64,000 nt of DNA from Asaia siamensis (GTDB taxonomy: Bacteria > Pseudomonadota > Alphaproteobacteria > Acetobacterales > Acetobacteraceae), in the NCBI RefSeq assembly GCF_014635085.1, contig NZ_BMCH01000001.1:713151-777150 (forward strand), in the 5' to 3' direction. This document shows positions 1 to 64,000 of this stretch, in pieces (the first letter of the stretch is position 1; each line of letters begins with the position of its first letter). The translations under genes and the position numbers were made by a program. The notes below the pieces were generated by a model. That model searched no databases. It saw only the letters and a program-made list of their open reading frames with translations, and had not been told where the DNA came from.

Positions 1-244
1 GATGGTCATTGGCCTTGAGCGCATAATGAAGCGCAACATCGAGCCCGCGTTCGGTGAAGGCTTTCCTGAGATTGCGCGTGCGCCGGCGCAGCGTTCCCGC
101 TCCCGTTACCCAACAGGGGGTACCAACCTGATTCGCAATGGTCTGCAGGGGAACGCCCTCGAAAAGCAGACCATCCTGCCCGTCCATATGCAGGGAGGGG
201 CGTGACGCGAGAAGGTTCATGATATCAGGATCGTGGCGTGTCAT
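1..244 (-). CDS. lysA: diaminopimelate decarboxylase, N-terminal fragment cut by the window edge
   Basis: Reading the minus strand from an ATG at 244 gives about 81 residues with no stop before the edge. LysA removes CO2 from meso-diaminopimelate to make lysine, using PLP. The segment FEGVPLQTIANQVGTPCW followed by YALKANDH matches the start of group IV PLP decarboxylases; the K in YALKAN is the expected PLP-binding lysine. The rest, with the substrate-binding barrel and C-terminal domain, lies outside the window. It faces away from cdd with a short spacer. LysA is favoured over ornithine/arginine decarboxylase because of the FEGVPL opening. Confidence 0.82.
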   Translation of the reverse strand, partial: MTRHDPDIMNLLASRPSLHMDGQDGLLFEGVPLQTIANQVGTPCWVTGAGTLRRRTRNLRKAFTERGLDVALHYALKANDH

Positions 245-308
245 GCCGGTTAGATTACAAGGGCAATCAGCAGCTTCCAAGCTGGGAATATGCCAGGAGA
301 GGGGAATA

Positions 309-704
309 ATGATGAAAGACGCGCTGATCAGTGCTGCGCTGGATGCCCGGGCAAAGGCCTATGCGCCCTATTCACGTTTTCATGTCGGGGCTGCGCTGCG
401 TTGCGATGGTGTGATCTATAGCGGGTGCAATGTCGAAAATGCTGCCTACCCGCAGGGAAGCTGTGCGGAAGCGGGCGCAATCTCGGCCATGGTTCTGGCT
501 GGTAAGCGGCAGATCGACGAGATCGTGATTGTGGGTGGGGGTGATGCCGCCTGCACGCCGTGTGGCGGCTGCCGTCAGCGTCTGCGTGAATTTTCGTCAT
601 CTACCCTGAAGGTGACGATGGTGGATCCTCAGGGCGTTATATTGCTCGAGACCACACTCGGTGCGTTGTTGCCATGGTCATTCGGGCCGGAAAACCTCGT
701 GTGA
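309..704 (+). CDS. cdd: cytidine deaminase
   Basis: 131-residue homotetramer-type cytidine deaminase, which converts cytidine and deoxycytidine to uridines in pyrimidine salvage. The zinc site is complete: GCNVENAAYPQGSCAEAGAI carries the C-x-E proton-shuttle motif and CTPCGGCRQ supplies the two further zinc cysteines. The N-terminal AYAPYSRFHVGAA is also typical. Start at 309 because AGGAG at about 295 is well placed; the reading frame is open further upstream but without family similarity. The stop overlaps the ATG of the next gene (TGATG), suggesting coupled translation. Confidence 0.95.
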   Translation: MMKDALISAALDARAKAYAPYSRFHVGAALRCDGVIYSGCNVENAAYPQGSCAEAGAISAMVLAGKRQIDEIVIVGGGDAACTPCGGCRQRLREFSSSTLKVTMVDPQGVILLETTLGALLPWSFGPENLV

Positions 705-1453
705 TGTATTCTCTGACTGCTCAACGGGTTGTGGGGGCAGCCTGTCTTGCGCTGCTCATGATGGCGACCTGCGCTGGCGCGCCTGCTCGGGCGGCTCGTA
801 TCGTCCTGCCGGGAATTGGCGCGGGCGCGCGTCACGTTATCGACGTCAACCGCGAGCCGTGGCGTATTCTAGGGCGAGTGCAGACCGAACTCGGCGCCCG
901 CTGCACAGGGTTTATGGTGGCGCCTTCTGTCATCATGACGGCGGCTCATTGTCTCTGGCGCGATGAGGCAGCGAATTTCGTCCAGCCTTCAAGCATCCAT
1001 TTCATGCTTGGCTACGACACAGGGTCGTGGCGTGCCACAGCGCGTGCGGTGCGTTTCGTAATTGCGCCGAGCTATGATCCCTATCACCCCCTGCGTACCA
1101 GCCAGGGCGATCATGCGACCGTTATTCTCGATCATGCGCTCGTCAAAACGAATGAATTGCTCCCGATCGTTGCTGCCGAGCCGGGCGCACCGGCCATGCT
1201 GGCAGGGTACCAGCAAGACCGTATGGAGCTCGCCATGGGCGATCTTGCCTGTCATGTCGTTCATGTGCGCGGGCAACTGGTCGATCATGACTGTGCTGCC
1301 ACGCATGGGGCGAGCGGCGCGCCTCTCCTGGTGCAAACAGACGGAAAATGGGGCATCGCAGGTATAGATGTGACCGCACGTGAAGGGCAGGGGGGTACAG
1401 CGGTCGGTTTCACGAATGAAGGGGTTTCTAACAAAAGCGTTAAAGGGAAGTAA
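704..1453 (+). CDS. secreted trypsin-like serine protease (S1 family)
   Basis: 249 residues. An N-terminal hydrophobic stretch ending near APARAA is a Sec-type signal peptide, so the enzyme should act in the periplasm or outside. The catalytic triad can be read: His in MTAAHC, Asp in GDHATVIL, and Ser in HGASGAPLL (GxSGxP). Several cysteines could pair. The ATG overlaps the cdd stop, and the start at 704 leaves the signal peptide at the N-terminus. Substrate unknown. It resembles small V8/trypsin-like peptidases of Proteobacteria, not DegP, because no PDZ domain follows. Confidence 0.82.
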   Translation: MYSLTAQRVVGAACLALLMMATCAGAPARAARIVLPGIGAGARHVIDVNREPWRILGRVQTELGARCTGFMVAPSVIMTAAHCLWRDEAANFVQPSSIHFMLGYDTGSWRATARAVRFVIAPSYDPYHPLRTSQGDHATVILDHALVKTNELLPIVAAEPGAPAMLAGYQQDRMELAMGDLACHVVHVRGQLVDHDCAATHGASGAPLLVQTDGKWGIAGIDVTAREGQGGTAVGFTNEGVSNKSVKGK

Positions 1454-1465
1454 GACGCTACTCTT

Positions 1466-1490
1466 TGAACTCGCGCGCATCCGGACCGTT
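1466..1490 (+). promoter_or_regulatory. EcfG-type (general stress sigma) promoter candidate
   Basis: TGAAC, 16 nt, CGTT: one mismatch to the alphaproteobacterial EcfG consensus GGAAC-N16/17-CGTT. It lies 37 nt upstream of the ATG of the receiver-domain gene. The same form, TGAAC-N16-CGTT, recurs upstream of osmC on the other strand, which makes chance less likely. Confidence 0.5.
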
Positions 1491-1527
1491 AAAGGGAGCA
1501 GAATATTTTCCGAAGGGCGTGGCGGTT

Positions 1528-1932
1528 ATGTCTGTAGAGGAACTTCACAGCGCAGGCATTGGCAAAACGGCCCCCAAGGCACCGACTGTGCTTGTGGTCG
1601 AAGATCAGGTTCTGCTCCGCCTTTACGTATCTGAAATGATTTCTGAGGCAGGCTATACGGTGCTCTCTGCCGAGAACGCTGATGAGGCGCTTTCAGTGAT
1701 CACGAGCAACCCGGAAATTCGCCTGGTTTTTTCCGATTTCGAGATGCCCAGCGTCATGAATGGGCTTGATCTTGGCAATTATCTGTTCAGGACGCGTCCC
1801 GATGTCGCCTTTGTGCTGACGTCTGGTGCCAAGATGGAGGAAGGCTTTGCGCTGCCACCGCGTGGCCTTTTCGTCTCAAAGCCTTTTCTGGAGAGCGATG
1901 TCTGTTCCGCGCTCGCCCAGTTGGTGCACTAG
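1528..1932 (+). CDS. stand-alone response regulator receiver protein
   Basis: 134-residue protein with one receiver domain and no output domain. After a 20-residue leader the chain shows the acidic pocket (VVEDQ), the phospho-acceptor Asp in LVFSDFEMP, the Thr/Ser switch in VLTSGA and the conserved Lys in VSKPF, so phosphotransfer should work. Start at 1528 follows GAAGGGCG as a weak ribosome site; upstream codons of the open frame are not domain sequence. No histidine kinase is adjacent. The EcfG-like motif upstream suggests stress induction. Such single receivers act as phosphorelay shuttles or protein-binding regulators; the partner cannot be read here. Confidence 0.85.
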   Translation: MSVEELHSAGIGKTAPKAPTVLVVEDQVLLRLYVSEMISEAGYTVLSAENADEALSVITSNPEIRLVFSDFEMPSVMNGLDLGNYLFRTRPDVAFVLTSGAKMEEGFALPPRGLFVSKPFLESDVCSALAQLVH

Positions 1933-2222
1933 GCACAACTCCTGTTTGCAGTGCGGCTGTTCGCAATAGGCGCGTTGGGGCGCTCCTGAGTGACGATCGT
2001 ACTTCATGCGATAATCCCGCCATCACACGGTGCTACTTTCTTCGTGCCGACATCTCAGTGGGCGAGGGAGCTCAGCCGAAATGTCTCGGTGGGCAGTTTG
2101 GGCTGCAGGCGCATACGGCCTGCACCAAGCAGTCTCAGGCGGAGTGAGGATCAACTCGTTAATATTGACGCGGACGCCCACAGGCGTACATCTGGTCGTC
2201 GCTGAATTGTCTTGAAAGGAAA
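1933..2222. other. intergenic region without recognised gene
   Basis: About 290 nt between the receiver gene and the tRNA pair. Short open frames exist, but none has a ribosome site plus family-like sequence. No hairpin with a T-run was seen. Confidence 0.5.
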
Positions 2223-2299
2223 TGGCGCACCCGAAAGGACTCGAACCTCTAACCCCCAGATTCGTAGTCTGGTGCTCTATCCAATTGAGCTACGGGTGC
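2223..2299 (-). tRNA. tRNA-Arg(ACG), copy 2
   Basis: 77 nt on the minus strand including the encoded CCA. The acceptor arm GCACCCG pairs with CGGGTGC. The anticodon arm is CCAGA-CTACGAA-TCTGG with anticodon ACG (A34 expected to become inosine by TadA, reading CGU/CGC/CGA). The T-loop GTTCGAGTC is standard. Identical to the copy at 2332-2408, with 32 nt between them, so probably co-transcribed. Confidence 0.97.
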
Positions 2300-2331
2300 G
2301 TGGTGATCACTTGCATGATCACGATGTATAC

Positions 2332-2408
2332 TGGCGCACCCGAAAGGACTCGAACCTCTAACCCCCAGATTCGTAGTCTGGTGCTCTATCCAATTGAGCT
2401 ACGGGTGC
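2332..2408 (-). tRNA. tRNA-Arg(ACG), copy 1
   Basis: Promoter-proximal copy of the tandem pair. It has the same 77 nt as 2223-2299, including CCA, a 7-bp acceptor stem, anticodon ACG and the TTCGA T-loop. Confidence 0.97.
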
Positions 2409-2472
2409 GTCGTGGGGCGGGTTCTACTGTGAGTTTTCAAACCCCGCAAGAGGGAAAAAGAATTTTTTTCAA

Positions 2473-2874
2473 TCAACGGTTTGGACGGGTCATCACGACA
2501 TGGGCGCGACAGGTCGGTGAGCCGTAGATACCGCCAATGGCATTGCCGACAGGATAGCCGTTGAAAACGATGCTGTACGGCTTGCGCTGTGCATCCTTCA
2601 TGTCGAGCTGCGCATGGAAATGCTGCTTGTCGGAGCCACGCTCTCCCTTGAGCACAAGCGCATTATCACCCGGCGTGAAGCTGATGGCCCTCGTGCCAAT
2701 CTGCAGGGTCGAATTTGAGTCGGTCGGGCAGCTTCCCTGATCGGTCACGAGCGCGCCTGTCCAGACTCCGATCGGGTCCTTGCTTGGCGGCTGAGGGCCT
2801 GAGCAGGCGGACAGCAGAAAGACTGCGCCCAGAAAAGCCGCGCCTGTCAGGTGGCGAAAACGGGAATGCGACAT
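2473..2874 (-). CDS. small hypothetical lipoprotein
   Basis: 133 residues. The signal peptide ends in a lipobox (LLSAC), so the mature protein should start with a lipidated Cys near residue 24. The mature part of about 110 residues includes [18 protein letters not shown] and a C-terminal [16 protein letters not shown]; the two remaining Cys could form a disulfide. No known domain is recognised; the repeated short beta-like segments suggest a small barrel. It faces away from guaA and sits downstream-facing to the tRNA genes. Confidence 0.72.
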
Positions 2875-3008
2875 AACGATCTCGTCTGAATGAAGGAATC
2901 ATGACATTAAGAGGGGCTCAAACGCGTCGTTTGGGATGACGTTGCCCAGCGAACATCCTATACGATGCCCACAGAATTTGCCCATGCACGACGTGTTGAA
3001 AGAGCGCC

Positions 3009-4604
3009 ATGACCGACACCGCCCCGCCTAACGCCGATACTCTGGATACGCAGCTTCACGAGGATCGCATTCTGATTCTCGATTTTGGCAGCCAGGTGAC
3101 CCAGCTCATCGCACGCCGCGTGCGCGAGAGCGGCGTGTATTGCGAGATTTGGCCTTTCACCGCGACAGAAGAGAAGATTCGTGGCTTCCACCCGAAAGGC
3201 ATCATCCTTTCAGGCAGCCCTGCGAGCGTGCACGATGATAATGCGCCGCAGATTCCTGATGTCGTATTCGACCTCAACATTCCCGTCATGGGCATCTGCT
3301 ATGGTCAGCAGGCCATGTGCGCCCGACTGGGTGGCAAGGTCGAAACGCATGAGCATCGTGAATTTGGTCGCGCCCATATCGAGATTGCCGAAGATTGTGC
3401 GCTGTTCCGTGGCGCCTGGTCGCGCGGTCATCGCGAGCAGGTCTGGATGAGCCATGGCGACCGCGTAACGGCGCTGCCTCCGGGCTTCCGTGCCGTTGCC
3501 TGGTCTGAAGGTGCGCCTTTCGCCATCATCGCTGATGAGGGACGTCGTCTCTATGGCGTGCAGTTCCACCCCGAAGTGGTGCACACGCCGCATGGTGCAG
3601 CGCTGATCAAAAACTTCACTCACGAGGTTGCGGGCTGCAAGGGTACCTGGACCATGGCCGGGTTCCGCGATCTCGAAATCGCCCGTATTCGCGAGCAGGT
3701 TGGCACGGGGCGCGTGATCTGCGGCCTGTCGGGTGGCGTCGATTCTTCGGTTGCGGCCAAGCTGATCCATGACGCAATCGGCGACCAGCTCACCTGCATT
3801 TTCGTCGATCCGGGCATTCTGCGTTCGGGTGAAGCCGATGAGGTGGTCAAGACCTTCCGTGGCCGCTTCAACATCAGTCTCGTCCATCGTGATGCATCGG
3901 ATCTGTTCCTGAATGCGCTGGCAGGCGTCACCGATCCCGAGGTGAAGCGCAAGACGATTGGCCGTCTGTTTATCGAGGTCTTCGAAGAGGAGGCGACCAA
4001 GCTTGGTGGGGCGCAGTTCCTCGCACAGGGTACGCTTTATCCCGACGTCATCGAATCCATCAGCTTCACCGGTGGGCCTTCGGTCACGATCAAGTCGCAT
4101 CACAATGTCGGTGGTCTGCCCGACCGCATGAACATGAAGCTGGTCGAGCCGCTGCGTGAGCTCTTCAAGGATGAAGTGCGTGCGCTGGGTCGCGAGCTGG
4201 GTATTCCCGAGGCGATCGTTGGCCGTCATCCCTTCCCGGGGCCGGGCCTGGCTATTCGTATCCCTGGTGCGATCGATCGCGAAAAGCTCGATCTGCTGCG
4301 CAAGGTCGACGCGATCTATCTTGAGGAAATCCGCAATGCCGGGCTCTACGACGCGATCTGGCAGGCCTTTGCCGTACTGCTGCCGGTTCGCACCGTCGGC
4401 GTGATGGGTGATGGCCGTACCTATGATCAGGCTTGCGCCCTGCGCGCCGTTACCAGCACCGATGGTATGACCGCTGAAGTCTATCCGTTCGATTTCGGAT
4501 TCCTGAACCGTGTGGCCGGACGCATCGTCAACGAAGTGCGTGGCATCAACCGCGTGACCTACGACATCACCTCCAAGCCCCCCGGCACGATCGAGTGGGA
4601 ATAA
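3009..4604 (+). CDS. guaA: GMP synthase (glutamine-hydrolysing)
   Basis: 531 residues, normal for the fused form. It converts XMP to GMP using ATP and glutamine. The N-terminal class I amidotransferase (about residues 20-215) has the nucleophile in GICYGQQ and the His/Glu of VQFHPEV. The central ATP pyrophosphatase has the P-loop SGGVDSSV. The C-terminal dimerisation domain ends in [11 protein letters not shown], the family's conserved tail. Its own transcription unit ends at the hairpin at 4647. No purine-type riboswitch was seen upstream. Confidence 0.98.
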
Positions 4605-4646
4605 GGGGCTCTATCGCCCCTTTGCCGATGTAACGACCGATGGGAG

Positions 4647-4672
4647 AGCCCGCTCAATGAGCGGGCTTTTTC
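4647..4672 (+). terminator. intrinsic terminator after guaA
   Basis: 10-bp perfect stem AGCCCGCTCA/TGAGCGGGCT followed by TTTTTCTG, 42 nt after the guaA stop. Confidence 0.88.
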
Positions 4673-4924
4673 TGTTGCTATCAATTGTGCAGCAGGCGTG
4701 TCTGAGTGACGACTGATCCTGTCCGGTTAACGATGGCAGGCTGATTGTCCTGATCAACATGTTCAGGAAGCAGAGATGTGTCTTTCAGATGCTGATGCGA
4801 TCGCGCGCCGCCATGGTCGGGGGAGGGCGAGGAAGGCGCATCGTGCGGCTGCGGCGCAGAGAGGGTGCTTACCTCTGCACACAGTGTTCAGAGGAGTCTG
4901 ATGCCGCTTGCCACTTCACCCGGA
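4673..4924. other. intergenic region without recognised gene
   Basis: About 250 nt between the guaA terminator and the 3' end of the chemoreceptor gene. Open frames here lack plausible start signals and family-like sequence. Confidence 0.45.
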
Positions 4925-6715
4925 TCAGGCTGCTGTTTTGAAGCGACCGACGAGGGCTGTCAGATCGCTGGTGTTTTTCCCAAGGCTCAGAACCGCGGAA
5001 GTATTCTGTTCAACCATGGCGGCATTTTGCTGCGTAGCACGATCGAGTTCACCGATTGCGGTGTTCACCTGTGCCAACCCGCTTGCCTGTTCCTCGCAGC
5101 TCGAAGCAATTTCGCCGACTGTAAGCGTTACGGCGCCGATCTGCGTTACAATCCGCTGCAGCGCCGACCCGACTTCCCGAGCGAGAACGACACCGCTGCT
5201 GACTTCGGTTCGGGCCCTAGAGATCAGATCCTTGACCTGACTGGCCGCGTTTGCAGAGCGTTGCGCCAGAGTGCGGACCTCTGAAGCAACAAGGGCAAAG
5301 CCGCGACCCGCATCTCCGGCTCTGGCGGCTTCGATGCTCGCGTTGAGCGCCAGCAGATTTGTCTGCATTGCAATATCATCAATGACACCGATGATCTGAC
5401 CTATCTCTGTCGAGGACGCCTCAATACGAGACATCGCCTGCATCGTATCGTCGACCACGACGCTTGAGCGCGAGGCCTCATCGCTTGCCAGTCGGGTTGA
5501 GCGGCGCATCTCGGCAGATCCTCTGGCAGTCCCTTCGACCCTTCTTGTGATCAGTTCGAGAGTGCCTGCTGTCTGCTCCAGCGCCGCGGCTTGCTGTTCA
5601 GTGCGACGTGACAAGTCGTCAGAAGCAGATCCGACTTCAGTAACGCTGGCGCTGATGCCGCTTGCCTTGGCAGAAACCTCTGCCAAGGCACGGCGGAGAG
5701 CGGTTTGAGCCGCATTGAAGTCAATCCGAAGCTGCTCATACTCTTGCGAAAATGGGGTGATGATCTGTTCGGTCAGGTTCCCTTCCGCCATATGCCCAAG
5801 GCCTGTGGCAAGTGCCCTGAGTACGGTATTCTGCTGCTCAGCAGCAAGCATCTCTCGCTCGGTACGTTTTTCTCTCTCCGCTTCGATAGCCTTCTGCGCG
5901 AGGCGGGTTTCCGCTTCCAATGTGCGTTTTTCCTGCGCAGAATCTTTGAAAACCTGCACAGCCGAAGCCATATGACCGATTTCGTCGCGGCGTTTGCGTG
6001 CCGGGATTTCGATCGTAAGGTCGCCTCCAGCGAGAATTTGCATGGCTTCGGTCATGGAGGCCAAAGGGGCCCCGATTGAACGGGCGATGAACCATGCAAC
6101 GCCTAGTGCAATGATTGACCCAAGCACGGCTGAGCCAGCGACAATCGCTGCGATCTCACGCGTTGTCGCCAGCGCTTTGGCTGTCCAGGCATCAGACCAG
6201 TCACGCAAGGTGCGCTCCAATATGCGAGATGCCGCTTTCTGCTCCACCAGCAGCTGGTTATTCTGTCTTGAGATGATGCTCGCCATAGCATCTGCCTGGC
6301 GGGCCGGGTTGGCCGCCAGCCGGGCCTGGGGTATCGCCGCCTCGTCGATATAACGCTTGGCGATCTGGATATAGGCGTCGATCTGGCCGAGAGATTCTGG
6401 CTTTTCCTTACCTAGAATGGCGCGCAGTTGTGCGGCCTTTTGCATGATTTGTGTCTCATCGTCCTGGATCGCCGTGCTGTCTTCAGGACGATGCGTGATC
6501 AGGTATCGACTCAGCGAACCAGGAAGTCGTGTCAGAGCGGCATCTGCCTGATCCAGAAGATCGATTGTCAGATCGGACACGGCATTCATGCGCGTGATGC
6601 TCGCGACTTCGCGCGATTTCTGAAAGATGAACCCTGAACTGATTGCGAGAATGACCAGTATGCTGCCGAAGCCGACGGCCAGCTTGCGATATACAGTCAG
6701 GTCAGAGAACCAATT
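4925..6715 (-). CDS. methyl-accepting chemotaxis protein with two HAMP domains
   Basis: 596 residues from ATG 6715 (an in-frame ATG 18 nt upstream is possible). Membrane segment 1 is about residues 14-32, followed by a periplasmic 4-helix-type sensor of roughly 150 residues, then membrane segment 2 near 188-212. Two HAMP-like stretches follow, near 213-265 (GGDLTIEIP) and near 297-345 (EGNLTEQI). The signalling tip contains [20 protein letters not shown] and [12 protein letters not shown], as in MCPs. Ligand unknown. No CheA/CheW genes are adjacent, so it is an orphan receptor; a CtrA-like site lies about 100 nt upstream. Confidence 0.95.
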
Positions 6716-7225
6716 CATTCCAAAGCACCACATTCGAAAAGAGATCAGTAAGGAAGCGCAACCTCAAGGCACGAGCAAATAACGCCACGATCTTTTCGAA
6801 GAAGACACGGTTCGGTTAAGAGGAAATTAAAATTTCGATGAGGAAAGTCCGTAAAAGGTCAACTATCGTATAACTGCTTAGGTTTCGTTTTTATGAAGCA
6901 TAACGGGATCGATTGTAATTATTCCTGTATTTGGATATCGATGGTCGGCGTAGAGCGTATATTAATAAATTTGATTTAAAACTATGATTATTTCTGAAAA
7001 TATTTTCAAGTAATGAAGATATGATTTATTATATATTACAATTAATCGCTTATTTTCGTAGATGGGACTGTATCTTTGCTTGTGGCAAATGTCCGTGGAA
7101 CAGCATAGTGCGCGGGATGATCACTGAAGGTATGCCCCTCGCTGCGTGTCTTGCATCCGCTTGCGAAATCAGGTGAGCTGGACCTTCTTTCCGAAACATA
7201 GTGCGCAATTCTGCTGGCCTGACAG
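6716..7225. other. AT-rich spacer between the chemoreceptor and the ArsC-like gene
   Basis: About 510 nt. The stretch 6830-7055 is clearly richer in A and T than the rest of the window and has no convincing open frame. It contains a perfect 14-bp palindrome TGAAAATATTTTCA at 6995-7008. Likely a promoter or protein-binding region, or a trace of transferred DNA. Confidence 0.5.
6816..6830. promoter_or_regulatory. CtrA-type site TTAA-N7-TTAA
   Basis: TTAAGAGGAAATTAA gives an exact TTAA-N7-TTAA full site, 101 nt before the chemoreceptor ATG on the minus strand. CtrA controls motility and chemotaxis genes in many alphaproteobacteria. The motif is short and the area is AT-rich, so chance cannot be excluded. 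Confidence 0.42.
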
Positions 7226-7237
7226 GTGATAAAACTG

Positions 7238-7591
7238 ATGCATGACGACCCGGTTCTCTTTGGGATCACCACCTGTGATACTGTCCGCAAGGCGCGCAAA
7301 TGGCTCGAGAGCCTGGGGATAGGCTTCACCTACCATGACTTTCGCAAAGATGGTCTGAGCGAAGCGACCCTCATTTCCTGGGTGCAGGCGGTGGGGTGGG
7401 AGGCGCTCCTCAACCGTGCCGGAACGACATTCCGCAAATTGCCAGAGCCGGAGAAGCAGGTGACGACCGAGGCTGAGGCGGTGTCCCTGATGCTTGCGCA
7501 CCCTACGCTCATCAAGCGCCCCGTGCTCGTTCGCGAAGGCTCCGTCGCGCTCGGGTTCAAGCCCGAACTCTATGAGAAGCTTTTCTCCTGA
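7238..7591 (+). CDS. ArsC/Spx-family reductase-like protein (YffB type)
   Basis: 117 residues with a thioredoxin-like fold signature of the ArsC/Spx family. Near the N-terminus, FGITTCDTVRKARKWLE carries one Cys where Spx has CxxC. TYHDFRKDGLS and the cis-Pro segment LIKRPVLV follow. The single-Cys form fits YffB-like, glutathione-dependent reductases of unknown substrate; arsenate reduction is not implied. Start at ATG 7238 with AGGTGA about 9 nt upstream; an upstream in-frame GTG at 7226 would add four residues. Single gene, with the HNH gene converging behind it. Confidence 0.85.
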   Translation: MHDDPVLFGITTCDTVRKARKWLESLGIGFTYHDFRKDGLSEATLISWVQAVGWEALLNRAGTTFRKLPEPEKQVTTEAEAVSLMLAHPTLIKRPVLVREGSVALGFKPELYEKLFS

Positions 7592-7624
7592 CAGGCTGGC
7601 AGGGGAGGCTGGGAGCTGGAAGGA

Positions 7625-8197
7625 TCAGCCTTCCAGCTCGCTGTCCCAATACAGATAGTCGCGCCAGCTCTCATGCAGATAGTTAGGCGGAAAGCTGCGC
7701 CCGTTTTCCTGAAGGCGCCTCGTCGAGGGTTGTACCGGCCTGATGCGCGGGTGCATGCCGATTTCGTGGGGTAGTTTAGAGCCCTTGATCAGATTGCAGG
7801 GGCTGCAGGCCGTCACCACATTTTCCCACGTTGTGCGACCGCCCTTGGCGCGGGGAATGACGTGGTCGAAGGTCAGTTCGTGGGTCGGTAGCCGGTCATG
7901 GCAATACTGGCAGGAAAAATTATCGCGCAGAAAGACGTTGAACCGTGTGAAGGCAGGGCGTCTGGCTGTGGGGATATATTCCTTGAGCGCAATGACGCTG
8001 GGCACACGCATCACACAGCTTGGCGAGTGAACCTCGACATCGTCATATTCACTCAATACCGAAACACGGTCTAGAAAGACCGCCTTGACGCTCTCCTGCC
8101 AGGACCATAGCGAGAGAGGAAAGTAGGAAAGCGGACGAAAATCCGCATTCAATACAAGAGCAGGGAAATGCTGGGCGGTGGCAAGCATCGATCGCAT
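7625..8197 (-). CDS. HNH endonuclease family protein
   Basis: 190 residues. The HNH/zinc module lies in the second half: CQYC, then LTFDHVIPRAKGGRTTW and CSPCNLIKGS, giving two CxxC pairs and the DH metal site. The N-terminal ALVLNADFRPLSYFPLSLWSW is typical of the chromosomal single-copy HNH proteins widespread in Proteobacteria and Cyanobacteria. Those are not tied to restriction systems, and no methyltransferase or intron is next to it. Its DNA or RNA substrate is unknown. Confidence 0.88.
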   Translation of the reverse strand: MRSMLATAQHFPALVLNADFRPLSYFPLSLWSWQESVKAVFLDRVSVLSEYDDVEVHSPSCVMRVPSVIALKEYIPTARRPAFTRFNVFLRDNFSCQYCHDRLPTHELTFDHVIPRAKGGRTTWENVVTACSPCNLIKGSKLPHEIGMHPRIRPVQPSTRRLQENGRSFPPNYLHESWRDYLYWDSELEG

Positions 8198-8326
8198 CCT
8201 CTTTTACAGGGCAGCACGATCGGATTATCTCAAGCGCGACGGGTAACCAGCGCCTATAGATACGCGCCGTCTGTCTGATAGGGCTGACTATTTCAGCTTT
8301 CTGTGAACGGGGCAAGCTAAGGTTTG

Positions 8327-9181
8327 ATGACAGGATTTCACACGCGCTTTGCACCGAGCCCGACCGGTTTTCTGCATCTTGGTCATGTTGCTTCGGCGTT
8401 TCATGCGCGCGATCGGGCGGGCACGCAGGGTAAGTTTCTGATTCGTATCGAAGATATCGACGCTCAGCGTTGTCTCCCCGAATTTGAGGTGGCACTGCTG
8501 GACGATCTGGCATGGCTCGGTTTTGTCAGTGACGGCGCTGTTCTCAGACAGTCCGATCATCTGCCTTATTATCGTGCGACTCTGGAGCGCCTGCATGATC
8601 AGGGGCTGCTCTATGCGTGCACCTGCTCACGCGCTCAGGTTAAAGCCTGCGCCCTCGGCGTCGCCCCCGATGGCAGCCCGGTTTATGGCGGGACTTGCCG
8701 TGGCCGATCTCAGGCGCCCGGCCAGCCGCATGTCTGGCGTCTCGATATGGCAGCAGCGCTCAGTCGGCTTGGCGGCAGTCCGTCATGGCGTGAGCTTGGT
8801 CAGGGGGCTGTGGCAGGGCGTGCGGCTTCATTCGGCGATGTGGTGCTGGGGCGTCGGGATAACGGCGTCTCCTACCATCTCTGCGTCACCAGCGATGATG
8901 CACGGCAGGGGATCACGCTAGTGACGCGCGGTGCTGATCTGTTCGAGGCAACGTCTGTTCATCGCGTGCTGCAGGAGTTGCTGGGTTTTCCCGAACCGCT
9001 TTACGCGCATCACGGCCTGCTTCTTGACGAAGCAGGGTGCAAGCTCTCCAAGCGTGATGGTGCCGAGAGCCTGCGGGCCTTGAGGGCCAGGGGCCTTACC
9101 GCACCCGAGCTGATCGCTCTGGCACGGAAGGCGCTGGATCTTGCCGCGTTTATTCCGGAGGGTAGGAGTGCGGATAGGTGA
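8327..9181 (+). CDS. gluQ: glutamyl-Q tRNA(Asp) synthetase
   Basis: 284 residues: a truncated glutamyl-tRNA synthetase lacking the anticodon-binding half. It attaches glutamate to queuosine in tRNA(Asp). TRFAPSPTGFLHLGH contains the HIGH-like motif, KLSKRDGA the KMSKS-like motif, and CTCSRAQ with Y-GG-TC supplies the zinc cysteines that mark GluQ-RS against GltX. Start at ATG 8327 (a TTG directly before it is less likely). The 3' end runs 32 nt into the LptM-like gene on the other strand. Confidence 0.93.
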   Translation: MTGFHTRFAPSPTGFLHLGHVASAFHARDRAGTQGKFLIRIEDIDAQRCLPEFEVALLDDLAWLGFVSDGAVLRQSDHLPYYRATLERLHDQGLLYACTCSRAQVKACALGVAPDGSPVYGGTCRGRSQAPGQPHVWRLDMAAALSRLGGSPSWRELGQGAVAGRAASFGDVVLGRRDNGVSYHLCVTSDDARQGITLVTRGADLFEATSVHRVLQELLGFPEPLYAHHGLLLDEAGCKLSKRDGAESLRALRARGLTAPELIALARKALDLAAFIPEGRSADR

Positions 9182-9287
9182 TGGCACTTGCGGGGCCGGG
9201 GGCATGAGGCGCCCCCTTCTTGCCGCAGCCAGTCAGCATGACCGAACCCAGAAGGGCGAGGCAGAAAAGCCGGGTTGAAAACCTCAT
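9150..9287 (-). CDS. lptM: LptM-like (YifL) small lipoprotein
   Basis: 45 residues, easy to miss. [17 protein letters not shown] leads into the lipobox LTGC, then [11 protein letters not shown], the hallmark LTGCGxKG-P pattern of LptM/YifL. In E. coli LptM helps LptD oxidative folding at the outer membrane. It overlaps the argH stop by ATGA, so it is coupled to argH. In many Proteobacteria the order argH-lptM-lysA is kept; here lysA is about 9 kb away. The 3' end overlaps gluQ tail to tail. Confidence 0.8.
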
Positions 9288-10708
9288 GCCGCGTTCTCCT
9301 CAAGGCGGTTCAGCCAGGTCTGTGCGGCGCTGCTGACATTGTCAGGCGCCGTACCGCCTTCGCTGGTGCGTGAGGCTAGTGAGGATTCGACCGTCAGCAC
9401 ATCGAAAATGCTGGCATCGATCTGCGCCTCGACAGTCTGCATTTCTTCGAGCGTCAGATCGGCCAGGTCACATCCCTTGGCTTCTGCCATGCCAACCAGG
9501 CGCCCCGTGACATGATGCGCTGTGCGGAACGGCAGGCGCGGCACGCGAACCAGCCAGTCGGCCAGGTCGGTTGCCGTGGCAAACCCGGCCCCGGCAAGGG
9601 CGCGCATCTTGTCCGTATTCGCCGTCATGTCGCGGATCATGCCATCCATGGCAGCCAGCGACAGGGTGGCGGCTTCGGTCGCATCGAAAACCGGTTCCTT
9701 GTCTTCCTGCGTGTCCTTGGCATAGGCGAGGGGCAGGCCCTTCATCACCATCAGCAGGCCCATGAAATCGCCGGTAATGCGGCCGACCTTGGCGCGCACC
9801 AGTTCGGCGGCATCGGGGTTCTTCTTCTGCGGCATGATGGACGAGCCGGTCGTGAAGCCATCAGACAGGCGCACGAAGCTGAACGGGGCCGAACACCAAA
9901 GCACCAGCTCTTCAGACAGGCGCGAGAGATGCATGCCGAGCAGCGAGAGCGCCGAGAGATATTCAAGCGCGAAATCGCGGTCGGACACTGAATCAAGCGA
10001 GTTCGCCGTGGGGCGGTCAAATCCCAGCAGCGACGCCGTAAAGCGACGGTCGATCGGGAAGGAAGTGCCGGCCAGAGCTGCCGAGCCCAGGGGGCATTCG
10101 TTCAGCCGAGCCCGTGCGTCGCGCAGGCGGTCGCGGTCACGTGAAAGCATTTCCACATAGGCGAGCAGATGGTGACCGAACGTCACGGGCTGCGCCACCT
10201 GAAGATGGGTAAAGCCCGGCATGGCATCGGCAGCATGCTGCAAGGCGCGCGTGGCCAGAGAGCGCATGAGCGCCGAGATCTGCCCAGTGATGCCGTCAAT
10301 GGCATCGCGTACCCAGAGGCGGAAATCCGTCGCTACCTGGTCGTTGCGCGAGCGCGCCGTGTGCAGACGTTTCCCGGCCTCGCCGATACGCTCTGAAAGG
10401 CGCGCTTCGATATTCATGTGAATATCTTCGAGATCCTGCGAGAACTCGAAATTTCCTGCTTCGATATCTGAGGCAATGCCATGCAGACCGTCACGGATTT
10501 CCTGCTCTTCGGCGGCGGTCAGCAGGCCGACGCGCGCCAGCATGGCGGCATGGGCCAGCGAGCCGCGAATATCCTGACGCCACAATTTCCGGTCGAAATC
10601 GATCGAGGCATTGATATCGGCCATGATGGCGGCGGGGCCAGCGGCGAAGCGGCCACCCCATTGCGGGTTGGCCAGTCTGGTTTCGGTCTCGGTCACGGGG
10701 TTGTCCAT
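9284..10708 (-). CDS. argH: argininosuccinate lyase
   Basis: 474 residues, usual length. It splits argininosuccinate into arginine and fumarate in the last step of arginine synthesis. The fumarase/aspartase superfamily signature [12 protein letters not shown] is intact, as are TGSSIM and [17 protein letters not shown]. Start ATG at 10708; the stop overlaps the LptM-like ATG. Divergent from the N-formylglutamate-amidohydrolase-like gene. Confidence 0.97.
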
Positions 10709-10769
10709 GGCGTAGGGATTATGGTCAAGAAGACCCTAACCTAGTCAGTCAGCATGGTGCGCGCAATTC

Positions 10770-11543
10770 ATGAGCAGTTTTCTGCCTCTTCTCGGCCCCG
10801 AAGATCCGACGCCCTATCGAATCACAAAAGCGACAGCCAAGGGGCCTTTCGTGCTGGTCAGCGATCACGCGGGGCGAGCGGTGCCGTCATGTCTCAACCG
10901 TCTGGGGGTGGAAGAGGCGGAGTGGGAGCGTCATATTGCCTGGGATATCGGCATTCACGGCGTTGGTATCGCACTCTCCGGCCTGCTCGGGGCCGATCTT
11001 GTCGAACAGGTCTATTCGCGTCTTGTGATCGACAGCAACAGGGCACCCGGCCATCCAACATCCATCCCGGCAGTGTCTGACCGTACGGAAATTGCCGGGA
11101 ACAAGGCCCTGTCTGCGGCCTGCCGCGCGCGGCGTGAGCGTGAGATCCTTCACCCCTATCATGACTGCATCGCCGCAATTCTGGGCGCGAGAAAAAGCCC
11201 GACGGCCCTGATCGCCCTGCACAGCTTCACGCCTGTCATGAACGGGGTGGCCCGGCCATGGCATGTGGGCATCCTGCATCATCGCGATACACGCTCGGCG
11301 CGTATCATGCTCGATTTGCTACGGCAGGAGGGTGATCTCTGCGTCGGTGACAATGAGCCCTATGTGCTGACGGCGACATCGGATTATACCGTGCCCTATC
11401 ATGCAGAGCGGGCAGGTCTGCCCTATCTGGAGATAGAGATCCGACAGGATCTGATAGCAGACGAGGCGGGACAGAAATCGTGGGCACAGAGACTGGCGCG
11501 GCTATTGCCGCTCTACTGGAACGCCATCTCCGGGGAGAACTGA
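10770..11543 (+). CDS. N-formylglutamate amidohydrolase family protein
   Basis: 257 residues. Family features: VLVSDHAGRAVP near residue 28, AWDIGIHGVG, YSRLVIDSNR, HPYHDC, and ALHSFTPVMNG, which hold likely zinc ligands and catalytic residues. The named reaction (N-formylglutamate to glutamate and formate) belongs to histidine degradation, but no hut gene is present, so substrate and role are uncertain. Start ATG at 10770. The last 64 nt overlap the longest possible aroE frame. Confidence 0.85.
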   Translation: MSSFLPLLGPEDPTPYRITKATAKGPFVLVSDHAGRAVPSCLNRLGVEEAEWERHIAWDIGIHGVGIALSGLLGADLVEQVYSRLVIDSNRAPGHPTSIPAVSDRTEIAGNKALSAACRARREREILHPYHDCIAAILGARKSPTALIALHSFTPVMNGVARPWHVGILHHRDTRSARIMLDLLRQEGDLCVGDNEPYVLTATSDYTVPYHAERAGLPYLEIEIRQDLIADEAGQKSWAQRLARLLPLYWNAISGEN

Positions 11544-12412
11544 GCCTCGATGAGGCGAAGGCTGCTCTTGCGGCGCTTTTCCCGGGAGGGATGCCGAAGC
11601 TTGCAGCGGTCACGGGCTGGCCGCTGACCTATACGCGCTCGCCGATCCTGCACAATTACTGGTGCGCGTGCTGCGGTATCGACGGGCTCTATCTGCGGCT
11701 TCCTCTGGCTCCGGAGGATTTCGAGCCCGGCATTCGTGCCTTGCAGGCGCTCGGCTTTGCCGGGCTGAATGTCACGATCCCGCACAAGGAAGCAGCCTTC
11801 GCGCTGGTGGATCGTCGCACCCCACCGGCGCAGCGCGCGGGTTCGGTCAACACCCTGATCTTCGAGGCTGACGGTACGGTCACAGGCGATTGCACCGATG
11901 GTGTAGGGTATATCGACTCCCTCAAGGAGGCCGGTGTCAGCTTGCCACGCAAGGCGCTGGTTCTGGGGGCAGGGGGTGCCTCACGCGCGGTATGCGCTGC
12001 GCTGCTCGATGCGGGGTGTACGCTGACCCTGGCCAATCGCACGAAAAGCCGGGCTGAGGGCATCGTCTCGGCGCTCGAGGGGGGAGACGTCATCTCGTGG
12101 GAGGACTGGACAGTACATCTGCCAGACGCCGAACTGCTGGTGAATACGACGTCGCTTGGCATGAAAGGACAGGAGGGTTTCGACTGGGGTAACTGCCTGA
12201 CTCAGGCAGCCCCGTCACTCGTTGTGTCGGATATTGTCTATATGCCGCTCGAAACACCGCTGCTCGCTGCGGCGCGCGCCCGTGGTCTGAAAGCGGTCGA
12301 TGGTCTCGGCATGCTGATCCATCAGGCCCGGCCCGGTTTTGCAGCCTGGTTTGGCCCGTATCCGAAGGCAGATGCGACCCTGCGTGCCCGTCTTGTCGAA
12401 ACGCTGGACTGA
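11480..12412 (+). CDS. aroE: shikimate dehydrogenase
   Basis: Up to 310 residues. It reduces 3-dehydroshikimate with NADPH in the shikimate pathway. AVTGWPLTYTRSPILHNYW is the substrate-binding opening, NVTIPHKEAAF carries the catalytic Lys, and LVLGAGGASRAVCAALLDAG is the NADP loop. Two starts are possible: GTG 11480 (overlapping the previous gene by 64 nt) and ATG 11591, which begins directly before the conserved domain. The extra 37 residues (LERHLRGELSLDEAKAALAA) look like an amphipathic helix, so the longer form was kept with moderate trust. coaE and dnaQ follow. Confidence 0.9.
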   Translation: MGTETGAAIAALLERHLRGELSLDEAKAALAALFPGGMPKLAAVTGWPLTYTRSPILHNYWCACCGIDGLYLRLPLAPEDFEPGIRALQALGFAGLNVTIPHKEAAFALVDRRTPPAQRAGSVNTLIFEADGTVTGDCTDGVGYIDSLKEAGVSLPRKALVLGAGGASRAVCAALLDAGCTLTLANRTKSRAEGIVSALEGGDVISWEDWTVHLPDAELLVNTTSLGMKGQEGFDWGNCLTQAAPSLVVSDIVYMPLETPLLAAARARGLKAVDGLGMLIHQARPGFAAWFGPYPKADATLRARLVETLD

Positions 12413-12430
12413 CGGGAAGACGCATCAGAC

Positions 12431-13024
12431 ATGATCGTTCTGGGTCTCACAGGAGGCATGGGTGCCGGCAAGACCACGGTTGCACGCTTCATGCGCCGGG
12501 CTGGCTGGCCGGTTTTTGACGCCGATGCCGCCGTGCATGCCCTTCAGGCAAGAGGCGGTCGCGCAGTACCCGCCATTGCACGGCTCTGGCCCGATGCGGT
12601 TCGGGACGGGGCGGTCGATCGTGTGGCATTGCGCAGGGCCGTTATCGGCCATCCGGCGGAAATTGAGGCGCTTGAGGCAATCATCCATCCTCTGGTGCGC
12701 GATGAACGTCGATCTTTCCTGCGGGCCATGACGCGCCGTGGGGTAAGGATCTGCGTGCTCGATATCCCGCTTCTGTTCGAAACCGGCGCCGATCGGGATT
12801 GCGACGCGGTCATTGTGGTGATGGCGCCTCTTGCCGTGCGCCTGCGTCGGGTCATGAAGCGCCGCTCACTCAGTGAAGCACAGGCCCGTCACCTTCTCGC
12901 CCGGCAGATGAGCGATCGCGAGCGCAACAGACGGGCCGATCATCTGTTGCGCAACGGGCTGTCTCGCGGCCATACCGCCCGTCAATTGAAACGCCTGATA
13001 ACGAGTCTGGAGACTGCCCGATGA
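12431..13024 (+). CDS. coaE: dephospho-CoA kinase
   Basis: 197 residues. Last step of coenzyme A synthesis: ATP-dependent phosphorylation of the ribose 3'-OH of dephospho-CoA. The P-loop is GLTGGMGAGKTTVARF at the N-terminus, then PVFDADAAVH, and the CoA-domain stretch VLDIPLLFETGAD. It overlaps dnaQ by ATGA, so the two are co-translated. Confidence 0.95.
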   Translation: MIVLGLTGGMGAGKTTVARFMRRAGWPVFDADAAVHALQARGGRAVPAIARLWPDAVRDGAVDRVALRRAVIGHPAEIEALEAIIHPLVRDERRSFLRAMTRRGVRICVLDIPLLFETGADRDCDAVIVVMAPLAVRLRRVMKRRSLSEAQARHLLARQMSDRERNRRADHLLRNGLSRGHTARQLKRLITSLETAR

Positions 13025-13698
13025 AACGGTCGATCCTTTTCGATACGGAGACCACGGGGCTGGACCCGGCAACGGGTGATCGTGTGATCGAGATCGCGGC
13101 GCTCGAACTGATCGATGACCTGCCGACAGGCGAGAATTTTCATGTTCTGATCAATCCAGAGCGTGATGTGCCGCCAGAGGCAAGCCGCGTTCACGGATTT
13201 ACGCTGGATGATCTGCTCGACAAGCCGAAATTTGCCGAGATCGTTGACGGATTTCTCGCCTTTATCGGCGAGGACGAAATGATCGCGCATAACGCGCCCT
13301 TCGATTTCGGCTTCATCAATGCCGAGCTGAAAGCCTGTGGCAAGCCGCCGCTCGATCGCAAGCGCATGGTCGACACACTCGAAATGGCCAAAAAGCGGTA
13401 TCCCGGCCTCCCCAATTCGCTCGATGCCTTGTGCCGTCGCCATGATATCGATCTCTCGGCCCGTACGACCCATAATGCCCTGCTCGACTGCAAGCTGCTC
13501 TCCGAGGTCTATCTGGAGCTGATGGGAGGGCGTCAGCGCGGGCTCGGCCTTGCTGTGTCGGGCAGTGGGGGCGGGGTCGCGACCTATCGCGCCAATCCCG
13601 ACCGCAAGCCGCGCCCCATGGCACCGCCGGATAACGAAACCGCTGCGGCGCATGATAAATTTGTGGCCAGTCTGAAGGAGCCTATCTGGCTGCAATGA
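13021..13698 (+). CDS. dnaQ: DNA polymerase III epsilon subunit (3'-5' proofreading exonuclease)
   Basis: 225 residues. Exo I is LFDTETTGLDP with the two acidic metal ligands, Exo II is IAHNAPFDFGFINAEL, and Exo III is the HNALLDCKLL segment. The C-terminal tail after about residue 185 is low in complexity and should carry the alpha-subunit binding region. The order aroE-coaE-dnaQ is common in alphaproteobacteria. It overlaps the next gene by ATGA, linking it to the glycosyltransferase run. Confidence 0.95.
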   Translation: MKRSILFDTETTGLDPATGDRVIEIAALELIDDLPTGENFHVLINPERDVPPEASRVHGFTLDDLLDKPKFAEIVDGFLAFIGEDEMIAHNAPFDFGFINAELKACGKPPLDRKRMVDTLEMAKKRYPGLPNSLDALCRRHDIDLSARTTHNALLDCKLLSEVYLELMGGRQRGLGLAVSGSGGGVATYRANPDRKPRPMAPPDNETAAAHDKFVASLKEPIWLQ

Positions 13699-14594
13699 AA
13701 CGGATCTTGTTCATAACCGCCAACCGTCTGGGTGATGCGGTCATCTCATCGGGGGCTCTGGGGGAGCTGATCCGGCGTTACCCGGCAGCGCGATTCACGA
13801 TTGCCTGCGGGCCGGTCGCCGCGTCGTATTTCGAGGCGTGCCCCGTCGTCGAGCGCGTTATCGTGATCAGCAAGAAACGCTATGATCTGCACTGGGTGAG
13901 CCTCTGGGCGCAATGCGTCGGCCAGTGGTGGGACATGGTGGTCGATCTGCGCGGCTCAGGCGTATCTCTCTTTCTGCCGACCCTGCGTCGACGCATCCTG
14001 CGCGGGGGGCGTCGACCGGGCGCGCGTATCGGCCATCTCTCAGCACTGTTCCGTGACAGGCCCGCTCTCATGCCTCAGGCATGGTCGCGCCCCGATCAGG
14101 AGCGTCTCGCGAGCGAAATTCTGCCCGATGAGGGGCGGTATTGTGCTCTGGCACCAACAGCCAACTGGGATGGCAAGATCTGGCCTGCCGAAAACTTCGT
14201 CGAGCTCGGGCAGGCGATACAAGCGAGGGGCCTGTTGCCGGTCATTTTCTACGGTCCGGGCGAGGAAGAGCACCTGCGCGCCCAGCCGGTTCTGGCCGCG
14301 CTCGATGGCGCACTCGATCTGGGTGGACAGGCCGGGCTGGGTCTGGTCACGGCGCTTTTGCGTCGCTGCGCGCTTTTTGTAGGCAATGATTCAGGGCTGA
14401 TGCATCTTGCGGCTGCTTCCGGTGTGCCAACGCTCGGCCTTTTCGGCCCGAGCCGCGCTTCGGAATATGCCCCGACTGGCCCCAAGGCCCACTTTGTCGC
14501 CGCACCCGGCCCCGAGGGGGAGGCGCCAATCGCCGGGCTTTCAACCGAGCGTGTCGTGCAGGAAGCTTGTGCGCTTCTGGCGGATGAAGGATAG
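13695..14594 (+). CDS. glycosyltransferase family 9 (heptosyltransferase-like)
   Basis: 299 residues. GT-B fold; the opening RILFITANRLGDAVISSGAL is the family 9 acceptor loop seen in ADP-heptose:LPS heptosyltransferases. FVGNDSGLMHLAAASGVPTLGLFGPS is the nucleotide-sugar binding site. It likely adds a sugar to the LPS core at the inner face of the inner membrane. The exact donor is not readable. First of a four-gene tight run: GT9, GT4, asnB, dihydroorotase. Confidence 0.88.
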   Translation: MKRILFITANRLGDAVISSGALGELIRRYPAARFTIACGPVAASYFEACPVVERVIVISKKRYDLHWVSLWAQCVGQWWDMVVDLRGSGVSLFLPTLRRRILRGGRRPGARIGHLSALFRDRPALMPQAWSRPDQERLASEILPDEGRYCALAPTANWDGKIWPAENFVELGQAIQARGLLPVIFYGPGEEEHLRAQPVLAALDGALDLGGQAGLGLVTALLRRCALFVGNDSGLMHLAAASGVPTLGLFGPSRASEYAPTGPKAHFVAAPGPEGEAPIAGLSTERVVQEACALLADEG

Positions 14595-14601
14595 ATCAGC
14601 C

Positions 14602-15672
14602 ATGAGCCAGACGCGTCTTCTTCCGTCTTCTCCGCTGCGTATCGCCCATGTCATGGCCGGAGCGCCGAGCGGCGGCGCCGAACTGTTCTATGAGCGTCTT
14701 TGCATGGCGCAGCATGAATCGGGCCATGATGTACGGGCCATTCTGCGTCGTGATCCTGCCCGCGAAGCCCGTTTGACCGCGAAGGGCGTCAGGACAGAGG
14801 CCCTTCGTTTTGGCGGGCGCCTCGATTTCATGACAACGCCACGTTTGCGTCGAAGCCTTACGCAATTCGCGCCGCAGGTCGTGATTGCCTGGATGAGCCG
14901 CGCTGCCCGCATGCTGCCCAAAGGCCCCTGGCCAATGGCAGGCCGTCTGGGCGGGTATTACGATCTGGCCAATTACCAGCGCTGTTCCGACCTCATCGGT
15001 AATACGAGAGGGCTCGCAAGCTGGATGATCGCCGAGGGCTGGCCAGCTGATCATGTGCATTATCTGCCCAATTTCGCGACGGATCTGGCAGGCGTGGCAC
15101 CTGAGCGCCCATCCTGCGTGGCAGAGGGGCAGAAATTCCTTCTGGCGCTTGGGCGCCTACATCGCAACAAGGCCTTCGATGTGCTCATACGGGCCATGAA
15201 GGGCCTGCCCGGCATTCATCTGGTCATCGCAGGTGAGGGGCCCGAACGCGAGGCCCTGACGGCACTCGCTGCAGGTGAGGGTGTATCTGATCGTGTGCAT
15301 ATGCCTGGCTGGGTGCAGGATAGTGGGGCCTGGCTGAAGGCCTGCGATCTTCTGGTCTGTCCGTCACGCATCGAGCCTTTGGGGAATGTGGTGATCGAGG
15401 CGCTCTCGGCCGCGCGCCCGGTTGTGGCCAGTGCCATTCAGGGGCCGGAGGAAGTGCTGTCAGGTACGGAAGACGGCCTGTTGTCGCCGGTGGAAGACCC
15501 GCAGGCATTGGCCGAAGCAATAGGGCGCGTTCTGGAGACACCGGAACTCGCCACGCGCCTTGCCCATAACGGGCGGCTGCGTTTCGAGCGGGAGTTCTCT
15601 GCACCAACGGTTCTGGCGCGCTGGGATGAATTTCTTTCCGCCATGGCTGCCCGTCAGAGCGGAGCGCGCTAG
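14602..15672 (+). CDS. glycosyltransferase family 4
   Basis: 356 residues from ATG 14602, with GAAGGA about 11 nt upstream; the frame is open much further 5' but that part shadows the previous gene. IAHVMAGAPSGGAELFYERL is the N-terminal acceptor domain, LALGRLHRNKAFDVLIRA starts the donor domain, and CPSRIEPLGNVVIEALSA is the E-x7-E motif of retaining GT4 enzymes. Probably works with the GT9 protein on LPS or a related glycan. Gap to the upstream gene is 7 nt. Confidence 0.9.
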   Translation: MSQTRLLPSSPLRIAHVMAGAPSGGAELFYERLCMAQHESGHDVRAILRRDPAREARLTAKGVRTEALRFGGRLDFMTTPRLRRSLTQFAPQVVIAWMSRAARMLPKGPWPMAGRLGGYYDLANYQRCSDLIGNTRGLASWMIAEGWPADHVHYLPNFATDLAGVAPERPSCVAEGQKFLLALGRLHRNKAFDVLIRAMKGLPGIHLVIAGEGPEREALTALAAGEGVSDRVHMPGWVQDSGAWLKACDLLVCPSRIEPLGNVVIEALSAARPVVASAIQGPEEVLSGTEDGLLSPVEDPQALAEAIGRVLETPELATRLAHNGRLRFEREFSAPTVLARWDEFLSAMAARQSGAR

Positions 15673-15675
15673 GCA

Positions 15676-17436
15676 ATGTGCGGCATTGCAGGCATTGCCT
15701 GTCTACCCGGCCACAAGCCAGACCCGGTCCTTCTGAAGCGTATGGCGCAGGCATTGCGTCATCGCGGGCCTGATGGCGAAGGGTTTTACGAGACCGGGTC
15801 TGCCGCTCTGGTGCATCGACGTCTGTCGATCGTCGATCTTGAGGGGGGTGCGCAGCCACTTATTCAGGGGGCGACGGCCCTCGTTGCCAATGGCGAGATC
15901 TATAATGATCCTGCCTTGCGCCAGACACTGGCCGATGAGCCATTCAAGACGGGAAGCGATTGCGAGTCTCCGCTCTTTCTCTGGCCGCTCTCCGACACGC
16001 AATACACGTTTGAGTTGCGCGGCATGTATGCCATCGCCCTGCTCGACGGGAGCGGCCCGCAGACAGTTATAGCCCTCAGCCGTGACCCGTTCGGTATCAA
16101 GCCCCTTTATTATGCCCAGGTTGAGAGCGGAGTGATTTTCGCCTCCGAGCCGCAGGTGCTGCTGGCGACCGATCTGTTGCCGCGACGCATTCGCCCCGAG
16201 GCGCGCGATCAGCTTTTGCAGGCGCAATTCGTTGCTGGGCGTGAGACGATCTATCCCGGTATCATGCGTGTGCTCCCCGGTGAGACCTTGCGCTTTGTTG
16301 ATGGGAGGCTCGACCAGGCAAAGAAGCAGCCCGCCTTTCACGGTAACATCGACAAAAGCCTCACTGAAGAAACCGCGCTCGCCCGTCTTGATGCGGCGCT
16401 CATGGACAGTGTTCAGGCGCATGAGCGCGCTGACGTGCCATTTGGCATGTTTCTTTCCGGCGGCATCGATAGCAGCGCGGTCCTCGCCGCCATGACCCGT
16501 CTGGGGAATGGCGCGCCTCTGGCCTGGACAGCGCGTTTCGATACGGGTGCCATCGATGAGAGCGCTCAGGCCGCGGAACTCGCTCGTACACTCGGCGCGC
16601 AGCATCATGTCCTGACGGTAACGGAGGCGATGGTCTGGCGCCATCTGCCGCAGATTGTTGCCTGCCTGGATGATCCGGTTGCCGATTATGCGATCATTCC
16701 CAGCTGGTTTCTGGCGCGCGAGGCGCGCAAGGACGTGACGGTCATTCTCAGCGGTGAGGGGGGTGACGAGTTATTCGGCGGTTATGGCCGCTATCGGCGC
16801 GCCATGCGCCCGTGGTGGCGTGGCGGGCGTCTGCCCTGGCGTCGTGGAATGATGGACGGGATCTGCCCGCTTGCCACTGGCAGAAAGTGGCGTGAGGCCT
16901 TTGCACCACAATACGAGGAGACCCGCCTGCGCAGCGTGCAGGCGCTCGATCTGCGCGAATGGCTGCCCAATGATCTGCTGATCAAGCTCGATCGCTGCCT
17001 GATGGCGCATGCCATAGAGGGGCGCACCCCGCTGCTGGATCCGGCTGTTTCGGCGGTGGCATGGTCTCTGCCTGATTCGTTGAAGGTTCAGGGCAAGCAC
17101 GGCAAGTATCTGCTGCGGCGCTGGGTTGAGAAGAACGTGCCGGGTGCAACGCCCTTTGCGCCCAAGCAGGGCTTCACCGTGCCGGTCGGGGAATGGATCG
17201 CGGCGCAGGGCGCCCGCCTGGGGCCGCTCGTGGCAGATAGTGCCGCATTCAAGGGGCTTATTGCTCCTGAAACCATCAAGGCGCTTTTCACCCGTGCTGC
17301 GGGTCGGCGCGAGCGCCATGCGGCCTGGGCGCTGTTGTTTTATGCCCTTTGGCACCGCATCCACATCGAGACCGGGTCTTTCGAAGGCGATGTTTTCGAA
17401 ACCCTTGCCTATTCGGGCACCGGCTCCCGGAACTGA
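15676..17436 (+). CDS. asnB: asparagine synthase (glutamine-hydrolysing) or AsnB-like amidotransferase
   Basis: 586 residues. N-terminal Ntn amidotransferase: catalytic Cys2 in MCGIAGIA, with LRHRGPDGEGF and VHRRLSIVDLEGG. C-terminal ATP-binding domain: FLSGGIDSSAVLAAM, then SGEGGDELFGGYGRYRRA. All key residues for asparagine synthesis are present. It begins 3 nt after the glycosyltransferase stop and sits among glycan genes, where AsnB homologues sometimes amidate sugar acids; that alternative is inference only. Confidence 0.93.
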   Translation: MCGIAGIACLPGHKPDPVLLKRMAQALRHRGPDGEGFYETGSAALVHRRLSIVDLEGGAQPLIQGATALVANGEIYNDPALRQTLADEPFKTGSDCESPLFLWPLSDTQYTFELRGMYAIALLDGSGPQTVIALSRDPFGIKPLYYAQVESGVIFASEPQVLLATDLLPRRIRPEARDQLLQAQFVAGRETIYPGIMRVLPGETLRFVDGRLDQAKKQPAFHGNIDKSLTEETALARLDAALMDSVQAHERADVPFGMFLSGGIDSSAVLAAMTRLGNGAPLAWTARFDTGAIDESAQAAELARTLGAQHHVLTVTEAMVWRHLPQIVACLDDPVADYAIIPSWFLAREARKDVTVILSGEGGDELFGGYGRYRRAMRPWWRGGRLPWRRGMMDGICPLATGRKWREAFAPQYEETRLRSVQALDLREWLPNDLLIKLDRCLMAHAIEGRTPLLDPAVSAVAWSLPDSLKVQGKHGKYLLRRWVEKNVPGATPFAPKQGFTVPVGEWIAAQGARLGPLVADSAAFKGLIAPETIKALFTRAAGRRERHAAWALLFYALWHRIHIETGSFEGDVFETLAYSGTGSRN

Positions 17437-17446
17437 GGAGAAAACC

Positions 17447-18766
17447 ATGCATTACGATCTGATCATCAGGCACGGCACCTGTGTTTTTCCCTGGGGAGAG
17501 GCGCAAGCCGATCTCGGTGTGAAAGAGGGCCGCATCGCGAGCCTTTCCGTCACCGCCGAGGATAGCGCCGCCCAAGAGATTGACGCGACAGGGCTTCATG
17601 TTCTGCCCGGCATGATCGATGCGCATGTCCATCTGCGTGATCCGGGCAATGCCGCCATCGAATCCATTGCCACCGGCACACGCGCCGCAGCGCTGGGTGG
17701 TATCACCATGGTGTTCGATATGCCGAACACCTCGCCCTCGATTACCTCTGCCGAAACCATTGCCGACAAGCGACGCACGGTAGCCGAGAATGCCCTGATC
17801 GATATGGGGCTCTATGTCGGTGCCACACGCGCCAACACGCCGCAACTGGCCGCGCTGGAGCAGGAAGAAGGCGTGTGCGCGATCAAGGTCTTTGCCGGGT
17901 CATCGACCGGCGATCTAATGATCGAGGATGACGAGGGCATTGAGGCGGTGCTTCGCAGCGGGCATCGCCGCGTGGCTTTCCATTCGGAAGATGAATATCG
18001 CCTTCAGGCACGCAAGCCGCTTTTCGAGACCGGCATGCCGCATGTGAACCACATGATCTGGCGCGATGAAGAATGCGCCTTTCTTGGTACGCGGCGTATC
18101 ACGGCACTCGCCCGCAAGACTGGCCGACTGGTGCATATCCTGCATACCTCGACCGCTGAGGAGCTCGACTGGTTGGCAGCGCATCGCTCTCATGTCAGCG
18201 TCGAGGTTCTGGTCAATCATCTCACCCAGGTTGGGCCGGAATGCTATGAGACGCTCGGCGCCTATGCGGTCATGAACCCGCCCATTCGTGACCAGCGTCA
18301 TTATGACGCCTGCTGGGCGGCTGTGCGTGACGGGCGCGTCGATGTGGTTTCCTCCGATCATGCGCCCCATCCTCGCGAGGCGAAGGAAAAGCCCTGGCCT
18401 CTGTGCCCGGCGGGGCTGACGGGTGTGCAGACGATTCTGCCCGTGATGCTCGACCATGTGAATGCCGGGCGCCTGAGCCTGACTCGTCTGGTCGATCTCA
18501 TGGCCGCAGGGCCTGCGCGTATCTACGGATTGCAGACCAAGGGGCGTCTGGCGGTCGGCTTTGACGCCGATTTCACCCTGGTCGATCTGAAGGCACAGCG
18601 TGAAATCCGCAATGACTGGATTGCAAGCCCCGTTGGCTGGACACCATTCGACGGCAAGCGCGTAACCGGCTGGCCGGTCGGTACCATCGTGCGTGGGACG
18701 ATCGTCATGCGAGACGATGAAATCGTCACAAAGCCGATCGGTCGTTTGGCCCGATTTGCGCCGTAA
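17447..18766 (+). CDS. pyrC: dihydroorotase (class I)
   Basis: 439 residues from ATG 17447 preceded by GAGGAGAAAACC. Cyclises carbamoyl-aspartate to dihydroorotate in pyrimidine synthesis. GMIDAHVHLRDPG holds the HxH zinc pair, CAIKVFAGSSTG the probable carboxylated Lys, HILHTSTAEE a further His, and VVSSDHAPHP the catalytic Asp. Length and motifs fit class I dihydroorotase; allantoinase is a relative but less likely. It follows asnB by 10 nt, so a pyrimidine gene ends a glycan-associated operon; pyrE lies far away at 58 kb. Confidence 0.88.
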   Translation: MHYDLIIRHGTCVFPWGEAQADLGVKEGRIASLSVTAEDSAAQEIDATGLHVLPGMIDAHVHLRDPGNAAIESIATGTRAAALGGITMVFDMPNTSPSITSAETIADKRRTVAENALIDMGLYVGATRANTPQLAALEQEEGVCAIKVFAGSSTGDLMIEDDEGIEAVLRSGHRRVAFHSEDEYRLQARKPLFETGMPHVNHMIWRDEECAFLGTRRITALARKTGRLVHILHTSTAEELDWLAAHRSHVSVEVLVNHLTQVGPECYETLGAYAVMNPPIRDQRHYDACWAAVRDGRVDVVSSDHAPHPREAKEKPWPLCPAGLTGVQTILPVMLDHVNAGRLSLTRLVDLMAAGPARIYGLQTKGRLAVGFDADFTLVDLKAQREIRNDWIASPVGWTPFDGKRVTGWPVGTIVRGTIVMRDDEIVTKPIGRLARFAP

Positions 18767-18821
18767 TTACTGTGCAAATACCTCTTCAGTTCTTCATCCG
18801 TAACCGGCAGCCCGCTCGATC

Positions 18822-19193
18822 ATGAAACGCATCGTTCTCTCGCTTCTTTCCGCCTCGTTTGCCTGTGCCAGCATAAGCGTCTCCTCGGCGCTTGCTGACC
18901 CGCGTGCCAAATGCGGACAGGAGCCTTCCGCTCCGGCAATCACTGCGACCGATACGGCGCATTACAATGCGAGTGTCGACAAGTTTCAGGCCTATGAGAA
19001 GGAGGCGCGCGCCTATAACAGCTGCGTAGCGTCAGCGGCCCAGAAGGAAGAGCAGGCAATCAGCGAAGATGCGCGCGATCGTATTGCCAAGATCCACGCG
19101 GTCAGCACTGGGGTGCAGCAGCGTATTGCCGCCAATTTCAGTCATATATCTGCCGAGCTGACGACGGCTGGCAAGAAACTTGCCAAGCACTGA
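18822..19193 (+). CDS. small secreted protein of unknown function
   Basis: 123 residues. MKRIVLSLLSASFACASISV to SSALA is a signal peptide cleaved before DPRAKC. The mature part of about 95 residues is helical, rich in Ala, Glu and Lys, with two Cys (AKCGQE and NSCVAS) that could pair in the periplasm. No known domain is recognised. A strong terminator follows at 19246, so it may be a single-gene unit. Confidence 0.7.
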   Translation: MKRIVLSLLSASFACASISVSSALADPRAKCGQEPSAPAITATDTAHYNASVDKFQAYEKEARAYNSCVASAAQKEEQAISEDARDRIAKIHAVSTGVQQRIAANFSHISAELTTAGKKLAKH

Positions 19194-19245
19194 GTGCTGT
19201 CAGCCAGGACCGAAGCCGCAAGGCTGGGTCATTGAGAGTTTTGTG

Positions 19246-19272
19246 AAAGGGTGGGGGCAACCCCACCCTTTT
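19246..19272 (+). terminator. intrinsic terminator
   Basis: 11-bp stem AAAGGGTGGGG/CCCCACCCTTT with loop GCAA and an added T. Lies between the small secreted gene and the convergent beta-lactamase gene and may serve both. Confidence 0.85.
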
Positions 19273-19277
19273 CGCGT

Positions 19278-20207
19278 TCAGCCGACAAGCTGGGGCGCCA
19301 GGGCGCCAATGTCACGAAACACCTTGCGAAACCGCGTTTCATCCGGTGTACCGCCCGCCGTATAGGCGGTCATGATGACCGATTTGCCTGCTTGGCCTTC
19401 GGGTGCGGCAAAAGCGATATCGGCGCTGATATCCTTGCCGTTATTACCGGTCTTGTCTCCGGCGACCCAGTGTGGTGGAAGCCCCGCGCGCAGACGATGG
19501 GTTCCGGTCGTGCAGCTGATCATCCATCCGCGCAGAAGCGCTGCGGAATGGGGGTGCAGCAGCGTGCCATGGATCAGCCGGTGCAGGGTGCGCGCCATGG
19601 CAACAGGGCTTGTGGTGTTGGCCTGCGGGTCGGCGGAGGGACGATTGAGTTCGGGCTCGAACGCATCGAGACGGGTCACATCATCGCCGCTCTCACGCCA
19701 GAAACGGGTCAGCACGGCTGGCCCGCCGATATGGCGCAGCAGCATATTGGCACAGATGTTGTCGCTCATGGTGACAGCGCCGGCACAAAGCGCCGCGATG
19801 CTGAGACTGCCCGCATCCCGGTTTGCGCGGGCAACTGGTGCCCAGTTGTCCTTGAAGTCGGAATCGACGAAAGCCAGTCGATGAGTCAGGTCATCGACAT
19901 CTCTGTCGCAGCGTTCGAGAACGCAGGCAACCAGCGACGCCTTGAAGCTGCTGCACATCAGAAAGCGTTCTTCGCCACGCCATGACAGGGCGGCGCCGGT
20001 CTCCGGGCAGAAGAGATGAGCACCAATGCGACCGCCTGACTCTTTCTCGAAGCGTCGCGCGATAACGGCGAGCGCATCACGCTGTGCGTCCGGCGGGGGA
20101 ACTGCGGCCGCGTCGGCTGCGAAGGCGCTGCGGGTGGTGATCCCGATCAGGGGAAGGCTGACGAGAAAACGTCGTCTCGCCATCTTCATACCGGGCGCTG
20201 AACGCAT
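19278..20207 (-). CDS. class A beta-lactamase, probably Tat-exported
   Basis: 309 residues from ATG 20207 with AGGAG upstream. The leader has ARRRFLVSLP, a twin-arginine-like motif, then a cut near AFA-AD. Class A motifs are all visible: S-x-x-K as SSFK (active Ser about residue 86), SDN as MSDNICAN, E-x-x-L-N as FEPELNRP, and KTG as GDKTGNNG. The usual STFK is SSFK here. It should hydrolyse penicillins in the periplasm; the spectrum cannot be predicted. No AmpR-type regulator is adjacent. Confidence 0.9.
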   Translation of the reverse strand: MRSAPGMKMARRRFLVSLPLIGITTRSAFAADAAAVPPPDAQRDALAVIARRFEKESGGRIGAHLFCPETGAALSWRGEERFLMCSSFKASLVACVLERCDRDVDDLTHRLAFVDSDFKDNWAPVARANRDAGSLSIAALCAGAVTMSDNICANMLLRHIGGPAVLTRFWRESGDDVTRLDAFEPELNRPSADPQANTTSPVAMARTLHRLIHGTLLHPHSAALLRGWMISCTTGTHRLRAGLPPHWVAGDKTGNNGKDISADIAFAAPEGQAGKSVIMTAYTAGGTPDETRFRKVFRDIGALAPQLVG

Positions 20208-20354
20208 GGAAGGTGTCTCTCCTGTGACAAAAGGTCTCTGTAAGGAGTGCTTGTGGCCGAAGTTTGACCGATGCGACAGCATAATGACAAAGCGATTTGC
20301 CGCATTGTCGCGGCGTCTGTATGCTCGCCGCGATAGTGTCGCAAGAGGATCACG

Positions 20355-21047
20355 GTGGCAGACGAGTTTTTCAGTCAGGCCCAGGCGGAAATGCGTGCAG
20401 CTGAGCTGCGCGCTACCGCCCGGCGTTTCGGAGGTGTAGCGATCGGTGCGGCACTGATCGCATTGATTGGCGTCGGTGGATGGCAGTGGCAGATCCATCG
20501 CCATCATCAGGCCCAGGCAGAGGCTTCGCGGCGCTATTTCACGGCGATAGAGGCGCTCCAGGCGCCTCAGCCGGATGCGACCCTGCGCGCCCAATCCGAA
20601 AAACAGAATCAGGCGATTCTGGCCGATCTCGCCTCGACTGCGCCCGGTGCGACACGTAGCTTTTCTGCTCTTAGGCTGGCACAGCTTCTTGCTCAGAAAG
20701 GCGATATGGCAGGCGCCAGAAAGGCGTGGCAGGGCGTGATCGATACGCAGGACGCCAATCCGTCTCTCAAGGCACTGGCCCGTCTGCTTCTGCTCAACAG
20801 CCATATCAACGATGCCGATGTGACCGAGACGCGCAAGCAGCTCGAACTCCTTGCCGCCAATACGGGCCCCTGGCGCGCCTTCGCTCAGGAGAGCCTCGTC
20901 GCGCTTGATCTGCGCGCCGATGCGACTCCCAAGCAGCGTGACGAAGCCCATAGCCTTCTGCTGGGCCTTGCCCAGTCTCCCGATGCGCCTGACGGTGTCA
21001 GACAGCGCGCTTCCATTCTTCTGCAAACCTTTGGCGGAGCCGGCTGA
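20355..21047 (+). CDS. YfgM-like tetratricopeptide inner-membrane protein
   Basis: 230 residues, GTG start with GAGG 6-10 nt upstream. A short cytoplasmic N-terminus, one membrane helix near residues 25-45 (FGGVAIGAALIALIGVGGW), then a periplasmic helical domain with TPR-like repeats (AQLLAQKGDMAGARKAWQGV). In E. coli YfgM works with periplasmic chaperones and PpiD at the Sec translocon, and yfgM-bamB-der are neighbours, exactly as here. It overlaps bamB by one nucleotide. Confidence 0.85.
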   Translation: MADEFFSQAQAEMRAAELRATARRFGGVAIGAALIALIGVGGWQWQIHRHHQAQAEASRRYFTAIEALQAPQPDATLRAQSEKQNQAILADLASTAPGATRSFSALRLAQLLAQKGDMAGARKAWQGVIDTQDANPSLKALARLLLLNSHINDADVTETRKQLELLAANTGPWRAFAQESLVALDLRADATPKQRDEAHSLLLGLAQSPDAPDGVRQRASILLQTFGGAG

Positions 21048-22438
21048 TGCCTATCGAGAACAAGACCATGGTGCGTGCGCCCGGCCGTCGCTTTTTTCTG
21101 GGCTCGGCTCTGGCAGGCACGGCCCTGCTCTCCGGCTGCGGCATTTTCAAAGATGATCCCAAGCCCGTTCTGGCAGGCAAGCGCTATGACGTGTTGTCCA
21201 CCGGCGCCGGTCTGGTGATCGACGAGGAAGATCATACGCCGATCGTTCTGCCGCCGGCACAGCCTGTCGCTGCCTATCCTGTCGTAGGGCGTGTGCCTGA
21301 CCATCTTTCGGTCAACACGAACTGGGCCGGGCCGCATCTCGCCTGGTCGCGTTCCATCGGCCATGGCGTGTCCGAGCCTGCTTTCCTGCATTTTGCAGCA
21401 CTTGGTCCGAACGGACGTGGTGCCATCCAGTCGCCGCCGGTCATTGATGCAGGCCGCATCTATACCCGTGACGGTGTCGGCACCGTGCGTGCCTGGACCT
21501 GGCCTGCCATGAGCCCGCTCTGGACGTTCATCCCCAAGGGCAGCAAGTCGCGTTCGAGCGATATCGGCGGCGGTCTGGGTGTGTCCGGGGATACGCTCTA
21601 TATCGTTGACGGCGTCGGTCAGGTGATTGCCGTCGTTGCCGAGACGGGTAAGGTCAAATGGCGTGCCGAGACAGTGGTGCCCGGGCGTTCGGCGCCGACG
21701 ATCGTTGATGGGCGCGTCTTCTTCGGCACCATCGACGAGCGTCTATTCGCGCTCAATGCCGAGACCGGCGAACAGATCTGGACCTATCAGGCAACTGAAG
21801 CCGATACGGTCATCTTCGGTCAGGCCGCCCCTGCCGTTGCGAATGGCGTCGTCGTGGCCGGATTCGGCAGTGGCGATCTCGTGGCGCTGCGTGCCGAATC
21901 GGGCGAACTGGTCTGGAGCGATTCGCTCGGCGGCTCCAATGGTCGTGGTGCCATGCTCGATCTGGCCTGCGTCCGCGGGGCGCCGGTCGTCAAGGACGGC
22001 ACGGCTTACGCAATTTCGCTCTCGAAGGTGCTTGTCGCCATCGACATGCGCTCCGGCCGTCGCCTGTGGGAGCGCGAAGCCAGCGGTCAGAACACGCCAC
22101 TGATCGTGGGTGACTGGCTCTATATCATCTCGTCCGATCAGCAGCTTGCCTGCCTTGATCGTCTGTCTGGCCATGTGCGCTGGATTCATGACCTGCGCCG
22201 CTTCAAGAACGAGACCAAGCAGAAATACGCCGTGACCTGGCTTGGCCCGGTCATGGGCGATGGCAAGCTGGTTTGCGTTTCGTCGCTTGAAGAGACCGGA
22301 CTGCAGGTTGTTGACGCCGTGACCGGCAAGGCCGATGCCCCTCTCAAGACCAAGCTGCCTACGCTGGTCGAACCCATCATCTGTGACGGCAAGGTGCTTG
22401 TGCTGTCTACGGATGGCAATCTGAACGCATATGGTTAA
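21047..22438 (+). CDS. bamB: outer-membrane assembly lipoprotein BamB
   Basis: 463 residues. Signal peptide with twin Arg (APGRRFFLGSAL) and lipobox LLSGCG. The rest is a PQQ-like beta-propeller with repeated blades, visible as DGRVFFGTIDERLFALNAET and VVAGFGSGDLVALRAESGEL. BamB is the scaffold lipoprotein of the BAM complex that inserts outer-membrane proteins. Its place between the yfgM-like gene and der supports the call over a PQQ dehydrogenase, since it lacks the dehydrogenase metal site and is much shorter. Confidence 0.9.
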   Translation: MPIENKTMVRAPGRRFFLGSALAGTALLSGCGIFKDDPKPVLAGKRYDVLSTGAGLVIDEEDHTPIVLPPAQPVAAYPVVGRVPDHLSVNTNWAGPHLAWSRSIGHGVSEPAFLHFAALGPNGRGAIQSPPVIDAGRIYTRDGVGTVRAWTWPAMSPLWTFIPKGSKSRSSDIGGGLGVSGDTLYIVDGVGQVIAVVAETGKVKWRAETVVPGRSAPTIVDGRVFFGTIDERLFALNAETGEQIWTYQATEADTVIFGQAAPAVANGVVVAGFGSGDLVALRAESGELVWSDSLGGSNGRGAMLDLACVRGAPVVKDGTAYAISLSKVLVAIDMRSGRRLWEREASGQNTPLIVGDWLYIISSDQQLACLDRLSGHVRWIHDLRRFKNETKQKYAVTWLGPVMGDGKLVCVSSLEETGLQVVDAVTGKADAPLKTKLPTLVEPIICDGKVLVLSTDGNLNAYG

Positions 22439-22441
22439 TCC

Positions 22442-23848
22442 GTGACTGACTCTCTCTCCCTTCCGCTCGTCGTTATTGCCGGGCGTCCCAATGTCGGCAA
22501 ATCGACTCTCTTCAACCGGCTGGTAGGGCGTCGTCAGGCCATCGTGTCTGACATGCCGGGCGTAACGCGCGATCGCAAGGAAGGAGAGGCGCTCCTTCGC
22601 GGGCGCAAGGTCCGACTGATCGATACCGCTGGTCTCGAAGAGGCCGCGCCCGATACGCTTTACGGGCGTATGCGTGCGTCATCTGAATCTGCCGTGGCGC
22701 AGGCCGATCTGGTGCTGTTCTGCATCGATGCGCGCGCCGGTGTGACGCCTGCCGACAAGCATTTCGCGGCCTGGCTGCGCAAGCAGAACAAGCCTGTCCT
22801 GCTTCTGGCCAACAAGGCCGAAGGTTCGGCAGCCACCAATGAGGTGATCGAGGCCTATTCGCTCGGTCTGGGGACGCCTCTGGCGCTCTCGGCCGAACAT
22901 GGTGAGGGGATTGCCCATCTCATGGGCGAGATTGCCGACCGCCTGCCCGAGGGCGAGCGTGTGCGGATCAAGACGCGCTCGCGCAGCAAGCCCGTGGAAG
23001 ACGAAAGCGAAGAGATCGAAGAGCGTCCGGCAGGACCTCTGCGTCTGGCGATCGTTGGTCGCCCGAACGCAGGCAAGTCGACGCTCCTGAACTGCCTGCT
23101 TGGCGAAGAGCGCATGATCACCGGGCCGGAGCCGGGTCTGACGCGCGATTCGATTGCCGTGTCGCTGCATGACGAAATCGGGCCGATCCAGCTTGTCGAT
23201 ACGGCTGGCCTGCGTCGCAAGGCCCGTATCGAGCAGGATCTCGAGCGCATGTCGGTTTCAGCCTCGATCGAGGCCCTGAAGATGGCCGAGGTCGTTGTTC
23301 TTACGCTCGATGCCACGCTCGGTGTGCATGAGCAGGATCTGCAAATTGCCCGCCTGATTGAACGAGAAGGCCGCGCCTGCGTGCTGGCACTGAACAAATG
23401 GGATGCGGTCGAAGATCGCGCCGCCACGCGTCAGGCCATTGCCGATCGTATCGAGACATCGCTTGCCCAGATGCGCGGCATCCCCGTCGTGACATTCTCT
23501 GCGCTGACCGGGGCAGGGGTGAACAAGCTCCTTCCCGCCGTGCGTCGCGCACATGAGGTCTGGAACAGCCGTGTCACGACAGGCGAACTCAATCGCTGGT
23601 TCGAAGGCGCACTCGAGCGTCATCAGCCGCCTCTGGTGGATGGGCGCCGCCTCAAGCTGCGCTACATGACGCAGGCGAAGTCGCGTCCGCCGACATTCAT
23701 CCTTTTCGGCACGCGTGCCGAGATGTTGCCCGACGCCTATAAGCGCTATCTGGTGAACGGGCTGCGCGAGACGTTCCACCTGCCGGGAACGCCTATCCGT
23801 CTGCAGCTGCGTGGCACGAAAAACCCCTATGCAGAGAACAAGTCATGA
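22442..23848 (+). CDS. der: ribosome biogenesis GTPase Der (EngA)
   Basis: 468 residues with two GTPase domains in tandem. Domain 1: GRPNVGKSTLFNRL, DTAGLEEAAPD, NKAE. Domain 2 (from about residue 200): GRPNAGKSTLLNCL, DTAGLRRKARI, NKWD. A KH-like C-terminal domain follows. Der acts in 50S subunit maturation. GTG start at 22442, 3 nt after the bamB stop; the stop overlaps the next gene by ATGA. Confidence 0.97.
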   Translation: MTDSLSLPLVVIAGRPNVGKSTLFNRLVGRRQAIVSDMPGVTRDRKEGEALLRGRKVRLIDTAGLEEAAPDTLYGRMRASSESAVAQADLVLFCIDARAGVTPADKHFAAWLRKQNKPVLLLANKAEGSAATNEVIEAYSLGLGTPLALSAEHGEGIAHLMGEIADRLPEGERVRIKTRSRSKPVEDESEEIEERPAGPLRLAIVGRPNAGKSTLLNCLLGEERMITGPEPGLTRDSIAVSLHDEIGPIQLVDTAGLRRKARIEQDLERMSVSASIEALKMAEVVVLTLDATLGVHEQDLQIARLIEREGRACVLALNKWDAVEDRAATRQAIADRIETSLAQMRGIPVVTFSALTGAGVNKLLPAVRRAHEVWNSRVTTGELNRWFEGALERHQPPLVDGRRLKLRYMTQAKSRPPTFILFGTRAEMLPDAYKRYLVNGLRETFHLPGTPIRLQLRGTKNPYAENKS

Positions 23849-24438
23849 GTCAGTCCGCGCTTGTCCTGATTGAATATCAGAACGACTTCCTTTCAGAGGG
23901 AGGCGCCCTGCATGAGGGCGTGCGCAGCGAGTTGAACCGGACCAACATGCTGGCGCATACTGAAGCGCTGGTAAAAGAAGCGCGTGACAAGGGCGTCAGG
24001 ATTATCTGGGTCCCGATTGAGTTTGCGTCAGGATATCCTGAACTCTCGGCGGCGCCCTATGGTATTCTGGCCGGGGTCAAGGCGACAAATGCCTTTCGTC
24101 TCGGTAGCTGGGGCGCGCAGATTGTCGACAGTCTGAAGCCCCATGAGAGCGATATCGTAATCGCTGGTAAGCGCGGCCTTTGCGGCTTTGCCAGCACCAA
24201 TCTTGATTTTGTCCTGCGCCAGAACGGAATCACGCGCATTGCCTTGGGTGGGCTACTGACTGATTGCTGTGTCGAATCGACAATGCGCAGCGCCTATGAG
24301 CGTGGCTATGACGTTGTAACCCTTACAGATTGCACCGCCACGCTGTCTCAGGCGCAGCATGAGGCCGCCATTGCTTATACCTACCCCATGTTTTCCCATC
24401 CGATGACTTCAGAGGCGTTTCTCGAAACGCTTTCCTGA
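23845..24438 (+). CDS. isochorismatase-family cysteine hydrolase
   Basis: 197 residues. Catalytic triad candidates: Asp in LIEYQNDFLSEGG, Lys in VIAGKRGLCGF, and Cys in GGLLTDCCVESTMRSAYERG. The family includes nicotinamidase, isochorismatase and ureidoacrylate hydrolases; the substrate cannot be assigned. It shares an ATGA with der and ends the operon at a strong terminator. Confidence 0.88.
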   Translation: MSQSALVLIEYQNDFLSEGGALHEGVRSELNRTNMLAHTEALVKEARDKGVRIIWVPIEFASGYPELSAAPYGILAGVKATNAFRLGSWGAQIVDSLKPHESDIVIAGKRGLCGFASTNLDFVLRQNGITRIALGGLLTDCCVESTMRSAYERGYDVVTLTDCTATLSQAQHEAAIAYTYPMFSHPMTSEAFLETLS

Positions 24439-24447
24439 TCGATGCGC

Positions 24448-24473
24448 AAAGGGGGGCTTCGGCCCCCTTTTTT
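24448..24473 (+). terminator. intrinsic terminator of the yfgM-bamB-der operon
   Basis: 10-bp stem AAAGGGGGGC/GCCCCCTTTT (one G-U pair) with loop TTCG, followed by further T residues. Sits between convergent genes. Confidence 0.9.
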
Positions 24474-24476
24474 GTT

Positions 24477-25166
24477 TCAGTGCCCGATATAGCGACCCGG
24501 GCGGTGATAGACGATCAGGATCCCGCTTGTGGCAGCGGCGCTCAGCAGCGAGAGCAGGATCTTGTGCGCTGGCAGGAACAGCGCCGAGATTGCCATGATG
24601 ACGATATCGATCGAGATCTGCACGCGCCCTGCATTGATGCCACGCGTTTTCTGAAGCCATAGCGTGACGATGCCGGTGCCTCCCACCCCCGCCTGATGGC
24701 GTGCCAGGCAGAGAATACCCAACCCGATGATGGTGCCTGCAAAGAGCGCAGAAAACAGAGGGTCGATTTCTGATACCGTAATGACGCGTGGCATCAGCCC
24801 TGCGAAAAACGTCACGCCGCAACTGGCGATCATGGTCCTGACGGCAAAGCCGGGACTCATGGCACGCAGCGCGAAGGCAAGGAAGGGAATGTTGATGAGC
24901 GTGAACAACATCCCCGGCGATACCGGAACGAGATAGGACAGAAGCAGCGCAATGCCGGCCATGCCGCCCGTCACCAGCCCTGCCTTGTGCAGACAGACCA
25001 GCCCCATGACGATAAGCGAGCAGCCAATCAGAAAGGCGTAGACATCTTCAGCCAGGGTGTGACGCAGCCCTGGCGCGTAGGGCGTTGCTGTTTCCTCTGC
25101 TACGCTGGCGTCAGGTGCGTCATCAAGCATCAGTGTGTCGGCTGTTTCGAGCGGCACAGGGGGCAT
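24477..25166 (-). CDS. YitT-family integral membrane protein
   Basis: 229 residues. After a 40-residue acidic cytoplasmic N-terminus there are about five membrane helices, with LIGCSLIVMGLVCLHKAGLV first, then the family motif GGMAGIALLLSY and GTIIGLGILCLARHQAG with VGGTGIVTLWLQ. The YitT family includes uncharacterised transporters; the usual C-terminal DUF2179 domain is absent, so this is the short membrane-only form. Function unknown. Confidence 0.8.
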   Translation of the reverse strand: MPPVPLETADTLMLDDAPDASVAEETATPYAPGLRHTLAEDVYAFLIGCSLIVMGLVCLHKAGLVTGGMAGIALLLSYLVPVSPGMLFTLINIPFLAFALRAMSPGFAVRTMIASCGVTFFAGLMPRVITVSEIDPLFSALFAGTIIGLGILCLARHQAGVGGTGIVTLWLQKTRGINAGRVQISIDIVIMAISALFLPAHKILLSLLSAAATSGILIVYHRPGRYIGH

Positions 25167-25198
25167 GGCAGGGTCAATCCGTCTGATTGGTGGTTGGC

Positions 25199-26848
25199 TC
25201 AGCTGTCGTAGAGTGTGTCGATGGCACCATGCAGCGCCATGGCGACGGGAGCGGCGTCGTAGCGCTTCATTTTGATTTCGATGAAATGCGCACGATGCGT
25301 GTCGGTATTGCAGGCCTCGAAAGCTGCCAGAAGGGCTTCACGCGTGCTGACCGAGCTGACAACCCAGTCATGACAACCGAACGCCTCTGGCAGCAGGCTG
25401 TAACGCCATTGGGCGAGGTCGTTGTAATAGGTTTCGCCATCTGCGCAGAGCAGGCGTTCGATGAGATAGCCGTCATTGTTGATGATGAGCACAACCGGCT
25501 TGCGGCCGAACCGGGCGAACTGGCTCAGTTCCTGTGTGGTGAGCTGATGCGAGCCTTCACCGGTCACGAGCACGACCCGTCTGTCGGGCTCGGCCATGGC
25601 CATGCCGAAAGCGGCGGGAGTAGCCCAGCCTATCGACCCCCAGAGTGTCTGGTTGTGATAGGCGCAGCCATCCGGCAGACGGATTTCAGACAGGCCCATG
25701 GAGGCATTGCCTGTCTCTGCCGCGACGATGTCGCTGGGTTGCAGCAAGGTCTGGATATCGTGATAGAGCGTTCCTGAAGAGAGCGCCGCGCCGTCTGACG
25801 CTTCAGGAAGTTTCTGATGTGGTACGGTGCCGCCGAAGCGGGGCAGGTTCGTGCAGGCAGCGATAAGCCCCTGAAGAATATCAGCCATGGCAACGCCGTC
25901 GATACGTTCCCCACCGATCACGACATGGTCGGGCAGGATGTTGATGAGACGTTCTTCAGGCAGTCGTGCGGTGAAGGCACCCGTGTTGAAATCCGAAAGC
26001 TGGACGCCGATACCGAGGATGACCTCGCTTGCCTCGACGAAAGACGCGATGTTCTCGTGAAGCAGATGGCCGTAATACAGCCCCAGATAGAGGGGGGAGG
26101 ATTCGAGGGCCATCCCCTTATCCGCAAACATCGTGGCATGGGGCAGGCCGGATTGCCTGATAAACTCACGCGCCAGAGCCAGTGCGCCGAAGCGGTCGCA
26201 GAGATTACCGGGCAGGATGCAGCTCTGTGAACTGGCCTGCAATTTCGCTGTGATGCGCTCGACGACTAACGCAAGTCTCGCGTCGTCTCTCGCCGGTACT
26301 GCAACAGGCACGGGCGTAGCTGGTTTCGCCTCGGCTCCGGCATGATCTGAAGGGATGCCGAAATAGATCGGGCGACGGTGGGTCTTGAGTGCTGCAAGCG
26401 CCTTGTCGATTTCGTCGACGCAGTTTTCCGGGGTGAGAATGGCGCGGGCGCAGGTGAAGGCCGCACAGGCCTCATAAAACGCCATGAATGTCCCGTTGCC
26501 GAGCGAGTGATGCACCAGGCGGTCCGATGTCATGACCGCAGAGGCAGGCATGCCGACGATATGGATAAGCGGCAGATGCTCGGCAAAAGCGCCTGCGATG
26601 CCGTTGAGGGCGCTCAATTCGCCAACGCCATAGGTCGTGCTGAGCGCGGCCATGCCCTTCATGCGCGCGTAGCCATCGGCGCTGTAAGCAGCGTTGAGTT
26701 CGTTGCAGCTGCCGACCCAGCGCATGTCGTCGCGGGCACAGACAGCATCTTCGATCGGGAAAGCGTAATCGCCGGCAACGCCAAACACATGGTCTATGCC
26801 GAGGGCTGCAAGTCTATCCAGTAGATGCTCAATGACGGTCGAACTCAT
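25199..26848 (-). CDS. thiamine-diphosphate 2-oxo-acid decarboxylase (pyruvate/indolepyruvate decarboxylase family)
   Basis: 549 residues from ATG 26848, GGAGGG upstream. Opening VFGVAGDYAFPIEDAV and catalytic Glu in CNELNAAYSADGYAR; the paired His of this subfamily in LVHHSLGNG; ThDP/Mg site GEGSHQLTTQE to NNDGYLIE, whose terminal Glu matches the second catalytic Glu. These rule out acetolactate synthase. The sequence is not the classic acetic-acid-bacteria PDC opening, so the substrate (pyruvate, phenylpyruvate or a branched oxo acid) is open. The divergent LysR gene is the likely regulator. Confidence 0.85.
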   Translation of the reverse strand: MSSTVIEHLLDRLAALGIDHVFGVAGDYAFPIEDAVCARDDMRWVGSCNELNAAYSADGYARMKGMAALSTTYGVGELSALNGIAGAFAEHLPLIHIVGMPASAVMTSDRLVHHSLGNGTFMAFYEACAAFTCARAILTPENCVDEIDKALAALKTHRRPIYFGIPSDHAGAEAKPATPVPVAVPARDDARLALVVERITAKLQASSQSCILPGNLCDRFGALALAREFIRQSGLPHATMFADKGMALESSPLYLGLYYGHLLHENIASFVEASEVILGIGVQLSDFNTGAFTARLPEERLINILPDHVVIGGERIDGVAMADILQGLIAACTNLPRFGGTVPHQKLPEASDGAALSSGTLYHDIQTLLQPSDIVAAETGNASMGLSEIRLPDGCAYHNQTLWGSIGWATPAAFGMAMAEPDRRVVLVTGEGSHQLTTQELSQFARFGRKPVVLIINNDGYLIERLLCADGETYYNDLAQWRYSLLPEAFGCHDWVVSSVSTREALLAAFEACNTDTHRAHFIEIKMKRYDAAPVAMALHGAIDTLYDS

Positions 26849-26902
26849 CTCGGAAACCCTCCATCGGTTGAATTTCCAAGGCTCTACCGAAAAGACAACA
26901 CA

Positions 26903-26919
26903 TAAGATAATATGATCTT
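26903..26919. promoter_or_regulatory. LysR-type operator candidate
   Basis: Inverted repeat AAGAT-N6-ATCTT at 26904-26919, with T26903 and A26915 giving the T-N11-A form of LysR sites. Lies in the 97-nt divergent spacer between the decarboxylase and the LysR gene. Confidence 0.5.
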
Positions 26920-26945
26920 TTGATAGAGAAGATAGGTGATTGACT

Positions 26946-27857
26946 ATGATCCAGCCCCAGATCACCTTTCGTGAACTCAATCATTTTTTGAGCGTCGTCA
27001 GTCAGGGAGGCTTCGTGAAAGCCAGTGAGGCCCTGAACATCAGTCAGCCTTCCATCAGCCAGAGCATTCAGGCACTCGAAGCCAAGCTCGGAACAAGGCT
27101 GATCATACGCAGCAAGAAAGCGGTACTTCTGACCGAAAAGGGCGAGATATTTCGCCGCTATGCCGAGCGCACTCTGCGTGACGAAATCGCGCTGCGCGAG
27201 ATGCTTGCGGCTGACAGGAAGAGCCTCGAAGGCCCTTTGCGCGTGACAGTGCCCCCCGCCATCTCATCAATCTGTTTTCCGGCGATCATCGAGAGTTTCT
27301 GCAGTCAGTATCCAGGGGTAATGCTCGAGATCGACGAATGCCCATCGGACAGGCTGATTCCCCGATTGCGCGGAGGTCAGACCGAAATTGCAGCGCTCAT
27401 CCTTCCGATTGGCGAGAAGGATCTGCACCTCTACCCACTCGGGCGGGATCATCTCAGTCTCGTGGTACCGGACCAGCATCGCCTGAGCGACAGCAAAAGC
27501 TGCTGTCTGGCTGATATCCTGCAAGAGCGCGTCGTGCTGCTCAGGGAAGACTTCAAGATCAACAGCTTCATCGCCCAGGCCTATGCAGAGCATGGTGCCG
27601 TGCCCAGAGCAGCGGGGCGCACAGGGGATATCTATCTTCTGATGGCCATGGTGCGGGCCGGTGTGGGTCTTGGAATCGTGCCCTCCGCCCTGTGTCGTGG
27701 AAGCTGGATGGAGGGTCTTAACGCGCTGCATCTGCTGGCACCGACCATGGGGTTCGAACTTGCCCTCGCAACGCGTCGCGACCATGTTCTGTCACCTGCA
27801 GGCGAGGCGTGGCGGTCTGTCTGCCTGGATCATTTCACCCGATCCATCCTCGCCTGA
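26946..27857 (+). CDS. LysR-family transcriptional regulator
   Basis: 303 residues. The winged helix-turn-helix covers residues 1-65: FRELNHFLSVVSQGGFVKAS, then SQPSISQSIQALEAKLGTRL. The effector domain, from about residue 90, is a periplasmic-binding-protein-like fold. Start at ATG 26946 (an upstream TTG at 26940 is weaker). Divergent from the 2-oxo-acid decarboxylase with an operator-like repeat between, as is usual for LysR control of a neighbour; the ligand is unknown. Confidence 0.92.
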   Translation: MIQPQITFRELNHFLSVVSQGGFVKASEALNISQPSISQSIQALEAKLGTRLIIRSKKAVLLTEKGEIFRRYAERTLRDEIALREMLAADRKSLEGPLRVTVPPAISSICFPAIIESFCSQYPGVMLEIDECPSDRLIPRLRGGQTEIAALILPIGEKDLHLYPLGRDHLSLVVPDQHRLSDSKSCCLADILQERVVLLREDFKINSFIAQAYAEHGAVPRAAGRTGDIYLLMAMVRAGVGLGIVPSALCRGSWMEGLNALHLLAPTMGFELALATRRDHVLSPAGEAWRSVCLDHFTRSILA

Positions 27858-27979
27858 CGGGAGCAGTCCTGCATCGGATATCGAACGTCTGCGTTATTGA
27901 TCTTGTCTGAAGCGAGCGCCTGAAATTTCGTCAGCACGCTTCATTCAGGAAGGTTTTTGCTCTCAGAAAGAAAAAGAAC

Positions 27980-28336
27980 ATGATCAAAAGATCGGAAATA
28001 CAGGACTACGTTCAGCGCCGTTACGGTATCGGCCCCGATTATACTTTCGCGCAATATCCTGATTATGCAGTTTTCCGTCATCCGGGGGACGAGAAATGGT
28101 TCTGTCTGCTTATGACTGTCGCCAAAGACCGGCTCGGTCTCGAGGGAGAAGGGGAGTGTGACCTAATCGACGTCAAATCTCCGCCCATGAAAGTGGATGA
28201 TCTGAGAACCCAGCCCGGATACCGGCCTGCTTATCACATGAACAAGACCCATTGGCTGAGTGTCCTGCTCGACGGCAGGGTCAAGCGAGAAACGCTGTTC
28301 GATCTTATCGATCATAGTTTCGAGCTGACACGGTAA
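27980..28336 (+). CDS. MmcQ/YjbR family protein
   Basis: 118 residues. YGIGPDYTFAQYPDYAVFRH, then KWFCLLMTV, and the C-terminal AYHMNKTHWLSVLLDG motif identify the YjbR family (double-wing DNA-binding fold). The molecular role is unknown across the family. AAAGAAAAAGAAC precedes the ATG, a weak ribosome site. No operon partner. Confidence 0.87.
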   Translation: MIKRSEIQDYVQRRYGIGPDYTFAQYPDYAVFRHPGDEKWFCLLMTVAKDRLGLEGEGECDLIDVKSPPMKVDDLRTQPGYRPAYHMNKTHWLSVLLDGRVKRETLFDLIDHSFELTR

Positions 28337-28401
28337 CTCGCGCGTTCCCAGCTGGGACGCGTCGCGTTCTGATGCAGTTGTTGTGTCGGCTAGCTTACAA
28401 G

Positions 28402-28437
28402 ACTGGCATGCCCCTCGCTGTGAGGGCGCATGCCAGT
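28402..28437. terminator. long hairpin between convergent genes
   Basis: Two-part stem: ACTGGCATGC/GCATGCCAGT outside and CCCTC/GAGGG inside, with one bulged C. No T-run. Between the YjbR-family gene and gntP; a transcription stop or mRNA-protecting structure. Confidence 0.6.
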
Positions 28438-28452
28438 GAGCAGGATGATCCG

Positions 28453-29793
28453 TCAGATCACCATTGAAGCCATCAGGCAGAAGCCGAGGCCGAGGAAGGC
28501 AATCAGGGTTTCGATAACGCACCAGGTCTTGATGGTCTGGGGCACGGTCAGGCCCAGATATTCCTTGATCTGCCAGAAGCCTGCATCGTTCATCGGGCCG
28601 AAAGCGACCGATCCGGCGCCGGTGACGAGCACCATGAGCTCAGGCGAGACGCCGTGGCTCTTGAGCAGGATGGGACCTGCGATGCTCGATGCCGTGCTCA
28701 TGGCAACCGTGGCAGAACCGCAGGCAACGCGAACGATGACGGCCAGAAGCCAGCCCAGCACCAGAATGGGCACATTGAAGTCCAGTGCCGTGTCGGTGAT
28801 GACCTTGGACACACCGCTATCGACCAGCTCACGCCCGAAGCCGCCGCCCGCGCCGACCAGCAGCATGATAAGCGCGGTCGGGCCAAGGCACTCATTGGTG
28901 AACTTCAGAATGGTGTCGCGCGAGAAGCCGCGGGCGAGACCCAGCACATAGAAGGAGAGAATGACGGCCAGAACCAGGGCGATATCGGTATTGCCCACGA
29001 AATGCAGCGCCGTGTTGAGGCTCGTACCGGGGGCGGAAACGCGATCGGCAATCGAGGCGATCAGCATCAGAACCACGGGTGAGAGAATCGTGAAAACTGT
29101 GATGCCAAAACCGGGCATGTTCTTCGGCGGTTCGCGATTGACGAATTGCTCCGCCAGCGGGTTTTCCTCGGTCAGGGGAACACGCGGCGCGATGAACCGG
29201 GCATAAAGCGGCCCTGCAATAATCGCGATCGGCGTGCCGATCAGGATGCCGAGAAAGATCGTGTGGCCCGTATTGGCGTGATAGGCCGAGAGCGCCAACA
29301 GCGTCGCCGGGTGGGGCGGGATCATGGCATGGGTGACGGAAAGAGCCGCGCCCATAGGCAGAGCAACACGCAAAAGCGGCGTATCGGTACGCGCCGCAAG
29401 CACGAAGGCGAGCGGGATCAGCAGCACGAAGCCGACTTCGAAGAAGACCGGCAGACCGATCAGCAGACCAATGACCATCATGGCCCAGTCGACGCGCGAT
29501 CGTCCGGCCCAACTCGATATGGTCAGGGCAATCCTGTCTGCGCCGCCAGACTCCGCCAGCATCTTGCCCAGCATGGTGCCGAGCGCGATGACGGTGCCGA
29601 CATGGCCCAGAACATGGCCAGCGCCCTCTTCGAAGGATTTGACGACCTTGTCGGCAGGCATACCGGCGGCAAGCGCCAGAGCCAGCGAGGTCGTGAAGAG
29701 GACAATGAAGGGGTTGAGCCTGAAATAGGCGATGAGAACGACGATCGCGAGGATCGCGGCCGTGGCGAGGGAGATGGCAAATAGCGCAGACAT
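28453..29793 (-). CDS. gntP: GntP-family gluconate/organic-acid permease
   Basis: 446 residues from ATG 29793, with about 12 membrane helices along the whole chain. The family pattern is clear: FVVLLI-like helices with NPFIVLFTTSLALALAAGMP, VGTVIALGTMLGKMLAESGG, and MIPPHPATLLALSAYHANTG. GntP members import gluconate and related sugar acids by proton symport, fitting an acetic acid bacterium that makes gluconate in the periplasm. No gluconate kinase is adjacent. Confidence 0.92.
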   Translation of the reverse strand: MSALFAISLATAAILAIVVLIAYFRLNPFIVLFTTSLALALAAGMPADKVVKSFEEGAGHVLGHVGTVIALGTMLGKMLAESGGADRIALTISSWAGRSRVDWAMMVIGLLIGLPVFFEVGFVLLIPLAFVLAARTDTPLLRVALPMGAALSVTHAMIPPHPATLLALSAYHANTGHTIFLGILIGTPIAIIAGPLYARFIAPRVPLTEENPLAEQFVNREPPKNMPGFGITVFTILSPVVLMLIASIADRVSAPGTSLNTALHFVGNTDIALVLAVILSFYVLGLARGFSRDTILKFTNECLGPTALIMLLVGAGGGFGRELVDSGVSKVITDTALDFNVPILVLGWLLAVIVRVACGSATVAMSTASSIAGPILLKSHGVSPELMVLVTGAGSVAFGPMNDAGFWQIKEYLGLTVPQTIKTWCVIETLIAFLGLGFCLMASMVI

Positions 29794-30103
29794 GGCGTGA
29801 TCTCGGGACCGGAAACGGATTTCTGTCAACGTGTTGAGACGCGTCTGATGTTCACATATTGGGCAGAAATCTTACAAGCCGCGTCAGGGCTGGTCCGGCG
29901 CCAAAAAAATCTGGATCGATCCAACCCTTCCGAAAGCCGTGAAACGAGTCGCGATGGTCGGCAGGCATGGCGCCCCGGCCTGAACCGGACTATGCAAAAG
30001 GATCATTTCGCTTCTGGCGCCGCGTCATGTCTCTTTTTCTGTCAGGTGGTTTCTCTCACCCCGAAAGAGCCGGGGGCGCCAAGACCGAACAGGGAGATCT
30101 GGC
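29794..30103. other. intergenic region between divergent genes
   Basis: 310 nt between gntP and the dienelactone-hydrolase gene. It should contain both promoters. TTGACA is present on the minus strand near 29820, but no matching -10 box is clear. No gene seen. Confidence 0.45.
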
Positions 30104-30853
30104 ATGCTGATTCGCACCGACGAGAAAGCGGATATCGACACCCCGACCGGCAAGATGCGCGTGCATCTGTTCCGTCCCACAAAAGAGGGGCGCTTCCCGG
30201 CCATTCTGCTGTTTTCGGAAATCTATCAGGTAACGGCGCCGATCGAGCGTCTGGCCGCCATGATTGCGGGGCAGGGTTATCTGGTGGCTGTTCCCGAAGT
30301 CTATCACGAATACGAGGCGGCGGGCTGCGTTCTGGCCTATGACAAGCCCGGCACGGATCGGGGCAACGAGCTGAAATACACCAAGCCTGTCGGGCAGTTC
30401 GACAGCGACAATGTCGCGTTGATCGACTGGCTGCGCGGCCATGAGGCATGCAGCGGCCGCTTCGGGGCTTTCGGTGTCTGCCTCGGGGGGCATCTCGCCT
30501 TTCGCGCGGCGCTGAACCCGGCCATTGAGGCGACTGGCTGTTTCTACGCGACCGATCTGCACACCGGCACGCTGGGCGGTGAGCGCCATGACGGTACGCT
30601 AGCCCGTGCTGCAGAGATCAAAGGCGAGATCATGATGGTCTGGGGCCGTCATGATCCGCATGTGCCCTATGAGGGCCGTCGCCAGATCCGCGATGCGCTG
30701 GAGCAGGCGGAAGTGGCGCTTGAATGGCACGAAGTTGATGGCCAGCATGCCTTCCTGCGCGACGGAGCCCCTCGTTTTGACGCGGCGCTGTTCCTGCAGG
30801 GCATGAGCTGGACCAATGCGCTTTTCCAGCGCGTCTTCATGGCGCAGCCCTGA
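30104..30853 (+). CDS. dienelactone hydrolase family protein
   Basis: 249 residues, alpha/beta hydrolase. Nucleophile Cys in FGVCLGGHLAF (the DLH family uses Cys), Asp in WGRHDPHVPYEG, and His in VDGQHAFLRDG, so the triad is complete. Opening sequence VHLFRPTKEGRFPAILLFSE is typical. The natural substrate is unknown; aromatic-degradation genes are absent, so a housekeeping ester or lactone role is more likely. The MFS gene begins 3 nt after the stop. Confidence 0.88.
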   Translation: MLIRTDEKADIDTPTGKMRVHLFRPTKEGRFPAILLFSEIYQVTAPIERLAAMIAGQGYLVAVPEVYHEYEAAGCVLAYDKPGTDRGNELKYTKPVGQFDSDNVALIDWLRGHEACSGRFGAFGVCLGGHLAFRAALNPAIEATGCFYATDLHTGTLGGERHDGTLARAAEIKGEIMMVWGRHDPHVPYEGRRQIRDALEQAEVALEWHEVDGQHAFLRDGAPRFDAALFLQGMSWTNALFQRVFMAQP

Positions 30854-30856
30854 GCG

Positions 30857-32221
30857 ATGGCCATGGTGCAGCACGGTGAGGGGCTTTACGGCTGGGAACG
30901 CGCCAAGGCGATGCTCGCCGTTGCGCTTGCCGTGCTGCTCTCTGTTCTTGATTATGCCGTGGCCAATGTCGCTTTGCCGAGCATTGCCCATGACCTGAAT
31001 ATTGCCTCGTCGCAGTCGATCTGGGTCATCAATGCCTATCAGCTGGCGTCATTATCGATGCTGCTGCCCCTGGCTTCTCTTGGCGCGCGCATCGGCTTTG
31101 CGCGCATGTGTCGGGTGGGTATTGCGATCTTCCTCGTGGCGTCCGTGCTATGCGCCCTGTCTCACAGCCTGCTCGAACTGGCTCTGGCCCGCGCTCTTCA
31201 GGGGGTTGGTGGGGCCAGTATCATGAGCGTGGCGATCGCGCTTATCCGCTTCATCTATCCCAAGGAAGCGCTCGGCAAGGGCCTCGCTCTCAACGGGCTG
31301 ATTATTGGTACCGGGGTGGCGCTCGGTCCGACAGTGGGCTCCCTGGTCATGTCAGTGGCTGACTGGCCGTGGATTTTCTGGATCAATGTGCCGCTTGGGC
31401 TGTTTGCTCTTGGCATGGCCAGTTTCGCCCTGCCGGTGACACCGCGTTCGGAGAAGGCGGTTGATCTCGCTGCAATCTGTCTGACGGTCGCGGCCTTTAC
31501 CTTCACGGTGATCGGCGTTGATGATCTGGTGCATGGCGGGCTCTTCAGCGCCTTGGCGCTGTCTGGCATCGGCATGGCCTGCTGGCTGGCCCTGCTGCGG
31601 CATCAACGGGGAAGCAGCGAGCCGGTCGTGCCCGTCGATCTGCTAGGCGTGCCGTCTTTCCTGATCGCTTTTATTGTCGGTATGACCGGTTTTGTTGCGT
31701 CGAATTTCTTCATCATTGCCATGCCGTTTACGCTGGAAACGGTATTTCAGCGTCCCGTGACCGTGACGGGTTTTCTGATTACGCCCTGGGCCGTGGGCGT
31801 GGCCAGCATGTCGTTCCTGATCGGACGCTGGGCGGACAGGATACCGGCAGCGCAGCTTTCGAGCCTTGGTCTTGCCATAACGGGATGCGGCTTTGCCCTG
31901 TTGTGGATGCTGCCGAACGATGCGTCCAATTTCGACATCATCTGGCGTACCTGGCTTGCGGGCTCGGGTTTTGGCATGTTTCAGCCCCCCAATAATCGCG
32001 TCATGATGCTTGCAGCCCCCCGTGGCCGCGAGGGGAGTGCCAGCGGTCTTGTTTCAGTCGCCCGGCTTGGCGGGCAGACGCTGGGCGCGCTGCTGGTGGC
32101 GAGCGTCTTTCGTTTCAGCACCCATGCCTCAACGCTTTGCCTGCTTTGTGCGATGATCATTGCATGGCTCGGCGCCGGTCTCAGTCTCGGGCGGACGCTA
32201 CGGCTCGGTTCCAAGCGCTGA
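30857..32221 (+). CDS. MFS multidrug efflux transporter (DHA2, 14-helix type)
   Basis: 454 residues with about 14 membrane helices. Early motif DYAVANVALPSIAHDL is the D-xx-xVNVALP signature of the EmrB/QacA family, followed by WVINAYQLASLSMLLPLASL and LIIGTGVALGPTVGSL (motif C of antiporters). It should export organic compounds against protons. It is coupled to the hydrolase gene; no EmrA-like periplasmic adaptor is present. Confidence 0.9.
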   Translation: MAMVQHGEGLYGWERAKAMLAVALAVLLSVLDYAVANVALPSIAHDLNIASSQSIWVINAYQLASLSMLLPLASLGARIGFARMCRVGIAIFLVASVLCALSHSLLELALARALQGVGGASIMSVAIALIRFIYPKEALGKGLALNGLIIGTGVALGPTVGSLVMSVADWPWIFWINVPLGLFALGMASFALPVTPRSEKAVDLAAICLTVAAFTFTVIGVDDLVHGGLFSALALSGIGMACWLALLRHQRGSSEPVVPVDLLGVPSFLIAFIVGMTGFVASNFFIIAMPFTLETVFQRPVTVTGFLITPWAVGVASMSFLIGRWADRIPAAQLSSLGLAITGCGFALLWMLPNDASNFDIIWRTWLAGSGFGMFQPPNNRVMMLAAPRGREGSASGLVSVARLGGQTLGALLVASVFRFSTHASTLCLLCAMIIAWLGAGLSLGRTLRLGSKR

Positions 32222-32316
32222 TCGCTCAGCTGTGAGGCGCCTTCCCGTCTGTGGCCGGGCTAGGATGGCACCCTGACCGGGTATGACCGGCGGATGAGAA
32301 GGAAAGAAGCACGTCA

Positions 32317-32841
32317 ATGAATGGCCTTGTGCGTCGCGCCAAGATATTTGCGACCAGAGCCCATGCCTCGATCGGGCAGAAACGCAAATATGACGGCCAG
32401 GATTATATCGTTCACCCTGAGGCAGTGGCGCTGATCGTGGCGACAGCGGGTGGACGGCCCGAGGCGGTCGCTGCGGCCTGGCTTCATGACGTCGTTGAAG
32501 ACACACCCGTTACCCAGGCCGAGATCGACACCGTCTTCGGTTCCGATGTCGGGAGTCTTGTCGAGATGCTGACCGATGTGAGCCGCCCCGAGGATGGTAA
32601 CCGCGAGACGCGCAAGGCGATTGACCGGGCCCATTCGGCACGGGCGAGTGCCGAGGGACAGACGATCAAGCTGGCTGATCTGCTGGACAATGCCCGTTCG
32701 ATCATCCGTCACGACAAGGATTTCGCCGTGACGTTCCTGCGCGAGATGAAGCAGCTCATGCCGCTTCTGACGAAGGGAGATCGCAGGCTTCATCGCGAAC
32801 TCGGCGACGTGCTGGATGCCTGGGAAAAATCACGGTCATGA
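32317..32841 (+). CDS. stand-alone SpoT-type HD phosphohydrolase (MESH1-like)
   Basis: 174 residues, one HD domain with no synthetase or TGS domain. IVHPEAVALI, WLHDVVEDTPV (the HD pair and ED diad) and KLADLLDNARSI match the (p)ppGpp hydrolase domain of SpoT and small alarmone hydrolases. It may remove the 3'-diphosphate of ppGpp or a related nucleotide. The ATGA at 32838-32841 joins it to a nucleotidyltransferase, which hints at a shared nucleotide. Different from the usual full-length Rel/SpoT, which must be encoded elsewhere. Confidence 0.85.
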   Translation: MNGLVRRAKIFATRAHASIGQKRKYDGQDYIVHPEAVALIVATAGGRPEAVAAAWLHDVVEDTPVTQAEIDTVFGSDVGSLVEMLTDVSRPEDGNRETRKAIDRAHSARASAEGQTIKLADLLDNARSIIRHDKDFAVTFLREMKQLMPLLTKGDRRLHRELGDVLDAWEKSRS

Positions 32842-33830
32842 CACCCGTCATTCGCATGGTGGCGGGATCGCATCTCTATGGCACCGATACGCCTGCTTCT
32901 GATACCGATCTCAAGGCAGTCTTTCTGCCCTCGGCACGCGATATCCTGCTGCAATCCTGTCAGGATGTCGTTGTGACGCAGCGTGAAAAGACTCACGGCG
33001 AGCGTAACCAGGCTGGTGAAGTCGACGAAACCGGCTTCTCGCTCCACCGCTTTCTCGATTTTCTCGGGCAGGGCCAGATTGTTGCGCTCGATATGGTTTT
33101 TACGCCTCCTGAATTCTGGCTGGAGGAGCCGCATCCTGTCTGGCATCGCATTGTTGGCTCCCGTCTTTCGCTGATCGGGCTGAGTACGGCGAGTTTTCTG
33201 GGCTATTGCCGTGCCCATGCAGAGCGCAATGGCGCGCGCGGTGCGCGACTGGCAGAGTTGACTCAGATGGCACGCTTCCTAGGAGAGGAGCGCGCCTCTC
33301 ATGGGGGCGCCGGGCGTCTGGAAGATATCGAGACAAGGCTGCGCGATTTTATCGCCACCTCGAATTTCGCGCATACGGCAATCGTCATGATCGATCAGCC
33401 GGGCCCTAACGGGGCTGTTGCGCATCTGAGCTGTGCCGGGCGCAAGACGCCTTTCAGGACGAAGCTGAGTGACGCGGAGGCACTTCTGGCTCGTGCTGCA
33501 GCGAGCTACGGGGCCCGCGCCAATGCGTCCAGCAACGGTTCAGACGGGAAAGCGCTCAGCCATGCGTTGAGGGTGGGCTATCAGACCAGGGAATTGCTGA
33601 GCACGGGTCATATCACCTTTCCAAGGCCCGAGGCCGACCATCTGCGTGCGATCAAAGGAGGGAAAGTGAGTGCTGAGTGCGTTGGTCAGGAACTCGAAGC
33701 TCTGCTGATAGAGATCGAACGTCTTGCAGACTCGACCTCATTCGTCGGCGTCGAACCCGATCGTGCTCTAAGAGACGATCTCATCTGTCATACGTACAAA
33801 AATGCTATCTTCGAGTTGGAAAAAATTTAA
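32838..33830 (+). CDS. RlaP/YcgL-like nucleotidyltransferase (DNA polymerase beta superfamily)
   Basis: 330 residues. The catalytic loop is at the N-terminus: GSHLYGTDTPASDTDLKAVF gives the G-S ... D-x-D metal site. The following VDETGFSLHRFLDFLGQGQI and ALDMVF fit the group of proteins annotated as predicted nucleotidyltransferases (RlaP group, known next to RNA ligases and in phages). The C-terminal half is helical with repeated Ala. No RNA ligase is adjacent; the partner here is the HD hydrolase, overlapping by 4 nt. Function not established. Confidence 0.72.
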   Translation: MTPVIRMVAGSHLYGTDTPASDTDLKAVFLPSARDILLQSCQDVVVTQREKTHGERNQAGEVDETGFSLHRFLDFLGQGQIVALDMVFTPPEFWLEEPHPVWHRIVGSRLSLIGLSTASFLGYCRAHAERNGARGARLAELTQMARFLGEERASHGGAGRLEDIETRLRDFIATSNFAHTAIVMIDQPGPNGAVAHLSCAGRKTPFRTKLSDAEALLARAAASYGARANASSNGSDGKALSHALRVGYQTRELLSTGHITFPRPEADHLRAIKGGKVSAECVGQELEALLIEIERLADSTSFVGVEPDRALRDDLICHTYKNAIFELEKI

Positions 33831-33871
33831 CTTATATAGTTTAATTATGTGTTTATAGGATTCATGATCCT
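33826..33871. repeat. two inverted repeats in an AT-rich spacer
   Basis: TTTAACT-TATAT-AGTTTAA (33826-33844, 6 of 7 pairs) overlaps the nucleotidyltransferase stop; AGGAT-TCATG-ATCCT (33857-33871) is perfect. They lie just upstream of the orphan gene and could be operators or parts of a processing/terminator signal. Confidence 0.5.
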
Positions 33872-33903
33872 GTTATGTGTTGTGTAAGTAATTGGAGAAA
33901 CTT

Positions 33904-34206
33904 ATGGTCATAAATGGAAATTTTCTTGTCCCGGGCGAAAAGTACCTGATGAAAATATGGACCGGGCTGAGCAGTGAGGTTTTTAAAAAGACGGAGGAAG
34001 TAACCTTCGTTGGATATATCTTCGATGGTCTACCGGTTCTCGGAAAGTCTTTCGCAATGAAAGATCTGGTGCCGGGCAAAAACCAGAAAGCCTATATGCT
34101 CGCGTTAGATGGCCAATACATTGTGATCGGCGCTCCCGTTCACAATGGGATCTGGGCGACAGATGAGGGAGACAGGGTCACATTCTCCACATTGGCGAGC
34201 AACTGA
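33904..34206 (+). CDS. orphan small protein
   Basis: 100 residues from ATG 33904, with GGAG 6-9 nt upstream (the frame also opens at a TTG 12 nt earlier). No family is recognised. The sequence has a beta-rich look (EVTFVGYIFDGLPVLG, YIVIGAPVHNGIW), no signal peptide and no Cys. Codons and flanking DNA are AT-richer than the neighbours, suggesting transfer. It follows the HD/nucleotidyltransferase pair by 73 nt on the same strand. Confidence 0.6.
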   Translation: MVINGNFLVPGEKYLMKIWTGLSSEVFKKTEEVTFVGYIFDGLPVLGKSFAMKDLVPGKNQKAYMLALDGQYIVIGAPVHNGIWATDEGDRVTFSTLASN

Positions 34207-34225
34207 GAGAATAACCCTATTGCGG

Positions 34226-34867
34226 CTAGGGCAAGATACGACACAATCTTGTCTCTCTGGTCGTCTTGCCTTCCAGTTCCATGGTCGTCGGTAGCGTGGC
34301 GGAACTGAGGATGTCGATGCCGTCTTTGGGGGCATAAGGGCGGCCGGGGTCGGCCATCCAGACTTCCATGTCCTGAGCGCAGCGGCGCAGCCAGGGAATG
34401 ATGCGGTCCGCCATCGGCTGATTGTAGCAGACATCCCCGCAGAGCAGCAGATCGACGGGGGGAACCTTGCCAATCTGATCGCCATGGAGCGGCGTCACGC
34501 GCAGCCCGTTCAGTGTTGCGTTGAGTTGGGCGGCGTCGAGGGCGAGAGGATCGATGTCATTGACCAGCACCTCGCTCGCGCCGGCTTTTGCGCAGGCAAG
34601 CCCGGCAAGACCACCGCCACAGGCAAAATCGAGCACACGCTTGTCGCGAACGCTTTCGGGATGATCGAGAATCCAGCGTGCGAGAAGCTGGCTGCCAGGC
34701 CAGGCAAAGGCCCAAAAGGGCGGTTCGATATTCATCTCGGCTAGATGGGATTCGGTTGCCTGCCAGATCGGGGTGATTTCGGTTGCCAGATGAAGGCGCA
34801 GCTCAGGAACGAGAGGGGCGGTCTCGATGGACGTCTGGCTGACAATGAAAGCGGCAGGGTCTTTCAT
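34226..34867 (-). CDS. protein lysine methyltransferase, ETF-beta (METTL20) type
   Basis: 213 residues. Class I SAM methyltransferase: motif I VLDFACGGGLAGLACAKAGA, motif II NDIDPLALDAA, and post-I LCGDVCYN. PPFWAFAWPGSQLLARW and the late MADPGRPYAP are shared with the bacterial homologues of ETF-beta lysine methyltransferase; PrmA is a more distant option. It overlaps ubiA by ATGA (ubiA upstream). Confidence 0.8.
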   Translation of the reverse strand: MKDPAAFIVSQTSIETAPLVPELRLHLATEITPIWQATESHLAEMNIEPPFWAFAWPGSQLLARWILDHPESVRDKRVLDFACGGGLAGLACAKAGASEVLVNDIDPLALDAAQLNATLNGLRVTPLHGDQIGKVPPVDLLLCGDVCYNQPMADRIIPWLRRCAQDMEVWMADPGRPYAPKDGIDILSSATLPTTMELEGKTTRETRLCRILP

Positions 34868-35814
34868 GAGAAACTGCGCCCGAGAATGAAGGCGAGGGCC
34901 AGCACGAGACCGAAGGGCACGTTCTGACGAAACAGTTTCAGGCAGAGAGCCGGATTGTGGATATCAAGCCGTGTGATTTGTGTCAGGAGGATCAGACTCG
35001 CGAAGGCGGCGACGGGCCAGGCCGACCAGTGCAGATGGCCAAAAGCCATGGCTGCGGCGAAAAGCACGATTGCGCCCCCATAGCAGCTTGCAATGAAACC
35101 TCGCGCCTTCGAGGCCCAGAGACGAGAGGTTGAGCGCACGCCTATACGGGCATCGTCATCCATGTCCTGAAAGCCGTAGATCGTGTCAAAACCGAGCTGC
35201 CAGATGATCGTGCCCGCGTAAAGCAGGGCACAGACCCAATCGACATGTCCGGCGCTCGCGGCGTAGCCCATGGGCGCGCCGAAGCCGAATGTGAAACCCA
35301 TGACAAGCTGCGGCCACCAGGTGACACGTTTCGCGGCTGGATAGAGACCGACCAGAAGCAGGGCCAGAGGCGCCAGCGCCCAGCAGATGAGCGGCAACTG
35401 GAAAAGGACAAGCGCGCCGATCAGCAGGAGAGCCGCCAGAAATGCGAGTGCCTGTTTGACCGAAAGGCGTCCGCTCGCCAGAGGACGCCCTGCGGTGCGG
35501 GCGACCTGCGCATCGATCTTGCGATCCCAGATGTCGTTCACGACGCAGCCCGCCGAGCGCATGGCCAGAGAGCCGATGGCGAAAAGCAGGATCAGCACCG
35601 CCCGGTGCAAAGGCGTCGTGCCCTGTGCAAGTTCGATGCCCCAGATCCCGGGCAGAAGCAAAAGCCATGTTCCGACAGGGCGGTCCAGACGTGCCAGCAG
35701 CACATACGGGCGCAATCCCTCCGGCAGACGGGCAACCCAGCCGTGAGCGCGGATATCGGTATGGGCTGCGGTCTGACGTATCATTAGGGTCTCCGTGTCG
35801 TCATGACGGTTCAT
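34864..35814 (-). CDS. ubiA: 4-hydroxybenzoate polyprenyltransferase
   Basis: Up to 316 residues; an in-frame ATG 30 nt further in (35784) is an equally good start. Integral membrane enzyme that attaches the polyprenyl tail to 4-hydroxybenzoate in ubiquinone synthesis. The two Asp-rich diphosphate sites are present: VVNDIWDRKID and GFQDMDDDARIG. About eight membrane helices. The polyprenyl synthase at 55.9 kb would supply the tail. Confidence 0.95.
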   Translation of the reverse strand: MNRHDDTETLMIRQTAAHTDIRAHGWVARLPEGLRPYVLLARLDRPVGTWLLLLPGIWGIELAQGTTPLHRAVLILLFAIGSLAMRSAGCVVNDIWDRKIDAQVARTAGRPLASGRLSVKQALAFLAALLLIGALVLFQLPLICWALAPLALLLVGLYPAAKRVTWWPQLVMGFTFGFGAPMGYAASAGHVDWVCALLYAGTIIWQLGFDTIYGFQDMDDDARIGVRSTSRLWASKARGFIASCYGGAIVLFAAAMAFGHLHWSAWPVAAFASLILLTQITRLDIHNPALCLKLFRQNVPFGLVLALAFILGRSFS

Positions 35815-35859
35815 TGCGTCTATGAGGGTCGAACGTCAATCACGCATCAAGAGGGTCTC

Positions 35860-36576
35860 ATGCAGGACGCGCCCCGGCTATATCTCGATCTGCCATTTCC
35901 GCCCCAGGGCGAGGGGGTGGCGCTCGATGCGGATCAGATGCGCTATCTGGCCACGGTGCTGCGCCTGCAGAATGGCGATACGGTTCATGTCTTCAACGAG
36001 GCAGCCGGGGAATGGGAGGCTCGTCTCGAGATCCAGCGCAAGGACAGGGGGCAGGCGCTTCTTGTTGCGCAGGTCAGGGCGCCCGAGCAGCCGATCGGGC
36101 CGGTGCTGGTTTTTGCCCCGCTCAAGCGTGATGCCACCCATCTCGTTCTGCGCATGGGGACCGAAATGGGGGTGACACGATTCTGTCCAGTGATCACCGA
36201 GCGCACGAATACCCACAGAATCAATGCCGAGCGTTTTCGTGCCATCGCCATCGAGGCGGCAGAACAATGTGAGCGGCTCGACATTCCCCTTATTGATCCG
36301 CTCAGGCCGCTCACTCAGCTTCTGGCCGAATGGCAGGGAAGCAGAGCGCTTTACGCTGGGCTGGAACGACAGGAAAGCGAAAGCGTTGGTGTGGTACCGG
36401 GTGATTACGGACTGCTCATCGGGCCGGAGGGTGGTTTTTCCGAAACCGAGCGTCGTTTGTTGAATACCCATGAGGCGATTATTCCGATTTCGCTCGGAAA
36501 ACGCATATTGAGGGCCGATACCGCAGTTGTTGCAGGACTTGCCCAGTTGGCGTTTCGCTCCTCACAGTCCATATAG
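35860..36576 (+). CDS. rsmE: 16S rRNA (uracil-1498-N3) methyltransferase
   Basis: 238 residues from ATG 35860 with GAGGG upstream. PUA-like N-terminus (DQMRYLATVLRLQNGD) and a knotted SPOUT domain: LIGPEGGFSETE, then ISLGKRILRADTAVVAGL. Modifies U1498 of 16S rRNA. The frame is open 57 nt further 5', but that overlaps the ubiA start region. Divergent from ubiA, next to gshA. Confidence 0.95.
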   Translation: MQDAPRLYLDLPFPPQGEGVALDADQMRYLATVLRLQNGDTVHVFNEAAGEWEARLEIQRKDRGQALLVAQVRAPEQPIGPVLVFAPLKRDATHLVLRMGTEMGVTRFCPVITERTNTHRINAERFRAIAIEAAEQCERLDIPLIDPLRPLTQLLAEWQGSRALYAGLERQESESVGVVPGDYGLLIGPEGGFSETERRLLNTHEAIIPISLGKRILRADTAVVAGLAQLAFRSSQSI

Positions 36577-36630
36577 GACGAAACTCATCAGTTTCTTTTT
36601 CCAGACACCCCTGAGGCTCCAGTAACGCCC

Positions 36631-38013
36631 ATGTCCAATCCAGGTGACCTGAACGACACGCCCATCCAGAGCAAGGCCCAGCTCGTCACGCTTCTTGCCG
36701 ATGGCGCAAAGCCGCAAGCCTCCTGGCGTATCGGCACCGAGCACGAGAAATTCGGCTTCGTTCTGCCTGACGATCAATCCGGGCGCGTCGCCTACAGCCC
36801 ACCCGCCTATACACCGGACGGTATTGAATCGCTGCTGCACAGCTTCAGGGGCGATGGCAGTGCCTGGGAGTCGATCGAGGACCACGGCAAGCTCATCGGT
36901 CTGAAGGGCAGGGGCGTTCATAAGGGGGAGTCGGTCTCGCTCGAACCCGCGGGCCAGTTCGAGCTATCGGGGCGCCCGACAGCCGATCTGCACGAGACCA
37001 GGGCCGAGATGGAAGCTCATTTCGCCGATCTGCGTGCGCCTGCCCAATCCCTGGGTCTTGGTTTCGCCCCGCTGGGCTTTCAGCCGCTCTGGTCGCGTGA
37101 TGCCATGCCGATCATGCCCAAAAGCCGCTACGCCATCATGCGTCGTTACATGCCCAAGGTAGGTACGCTCGGTCTCGACATGATGACGCGCACCTGCACA
37201 GTGCAGGTCAATCTCGATTTCGGCTCTGAGGAAGACATGGCGCGCAAGATGCGCGTCTCTCTGGCGCTTCAGCCTCTTGCCACCGCCCTTTTCGCCAATT
37301 CGCCGTTCTATGAGGGCAAGCCTAACGGGCTGCTGTCGAACCGCGCGCATGTCTGGACCGATACCGACAATGCCCGTTCGGGAATGCCAGCCTGCTGCTT
37401 TGAAGACGGCTTCGGCTTTGAGCATTATGTCGACTGGGTGCTTGACGTGCCAATGTATTTCGTGATGCGCGATGGCGAGATACGCGATGTGGCAGGGGCG
37501 TCGTTTCGTGACTGGCTCGCGGGCAAGGCGCAGCCCGCGCTGGCCGGGCTTACGCCGACCATGGGGGACTTCGAAGACCACCTTACGACAGCGTTCCCCG
37601 ATGTCAGGCTCAAGCAGTTTCTTGAAATGCGCGGTGCCGATGCCGGCAGTCCTGCCATGATGCTGGCGCAGTCTGCGCTCTGGGTCGGCCTGCTCTACGA
37701 TCCGGCGACGCTTCTTGCGGCAGAGGCACTCGTGCGTGAGCAGGATTGGGACAGCTATCGTGCCCTACGCGCTGCGGTGCCGGGAAAGGGCTTGGATGCC
37801 ACCTTCCCCGGTGGGCTGCGTGCGCTCGCAAAGCGCGTGATTGCTCTGGCGGAGCAGGGCCTGCGTGCACGCAAGCTCGGTGAGGAGAATTATCTGGCCC
37901 CGCTCCAGGCCATCGCTGATGGCGCTAAAACCCAGGCCGAACACTGGCTCGATCGCTATCATGGGGACTGGCAGGGTGATGTCAGGTTTATTTTCAACGA
38001 AGCTGCTATCTGA
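36631..38013 (+). CDS. gshA: glutamate-cysteine ligase
   Basis: 460 residues, alpha-proteobacterial/plant-type GshA. First step of glutathione synthesis: joins glutamate and cysteine using ATP. Conserved stretches: WRIGTEHEKFGFV, SLEPAGQFELSG, MMTRTCTVQVNLDF, and FEDHLTTAFPDVRLKQFLEM. The rsmE-gshA order is seen in other alphaproteobacteria. lolA starts 11 nt downstream. Confidence 0.96.
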   Translation: MSNPGDLNDTPIQSKAQLVTLLADGAKPQASWRIGTEHEKFGFVLPDDQSGRVAYSPPAYTPDGIESLLHSFRGDGSAWESIEDHGKLIGLKGRGVHKGESVSLEPAGQFELSGRPTADLHETRAEMEAHFADLRAPAQSLGLGFAPLGFQPLWSRDAMPIMPKSRYAIMRRYMPKVGTLGLDMMTRTCTVQVNLDFGSEEDMARKMRVSLALQPLATALFANSPFYEGKPNGLLSNRAHVWTDTDNARSGMPACCFEDGFGFEHYVDWVLDVPMYFVMRDGEIRDVAGASFRDWLAGKAQPALAGLTPTMGDFEDHLTTAFPDVRLKQFLEMRGADAGSPAMMLAQSALWVGLLYDPATLLAAEALVREQDWDSYRALRAAVPGKGLDATFPGGLRALAKRVIALAEQGLRARKLGEENYLAPLQAIADGAKTQAEHWLDRYHGDWQGDVRFIFNEAAI

Positions 38014-38023
38014 CGGATCGGCC

Positions 38024-38647
38024 ATGACACTGCGCGCAGCCTGCCTGTTCACCGGCCTCGCCGGTCTCCTTTTTGCTCCGGTGCCGGTCATGGCGCAGGT
38101 CAAGCCCGCTGTGTTGCGTCCGGCTGATGCAGGCTGGATTGCCCGCGTTCAGGATGCGCTGAACGGCATTCATGCCATCAAGGCGCGCTTTCAGCAGATC
38201 GCGCCCGATGGCGCGCGTACGACGGGAACGGCCTGGCTCGATCGGCCGGGGCGCATGCGCTTCGATTATGACAAGCCGAGCCCGCTGCTGTTGATCGCCA
38301 ATCAGGGGCAGATCGTCTATCAGGACCGTGAGTTGGGCCAAGTCACGACATTACCGCTCGACCGCACCCCGCTTGGTCTGCTTCTGCGCCCCGATCTGCG
38401 CCTGTCCGGGGATGTGACCGTCACAGGATTTCAGCACGACAAGGGACTGGTGCAGGTCACGCTCGTGCGTAGCGCGACACCTTCCGAGGGCAGTCTGACG
38501 CTTATTTTCGCTGACTCGCCGCTGACTCTGCGCTCATGGGTTGTGAAAGACGCGCAGGGGCGCGAGACTCAGATCGATCTTTTCGATGTCGCAGCCAATC
38601 CCACCCTGCCGGACACGCTTTTTGCGCTTCCGAAAGAGCAGGATTGA
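38024..38647 (+). CDS. lolA: outer-membrane lipoprotein carrier protein
   Basis: 207 residues from ATG 38024. Signal peptide ending near VMA-QV. The mature chain, with IKARFQQIAPDGARTTGTAW, GRMRFDYDKPSPLLLIANQG and TPLGLLLRPDLRL, matches LolA, the periplasmic shuttle that carries lipoproteins from LolCDE to the outer membrane. Several lipoproteins in this window would be its cargo. Confidence 0.9.
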   Translation: MTLRAACLFTGLAGLLFAPVPVMAQVKPAVLRPADAGWIARVQDALNGIHAIKARFQQIAPDGARTTGTAWLDRPGRMRFDYDKPSPLLLIANQGQIVYQDRELGQVTTLPLDRTPLGLLLRPDLRLSGDVTVTGFQHDKGLVQVTLVRSATPSEGSLTLIFADSPLTLRSWVVKDAQGRETQIDLFDVAANPTLPDTLFALPKEQD

Positions 38648-38655
38648 TCACTTGT

Positions 38656-38674
38656 CCCCGGCGTGACGCCGGGG
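38656..38674. terminator. hairpin between lolA and rsmI
   Basis: 8-bp perfect stem CCCCGGCG/CGCCGGGG, loop TGA, followed by AGCCTTTTATT. Weak T-run; likely stops the gshA-lolA transcript. Confidence 0.65.
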
Positions 38675-38680
38675 AGCCTT

Positions 38681-39625
38681 TTATTCCTTCCCGAGTTCCA
38701 GGGCGCGGGCATAGACGACGCGCTTTGGCAGATTGACTGCCCCGGCGACCAGGGCGGCGGCATCCTTGACTGAATGCGTCTTCAGGGCCGTGCGCAGGCG
38801 GGCATCGAGATCTTCCTCCGTGGGCGCTGTATCTTCTTCGGTCGGTCCAACTAGAATGGTGATCTCGCCACGCGGAGCAGTCTGGGTGAAGTGGGTCTTA
38901 AGCTCGCTCAGCGTGCCGCGCCTTACTTCTTCGAAACGCTTGGTCAGTTCGCGTGCCACCGCTGCCTGACGGTCGGCGCCAAAGACCGCAATCAGATCCT
39001 CGATCATGTCCAGCAACCGGTGAGGGGCCTCATACCAAATCAGGGTCGCGCTGAATCCTGCCTGTTCTGCGGCGCGCAGCACGGCGAACTGGCTCCGTCG
39101 CGCCGATGACCGCGAGGCGGCGAAGCCACTGAAAAGATAGGGATGAGGCGGCAGACCCGACAGGGTAAGGGCGAGGGTCGCTGCATTGGGGCCGGGCACC
39201 GCGCCGACATTCATTCCTTCGGCAATGGCGGCGCGTGCCAGACGAAAGCCCGGATCGGAGACCAGGGGCGTCCCGGCATCAGAAACCAGCGCCATTTTCG
39301 CACCGGATTGCAGTCGGCTCAGCAGACCGGGGATACGGCCTTCTTCATTGTGATCATGAAGAATCTGTGTCGGAGTGGAAACATTATAGGCCTTGAGCAG
39401 TTTCGCTGTTACCCGCGTATCCTCGCACAGGATGACGTCCGCTGCGTTCAGCGTGGCAATGGCGCGGGCGCTGATATCGCCCAGATTGCCTATGGGCGTT
39501 GCGACCAGTGTCAGGCTTCCCGCCGCAAGGGTCGCAGAACGGGAGGAAGTGTCATAAGCATGCTGCGGACCATCAAGGGTCGAATCGTCAACAGGAGTAT
39601 GGGTGCAAGATGGTAAGTCGGACAT
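38681..39625 (-). CDS. rsmI: 16S rRNA (cytidine-1402-2'-O) methyltransferase
   Basis: 314 residues. Tetrapyrrole-methylase fold: LVATPIGNLGDISARA, CEDTRVTAKLL, and SDAGTPLVSDPG are diagnostic for RsmI. The conserved domain begins near residue 36; no ATG, GTG or TTG codon was found between the first ATG and that point. The 5' end therefore overlaps the start of the divergent LpoA-like gene by 16 nt. The rsmI/lpoA divergent pair is also found in E. coli (yraL/yraM). Confidence 0.95.
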   Translation of the reverse strand: MSDLPSCTHTPVDDSTLDGPQHAYDTSSRSATLAAGSLTLVATPIGNLGDISARAIATLNAADVILCEDTRVTAKLLKAYNVSTPTQILHDHNEEGRIPGLLSRLQSGAKMALVSDAGTPLVSDPGFRLARAAIAEGMNVGAVPGPNAATLALTLSGLPPHPYLFSGFAASRSSARRSQFAVLRAAEQAGFSATLIWYEAPHRLLDMIEDLIAVFGADRQAAVARELTKRFEEVRRGTLSELKTHFTQTAPRGEITILVGPTEEDTAPTEEDLDARLRTALKTHSVKDAAALVAGAVNLPKRVVYARALELGKE

Positions 39626-40992
39626 TCGGTCCCCGTCAGCGCGTGGTTTCCTTCACATCGCTCAGGTCGGCCTCTGCATGCAAGGTTTCCGCACTCGCCG
39701 GTGTTGCGCTGCTCGCCCTGAATGCCTGTAGCGGGCCGGAAACGCCTCCGCCCATCAGCCCTCCTTCATCCGGCACGGCCCAGCAGGACACGACCCGGAA
39801 GATCGGCATGCTGCTGCCGCTTACTGGACGCTTCGCCAAGCTTGGCCAGCAGATGGCCAATGCCGCCCATATTGCAGTGCCCGAGGGCCATGGCGTAACC
39901 CTCGATATCCGCGATACCGATGCTTTGGGCCAGACTGCCGAAGGCGCTGCCCGGGCAGCACTCGATCATGGCGATATGGTTGTGCTGGGGCCGCTTACCG
40001 CCCCCCAGACTGCTGCGGTGGCCTCTGTCACGCAGCCAGCCAATATCCCCGAATTTGCCTATACCAGTGATCAGGCCCAGGCGAAGCCGGGTGTGTGGGT
40101 CATGGGTGTTACGGTCGAGCAGCAGATCGGGCGGCTTGTCGATGCGGCGGCACAGGAAGGGCGCAAGACTTTTGCTGCCTTCCTTCCCGATAATGCGCTC
40201 GGCCATGCTCTTGGTGACGCACTCCTCAAGGCCTGTTCAGCCAAGGGGCTGGCCGCACCACAGATCGTGTTCCACACCGAGGCTCCCGATTCGATCACGG
40301 GCGGCATCAAGACGCTCGCCAATCTGCAGTTCCGTCAGGGGCAGGTGGCGCAGCAACCCGACGCCGCGAAGGCGGAAGAACCCGACGCGGTCAATCCTCT
40401 AGGCACGGCAGAGGCTCCGACCCCGTCAGCAACGCCTACCCGCCCGGCGACACCGCCTGCAACTCCAGGTGGCGCCCCGCCTCAGGCCGTTCCCGGCCCT
40501 GTCGCGCTGCCGCCTCCGCCCTTCGATGCGCTTTTGCTTGGCGATACGGGGCTGCAACTGGCCACGGTCATCGACGGGCTCAAGCAAGCTTCGGTCGATC
40601 CGCATCAGACGCGTATCCTCGGACCGGCTCTCTGGAGCGCTTTTGCAGCAAAACTCGGGGCTTTGCAGGGCAGCTGGTTCGCCGCGCCAGATCCGACGTC
40701 GCGTACGGATTTCGTTCAGCGTTATCGCAGCCGCTATGGCTACGCGCCGTCCGTACTCGCCAATGTGGCCTACGACACCGCAACCATGGCTGCCGTGTTG
40801 AGCCAGAGTCCTGACGGGTTCTCGCAGAAATCGCTCCTGCGGCCAGACGGGTTTGCAGGTTCAGATGGCACTTTTGTGTTGCAGCCTGACGGGACTGTCG
40901 CTCGTGGTCTGGCGGTCTTCGAGATTCTTCCCGGTGGCGGTGTGAAAATGGCCTCCGCGGCGCCTAGAAGACTGGTCCGCAACGCCCCCTGA
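39610..40992 (+). CDS. LpoA/LppC-like penicillin-binding-protein activator lipoprotein
   Basis: 460 residues from ATG 39610; GTG 39643 is an alternative that avoids overlap with rsmI. Lipoprotein signal ending LLALNACSG. The rest is a type I periplasmic-binding fold: IGMLLPLTGRFAKLGQQM, VVLGPLTAPQTAAVASV, RYRSRYGYAPSVLANVAYDT. A Pro/Ala/Thr-rich insert lies near residues 255-300. In E. coli LpoA activates PBP1a; E. coli LpoA also has an N-terminal TPR domain, missing here. Confidence 0.85.
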   Translation: MVSRTFGPRQRVVSFTSLRSASACKVSALAGVALLALNACSGPETPPPISPPSSGTAQQDTTRKIGMLLPLTGRFAKLGQQMANAAHIAVPEGHGVTLDIRDTDALGQTAEGAARAALDHGDMVVLGPLTAPQTAAVASVTQPANIPEFAYTSDQAQAKPGVWVMGVTVEQQIGRLVDAAAQEGRKTFAAFLPDNALGHALGDALLKACSAKGLAAPQIVFHTEAPDSITGGIKTLANLQFRQGQVAQQPDAAKAEEPDAVNPLGTAEAPTPSATPTRPATPPATPGGAPPQAVPGPVALPPPPFDALLLGDTGLQLATVIDGLKQASVDPHQTRILGPALWSAFAAKLGALQGSWFAAPDPTSRTDFVQRYRSRYGYAPSVLANVAYDTATMAAVLSQSPDGFSQKSLLRPDGFAGSDGTFVLQPDGTVARGLAVFEILPGGGVKMASAAPRRLVRNAP

Positions 40993-41004
40993 CGTCGTCA
41001 GGGG
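40986..41004. terminator. hairpin at the end of the LpoA-like gene
   Basis: 8-bp perfect stem CCCCTGAC/GTCAGGGG with loop GTC, overlapping the stop codon. No T-run. Confidence 0.5.
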
Positions 41005-41070
41005 CTAGGCCGTCCTCTCGCGTTTCCCTTTATCGCCCCTGCATTTGATTGGGGGCGACAGGCGAGATTT

Positions 41071-41442
41071 TCAGGCTGCCGCGATGGATTTGAGCGGCAG
41101 GACCGGGCGCACCGTGTGTAGGGCGAGTTCGAGGCTGGCATAGACACCCAGCTCGTGCTCGCGGATATGGTCGATCAGAACCCAGCGCAGGCCGCGTGGC
41201 TTGATCATGTAGGCAGGGTCTGCGTTCTCGCGAACCCAGATCAGGATATGGGCCACAGCTTCGTCGCGTCCTTCGAAACACTCAGTCTCGATATCGGCAT
41301 CACATAGCCCCATGGCCATACCGGCCTGCAGCCACTGCGAGAGATACTCGCGATGACGGGGCAACACATTAAAGCGCAGTGGAATCACATTGCTGAGAGG
41401 TGCTGGAGTTTCGTTCTTGGGAAACGGCAGCGTCTGGGCCAT
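41071..41442 (-). CDS. conserved-looking protein of unknown function
   Basis: 123 residues from ATG 41442, chosen because GAGGA sits 8 nt upstream; the frame opens 45 nt earlier. Soluble, no signal peptide. Contains REYLSQWLQAGMAMGLCDAD, CFEGRDEAVAHILIWVREN and KPRGLRWVLIDHIREHELG. No family recognised. Convergent with the LpoA-like gene and followed upstream by an AT-rich spacer. Confidence 0.65.
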   Translation of the reverse strand: MAQTLPFPKNETPAPLSNVIPLRFNVLPRHREYLSQWLQAGMAMGLCDADIETECFEGRDEAVAHILIWVRENADPAYMIKPRGLRWVLIDHIREHELGVYASLELALHTVRPVLPLKSIAAA

Positions 41443-41732
41443 ACGTTGCGTCCTCATTTCTGGTGCAACTCCGAGGCTAGACGGCAAAAGCCGCCGGTCT
41501 CAACGTTAAATTACGTCCAACGCACATTTTTTGTCATGAGATTGAAGCGGTGTTGCATAAAAGCAATGGTTTGTTTCGTCTACGCGCAAATTGGGTATGC
41601 GAAACCAAAAGGCCGATTTTTACCTGATATATTCCATGTTTATGAATTATATAGAGTATTCATCTAATTTGCGTCTTGTATTCATGCCTCTCGTTGGTTG
41701 GGAGACACTTGCCTTGAGGCCGATGCTTCGCC
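41443..41732. other. AT-rich intergenic spacer
   Basis: 290 nt between two minus-strand genes. The stretch 41510-41700 is AT-richer than its surroundings. Short frames are present, but without start signals or family-like sequence. Confidence 0.45.
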
Positions 41733-42656
41733 TCAGCCCGATTTTCTCGCATAGAGTTCTTTGGGCCATCTACGATGTAGCCAAAGCCAGCATCCCGGTA
41801 TTTCCCTGATCCATTTTTCGAGACGGTCATTCAGTTGCTGGGTCAGTGATCCGATCTCATCCTGCCTCGGCATAGACTGATCGGGCATCAGCACGGGGCC
41901 GACCTCCAGATGAAGCCGGGCGGGCCCCAATCTGATGATTCGCCCGGTCACGATCGGGCAGTCATATTTCACCGCAAAGGTCGCCGCAGCCGATGCTGTC
42001 ATGGCAGGCAGGTTGAAAAACCGGCACTCGATGCCATCATTCATCTTCTGGTCACCGAGAATGCCCAGATGCCCGCCTTGTGCGAGGTGGCGCAGCGCAA
42101 GCCTCGCGCCTTTGGCGCCCTTGGCAAACATGGGCACGTCGCATCCCATTGCCTTTGCCCGCAGATCAATGATCAGCCTATCGATCAGAGGATTGCCTGC
42201 GGCGCGATAGAAAGAGGCAAAGGGCAGGCCATGTCGTGCCACCACCGGGGGAAGCATTTCCCAGTTGCCGATATGACCGGAGAAGAAAATGACCGGCTTC
42301 TTTGTCGCGGCCATTTCCTCAAGGATATGGGCATTGGCAATGCTCCAGCCCGGACCGGTTGCCGTATCCTGTTTCAACCGGGCCAGATGCGGAAACTCGG
42401 CAACGGTGCGGCCGAGATTGTCCCATACATCGCTGATGATCTGCGCCCGCTCTGCTGCTGTGGTTTTCGGCATTGCCAGGGCAATATTGGCATCGGCCAC
42501 ACGTGAGACCGGCAGGCGAGGACCAATCTTGCGGGCCAGCCACCCACCCAGATTGGAGGCGGTGGCCGGATTGAGGCAGGAAAGCCCGGTCAGACAGAGA
42601 CGCGCCACAGCATATTCGGCACGGTGTAGCAGGGTGACGGCAGGTTTCTCGCTCAT
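41733..42656 (-). CDS. lipid A acyltransferase (LpxL/HtrB family)
   Basis: 307 residues. The H-x4-E catalytic motif is in FFSGHIGNWEMLPPV; LGDQKMNDGIECRFFNLPA and the C-terminal GCWLWLHRRWP are typical of late lipid A acyltransferases. It adds a secondary acyl chain to Kdo2-lipid IVA at the inner membrane. Last gene of the minus-strand run kdtA-lpxK-lpxL; the start lies 9 nt after the lpxK stop. Confidence 0.9.
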   Translation of the reverse strand: MSEKPAVTLLHRAEYAVARLCLTGLSCLNPATASNLGGWLARKIGPRLPVSRVADANIALAMPKTTAAERAQIISDVWDNLGRTVAEFPHLARLKQDTATGPGWSIANAHILEEMAATKKPVIFFSGHIGNWEMLPPVVARHGLPFASFYRAAGNPLIDRLIIDLRAKAMGCDVPMFAKGAKGARLALRHLAQGGHLGILGDQKMNDGIECRFFNLPAMTASAAATFAVKYDCPIVTGRIIRLGPARLHLEVGPVLMPDQSMPRQDEIGSLTQQLNDRLEKWIREIPGCWLWLHRRWPKELYARKSG

Positions 42657-42665
42657 AAGGCGGCT

Positions 42666-43658
42666 CTACACATTCGTCAGGAGCAGGTCCAGCAGCCTTT
42701 CCGGTGCTTCAGGATCGGCCCAGAGCAGTTCGACATCAATCACTACGACGTCGCTGCGTAGCCAGTCCGGAAGTTTTACCCAGTCCTTTCTTGTGGTCAC
42801 CAGAACGGCGCCGGGCTGATGCGAAAGCACGGACAGGCGCCGGCAATCGCGCTCGGTGTAGTCATGATGATCGTCAAAGGTGATCATGCGCATTGGGGCT
42901 GCCCCGGCATCTGACAGCATGTCGAAAAACTTGCCCGGACGCCCGATACCGGCAAACGCGATGACTTGCTTGCCCTGTAATCGCCTGATGGCAGCCGAGG
43001 GGATCAGTTTTGCGGCGAGGCATGGCAGATGAGGGGGGAGGCGTGTCGCGAGTGCTGTGTCGTCGCGTCCGATCAGCACGACCGCATCCGCACGGCTCAG
43101 TCCCTTGGACACCGGCTCGCGCAGTGGCCCGGCGGGAAGGGTGCGTCCGTTTCCGAGGCCTGCACCACCATCGATCGTGATCAGCCTGAGCGTCTGGCGC
43201 AGGCTGAGATTTTGCAGCCCGTCATCCATCACCAGACATGTGGCGCCTGACTCGGCGGCGAGCCTCGCTGTCTCCGCCCGATTGGCGCCAATCCAGACCG
43301 GAAATTGCTGAGCGAGCATGAATGGTTCATCGCCTACGTCTTGCGCTGTGTGGTGGGCGGTGTCGACGCGCAACGGGCCTTGCAATTTTCCGCCATAGCC
43401 CCGGCTCAGGATGTGAGGTTTCTCGCCGCGGTTTTCGAGGCGACGGGCCAGATCATGCACAAGAATGGTCTTGCCGGTCCCGCCGACGCTCAGATTGCCG
43501 CAGCACAGAACGGGCAGGGGCGAGACAGCAGGAGAGGCGCGCAGCGTCCGGATATGCGCCAGGGTTCCGACGATCCATGACGCAGGGGCGAGTGCCCGGG
43601 CCTGCCAGCCAGGATTCTCCTCTTTCCAGAAATGCGGTGGACCCAATTTCAGGCGCAC
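42666..43658 (-). CDS. lpxK: tetraacyldisaccharide 4'-kinase
   Basis: 330 residues. Phosphorylates lipid A disaccharide at the 4' position. Walker A GNLSVGGTGKTILVHDLA, then ILSRGYGG, MDDGLQNLSL, and VLLIGRDD-like segments give the LpxK pattern; an N-terminal hydrophobic stretch is the membrane anchor. Overlaps the end of the DUF374-KdtA gene by 10 nt, so the three lipid A genes form an operon. Confidence 0.95.
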   Translation of the reverse strand: MRLKLGPPHFWKEENPGWQARALAPASWIVGTLAHIRTLRASPAVSPLPVLCCGNLSVGGTGKTILVHDLARRLENRGEKPHILSRGYGGKLQGPLRVDTAHHTAQDVGDEPFMLAQQFPVWIGANRAETARLAAESGATCLVMDDGLQNLSLRQTLRLITIDGGAGLGNGRTLPAGPLREPVSKGLSRADAVVLIGRDDTALATRLPPHLPCLAAKLIPSAAIRRLQGKQVIAFAGIGRPGKFFDMLSDAGAAPMRMITFDDHHDYTERDCRRLSVLSHQPGAVLVTTRKDWVKLPDWLRSDVVVIDVELLWADPEAPERLLDLLLTNV

Positions 43659-45607
43659 AGCGCGTCAATCCTGTCGAGCAGGGCTGCTGGGACAGCTTCC
43701 TGCGAGGCAATGGCGGCTTGCGCCTGCCGGGCCTTGGCCTGCCATGTTGTCGGGTTATCCACCACTGCTCCGATCCACTCAGCCAGATCCTGTTCACCCT
43801 TAATAGCTGTCACGAAGCCCCCGAGTTTCTCGAAAGCAGGGCGAAAATTGCCGTGGTAGGGCCCTGTTGCCAGCACGACATCAAGCCGGACGGGCTCGAA
43901 CGGGTTATGGCCGCCACCGGAAGGGAGGAGTGAATTGCCGATCAGGGCGCAATCGGCCAGACGATAGAACAGGCCGAGTTCGCCAAGCGTATCGGCAATC
44001 CAGACCGGGTCGGCGTCAGAGGGCTTTTGTCCGAGTGACCGTCGCGGCGGAGACGGCGTGGCGAGCGTGGCGATCTGCTCCGCCCGTACAGGATGCCTGG
44101 GGGCGATAATCGTCAGAAGGTCAGGCAGGGTGCGACGCGCCAGAGCTGCTGCGCGCAGGACGATTTCATCCTCGCCTTCATGGGTGGAGGCTGCCAGAAA
44201 AACCGGTCTGTTTCCGATTTGGGCCCTAAGCGCGGCCAGTTCTCCCTGGTCGACCGAAGGGGGCGGCGCATTCTGTTTGAGATCGCCGAAACATACGACA
44301 TCGCGAACACCCAGCGCGGCGAAATGGCGGGCATCTTCTGCGCCACGTGCCGCGACAAAAGCGAGGCGTTTGAAAAGTGGCGGCGCGAAACGCTTCATTT
44401 TCTGCCAGCGCTGCCAGGAACGTGCGGAGAGGCGACCATTGAGAACGCCTACAGGGATGGCGCGGCGCGTACAGGCAAGAATGATACCCGGCCAGAGTTC
44501 GCTATCGGTCAGCAGCAGGGCCGAGGGACGCCAGTGATCGAGAAAACGCTTTGTCCAGAGCGGTACGTCATAGGGGATGAACTGGTGGATCAGTCGCGAT
44601 GCCAGCGGACCGGCCTGGCGTTGATAGGCGGCGATGATATCCGCGCCGCTGGTCGTGGCGGTGGTGATCAGAAAATAATGCGTCGGATGGCGTTCCGCCA
44701 GGGCCGCGATAAGCGGCAGGATCGAATGCGTTTCTCCGACGCTGGCGGCGTGAAGCCAGAGAATAGTGCCTTGCGGGCGTGCCAGTCCGGTGCGTCCGCG
44801 TCGCTCCGGCAACCGGTCGAGCCGTTCCTTCCCCCGGCGCAGACGGATCAGTGACATGGCGCGTAGTGCGGGAAGCAGGGCCGTACCCAGTGCCTTCCAC
44901 AGGCGATCGGCGAGTGTGGCGCGTCCCAGGGCGAGACTACTCTCTGCGCGAGCCGAGAGTGTCTTCAGCTTTGCAGCTATCTCGTCACCCGTCATGGGAT
45001 AGGTGCATGGCGCGCCGTAAAGCAGATAGCCGCGCCCGAAAGGAAGCGGTACCCTTAGTCGGTCCCAGCTGGGAAGGGTGAAGCCAGTGCAGGCGGCTCC
45101 GATGGGCACTAGTGGTTTTCCGGTAAGGCGCATAAGGGTTTCCGTCCCCGCCTGCACGGTCTCGGCCGGGCCGCGTGGACCGTCCGGGGTGATCATGAAG
45201 ATCGCACCGTTTTTGAGGGCGGTGCACGCCTCACGCAGCGCACGGCTGCCACCCTTGTTCTTGCCGTTGCGGTCGCTCGAGCCTTCGATGCTCGCAATAT
45301 TCCATGGGGCGATGAGATCGCTGATGAAGCGACCGTCGCGGTTACGACTGATCATGACCGTGATGGGCAGGTCGGGCTTCTGATGATGCGCCCAACGGCA
45401 CATGGCAGGCAGCATCAGAAGTGTCCGGTGCCATGCTGCGGTGATGCAGCCGTCTGCAAGACGTTCGGATGTCTGCAGGAGAGACGGGAAGGATTCCGGC
45501 GCGCCGGTGATTGTCCAGCGCGTCGTGCGGATCGTCAGGTCGACATAAAAGCGCGCCAGAACGAGAAGAGAGCGACCTGCCGCGCGTTTCAGGCTGATGC
45601 GGTTCAT
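43649..45607 (-). CDS. fusion of DUF374 acyltransferase-like domain with Kdo transferase (KdtA/WaaA)
   Basis: 652 residues from ATG 45607. Residues about 1-205 form the DUF374 (lysophospholipid-acyltransferase-like) domain: AAWHRTLLMLP, MISRNRDGRFISDL, and MITPDGPRGPAETV. From about 220 a KdtA domain follows: ILWLHAASVGETHSILPLI (catalytic Glu in VGE), LLTDSELWPGIILA, LPSGGGHNPFEPV. WaaA transfers Kdo to lipid A precursors. In many alphaproteobacteria the two domains are separate neighbouring genes. The reading frame is continuous with no stop or shift at the joint near residues 205-235. Confidence 0.88.
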   Translation of the reverse strand: MNRISLKRAAGRSLLVLARFYVDLTIRTTRWTITGAPESFPSLLQTSERLADGCITAAWHRTLLMLPAMCRWAHHQKPDLPITVMISRNRDGRFISDLIAPWNIASIEGSSDRNGKNKGGSRALREACTALKNGAIFMITPDGPRGPAETVQAGTETLMRLTGKPLVPIGAACTGFTLPSWDRLRVPLPFGRGYLLYGAPCTYPMTGDEIAAKLKTLSARAESSLALGRATLADRLWKALGTALLPALRAMSLIRLRRGKERLDRLPERRGRTGLARPQGTILWLHAASVGETHSILPLIAALAERHPTHYFLITTATTSGADIIAAYQRQAGPLASRLIHQFIPYDVPLWTKRFLDHWRPSALLLTDSELWPGIILACTRRAIPVGVLNGRLSARSWQRWQKMKRFAPPLFKRLAFVAARGAEDARHFAALGVRDVVCFGDLKQNAPPPSVDQGELAALRAQIGNRPVFLAASTHEGEDEIVLRAAALARRTLPDLLTIIAPRHPVRAEQIATLATPSPPRRSLGQKPSDADPVWIADTLGELGLFYRLADCALIGNSLLPSGGGHNPFEPVRLDVVLATGPYHGNFRPAFEKLGGFVTAIKGEQDLAEWIGAVVDNPTTWQAKARQAQAAIASQEAVPAALLDRIDALCA

Positions 45608-45673
45608 TCGGCGTCTGAAAGGAAAGCACGCATCATGCGGCGGTAGCATGTCCGACGCAGTATGGCAAAATCC

Positions 45674-46561
45674 TCAGCGGCTCATGAGCACGGTCAGCTC
45701 GGCATGTTCCAGAATATGACGTGTGGCCCCGCCAAGGATCATCTGGCGCAGGCGGGAATGCGAGTAGGCCCCCATTGTCAGCATGTCTGCACCGAAATCG
45801 GCACAGGCTGCCAGAATACCGGCACCGACATCCCGGTCGATCCCCTTGAAGACCCTGATTTCGGCCTCGACGCCGTGCAGTCTGAGATAATCCTGCACCG
45901 TATCGGCTTCCGGGCCGCGCCGGTGGTAGTCGACACTGGTCAGGATCTGCACCGCCTCGGCGCGTTTGGCATAGGGAATGGCGCCGCGCAGCGCCGATGC
46001 GGCTTCTGCCGTCCCGTTCCACGCGATGCAGAGGCGGTTGCCCGAACTGACCGGCGGGCTGGGCGGAGCGATGACGAGAGGGCAGCCACTGTCATACAGT
46101 ACGGCGTGCAGAACCTCTGAAGCGCGCGCATTATCATTCGGGCCGAGATGGGGCATCAGCGTAATGTCGGACAGACGTGCGCGCCAGGTAACGGCTTCAT
46201 GCTCCGAGCCCGTCAGGAATTCGAGAGAGGCGCTCAGGCGGGACTGGGTGAGTGGGTCATTCTCAAGGAAGCCCTGTTTGGGCTCGATATCGTTTTCCTT
46301 GACGAACGCGTCGAATTTCAGCCGCACCTGCAGCATGCGCCTATGCGCCTCGTGCTCGGCGGCTTCCATCATCTCGTTGATCATTGAACTCGACAGGCCT
46401 TCGCCGGTCAGGGCTGCCATTTCATTGGGGTCGTCGCCGACGAGCACGGTCGAGAGATGGGCATTGAAAGCACGGGCATGGAGAAGCCCCACGCGCAGAA
46501 CGGCATCGATATTGCCTGCGCCATTGAGCGGGACGAGGATGTTTCGGACGTCGTTTGCCAT
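45674..46561 (-). CDS. universal stress protein, tandem Usp domains
   Basis: 295 residues from ATG 46561. First domain: RNILVPLNGAGNIDAVLRV to about residue 150. Second: NRLCIAWNGTAEAASALRGA to the end with MGAYSHSRLRQMILGGATRHI, the G-x2-G-x9-G(S/T) nucleotide motif of ATP-binding Usp proteins. The second domain looks ATP-binding; the first has lost it. Role: stress survival, details unknown. Upstream of the KdtA fusion by 67 nt and possibly co-transcribed. Confidence 0.87.
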   Translation of the reverse strand: MANDVRNILVPLNGAGNIDAVLRVGLLHARAFNAHLSTVLVGDDPNEMAALTGEGLSSSMINEMMEAAEHEAHRRMLQVRLKFDAFVKENDIEPKQGFLENDPLTQSRLSASLEFLTGSEHEAVTWRARLSDITLMPHLGPNDNARASEVLHAVLYDSGCPLVIAPPSPPVSSGNRLCIAWNGTAEAASALRGAIPYAKRAEAVQILTSVDYHRRGPEADTVQDYLRLHGVEAEIRVFKGIDRDVGAGILAACADFGADMLTMGAYSHSRLRQMILGGATRHILEHAELTVLMSR

Positions 46562-46589
46562 GGAAAGTCTCGCTTGATGTTCGTTCGCT

Positions 46590-46620
46590 GAAAAGAGAGG
46601 GAACGCCCGCAAGCATTCCC
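46590..46620 (-). terminator. candidate terminator after pdxH
   Basis: On the minus strand GGGAATGC-loop-GCGTTCCC (one mismatch) followed by TCTCTTTTC, between pdxH and the universal stress gene. Confidence 0.6.
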
Positions 46621-46635
46621 CGGTATGAAGGTCAC

Positions 46636-47247
46636 TCAGGGGTAGAGGCGCGTCACAGCCCAGTCATTTTCCTGTCGTGTCCAGGTGGCGCGGTCATGCA
46701 TCCGGTAGGGACGGTCCTGCCAGAATTCCATCTGCTGTGGCACGAGCCTGAAGCCGGACCAGTTGGCGGGGCGCAGGGGCTCCTGTCCTTCGAAACGCGC
46801 TGTGACCTGTCTGATGCGGTCTTCGAATTCGGCACGATCGGCCAGCGGGCGTGACTGATCGGAAGCAATGGCACCGATGCGCGAATTGCGGCTGCGGCTG
46901 GCGAAATAGCGATCCGCCTCTTCCTCGCTTACCGGTTCGACAGGGCCTTCGATGCGGATCTGACGGCGAAGCGACTTCCAGTGAAAAAGCAGTGCGGCAT
47001 GGGGATTTGCAAGAAGCCCGCCACCCTTGCGGCTTTCCAGATTGGTATAGAAAACGAAACCGCGCTCATCAGCCCCCTTGAGCAGGATCATGCGCACTGA
47101 CGGCACGCCAGACTCCGTGGCCGTTGCGATGGCCATGGCATTCGGGTCGTTCGGTTCGCTCGCCTCGGCTTCCTTCATCCATTCTGCAAAAAGCACGAAC
47201 GGGTCTGCGTCGAGCGGAATAAGGGGAAGGGTGGCTTCGTCGGGCAT
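46636..47247 (-). CDS. pdxH: pyridoxamine 5'-phosphate oxidase
   Basis: 203 residues. FMN enzyme making pyridoxal phosphate. Diagnostic segments: ATESGVPSVRMILLKGADER (FMN site), FYTNLESRKGGGLLANPHAA, LFHWKSLRRQIRIEGPVE, and the C-terminal LRPANWSGFRLVPQQMEFWQ. Supplies PLP to LysA and other PLP enzymes. Divergent from fabI. Confidence 0.96.
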   Translation of the reverse strand: MPDEATLPLIPLDADPFVLFAEWMKEAEASEPNDPNAMAIATATESGVPSVRMILLKGADERGFVFYTNLESRKGGGLLANPHAALLFHWKSLRRQIRIEGPVEPVSEEEADRYFASRSRNSRIGAIASDQSRPLADRAEFEDRIRQVTARFEGQEPLRPANWSGFRLVPQQMEFWQDRPYRMHDRATWTRQENDWAVTRLYP

Positions 47248-47389
47248 GGTAATGTGCCTCCTGCTTGTCTTCGTTCCGTCTTTGTCGCCCCCTCTAACGT
47301 GTCATCTCCAGACTTGTTTGCGCAGCGGGCATGTGCGACGTAGCGGTTCGTTATTATTTCTTTTGCTGACATTAACCGGGATCTGCCTC

Positions 47390-48232
47390 ATGTCCACCGC
47401 TTCGTTCGATCTCCCCACCGGGACGCTGATGACGGGCAAGCGCGGCCTTGTGATGGGCGTCGCCAATGACCGCTCCATCGCCTGGGCCATCGCTTCAGCC
47501 TGCGCTGCTCAGGGGGCAGAGCTCGCCTTTACCTATCAGGGTGAAGCGCTGGGCAAGCGGGTCAAGCCTCTAGCAGAAAGCGTCGGGGCTTCGCTGGTCA
47601 TTCCCTGCGATGTCAGCGATGACGCCGATATCGACCGTGCTTTCGACGAAATCGAGAAGGAATGGGGCAAGATCGACTTCGTCGTTCATGCCATTGGCTG
47701 GGCCGACAAGCAGTACCTGCGTGGGCGCTATGTCGATACGCCTCGCGATGCCTTCCTGAAGGCGATGGATATCTCGTGCTTCTCGTTCACTGCTGTTGCG
47801 CGCCGCGCAGCTGCGCTCATGACCGATGGCGGCTCACTGCTGACCCTCTCTTATCTGGGTGCCGAGCGTGTCATGCCTCATTACAATGTGATGGGTGTTG
47901 CCAAGGCAGCGCTTGAGGCTTCCGTGCGCTACATGGCCGCCGATCTGGGCAAGGACAATATTCGCGTCAACGCGATCTCTGCCGGTCCGATCATGACTCT
48001 CGCCGCTAACGGCATTGGTGATTTCCGCTACATCCTGCGCTGGAACCAGCTCAACGCGCCGATGGAGCGTAATGTGTCGCTCAAGGATGTCGGCGGTTCG
48101 GGCCTGTATTTCCTGTCTGATCTCTCTTCGGGCACCACTGGCGAGGTTCATCACGTCGATTGCGGCTACCACGTGGTTGGCATGAAGAACCCGACAGCGC
48201 CCGATATCGCCGTCGCATCTTCAGAAGGCTGA
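47390..48232 (+). CDS. fabI: enoyl-ACP reductase (NADH)
   Basis: 280 residues from ATG 47390; the open frame extends much further upstream but only as a shadow of pdxH and spacer. Last reductive step of fatty-acid elongation. [20 protein letters not shown] is the NAD site of FabI; the catalytic pair Y-x6-K is in [34 protein letters not shown] is typical. aroC starts 1 nt after the stop. Confidence 0.95.
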
Positions 48233-48233
48233 G

Positions 48234-49334
48234 ATGTCGGATAACAGTTTTGGCACGCTGTTCCGGGGCACGACCTGGGGCGAAAGCCATGGCCCCGCCA
48301 TTGGCTGCGTCATTGATGGGTGCCCTCCGGGCATTGCCCTGAGCGAGGCCGACATCCAGCCCTGGCTGGATCGTCGGCGACCCGGTCAGTCGAAATTCAC
48401 CACGCAGCGTCAGGAGGCCGATCAGGTCCGTATCCTGTCCGGTGTGTTTGAGGGCAGGACGACGGGGACCCCGATCTCGCTAATGATCGACAATACCGAT
48501 CAGCGTTCGAAAGACTATTCCGACATCGCTCTGCGTTATCGACCCGGGCATGCCGACGTTACGTATGATCTGAAATATGGCCATCGCGACTATCGTGGTG
48601 GTGGGCGTTCCTCGGCGCGCGAGACGGCCTGTCGGGTTGCCGCCGGGGGCGTTGCCCGACGGGTGATAGCTGAACTGCTTGGTGAGGAAGCCCAGATCAG
48701 GGCGGCTCTCGTTCAGGTTGGGGGGCTTGCTATCGATCGCAGCCGCTGGGACTGGGACGAGGTTCTGCGCAACCCGCTTTTCTGTCCTGATCCGATTACG
48801 GCCATCGAATGGGAAGGTCTGCTCTCCAGCGTGCGCAAGGACGGGTCTTCCATCGGGGCGCTGGTTGAAGTCGTCGCTGAAAACTTCCCGGCCGGTTTGG
48901 GTGCGCCGCTCTATGGCAAGCTCGATGCGGATATCGCCTCGGGTCTGATGGGTATCAACGGCGTCAAGGCTGTTGAGATCGGCGAGGGGTTCGGTGTGGC
49001 CACCTTGCGTGGCGAAGAGAATGCAGACCCGATGCGTATGCATGATGGTGTTCTGCATTTCGAGGGCAATCGCGCCGGGGGTATTCTCGGGGGTATTTCT
49101 ACCGGGCAGCCCATTACCGCACGCTTTGCGATCAAGCCGACCAGCTCAATCCTTGTGCCTGTGCCGTCAGTCAACCGTCATGGCGAAAACATCGATGTCA
49201 TGACCAAGGGGCGTCATGACCCCTGTATCGGTATCCGGGCCGTGCCGGTGGCAGAGGCCATGATGGCCTGCATTCTGGTCGATCATCTGTTGCGTGATCA
49301 TGCCCAGAACAGCTGGCATCGCAACCGCAGCTGA
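48234..49334 (+). CDS. aroC: chorismate synthase
   Basis: 366 residues. Makes chorismate from EPSP with reduced FMN. Opening [20 protein letters not shown] is the family signature 1; [20 protein letters not shown] and [20 protein letters not shown] are signature 2; [18 protein letters not shown] ends it. Directly behind fabI. Shikimate-pathway aroE and a chorismate mutase are elsewhere in the window. Confidence 0.97.
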
Positions 49335-49349
49335 ATTTGCGTCGCGGGT

Positions 49350-49377
49350 CATGGCCGCTTTGAGAGAAGCGGCCATG
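49350..49377. terminator. perfect hairpin between aroC and osmC
   Basis: 11-bp perfect stem CATGGCCGCTT/AAGCGGCCATG, loop TGAGAG, between convergent genes. No T-run on either side. Confidence 0.6.
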
Positions 49378-49385
49378 AAGCCTGT

Positions 49386-49814
49386 TCAGCCCAGAGTTGC
49401 TGTCAGGGTAATCTCAGCCTTGAAGAGCTGCGAAACGGGGCAGCCATTTTTCGCCTTGGTGGCAAGCTCCTCGAACTTCGTCTGATCGGCGCCGGGAACG
49501 CTGCCCTTGAGATCGAGATGGATCTTGGAGATCTCGAAACCGGACTCGGTCTTGTCGAGCGAGACGGTTGCCTTGGTCTCAAGCGAGGTAGCCGTCAGAC
49601 CGGCTTCGCCGAGAATCATCGAGAGCGCCATGGTGAAGCAGCCAGCATGGGCTGCGCCGATCAGTTCCTCGGGATTCGTGCCCGGCTTGTCTTCAAAACG
49701 GGTGTTGAAGCCGTAGGGCTGGTTTGACAGCGCGCCGCTCTGGGTCGAGATGCTGCCCTTGCCATCCTTGAGGCCGCCACTCCACTGGGCGCTGGCTGAT
49801 TTCTTGATCGTCAT
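49386..49814 (-). CDS. osmC: OsmC-family peroxiredoxin
   Basis: 142 residues from ATG 49814 (GCAGGAGA upstream). The two catalytic Cys are in AAHAGCFTMALSMIL and KNGCPVSQLF. The family reduces organic hydroperoxides. FNTRFEDKPGTNPEELIGA points to OsmC rather than Ohr. An EcfG-like promoter lies 50 nt upstream of the start, matching the usual stress control of osmC. Confidence 0.93.
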   Translation of the reverse strand: MTIKKSASAQWSGGLKDGKGSISTQSGALSNQPYGFNTRFEDKPGTNPEELIGAAHAGCFTMALSMILGEAGLTATSLETKATVSLDKTESGFEISKIHLDLKGSVPGADQTKFEELATKAKNGCPVSQLFKAEITLTATLG

Positions 49815-49863
49815 TGCAAGATCTCCTGCTTTTCCGGGCCCGATCCGGGCCGGTTGCTCAGCC

Positions 49864-49888
49864 AACGCGGCGCAACGCGAAATGTTCA
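49864..49888 (-). promoter_or_regulatory. EcfG-type promoter candidate of osmC
   Basis: On the minus strand TGAAC, 16 nt, CGTT; one mismatch to GGAAC-N16/17-CGTT and identical in form to the site before the receiver gene at 1466. It sits 50 nt upstream of the osmC ATG. Confidence 0.55.
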
Positions 49889-49984
49889 TCGCGCATCCTG
49901 TGACATCGCGGCCACGCTCTCTGACGGAGTGAAAAAACCTCAGCCATGGAACCTTAGGTTCCTCAAGGGCTTCTTGCCCTGTCA

Positions 49985-50000
49985 ACACCATATGTAGTGT
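49985..50000. promoter_or_regulatory. NrdR box 1
   Basis: ACACCATATGTAGTGT, close to the NrdR consensus ACACWATATATWGTGT and nearly palindromic. Start of the tandem pair upstream of nrdA; NrdR represses ribonucleotide reductase genes. Confidence 0.72.
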
Positions 50001-50015
50001 TGGGGGTGAAATTTA

Positions 50016-50031
50016 ACCCGATATATTGCTT
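50016..50031. promoter_or_regulatory. NrdR box 2
   Basis: ACCCGATATATTGCTT, a weaker match (about 12 of 16). It begins exactly 31 bp after box 1, the three-helical-turn spacing usual for paired NrdR boxes. Confidence 0.62.
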
Positions 50032-50111
50032 GTCTCGGGGGCGGCTCTTGCGCCAAGAGGACACTCTGAATTTGGGATTTCGGTCCCGGTTAGATCTTGG
50101 GGAGATGGCCC

Positions 50112-52070
50112 GTGAGCCTGCTAGACGACACGACCAGTGAGACTGTTTCTGCATCGGCTGACGTGCTGCCCGAGCCTTGTGACCGCGCACCGCAGCAGAT
50201 CGAGGCCGAGCCGGACATGTTCGACGATGTGGTGCAGCTTGAAGGCCATCATCCAGTCCGCGTCAACCGCTCTCGCGATGCTCTTCTGACCGATTTCGGT
50301 CGTGCGACGCTCGATAACCGCTATCTGCTGCCGGGTGAGCATTACCAGGATCTGTTTGGCCGCGTGGCGTCCTATTATGGTGCCGACGCAGCCCATGCGC
50401 AGCGCCTGTATGACTATATCTCGCAGCATTGGTTCATGCCTGCCACGCCGGTCCTGTCCAATGGCGGCACCACGCGTGGTCTGCCTATCTCCTGCTTCCT
50501 GAACGAGGCGGATGACAGCCTGCGCGGTATTGTCGATCTCTGGAATGAGAATGTCTGGCTGGCGTCGAAGGGTGGCGGCATTGGCTCGTATTGGGGCAAT
50601 CTGCGTTCGATCGGTGAAAATGTCGGCAAGAACGGCAAGACCTCGGGCGTCATTCCGTTCATTCGTGTCATGGACAGCCTGACACTGGCCATTTCGCAGG
50701 GCTCGCTGCGCCGTGGTTCGGCTGCGGTCTATCTGCCGGTCTGGCACCCCGAAGTTGAGGAATTTGTTGAGATGCGTCGCCCCACGGGTGGCGATCCGAA
50801 CCGCAAGGCGCTCAATCTTCATCATGGTGTGCTGATCACGGATGATTTCATGCGCGCCGTTGAGCAGGATGCCGAATGGGGCCTGCGCTCGCCGAAGGAC
50901 ATGTCCATCGTCCGCAGCATCTCCGCGCGCCAGCTCTGGATCCGTATCCTGACGGCCCGTATGGAGCAGGGCGAGCCCTACATCATCTATTCGGATCACG
51001 TGAACAAGGCGCGCCCCGAGCATCACAAGCTTGCCGGACTGGAGGTAAAGACCTCCAATCTCTGCGCGGAAATTACACTGCCCACGGGCCTTGATCATCA
51101 CGGCAAGAACCGTACGGCTGTATGCTGTCTGTCGTCGCTCAATCTCGAGACCTGGGACGAGTGGAAAGACAACCCGCAATTCATCGAAGACGTCATGCTC
51201 TTCCTTGATCGCGTGCTGCAGGACTTTATCGACCGCGCACCCGATGACATGGAGCGTGCGCGTTATGCCGCCATGCGCGAGCGTTCGGTCGGTCTGGGTG
51301 TAATGGGGTTCCACTCCTTCCTCCAGGCGCGCAACATCCCGTTTGAGAGCGTGATGGCCCGCGTATGGAACAAGCGTATTTTTGAGCAGATCAAGACCCA
51401 GGCCGATGCGGCATCGAAGCATCTGGCCGAGGTATTGGGACCGTGTCCTGACGCCGAGGAATACGGCTTTATGGAGCGTTTCTCGAACAAGATGGCCATC
51501 GCACCGACAGCGTCGATCTCGATTATCGCCGGCAATGCCAGCCCCGGTATCGAGCCGATCTCGGCCAATGTGTTCCTGCAGAAGACGCTTTCCGGCTCGT
51601 TCACCGTGCGTAACCGCCATCTGCTCAAGCTTCTGGAACAGAAGGGCCAGAATAATGATGCGGTCTGGTCATCCATCACACTGAACAAGGGGTCGGTCCA
51701 GCATCTGGATTTCCTCACCCAGGATGAGAAGGATGTTTACAAGACGGCCTTTGAACTGGATCAGCGTTGGGTGATCGAACACGCGGCCGACCGTGCGCAG
51801 TTCATCTGCCAGGCACAGTCGATCAATGTGTTCCTTCCGGCCGATATCCATAAGCGCGATCTGCACCAGATTCATTATCTGGCATGGAAGCGTGGTGTGA
51901 AGTCGCTCTATTATTGCCGCTCGCTTTCGATCCAGCGTGCTGATGCTGTGAGCGACATGGCCCTCAAGACCAATATTCTCGAGGAAGAAGACTACAGCTC
52001 GAATGCGGCTGAAGCTGCCAAGAAGCCCGTGGCGACGACAAGCTATGAAGAATGCCTGTCATGTCAGTAA
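50112..52070 (+). CDS. nrdA: class I ribonucleoside-diphosphate reductase, alpha subunit
   Basis: 652 residues, GTG start 50112 with GGGGAG upstream. Reduces ribonucleotides to deoxyribonucleotides. ATPVLSNGGTTRGLPISCF, TSNLCAEITLPT (catalytic N/C/E loop), APTASISIIAGNASPGIEP and the C-terminal ECLSCQ redox pair are all present. An N-terminal ATP cone, the usual overall activity switch, is not visible; the chain begins with FDDVVQLEGHHPVRVNRSRD. Paired NrdR boxes lie 81 nt or more upstream. The stop overlaps the next ATG. Confidence 0.96.
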   Translation: MSLLDDTTSETVSASADVLPEPCDRAPQQIEAEPDMFDDVVQLEGHHPVRVNRSRDALLTDFGRATLDNRYLLPGEHYQDLFGRVASYYGADAAHAQRLYDYISQHWFMPATPVLSNGGTTRGLPISCFLNEADDSLRGIVDLWNENVWLASKGGGIGSYWGNLRSIGENVGKNGKTSGVIPFIRVMDSLTLAISQGSLRRGSAAVYLPVWHPEVEEFVEMRRPTGGDPNRKALNLHHGVLITDDFMRAVEQDAEWGLRSPKDMSIVRSISARQLWIRILTARMEQGEPYIIYSDHVNKARPEHHKLAGLEVKTSNLCAEITLPTGLDHHGKNRTAVCCLSSLNLETWDEWKDNPQFIEDVMLFLDRVLQDFIDRAPDDMERARYAAMRERSVGLGVMGFHSFLQARNIPFESVMARVWNKRIFEQIKTQADAASKHLAEVLGPCPDAEEYGFMERFSNKMAIAPTASISIIAGNASPGIEPISANVFLQKTLSGSFTVRNRHLLKLLEQKGQNNDAVWSSITLNKGSVQHLDFLTQDEKDVYKTAFELDQRWVIEHAADRAQFICQAQSINVFLPADIHKRDLHQIHYLAWKRGVKSLYYCRSLSIQRADAVSDMALKTNILEEEDYSSNAAEAAKKPVATTSYEECLSCQ

Positions 52071-52885
52071 GAGCTTTCACCCTCGCGGCCTGTCTTCTCG
52101 GAATCATGCCTGTAAGTCTCTGTGCAGGAGCAGCATGGGCCGATGAGGCGCAGTCTGGTGCCTCGACTATCCTGCGCGGCCTGGTCACGATAAAAGGCAG
52201 GATCGACCTGCCTGCGAATGCCCAGCTGGCGGTGATGCTCGACGATGTCAGCCTGGCTGATGCGCCTTCGATCACGTTGAGTAAGACCGTTTTCGCGCCC
52301 GTTGGCACGCAGAGCTTCGGCTATGCACTCTCCTATGATCCGGCAGCCTTCAAACCGGGTCATCGCTACGCGTTGCGCGCCGAGATCCGGGCCGATGGTC
52401 GACTTCTCTATATCAGCAAGGAAGCCATCATGGCGACCGGCACGGTACCCGCCGAAGGGACGATCGTTGTCGAGCCCGTGACAACGCTTCTCCCGACGGC
52501 GTTGATCGGAAACTGGAAGATCGACGCCGTAGGCGAAAAGCCGACCAGCGCTGAGGCGCCCGCTTTCATGGTGTTCCGGGCTGACGGATTTCTTTCGGGC
52601 ACAGGCGGATGCAACCGCATGATGGGCCATGTCAGCGCAACCGGGCAGAGCCTCACTTTCGGGCCGATTGCCGGAACCCGCATGGCCTGCCCCGGCATAC
52701 GCATGACGCAGGAAGATGCCGTTTTTGCCGCAGCGTCTCAGGTCAAATCCTGGCGTATGGCACAAGACAGGCTTCTGCTTGATGACGCGCAGGGCAGCAC
52801 GGTTCTGACCCTGAGCCGCAACGAAACCGGCGGCCATGCCGCCAAGACACAGACAAAGCATACCAGAGTCAGGAAAAGCCAATGA
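52061..52885 (+). CDS. secreted YbaY-META domain protein inside the nrd operon
   Basis: 274 residues from ATG 52061 (an ATG 9 nt earlier is possible). Signal peptide ending near AWA-DE. A beta-sandwich of the YbaY type spans about 40-140 (LVTIKGRIDLPANAQLAVML), then a META/HslJ domain: LIGNWKIDAVG, GTGGCNRMMGHVSATG, RMACPGIRMTQED. Both domains are typical of periplasmic or lipoproteins linked to heat, antibiotic or osmotic stress. It overlaps nrdA by 10 nt and nrdB by 4 nt, so it is fully embedded in the operon. Link to ribonucleotide reduction unknown. Confidence 0.85.
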   Translation: MSVRAFTLAACLLGIMPVSLCAGAAWADEAQSGASTILRGLVTIKGRIDLPANAQLAVMLDDVSLADAPSITLSKTVFAPVGTQSFGYALSYDPAAFKPGHRYALRAEIRADGRLLYISKEAIMATGTVPAEGTIVVEPVTTLLPTALIGNWKIDAVGEKPTSAEAPAFMVFRADGFLSGTGGCNRMMGHVSATGQSLTFGPIAGTRMACPGIRMTQEDAVFAAASQVKSWRMAQDRLLLDDAQGSTVLTLSRNETGGHAAKTQTKHTRVRKSQ

Positions 52886-53907
52886 GTGAGACACAGAACC
52901 AAGGCGCCCCGCTCGCCGAGGAGCAGCATTTCGATCTCATGACCGCCAATCCGGTCTACAAGCCATTCCGGTATCCCTGGGCCTATGATGCGTGGCTGAT
53001 CCAGCAGCGCGTTCATTGGCTGCCGGAAGAAGTGCCTCTGGCCGATGATGTGAAAGACTGGCATCGCACGCTGAGCGAAGGCGAGCGTCATCTGGTGACA
53101 CAGATCTTCCGCTTCTTCACCCAGGCTGACGTCGAGGTGAACTCGGCGTACATGAAGTATTACAGCCAGGTCTTCAAGCCGACCGAAGTGCTGATGATGC
53201 TGTCATCGTTCTCGAATATCGAGACGATTCACATCGCGGCCTATTCGCATCTTCTTGACACCATCGGCATGCCGGAGACGGAGTATTCGGCGTTCCTGAA
53301 ATACAAGGAGATGAAGGACAAGTATGATTTCATGCAGTCCTTCAACATCAACAACAAGCGCGAAATCGCCAAGACCATGGCGGCGTTCGGCGCCTTCATG
53401 GAAGGGCTGCAGCTTTTTGCCTCCTTTGCAATTCTGCTGAACTTCCCGCGCTTCAATAAGCTCAAGGGCATGGGCCAGATCGTCTCGTGGTCTGTGCGTG
53501 ACGAGACTCTTCACTGCCTCTCGATGATCCGCCTGTTCCGTACGTTCGTGCGTGAGAACAGCGAGATCTGGACCGAGGATTTCCGCGCTGAACTGGCAGA
53601 GATCTGTGCCACGACGGTTGAGCATGAAGACGCCTTCATCGATCTCGCTTTCGAGATGGGGGATGTCGAGGGGCTAAGCGCCGAGCAGGTGAAGCGCTAT
53701 ATCCGCTTCATTGCCGATCGTCGCATGACTCAGCTCGGGCTCGATCCTTTCTATGGCATCGAAGAAAACCCGCTGCCCTGGCTCGACGACATGCTCAATG
53801 CTGTCGAGCACGCGAATTTCTTCGAAAACCGCGCCACTGAATACTCCCGCGCATCCACCACAGGATCATGGGAAGAGGCTTTCGAGGCGGATGTGTTCGC
53901 CTCCTGA
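52882..53907 (+). CDS. nrdB: class I ribonucleoside-diphosphate reductase, beta subunit
   Basis: 341 residues. Di-iron subunit that holds the tyrosyl radical. FFTQADVEVNSAYM, SFSNIETIHIAAYSHLL (Glu, His and the radical Tyr as in E. coli ETIHxxxY), EGLQLFASFA and RDETLHCLSMI supply metal ligands. The radical Tyr is kept, so it is not the Tyr-less class Ic form. No ATP cone. Ends with a strong terminator. Confidence 0.96.
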   Translation: MSETQNQGAPLAEEQHFDLMTANPVYKPFRYPWAYDAWLIQQRVHWLPEEVPLADDVKDWHRTLSEGERHLVTQIFRFFTQADVEVNSAYMKYYSQVFKPTEVLMMLSSFSNIETIHIAAYSHLLDTIGMPETEYSAFLKYKEMKDKYDFMQSFNINNKREIAKTMAAFGAFMEGLQLFASFAILLNFPRFNKLKGMGQIVSWSVRDETLHCLSMIRLFRTFVRENSEIWTEDFRAELAEICATTVEHEDAFIDLAFEMGDVEGLSAEQVKRYIRFIADRRMTQLGLDPFYGIEENPLPWLDDMLNAVEHANFFENRATEYSRASTTGSWEEAFEADVFAS

Positions 53908-53913
53908 GAACAG

Positions 53914-53941
53914 GGGAGGGGGAAACCCCTCCCTTTTTTTT
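53914..53941 (+). terminator. intrinsic terminator of the nrd operon
   Basis: Stem GGGAGGGG/CCCCTCCC with loop GAAA, followed by eight T residues, 7 nt after the nrdB stop. Confidence 0.93.
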
Positions 53942-54125
53942 ATGCACTTCTTTGATATTCTTCACCTGAGGTGTCTTGTTTGGTGGTGGAAATGCGGAAC
54001 TCTTGTTTCCGATCAAGAAATGGCGTGATCTCTGTGTGATCATATCAAGTAATGGTGTCAGAACCTGGGTCTGGTTCTGAACGTTCTTCTTCTGCCGTGA
54101 TTTTCATGATCCGGAGAGGAACAAA

Positions 54126-54899
54126 ATGGCTGTCACCGTAAAAAACAAGACCGTATTCATCACCGGGGCTGGCGCAGGAATCGGGCGTGGCACGGCACTC
54201 CTTTTTGCGGAGGAGGGGGCGAAAGTCGTTGCGACCGACGTCGATATGAGCGGGCTGGAAGAAACCCAGACTCTCGTAAGGCAGGCAGGGGGCGATATCC
54301 TGATCCTGCAGCACGATGTCACATCAGAAGAGCAGTGGCTCGCCGCCTACGCCCAGGCGAAAGAGCGTTTCGGCGGCATCGAAGTGCTGGTCAATAACGC
54401 GGGTATCTACATTATCGCACCCGTTACCGAGATCACGCTCGAGACATGGAACCGCCTGATGGCGATCAATGTCACGGGTGTCTTTCTTGGTGCCAAGCAT
54501 GTCGTGCCCTATCTTGCAGAGCGCAAAGGGGGCGCAATCATCAATCTCTCCTCTATCGCCGGTCTCAGGGGCTCGACCGGGCATGCGCTTTACGGCGCCT
54601 CCAAAGGGGCGGTGAGGATCATGACCAAGGATCTTGCTGCGGAGCTGGCGCCGCAGAATATCCGCGTCAACTCGGTGCATCCCACCTATGTCAAAACGGC
54701 TATGGCCGATTATGCCGAAAAGACACTTGGCGTGAGTGCGGACGAGTTGGGGCGTCATCTCAACCCGCTCGGTCGCCTCGCCGATGTCGCCGACATCGCC
54801 AACATGATCGTCTTTCTTGCCGCTGATGAATCGGCCTATCTCACAGGCTCGGAATTTGTCGTCGATGGTGGTGGCACCTCGGTCTTCACGCCACGCTGA
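54126..54899 (+). CDS. short-chain dehydrogenase/reductase
   Basis: 257 residues, classical SDR. Cofactor loop ITGAGAGIGRGTALLFAEEG with Asp in ATDVD preferring NAD(H); NNAG in VLVNNAGIY; catalytic Ser in INLSSIAG and Y-x3-K in HALYGASKGAVRI. Closest in look to cyclopentanol-type and alcohol SDRs; substrate unknown. GGAG lies at about 54115. Single gene between the nrd terminator and a convergent methyltransferase. Confidence 0.92.
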   Translation: MAVTVKNKTVFITGAGAGIGRGTALLFAEEGAKVVATDVDMSGLEETQTLVRQAGGDILILQHDVTSEEQWLAAYAQAKERFGGIEVLVNNAGIYIIAPVTEITLETWNRLMAINVTGVFLGAKHVVPYLAERKGGAIINLSSIAGLRGSTGHALYGASKGAVRIMTKDLAAELAPQNIRVNSVHPTYVKTAMADYAEKTLGVSADELGRHLNPLGRLADVADIANMIVFLAADESAYLTGSEFVVDGGGTSVFTPR

Positions 54900-54908
54900 T
54901 GGATATCG

Positions 54909-54928
54909 GGGAGGCCTCACGGCCTCCC
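54909..54928. terminator. hairpin between SDR and methyltransferase genes
   Basis: 8-bp stem GGGAGGCC/GGCCTCCC, loop TCAC, between convergent genes. No T-run. Confidence 0.5.
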
Positions 54929-54953
54929 GTCAGCTGGTCTTGGGGGAGGCTCC

Positions 54954-55820
54954 TCACGAGAGAGCGTTCGCCTCGCGCAGGATAGCTTCGCTTTGCGCGG
55001 TATATCCCCCCTCGTCGCGATGCAGCACCAGACCGGGCAGGAGGGAAAACATCCCTCTGCCGCCCTGTATGGCCCTCAGGAGAACAATCTTGGCCGCGCG
55101 TCCCTGCTTGGGCCAAAGTGGCAGCAAGGTGAGGCTTCCGAAGCCCGAATGGCGCAGTGCTTCGCAGGCACGGTCGACGACCGATGCCGGGAGCGCAAGG
55201 GTCAGGCTACCGCCGGGCAGCACCCAGCGTGCCAGTGTGGTGATCCATTCTTCCCAGCCGCCTTCCGGCATTGTCATGGCGAGACGTCTCCTGGCATCGC
55301 TGGCACCCGTATGATCAGCCGGATGCCAGGGGGGATTGGCCATGGCGTGATGGAAACGGCCATTATCGCCTGGGGTTAGTTGCCGCAGGGCAGGCGGGAC
55401 ATCAGGAATGCTGCCATGCAGGATCGTCACCCGCGTGGCACAGTCGTTGTCACGCATGTTCTGCATGGCCAGTTGCGCGGTCGCTCCATCGGCTTCCAGC
55501 CCAACCCCTCTGACATCCTGACAGCGCGAGGTGAGGCAGAGAAGCCCGGCCCCCGCGCCGCAACCGGCTTCCAGTACGCTCTGTCCTGGCTGGGCCGGAA
55601 CGAAAGCTGCCATCAGGACAGGTTCGATTCCCGTGCGGTAGCCCTGGGTGAATTGTCTGTAACGCACACGACGGTCGAGCAGATATCCTTCCATCGTCTC
55701 GCTTGTCGTCACTGCTGCGGCCTCAGCTTTTAGGGTGGCCGGGTTGACCGTGGGCGCAGCGCCGCTCATATGGTTTGGACTGTCCGAGAACTGGTCTTCC
55801 GGTCTGGCTGGGTCATGCAT
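54954..55820 (-). CDS. TrmN6-like SAM methyltransferase
   Basis: 288 residues. SAM motif VLEAGCGAGAGLLCLTSR, acidic GLEADG, and the amino-methylation motif NPPW in HHAMANPPWHPA, matching enzymes that methylate adenine N6 in tRNA(Val) and related substrates. About 40 poorly conserved residues precede the domain, so an internal start is possible. Divergent from the polyprenyl synthase gene. Confidence 0.83.
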   Translation of the reverse strand: MHDPARPEDQFSDSPNHMSGAAPTVNPATLKAEAAAVTTSETMEGYLLDRRVRYRQFTQGYRTGIEPVLMAAFVPAQPGQSVLEAGCGAGAGLLCLTSRCQDVRGVGLEADGATAQLAMQNMRDNDCATRVTILHGSIPDVPPALRQLTPGDNGRFHHAMANPPWHPADHTGASDARRRLAMTMPEGGWEEWITTLARWVLPGGSLTLALPASVVDRACEALRHSGFGSLTLLPLWPKQGRAAKIVLLRAIQGGRGMFSLLPGLVLHRDEGGYTAQSEAILREANALS

Positions 55821-55927
55821 GAAGTTCGATTTCTGCCACGGTGTTTCTTAGCGCCGGCAGGAAGCCCGGCTCGTGCCTTATACTGCATCAGGGTCGTCAG
55901 TGGCCAAGTTTGAAGTGGAGATTTGCC

Positions 55928-56983
55928 TTGGGTGCTGCCGACAGCGTGACCGATATCAAGACACAAGACGGGTCCGGCGAATCAAGTCGTGAAAGCTCGG
56001 CCCTGCACGCGCTCTCGGCCTTTCTGAAAGAGGATATGGAGGCCTGCAATCGCGAGATCGTCGCGCGCATGCAAAGCCCCGTGCCGCTTATACCCCAGCT
56101 TGGTGCGCATCTTGTTGCGGCCGGTGGCAAGCGGCTGCGCCCGCTCCTGACACTCGCCTCAGCCCGGCTCTGTGGATACGAGCCCTCGGCACAGAACCAG
56201 CGTCATGTCGGTCTTGCTGCCTGCGTCGAGTTCATCCACACAGCGACGCTGCTTCATGATGATGTTGTTGATGAAAGCACCCTGCGCCGTGGCCTCGCTT
56301 CGGCCAATGCGGTTTTCGGCAACAAGGCATCGGTTCTTGTTGGCGATTTTCTGTTCGCCCGGTCTTTCCAGCTCATGACCGCTGATGGATCGCTGAAGGT
56401 CATGGCCATTCTCTCTGCGGCCTCTGCAACCATCGCCGAGGGCGAAGTGCTGCAGATGGCAACGCAGAATGATCTCTCCACTCCTATCGAAAAATATCTC
56501 GAAGTCATTCACGGCAAGACGGCAGCGCTTTTCGCCGCAGCCTGCCGTGTCGGTGCAGTGGTTGCCGACCGCTCGGAGCAGGAAGAAGCTGCGCTCGATG
56601 CTTATGGCACCAATCTTGGCATGGCGTTCCAGCTTGTCGATGACGCCCTCGATTATGCCGCCGACCAACAGGTTCTGGGCAAGACCGTCGGTGACGACAT
56701 GCGTGAGGGCAAGATCACCTTGCCGGTACTCGCGGCTTTCCAGGCCGGGGACGAAGCCGAACGCGCTTTCTGGCTGCGCGTGATCGAGACCGGAGAGCAG
56801 ACCGATGAGGATCTGCCCCATGCGCTCGGCCTCATCGAGAAGCGCGGTGCCATCCAGACAACGATCGACCGGGCGCGCGTTTATGCCGATGCTGCCATCG
56901 AGGCGCTATCCATCTTCCCTGACAGCCCGATACGGCAGCTGATGATCGATGCTGCTTCCTACACGGTCAGCCGCGTCAACTGA
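55928..56983 (+). CDS. ispB: polyprenyl diphosphate synthase (ubiquinone side chain)
   Basis: 351 residues, TTG start 55928 with GGAG about 7 nt upstream; no ATG is suitably placed. First Asp-rich motif LLHDDVVDESTLRRG, second FQLVDDALDY, with AGGKRLRPLLTLASA before. Makes the long prenyl tail (octa- or decaprenyl) used by UbiA at 35 kb. Chain length cannot be set from sequence alone. Confidence 0.93.
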   Translation: MGAADSVTDIKTQDGSGESSRESSALHALSAFLKEDMEACNREIVARMQSPVPLIPQLGAHLVAAGGKRLRPLLTLASARLCGYEPSAQNQRHVGLAACVEFIHTATLLHDDVVDESTLRRGLASANAVFGNKASVLVGDFLFARSFQLMTADGSLKVMAILSAASATIAEGEVLQMATQNDLSTPIEKYLEVIHGKTAALFAAACRVGAVVADRSEQEEAALDAYGTNLGMAFQLVDDALDYAADQQVLGKTVGDDMREGKITLPVLAAFQAGDEAERAFWLRVIETGEQTDEDLPHALGLIEKRGAIQTTIDRARVYADAAIEALSIFPDSPIRQLMIDAASYTVSRVN

Positions 56984-56991
56984 GCCTTTCC

Positions 56992-57011
56992 GCCGCCTGT
57001 CAGGAGGCGGC
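56992..57011. terminator. hairpin between ispB and murI
   Basis: GCCGCCT/AGGCGGC stem with loop GTCAGG between convergent genes. No T-run, so strength is unclear. Confidence 0.5.
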
Positions 57012-57013
57012 TC

Positions 57014-57841
57014 TCAGGGCGTGAGCGCGCCTTCCAGCAAAGTGATGTCGTGATAGCCCAGCCGGGCAATCGCCTGTTTCAGCGCCGCACTATCGGCGGC
57101 TGGCCCGGTCAGCGTAAGGCTTTCAGGCAGGTCCCTGCGTCCGGGTTGCTCACGACGCATTTCGAGCACCCGGTTGACCTGCTGGGCGACAGGCAGGGCA
57201 GGATCGAGCCAGTTGATATCCGGCGGGCAGAGACGCAGGAAGGCATCGGTCAGAAACGTGTAATGCGTGCAGCCGAGGCCAATCGTGTCGATTTTCTGCC
57301 CCTGAGGGGCCTCGAACAGATGGCGTAATTCTCCGGCAACCAGAGCATCGTCGACAGGCCGGCCGAGAAAGGCCTGCTCTGCCAGATCTGCCAGAGTGCG
57401 GGCGCCATGCACGATCATTTCGCAATCAGCCGCGTAGCTGTCTCTCAGGCTGCGAAGATACGGGCGTCTCGCCGTGCCTCGCGTCGCCAGAAGCCCGAAG
57501 ACACGGCTCTGGCTGACTCGGGCCGCCCAGCGCACCGGTGGTACGCAGCCAACGAACGGCACGTCAAACCGGGCTCTGAGCGCATCCAGCGCGATCGTGC
57601 TGGCTGTATTGCACGCAATAAGCACGACATCGGGGCGCAGATGGGCAATGCGCTCCTCCATGAGGGAGAGAAGACGCCTGACCAGCAGGGAATCTTCCTG
57701 CTCGCCATAGGGAAACAGCGCGTTATCGGCGAGATAGTCGATGCGCGTGTCTTCCGGCAGGGTCGTGCGCAGGGCCTGCACAACGGCGAGCCCCCCAATG
57801 CCCGAGTCAAAGGCAAGCACACGTCCCGGAGGGAGAGACAA
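57014..57841 (-). CDS. murI: glutamate racemase
   Basis: 275 residues from TTG 57841, one nt after the pyrE stop and with GGAAGG upstream; the open frame goes further up inside pyrE but would give a non-family tail. Makes D-glutamate for peptidoglycan. Opening AFDSGIGGLAVVQAL; the two catalytic Cys are in IACNTASTIAL and GLGCTHYTFL. pyrE is upstream. Confidence 0.92.
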   Translation of the reverse strand: MSLPPGRVLAFDSGIGGLAVVQALRTTLPEDTRIDYLADNALFPYGEQEDSLLVRRLLSLMEERIAHLRPDVVLIACNTASTIALDALRARFDVPFVGCVPPVRWAARVSQSRVFGLLATRGTARRPYLRSLRDSYAADCEMIVHGARTLADLAEQAFLGRPVDDALVAGELRHLFEAPQGQKIDTIGLGCTHYTFLTDAFLRLCPPDINWLDPALPVAQQVNRVLEMRREQPGRRDLPESLTLTGPAADSAALKQAIARLGYHDITLLEGALTP

Positions 57842-57842
57842 A

Positions 57843-58595
57843 TCAGCCTTCCGCCTTGGCCTTGAGGGCCGCGGCTTCTTCAGCACCGCCCACACCACCA
57901 TGGGCCTTCGACCAGCCACAGGGATCTTCAAGGAAGCGACGGACCTCATGGATGTCGCTTTCGGAGAAGTAGTTCGCGCCCGAGCAGGCCTCGAGCACAT
58001 CCCACCAGGTGCAGAGCGAATGCAGCGAGACATTCATGTCGGCAAGGGTCTTCTGGGCGCCGGGGAACACACCATAGAAGAAGACGACAAAGGTGTGATC
58101 GATGATCGCCCCTGCTGAACGCAGGGCATTGGCGAAGCGGACCTTGGAGGCCCCATCGGTCGTCAGATCCTCGACCAGAAGGGTGCGCATTGATTCCGGC
58201 ACATCGCCCTCGATCTGGGCGTTACGGCCAAAGCCCTTGGGCTTTTTGCGCACATAGGCCATGGGGGCCATCATGCGGTCTGCAATCCAGGCGGCAAACG
58301 GAATGCCGGCTGTCTCACCGCCGACCACGCAGTCGATGCTCTCATAGCCGATATGACGACCGATCTTCTCGACAGCCAGTTCGACGATCTTGGCGCGGGC
58401 GCGGGGAAAGAAAATGATCTTGCGGCAGTCGATATAGACAGGCGACTTCCAGCCCGAGGTCAGGGTGTAGGGCTCTTCAGGGCGGAAATTGATGGCCTTG
58501 ATTTCAAGCAGGATACGCGCCGTCGTGAGCGCAGCGTCCCGGTCCCATTGTGTCTGACGGACTGCGCCACCGTTGATCTCGTTGCTGAGAGCCAT
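57843..58595 (-). CDS. pyrE: orotate phosphoribosyltransferase
   Basis: 250 residues. Joins orotate and PRPP in pyrimidine synthesis. EPYTLTSGWKSPVYIDCRK is the substrate site, VGGETAGIPFAAWIAD and the PRPP loop LLVEDLTTDGASK are intact. A C-terminal extension of about 40 residues (Ala/Lys/Gly-rich tail) exceeds the usual length. Directly upstream of murI. Confidence 0.95.
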   Translation of the reverse strand: MALSNEINGGAVRQTQWDRDAALTTARILLEIKAINFRPEEPYTLTSGWKSPVYIDCRKIIFFPRARAKIVELAVEKIGRHIGYESIDCVVGGETAGIPFAAWIADRMMAPMAYVRKKPKGFGRNAQIEGDVPESMRTLLVEDLTTDGASKVRFANALRSAGAIIDHTFVVFFYGVFPGAQKTLADMNVSLHSLCTWWDVLEACSGANYFSESDIHEVRRFLEDPCGWSKAHGGVGGAEEAAALKAKAEG

Positions 58596-58704
58596 CTGTT
58601 ATTACTCCATGATCTTACTGGCGTGCAGGATTATCCGTCCTTAACGAGAAAAGTAAGAGAAATAAGAAGAGAAAATCCTCGCGCTTTCGTTCGATAGGCG
58701 ATGC

Positions 58705-58734
58705 TTGCATTTACCATCGGAAAAGATTTACAAT
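58705..58734 (+). promoter_or_regulatory. sigma-70-like promoter for the small Cys gene
   Basis: TTGCAT, 18 nt, TACAAT. Predicted transcript start near 58741, just before the Fur-like box. Confidence 0.5.
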
Positions 58735-58742
58735 GCGCTAAT

Positions 58743-58757
58743 TGATAATAATTCTCA
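58743..58757. promoter_or_regulatory. Fur-type box
   Basis: TGATAATAATTCTCA matches the 7-1-7 Fur motif TGATAAT-N-ATTATCA at all but one position. It lies between the promoter and the GTG of the 78-residue gene, where Fur with iron would block transcription. Confidence 0.62.
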
Positions 58758-58773
58758 ACTAGGATCAGTTTGC

Positions 58774-59010
58774 GTGACTGTTGACCTCAACCGCATTTCC
58801 CGAAAGTGCGAACGCGCTGTTATCACAGCGTATGAAGAGCTGCGGGATGTGGGCCAGCCTGATATTCAGGCTTTTACCGCATGCACGACCCTTTATCGCA
58901 TTCACCATCCCGAAGCCTCGCTGAACGAAGCACGTCGTCTGGTTTCGGAATGGATCGACCACCATATCGTCCGTCAGGACAAGGGCGCCACACCCGGATG
59001 TAACTGCTAG
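58774..59010 (+). CDS. small Cys-containing protein, probably iron-regulated
   Basis: 78 residues from GTG 58774, with AGGAT about 10 nt upstream. No known domain recognised. ISRKCERAVITAYEELRDVG, QAFTACTTLYRIHHPEASLN and the C-terminal tail GCNC give four Cys; the C-x-C end could bind metal. No signal peptide. A Fur-type box precedes it and a strong terminator follows, so it is a single-gene unit. Role unknown; iron storage, sparing or sensing is inference. Confidence 0.7.
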   Translation: MTVDLNRISRKCERAVITAYEELRDVGQPDIQAFTACTTLYRIHHPEASLNEARRLVSEWIDHHIVRQDKGATPGCNC

Positions 59011-59070
59011 CCTTCGGTCTGGTTTTTCACCGAAGACATGATGCCCGGGCTTTCTGGCCCAGGCAAAGAA

Positions 59071-59098
59071 AAAGCCGGAGAGAAATCTCCGGCTTTTT
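59071..59098. terminator. bidirectional intrinsic terminator
   Basis: 11-bp perfect stem AAAGCCGGAGA/TCTCCGGCTTT, loop GAAA, T-run after it on the plus strand and A-run before it, so it can end both the small Cys gene and gltA. Confidence 0.93.
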
Positions 59099-59120
59099 TC
59101 GTATCAGGGCGTGACGCCGC

Positions 59121-60437
59121 TCAGCTGCGTCGGCATTGCGGAATATAGTCGCGACGGGCTTCACCCACATAAAGCTGGCGAGGGCGGCCGATACGCTGGC
59201 CGGGTTCCTCGATCATCTCGCGCCACTGGCTGACCCAGCCTACCGTGCGCGCCACAGCAAAGAGTACGGTGAACATCGAAGTCGGGATGCCCATCGCCTT
59301 CAGGATCAGACCTGAATAGAAATCGACATTCGGATAGAGCCGACGCTGCACGAAATAGGGATCGTTGACGGCGATTTTTTCGAGTTCTGCGGCCAGATCG
59401 AACATCGGGTCATGCTTGAGGCCAAGCTCGGCCACGACCTCGTGATAGGTCTGCTCCATGATTTTCGCGCGCGGGTCGAAATTCTTGTAGACGCGATGGC
59501 CAAAGCCCATCAGGCGCACACCGCTCTCGCGGTCCTTTACCTGGGCGATGAAGGACGGGATGTTCTCACGCGTGCCGATCTGCGCCAGCATGCCGAGAAC
59601 GGCTTCATTCGCGCCGCCATGGGCGGGGCCCCAGAGCGCTGCGATACCGGCTGCGATGCAGGCAAACGGGTTCGAGCCTGTCGAGCCGACAAGGCGCACG
59701 GTCGAGGTCGAGGCATTCTGCTCATGATCGGCATGCAGGATGAGAATGCGATCAATGGCACGCGCCAGAACCGGGTTGACCTTGTATTCAGCGTTCGGCT
59801 TGGCAAACAGCATCTTCAGGAAATTTTCTGAAAAGCTGAGATTATTGTCAGGATAAACGAAAGGCTCACCAACCGTATATTTATAGGCCCATGCCGCGAT
59901 GGTGGGCACTTTCGCGATCAAACGACGCGTGGAGAGATCACGCGAGGCCTCGTGCGAGATGTCGACGGCATCGGGATAGAAGGCCGAGAGCGCTGCGACG
60001 GTGCCACAGAGAATAGCCATGGGATGGGCGTCGCGACGGAAGCCATTGAAGAAATTGCGAATCTGCTCATGAAGCAGAGCCTGTTCTTTCAGATCCTGCT
60101 GGAAGCGTTCGTAATCCTCACGAGTGGGCAGCTCGCCATAGACCAGCAGATAAGCCGTCTCGGTAAAGCTCGCTTCGGTCGCCAGCTGCTCGATCGGATA
60201 GCCGCGATGCAGCAGCACGCCTTCGTCACCATCGATAAAGGTGATGGCGCTGCGGCAGGACGCCGTTTCACCATAGCCGGGATCGAAGGAAAACATCTGC
60301 GTATCGGCAGTGAGTTTGCGGATATCGATCACATCAGGGCCAAGGTTGCCCTTGAGGATCGGAAATACGGCAGAGCGCTCGCCTATGCTGAGGGTCGCCG
60401 TTTCGGGAGTGGATCCGTTTGTGTCGTGATCAGCCAT
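59121..60437 (-). CDS. gltA: citrate synthase
   Basis: 438 residues, type II hexameric form. Condenses acetyl-CoA with oxaloacetate. Catalytic His in [19 protein letters not shown], Asp/His region [18 protein letters not shown], and NADH-type N-terminus. Acetic acid bacteria use it in acetate resistance, where the AarA form is known; this could be that enzyme. Monocistronic-looking between the terminator and sixA. Confidence 0.97.
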
Positions 60438-60477
60438 GGACGTGCCTTAGGAATTTAGCCAGGAAGAGGCAATCAAC

Positions 60478-60993
60478 TTATGGGTGAAGTACGGTGCCGA
60501 GTGTCGCCGTATTGGGTGAAAGACCGGCCCAGTCGGAGATGACTGTAAACAGGGCCGTGGTGCCGGGCTCGTACCCTTTCATCAATTCCCGGGCGATTGG
60601 CCCGTCAATCGCATCGCTTGCCAGATGACGACAGGTCTCGGCAATTGCCGGGTTGTGCCCCACGATGATCAGCGTTTTGACCGCGTCGGGTGTTTCGCGA
60701 ATCAGTTCGAGAATACCGTAGAGATCGAGATCGTAAAGCGCATCGAGACCATGCACGACGCAGGATGACGGCAGGCGCCCGGCAATGGCCTGGGCAGTCT
60801 GTGTCGTACGTCTGGCCGTGCTGTGCCACAGATGGGCGCCTGAGAAATCGATCCCGATGGCTGCAAGCTTTTCGCCCAGGCTTTCTGCGTCCTGTGCGCC
60901 CCGCTCCGTCAGGGGGCGGTCACGGTCCTGAACGCCGAACAGGTCGTGCGTGGCCTGCGCATGTCTGACGAGGATGAGATGATGCGCCGTCAT
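60478..60993 (-). CDS. sixA: SixA-like phosphohistidine phosphatase
   Basis: 171 residues. Histidine phosphatase superfamily: catalytic His in LILVRHAQATHD, second His in VGHNPAIAETCRHLA. LTERGAQDAESLGEKL is typical of the SixA branch, which dephosphorylates His in phosphotransferase proteins. Substrate here unknown. Upstream of gltA with 40 nt between, so they could share a transcript. Confidence 0.9.
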   Translation of the reverse strand: MTAHHLILVRHAQATHDLFGVQDRDRPLTERGAQDAESLGEKLAAIGIDFSGAHLWHSTARRTTQTAQAIAGRLPSSCVVHGLDALYDLDLYGILELIRETPDAVKTLIIVGHNPAIAETCRHLASDAIDGPIARELMKGYEPGTTALFTVISDWAGLSPNTATLGTVLHP

Positions 60994-61008
60994 GTCACGC
61001 TCTCCGGT

Positions 61009-61311
61009 TCAGCGCGGGCTGCGCCCGGCAATTGAGTCATGATGTCGGATCACTTCCCGTATGATGAAGGCAAGAAACTTTTCCGCGAAGTCAGGATCGA
61101 GCCTGGCCGAAGAGGCAAGCTGGCGCAGTCTCTCGATCTGACGTGCCTCGCGGGCAGGGTCGGCAGCGGGCAGGCCCGAGCGGGCCTTGAGTTCGCCTAC
61201 CGCCTGCGTCTGGCGAAAGCGCTCTGCCAGCATATGGATCAGCGCCGCATCGATATTGTCGATGCTCTGACGATGCTGTTCGAGGAGCGCGCGTGTTTCT
61301 TGTTCAGACAT
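61009..61311 (-). CDS. chorismate mutase (AroQ type)
   Basis: 100 residues from ATG 61311. All-helical AroQ monomer: EQHRQSIDNIDAALIHMLAE, ERFRQTQAVGELKARSGLPA, and IIREVIRHHDSIAGR. Converts chorismate to prephenate for Phe/Tyr. It overlaps the metallophosphatase gene by 8 nt. No fused prephenate dehydratase. Confidence 0.9.
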   Translation of the reverse strand: MSEQETRALLEQHRQSIDNIDAALIHMLAERFRQTQAVGELKARSGLPAADPAREARQIERLRQLASSARLDPDFAEKFLAFIIREVIRHHDSIAGRSPR

Positions 61312-61957
61312 CCAGATCAATCCAGGCAAGATGGCCGCCTTTTCCGGCGCCAAGGTCGGTGAAGATGGCGCGACCACCGTTGCGTCCATCGCGTATCCAG
61401 GGGCGGCCATCGGTCGAGCGCCGGTCATGACCGCAATAGACGATATGATCGGCAGGAATATGATCGATCCAGCGCAATCGGCGCTCGGGATAACCGTCAG
61501 GCTGCATACGGCCTGTGGTTTCACCAAAAAGTGCGCGTGACAGCAGGGGGGTCATGGCACCGAGCGCCGGGGGCGGGGCTTCGAACATCATATCGGTGTG
61601 AAACCCGCCATGGACGAAAATCATGTTGCCCTGGACGATCCATGCCGGGGCCTCGGCTATCGCCTCATAGGCACGCTCGCGCAGACCGGCCTGGACCGGG
61701 CCCGAAAGCTGGCGCAGCGTCTCCTCGAGAGGCGGGTCGCGTCTCAGCCTTCTGCCTTCGAGCGCGCGCCCCAGCTTGCGGTCATGATTGCCCAGAATGA
61801 ACAGGCCGCGCCCGTCATCGATCAGATCGAGCATGAGCCGCAACGTTCCGGCACTGTCAGGCCCGTGATCCACCAGATCGCCGAGCTGGATAATGAATCG
61901 ATCGGTTGCAACCGCATGTTCGAAAGCGGTGAGATCGCCATGCACATCGCCCACCAC
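61304..61957 (-). CDS. calcineurin-like metallophosphatase
   Basis: 217 residues from a GTG at 61957. Metal-site motifs of the serine/threonine phosphatase and ApaH group: GDVHGD, LGDLVDHGPDSAG, FILGNHDRK, then MIFVHGGFH and VYCGHDR. The N-terminal strand before GDVHG is unusually short from this GTG; the frame extends upstream to a TAG with sensible sequence (KLSAGRGLRV), so a rare start codon such as ATT is possible. Substrate unknown. Confidence 0.87.
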   Translation of the reverse strand: MVGDVHGDLTAFEHAVATDRFIIQLGDLVDHGPDSAGTLRLMLDLIDDGRGLFILGNHDRKLGRALEGRRLRRDPPLEETLRQLSGPVQAGLRERAYEAIAEAPAWIVQGNMIFVHGGFHTDMMFEAPPPALGAMTPLLSRALFGETTGRMQPDGYPERRLRWIDHIPADHIVYCGHDRRSTDGRPWIRDGRNGGRAIFTDLGAGKGGHLAWIDLDV

Positions 61958-62113
61958 GCGCAGACCGCGACCGGCGCTCAGCTTCGACAGATCGGGAAGA
62001 TGAGGGGGCGAAAAGGAAATCGGATCGGCCTTTCTGGGCTAGGGCGTCAATCGACCATTATGGGCGGTATCGGCAGGAAAACACAATAAAGACATGGTTA
62101 TAACCGCATTCGA

Positions 62114-64000
62114 TCACGACACCACAGCCAGAGAACCCGTTTCAGCGAAGGAGGTTGCAAGGCTGAGATCGACGGACAGGACCTGACTGACCCCGCGCTC
62201 CTGCATCGTGACGCCGAAAAGCCTGTCCATATGGGCCATGGTGAGCTGGTGATGGGTCACGATCAGAAAACGCGTATCTGCTTCTTCAGCCATATCCTTA
62301 AGCAGCCCGCAGAGCCGCTCGACATTCGCATCGTCGAGCGGAGCATCGACCTCGTCGAGAATGCAGAGCGGGGCAGGCTGGCAGCGGAACGTTGCGAAAA
62401 TGAGCGACAGCGCCGTCAATGCCTGCTCTCCGCCGGACAGAAGCGAGAGGGTCGACAGTTTCTTGCCGGGCGGTTGAGCAAAGATTTCCAGCCCCGCCTC
62501 AAGAGGGTCATCGCTGCCGACCAGTCCAAGATGGGCCTTGCCACCATTGAACATGCGGCTGAACAGGGACTGGAAGTGCCGGTCGACCTCGACAAACACT
62601 GCCTGAAGTCGCTCGCGCCCCTCTTTTTTCAGCATGTTGATCGAGCCACGCAGACGGCCGATGGCCGAGCCCAGTTCCTCATGCTCGCGCATCAGGTGAT
62701 CCGACTGGTTGCGGGCCTCGTTATATTCCTCATCAGCCAGCAGATTGACAGGTCCGAGGGCTTCCCGTTCCTTCAGGGCCCGGCTGAGGCGTCGCTTGAG
62801 AGTGGTCTCGCTCTGCTCCGTCAGAGGCAGGTCGAAATCCTCTGGTGGGGCGGTCTCCCGACTTTCCGTGAGCTTCTCGAGCTGGCCACAGGCCTGGGTC
62901 AGGCGTTCCTGCAGGCGGATGGCGTTCTCTCTGGCAGAGGCGCAGCGTTGCTCGGCGTCCCTGCGCGTTTCTGCCAGCGTCTCAAGGGCGGCCTCGATAT
63001 CGGCGAGTGAAGCCGCAGCACCGTCGAAAGCCTCTTCGGCGGTTTCAAGGGCGCCTATGCTCTCCTGCGATGCGGCCTCGAGGCGGGTCTTCTCGGCATC
63101 GCTCCGCAAACATTCCGTCTCACCGAGCGCGACGCGGGCTTGAAGCCGGGTCAGATCGTCCTGCAGGGCCAGGCTTTGCGTGTTGTTTTCACTCAGTCGG
63201 ACGGAGAGCTGCGTTTTTTCCTGTTTTGCGCGGTCATGGGCGGCTTCTGCCTCGCGGAGTGCTTCCTGATGGCGAGCGCTTTCTTCGCGATGGGTCGCTT
63301 CCTGAGCCTGTGCATTCTGGAAATCCTGCTCCAGGGGGGTCAGGTCAGGCACGGGCGCGAGGTCGCGTTGCTGTGCTTTTGCCTGAGCCCGGGCGTTTTT
63401 CACGGAATCATGCTGGGGCAGCAGCGCCGAGAGGCGACTGGTCAGGCTGAGCTTCAGGTCGCGTCTTGTCTGCAGATCCCTTCCCGTCGCGCCGATTTCC
63501 CTGCCGAGCGTTTCAAGCGTCTGTCTGGATGCGTTGAGCTGTGTGTCGAAATCCTTCAGAACCGTACGTTGTCTGTCTCGTGCTTCGGCGCATCGGGTCA
63601 GCGCCGCGTCGTGATCTGTCTGCGCGATCTGCGTTTTTTGCGAGACGATCTCGGCGAGATCCTGCCGTGCCTGAGCCAGTACAGCCGTCAGGGTGCGCGA
63701 TCTGGTTGCGTTGGACTCTTCCTGCAGTCTCAGGCGGGTGGCCTTTTCCTGCGCGGCACCATGGTCCGATTCGAGACGCCTGGCGTCATTCAGTGCGCGA
63801 TCAGCTATCTGGCGTGTATTGGCGAGCGTCTCGCGCAGGCTGTCGATCTGCGTCCTGAGCGTGCTTTCCGCTGCGAGAGACCCAAGCGCTTCTCTCGCAG
63901 CATCAACGCGTCTGGCCATCTCGTCGCGCTGGATAGCGGCTTCTTCACGTGTCTGGTCGAGACGATCGAGCTGGCTGCTGATGCGGTCGCGCTGAGTGAG
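62114..64000 (-). CDS. smc: chromosome segregation protein SMC, C-terminal part (runs off the right edge)
   Basis: 629 codons in frame to the window edge, of which the C-terminal part is seen. Long coiled coil rich in Glu, Ala, Gln and Arg, then the head: ABC signature LSLLSGGEQALTALSLIFA, Walker B APLCILDEVDAPLDDANV, and H-loop LIVTHHQLTM. The N-terminal Walker A head and hinge lie outside. SMC with ScpAB compacts and separates chromosomes. No stop or shift in the coil. Confidence 0.97.
   Translation of the reverse strand, partial: LTQRDRISSQLDRLDQTREEAAIQRDEMARRVDAAREALGSLAAESTLRTQIDSLRETLANTRQIADRALNDARRLESDHGAAQEKATRLRLQEESNATRSRTLTAVLAQARQDLAEIVSQKTQIAQTDHDAALTRCAEARDRQRTVLKDFDTQLNASRQTLETLGREIGATGRDLQTRRDLKLSLTSRLSALLPQHDSVKNARAQAKAQQRDLAPVPDLTPLEQDFQNAQAQEATHREESARHQEALREAEAAHDRAKQEKTQLSVRLSENNTQSLALQDDLTRLQARVALGETECLRSDAEKTRLEAASQESIGALETAEEAFDGAAASLADIEAALETLAETRRDAEQRCASARENAIRLQERLTQACGQLEKLTESRETAPPEDFDLPLTEQSETTLKRRLSRALKEREALGPVNLLADEEYNEARNQSDHLMREHEELGSAIGRLRGSINMLKKEGRERLQAVFVEVDRHFQSLFSRMFNGGKAHLGLVGSDDPLEAGLEIFAQPPGKKLSTLSLLSGGEQALTALSLIFATFRCQPAPLCILDEVDAPLDDANVERLCGLLKDMAEEADTRFLIVTHHQLTMAHMDRLFGVTMQERGVSQVLSVDLSLATSFAETGSLAVVS

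Follow-up and report, generated by a model that had tools for sequence, protein, structure and literature searches.

A phage-related pair of an SAH-type HD hydrolase and an NrdC.11-family nucleotidyltransferase in Asaia siamensis, a candidate RNA-end repair module

Introduction

GlnD, the bacterial CCA-adding enzyme, and bifunctional Rel/SpoT all combine a nucleotidyltransferase with an HD domain, and in SAH-toxSAS modules of the FaRel or CapRel type, the hydrolase gene adjoins one whose product is a transferase with a polymerase-beta-class fold. According to passages of PMC11559606, an SAH of phage SSU5 takes off the tRNA modification installed by the toxSAS FaRel2. For RlaP, the prediction is that it replaces nucleotides that RNA ends have lost, prior to their ligation (RlaP section of PMC7824862), and the excerpts of the literature that we found assign no substrate to its T4 relative NrdC.11. 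PMC7824862 treats RlaP and the phage HD-alarmone enzymes, which are predicted there to act on alarmone, in separate sections, and within those sections we saw no link between the two.

Here we describe a locus of Asaia siamensis in which a gene for an SAH-type HD protein (HD) overlaps one for an RlaP-like nucleotidyltransferase (NT). Positions refer to the window, the whole 64,000-nucleotide stretch of DNA that was analyzed.

Results

Two overlapping genes encode an SAH-type HD protein and an NrdC.11-family nucleotidyltransferase

Both open reading frames, their motifs, and their ATGA overlap are exactly as a first-pass annotation of the letters had described them (Table 1), and the two families that it had named, an SAH-type HD protein and a polymerase-beta nucleotidyltransferase, are borne out by Pfam, PHROG, and solved chains. 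From the overlap, translational coupling of NT to HD would be expected.

Table 1. Positions of the HD and NT features in the window
Feature	Position	Strand	Description
HD	32317-32841	+	174 aa; SAH-type single-domain protein; ORF listing and profile searches
Codons of HD motif H57-D58..E61-D62	32485-32502	+	
ATGA, overlap of HD stop and NT start	32838-32841	+	kept in Asaia genome G680
NT	32838-33830	+	330 aa; polymerase-beta-superfamily nucleotidyltransferase, PHROG 388 (T4 NrdC.11; RlaP-like)
Codons of NT catalytic GS...SDxD motif, residues 10-24	32865-32909	+	

HD is a stand-alone protein of the Rel/SpoT type. It exceeded the Pfam cut-offs for HD_4 (60.8 bits, cut-off 27.2) and HD (27.8 bits, cut-off 22) and matched PHROG 990 (4.7e-33); the solved chains that matched it were SAH and Rel hydrolases, with Lmo0812, Rel, and MESH1 the best. 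The stretches WLHDVVEDT and KLADLLDN are present and the HD motif is complete (H33, H57-D58, E61-D62, D121, and N125), the same residues being invariant across the NT-paired HDs that were aligned (17 of the 21). Pfam returned HD families only, with no synthetase domain in the protein, and the sole RelA_SpoT synthetase match of the genome sits away from the HD locus. Over 151 columns, the window HD and a phosphohydrolase of phage SSU5 share 46% identity, and because the latter is the sole SSU5 match we take it to be the published PaSpo. Activity on (p)ppGpp, (p)ppApp, or tRNA 3'-pyrophosphate can be predicted for HD from this homology. A protein 60% identical to HD is encoded in the Komagataeibacter phage phiKM1 (L015:3334-4513), after HicA/HicB-like genes and near an integrase.

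NT reached the cut-off for PF10127 (RlaP) with its N-terminal part only (33.2 bits, cut-off 23; profile positions 23-99 of 249), while its match to PHROG 388 was full length (3.4e-59; residues 1-324, profile positions 36-334 of 351); the T4 member of that family, called nrdC.11 in other records, is 31% identical to NT. The motif GSHLYG...SDTDLK supplies G10-S11 and D22-x-D24, the GS...DxD signature of the polymerase-beta superfamily. Among 100 aligned NT sequences, G10, D22, and D24 are invariant and S11 is conserved at 90% or more; D85 is a candidate third metal ligand, by comparison with the general motif. R227, K238, and R245 are also invariant in these 100 sequences, with R137 at 90% or more, and such basic residues would suit a polyanionic substrate. 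The match of NT to PF10127 was the only Pfam match at an E value of 0.1 or better, and the CCA-enzyme head profile was not among its matches.

In an AlphaFold2 model (pLDDT 92.9), NT has an N-terminal nucleotidyltransferase domain and a mostly helical C-terminal part. A fold search with this model returned nothing at E ≤ 0.001. VIA-align placed HalB first (Z 9.1-9.4 over 166-174 residues), followed by a nucleotidyltransferase-like protein (Z 7.4) and aminoglycoside nucleotidyltransferases (about 6.8), with MntA-type proteins lower. These matches back the modeled fold of NT and are too generic for choosing a substrate; that no CCA enzyme stands among the matches listed carries no weight either way. 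The window copy is itself unusual: of the 48 positions with a conservation of 90% or more it deviates at 8, the second-highest count among the 100 sequences, and its end branch is the only one flagged as long on the NT tree (1.53, median 0.36).

The HD-NT pair recurs in other phages and bacteria

To place the pair in other genomes, an alignment of six NTs was searched, which gave 56 bacterial or archaeal genome loci and 383 viral-contig relatives, of which the best 80 were taken; before clustering, an SAH-type HD lay beside NT in 5 of the 56 genome loci and in 14 of these best 80 viral loci. A further scan used 12 paired NTs and the window NT as queries, and again the best 80 loci were kept. 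We retained the 202 loci with an NT of at least 250 aa (the broken copies in the Asaia genomes G192 and G286 were among the shorter ones dropped) and clustered them at 97%, which left 132 distinct NTs. An SAH-type HD was present in the locus for 21 of the 132, a fraction that is not a population rate because only the best 80 loci were kept and one scan was queried with paired NTs.

In all 21 paired loci, the two genes lie on the same strand and within 622 bp of each other, and the gap between the domains is at most 44 bp in 15. The order is HD-NT in 11 and NT-HD in 10. No HD was found beyond 622 bp from NT, in a set where 97 of the 132 loci and 16 of the 21 paired ones extend 3.5 kb or more to either side. 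One pair is a natural NT-HD fusion, a single 556-aa protein (L105:1035-2702) with a weak phage-integrase match, below the Pfam cut-off, about 0.6 kb upstream. In its AlphaFold2 model both domains fold and the last NT helix continues into the first HD helix; the arrangement of the domains in this model is unreliable because the pTM is 0.57.

Pairing has changed repeatedly during the history of NT. On the NT tree it requires about 10 changes (gains or losses), at least 6 of them forced by starred branches; on an HD tree that includes 32 stand-alone HDs it requires 8, of which starred branches force only 1. NT and HD distances among the 21 pairs are correlated (r 0.41; 9 of 5000 permutations as high). 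The first-pass annotation had named adjacency in this genome only as a finding that would refute it; that idea fails, being ruled out by the 21 paired loci, found in both orders and once as a fusion, and by the roughly 10 tree changes. The functional coupling that it proposed is likely.

Many relatives occur singly. No HD was found in the locus for 111 of the 132 NTs, and no NT was found near HD, in the flanks examined, for any of the best 80 viral HD loci (more HD loci were listed). Thus, in many phages either gene functions alone. No place in 1,669 matching phage records or 276 plasmids covered 80% or more of the fusion, a search that a poorly matching pair could escape, and NT relatives match 1,431 phage records. 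In genomes of the bacterial family, 10 of 299 reached the NT threshold, and a full-length NT is confined to the source genome (G000), G132, and G181; the other matches were the broken copies of G192 and G286, a 61-residue piece in G235, and four weak matches inside frames of 546-661 aa. Across the class, NT was found in 5 of 385 genomes, the source genome included, and no HD lay near NT in the other four within a flank of up to 1.5 kb.

RNA-repair genes neighbor NT relatives and some paired loci

The families that recur around NT include RtcB, PNKP (kinase and HAD phosphatase), the RNA ligase PF09414, calcineurin-like phosphoesterases, SLOG proteins, and Ro60/TROVE. We compared their occurrence by BLAST with ten query proteins, all of them from NT loci, such that ten loci (three paired) match themselves; the stand-alone HD loci used for comparison were the shorter ones (7.0 versus 9.1 kb). 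RtcB, PNKP, Rnl, TROVE, or SAK-HAD was found in 27 of 132 NT loci (for the reasons given above, not a population rate) versus 3 of 89 stand-alone HD loci (Fisher p 0.0002), and in 5 of the 21 paired loci versus the same 3 of 89 (Fisher p 0.006). With the query-supplying loci removed, the NT loci remained enriched (17 of 122 versus 3 of 89, p 0.009) and the paired loci were not significantly so (2 of 18 versus 3 of 89, p 0.20).

A test with Pfam models over whole records is free of this query bias. It covered 16 paired viral records (1.13 Mb in total) and 34 HD-only viral records (3.05 Mb), the latter chosen at contigs of about 15 kb or more. RtcB, TROVE, or RNA ligase exceeded the cut-off in 5 of 16 paired versus 2 of 34 HD-only records (p 0.027). 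RtcB was found in 2, TROVE in 2, and RNA ligase in 3 of the paired records, and RNA ligase alone in 2 of the HD-only records; two of the three ligase-bearing paired records are L089 and L100, where the ligase is tens of kb from the pair. Closer arrangements also occur: on the viral contig L101 (L101:2042-5511) the order is RtcB, a 182-aa ORF, NT, and HD, and nearby genes encode TROVE in L088 and L100, SAK-HAD in L323, and RtcB in L089. The 94 neighbor ORFs scanned, of 135 in the paired loci, included RtcB (2), TROVE (2), HAD_SAK_2 (1), and the peptidyl-tRNA hydrolase PTH2 (1), together with ordinary neighbors such as terminases, HNH, transport, and chemotaxis genes. Outside the paired set, TROVE-like and RtcB-like genes lie near NT in L024, L052, L057, and L076, where no HD was found, and in L032 (an Asticcacaulis MAG) an 888-aa frame, placed by clustering with a calcineurin-type protein, starts at the NT end.

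The first-pass annotation had placed this nucleotidyltransferase group next to RNA ligases and called them absent here. The association holds for some NT relatives, which sit beside RtcB, Rnl, or PNKP, and the absence holds for the surroundings of the pair: no RNA-repair gene was seen beside it in the window, and the RtcB that the source genome does encode is on another contig.

A reading that these observations bear on directly is that the two are independent phage accessory genes that share cargo islands, with HD lowering (p)ppGpp or reversing toxSAS and NT repairing RNA, and no joint pathway. We regard this as rather unlikely. It would explain why each gene is common alone, why the sections of PMC7824862 on jumbo phages describe HD-alarmone enzymes and RlaP separately, and why the RNA-repair enrichment of paired loci is weak without the query-supplying loci. 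However, it does not readily account for the fusion, the ATGA-type junctions, the two gene orders, or the correlated divergence of NT and HD, and a loose island would place some HDs at 0.7-3.5 kb from NT, where none was found.

Within Asaia the pair is dispensable

We examined nine Asaia genomes at the corresponding site, which is flanked by a gene for an MFS-type transporter and one for a methyltransferase-like protein (names read from translations only). The pair is intact in 2 of 9 (G000 and G680), broken or partly kept in 3, and in 4 (G679, G149, G228, and G085) neither gene is at the site. G680, another species whose assembly is marked as 9% contaminated, keeps both frames, the gene order, and the ATGA junction, with 89% identity to the source genome for HD and 67% for NT; its NT lacks S11 and K26. 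Nei-Gojobori dN/dS between the two genomes was 0.08 for HD (dS 0.95) and 0.12 for NT (dS 2.1), values for which dS is near or above saturation and which fall inside the range of four flanking genes (0.042-0.143). Because G680 keeps the frames, order, and junction and dN/dS is low, the joint presence of HD and NT is more than chance.

Elsewhere the site has decayed. In G192, HD is interrupted by an in-frame stop, and NT by stops and frame breaks. In G286 both genes have frame breaks, and a neighboring gene is split in the assembly too. G259 (L418:2158-3464) has an intact HD with a DUF6847 protein occupying the NT position, and some neighboring genes there are split. Assembly errors may explain the frame breaks of G286 and G679, as genes next to the site are split there too. 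Thus, the pair, being intact, broken, or missing from one genome to the next, is an old, dispensable resident in which NT is the less constrained partner, and its appearance here is that of a remnant, long resident in the host, with an unusually diverged NT.

A recent prophage at the locus is unlikely: the flanking genes are common to the genus, the GC content of the pair (58-61%) is like that of its surroundings, and the pair or its remains occupy the same site in G680, G192, G286, and G259, each a further species. Directly after the pair, a short ORF at 33892-34206 coincides with a GC trough of 43% and has no family match in Pfam or PHROG; a relative of it is present in G679, a genome without HD and NT. 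The only tRNAs found in the window are two tandem tRNA-Arg(acg) genes at 2223-2408.

A phage or defense origin had also been suggested for the pair. The phage half of that suggestion stands, given the many relatives of each gene in phage records and viral contigs. A defense role at this locus finds no support: PADLOC returned no match for the three proteins scanned there, and most of the nine Asaia genomes have lost the pair or carry it broken. A defense island is likewise unsupported, PADLOC having no match for these three proteins.

Discussion

The families, the catalytic residues, the co-directional adjacency, the fusion, and the RNA-repair genes near NT relatives and some paired loci are observed. 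Side-by-side recurrence and the one fusion suggest that HD and NT mend blocked or shortened RNA ends together. We tentatively propose, with somewhat less than an even chance of being right, that the pair serves in RNA-end repair, as a phage-related module residing on the chromosome. In this scheme HD, as an SAH-type enzyme, would free the 3' end of an RNA (the likeliest being the 3'-CCA of tRNA) of a phosphate or pyrophosphate, and NT would then restore nucleotides at the cleared end, either alone or ahead of RtcB or Rnl ligation where the phage has a ligase. This order, clearing and then refilling, is suggested by the presence of an enzyme that clears tRNA 3' ends beside a member of a family believed to restore the ends of RNA. 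HD would take the place of the PNKP, HAD, or calcineurin phosphatases of other NT loci, and the original use may have been to let phage translation continue while host systems block or shorten tRNA ends. We infer the RNA substrate, the step order, and the anti-defense purpose. The first-pass annotation had instead supposed that one enzyme adds and the other removes a nucleotide; the HD family is expected to take off a 3' (pyro)phosphate.

A narrower version of the proposal can be drawn for dedicated phage repair, in which the SAH would remove the 3'-pyrophosphate that toxSAS or CapRel-type enzymes place on the tRNA CCA, and the NrdC.11-family NT would rebuild the end, which would assign a substrate to T4 NrdC.11 and its relatives. 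This tRNA-3'-pyrophosphate reading is attractive and unproven, and we consider it unlikely in that exact form.

It is improbable that the two genes are a toxin-antitoxin pair, with NT a toxin that modifies tRNA or protein by nucleotidyl transfer, in the manner of MenT or MNT, and HD the partner that reverses or neutralizes it. PMC9765508, PMC11782079, and PMC10435456, and PMC11559606 for MenT, do describe SAHs as toxSAS antitoxins and nucleotidyltransferase toxins that extend tRNA acceptor stems; MNT-type proteins are among the structural matches of NT, and the genes overlap. Yet NT occurs without HD in 111 of 132 loci and in T4, which does not fit HD as its antitoxin, both gene orders occur, G259 retains HD without NT, and PADLOC had no match for the three proteins scanned.

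We give very little credence to a signal module, in which NT would make a nucleotide or oligonucleotide signal and HD degrade it: HalB, the best structural match, has oligodeoxyadenylate bound, and degradation of nucleotide signals is described for HD enzymes (HD section of PMC7824862), but the HalB Z score is close to the warning range of the tool, several neighbors are RNA-repair genes, and no effector was noticed among the recurring neighbor families. Just as improbable is a chromosomal regulator of the host stringent response, with HD trimming (p)ppGpp and NT incidental, for although the host has a single Rel/SpoT, HD has a dN/dS of 0.08, and G259 keeps HD without NT, 4 of 9 Asaia genomes lack both genes, the G192 copies are broken, and G680 retains the ATGA junction to NT.

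In the open-licence literature searched, we found no report of HD-NT coupling. Both families are known, and we read their coupling as a new form of phage RNA repair. If the RNA-end repair proposal is true, phages would be equipped with paired enzymes for reversing immunity that acts on tRNA ends. With a partner that recurs, is fused to it once, and has a relative with a published action on tRNA, an orphan NT family becomes a testable pathway, and it would tie phage alarmone hydrolases to RNA repair and not to the stringent response alone.

Compared with the phage RNA-repair enzymes of the RlaP and PHROG 388 (T4 NrdC.11) group, the window NT has the catalytic motif in common; it differs in that its Pfam match is N-terminal only, its partner is an SAH-type HD, and it is a fast-evolving copy, and while some of those relatives lie near RtcB, Rnl, PNKP, or TROVE, the window NT has no ligase neighbor. 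HD resembles the phage SAHs (the SSU5 phosphohydrolase and PHROG 990), and also MESH1 and Lmo0812 outside phages, in having one HD domain with the same catalytic residues, but its gene overlaps a nucleotidyltransferase gene, whereas the annotation of SSU5 shows no such gene up to 2.5 kb away from that of the phosphohydrolase. The pair shares with SAH-toxSAS modules a hydrolase encoded beside a transferase; unlike toxSAS, NT has no RelA_SpoT synthetase domain by Pfam, is found in both gene orders, and often occurs without HD. Finally, the logic of a polymerase-beta-fold transferase with an HD hydrolase is the same as in GlnD, the CCA-adding enzyme, and Rel/SpoT, and L105 is such a fusion. The transferase and HD families of those enzymes differ from NT and HD, and, unlike them, the HD-NT pair is usually encoded by two genes, in both orders.
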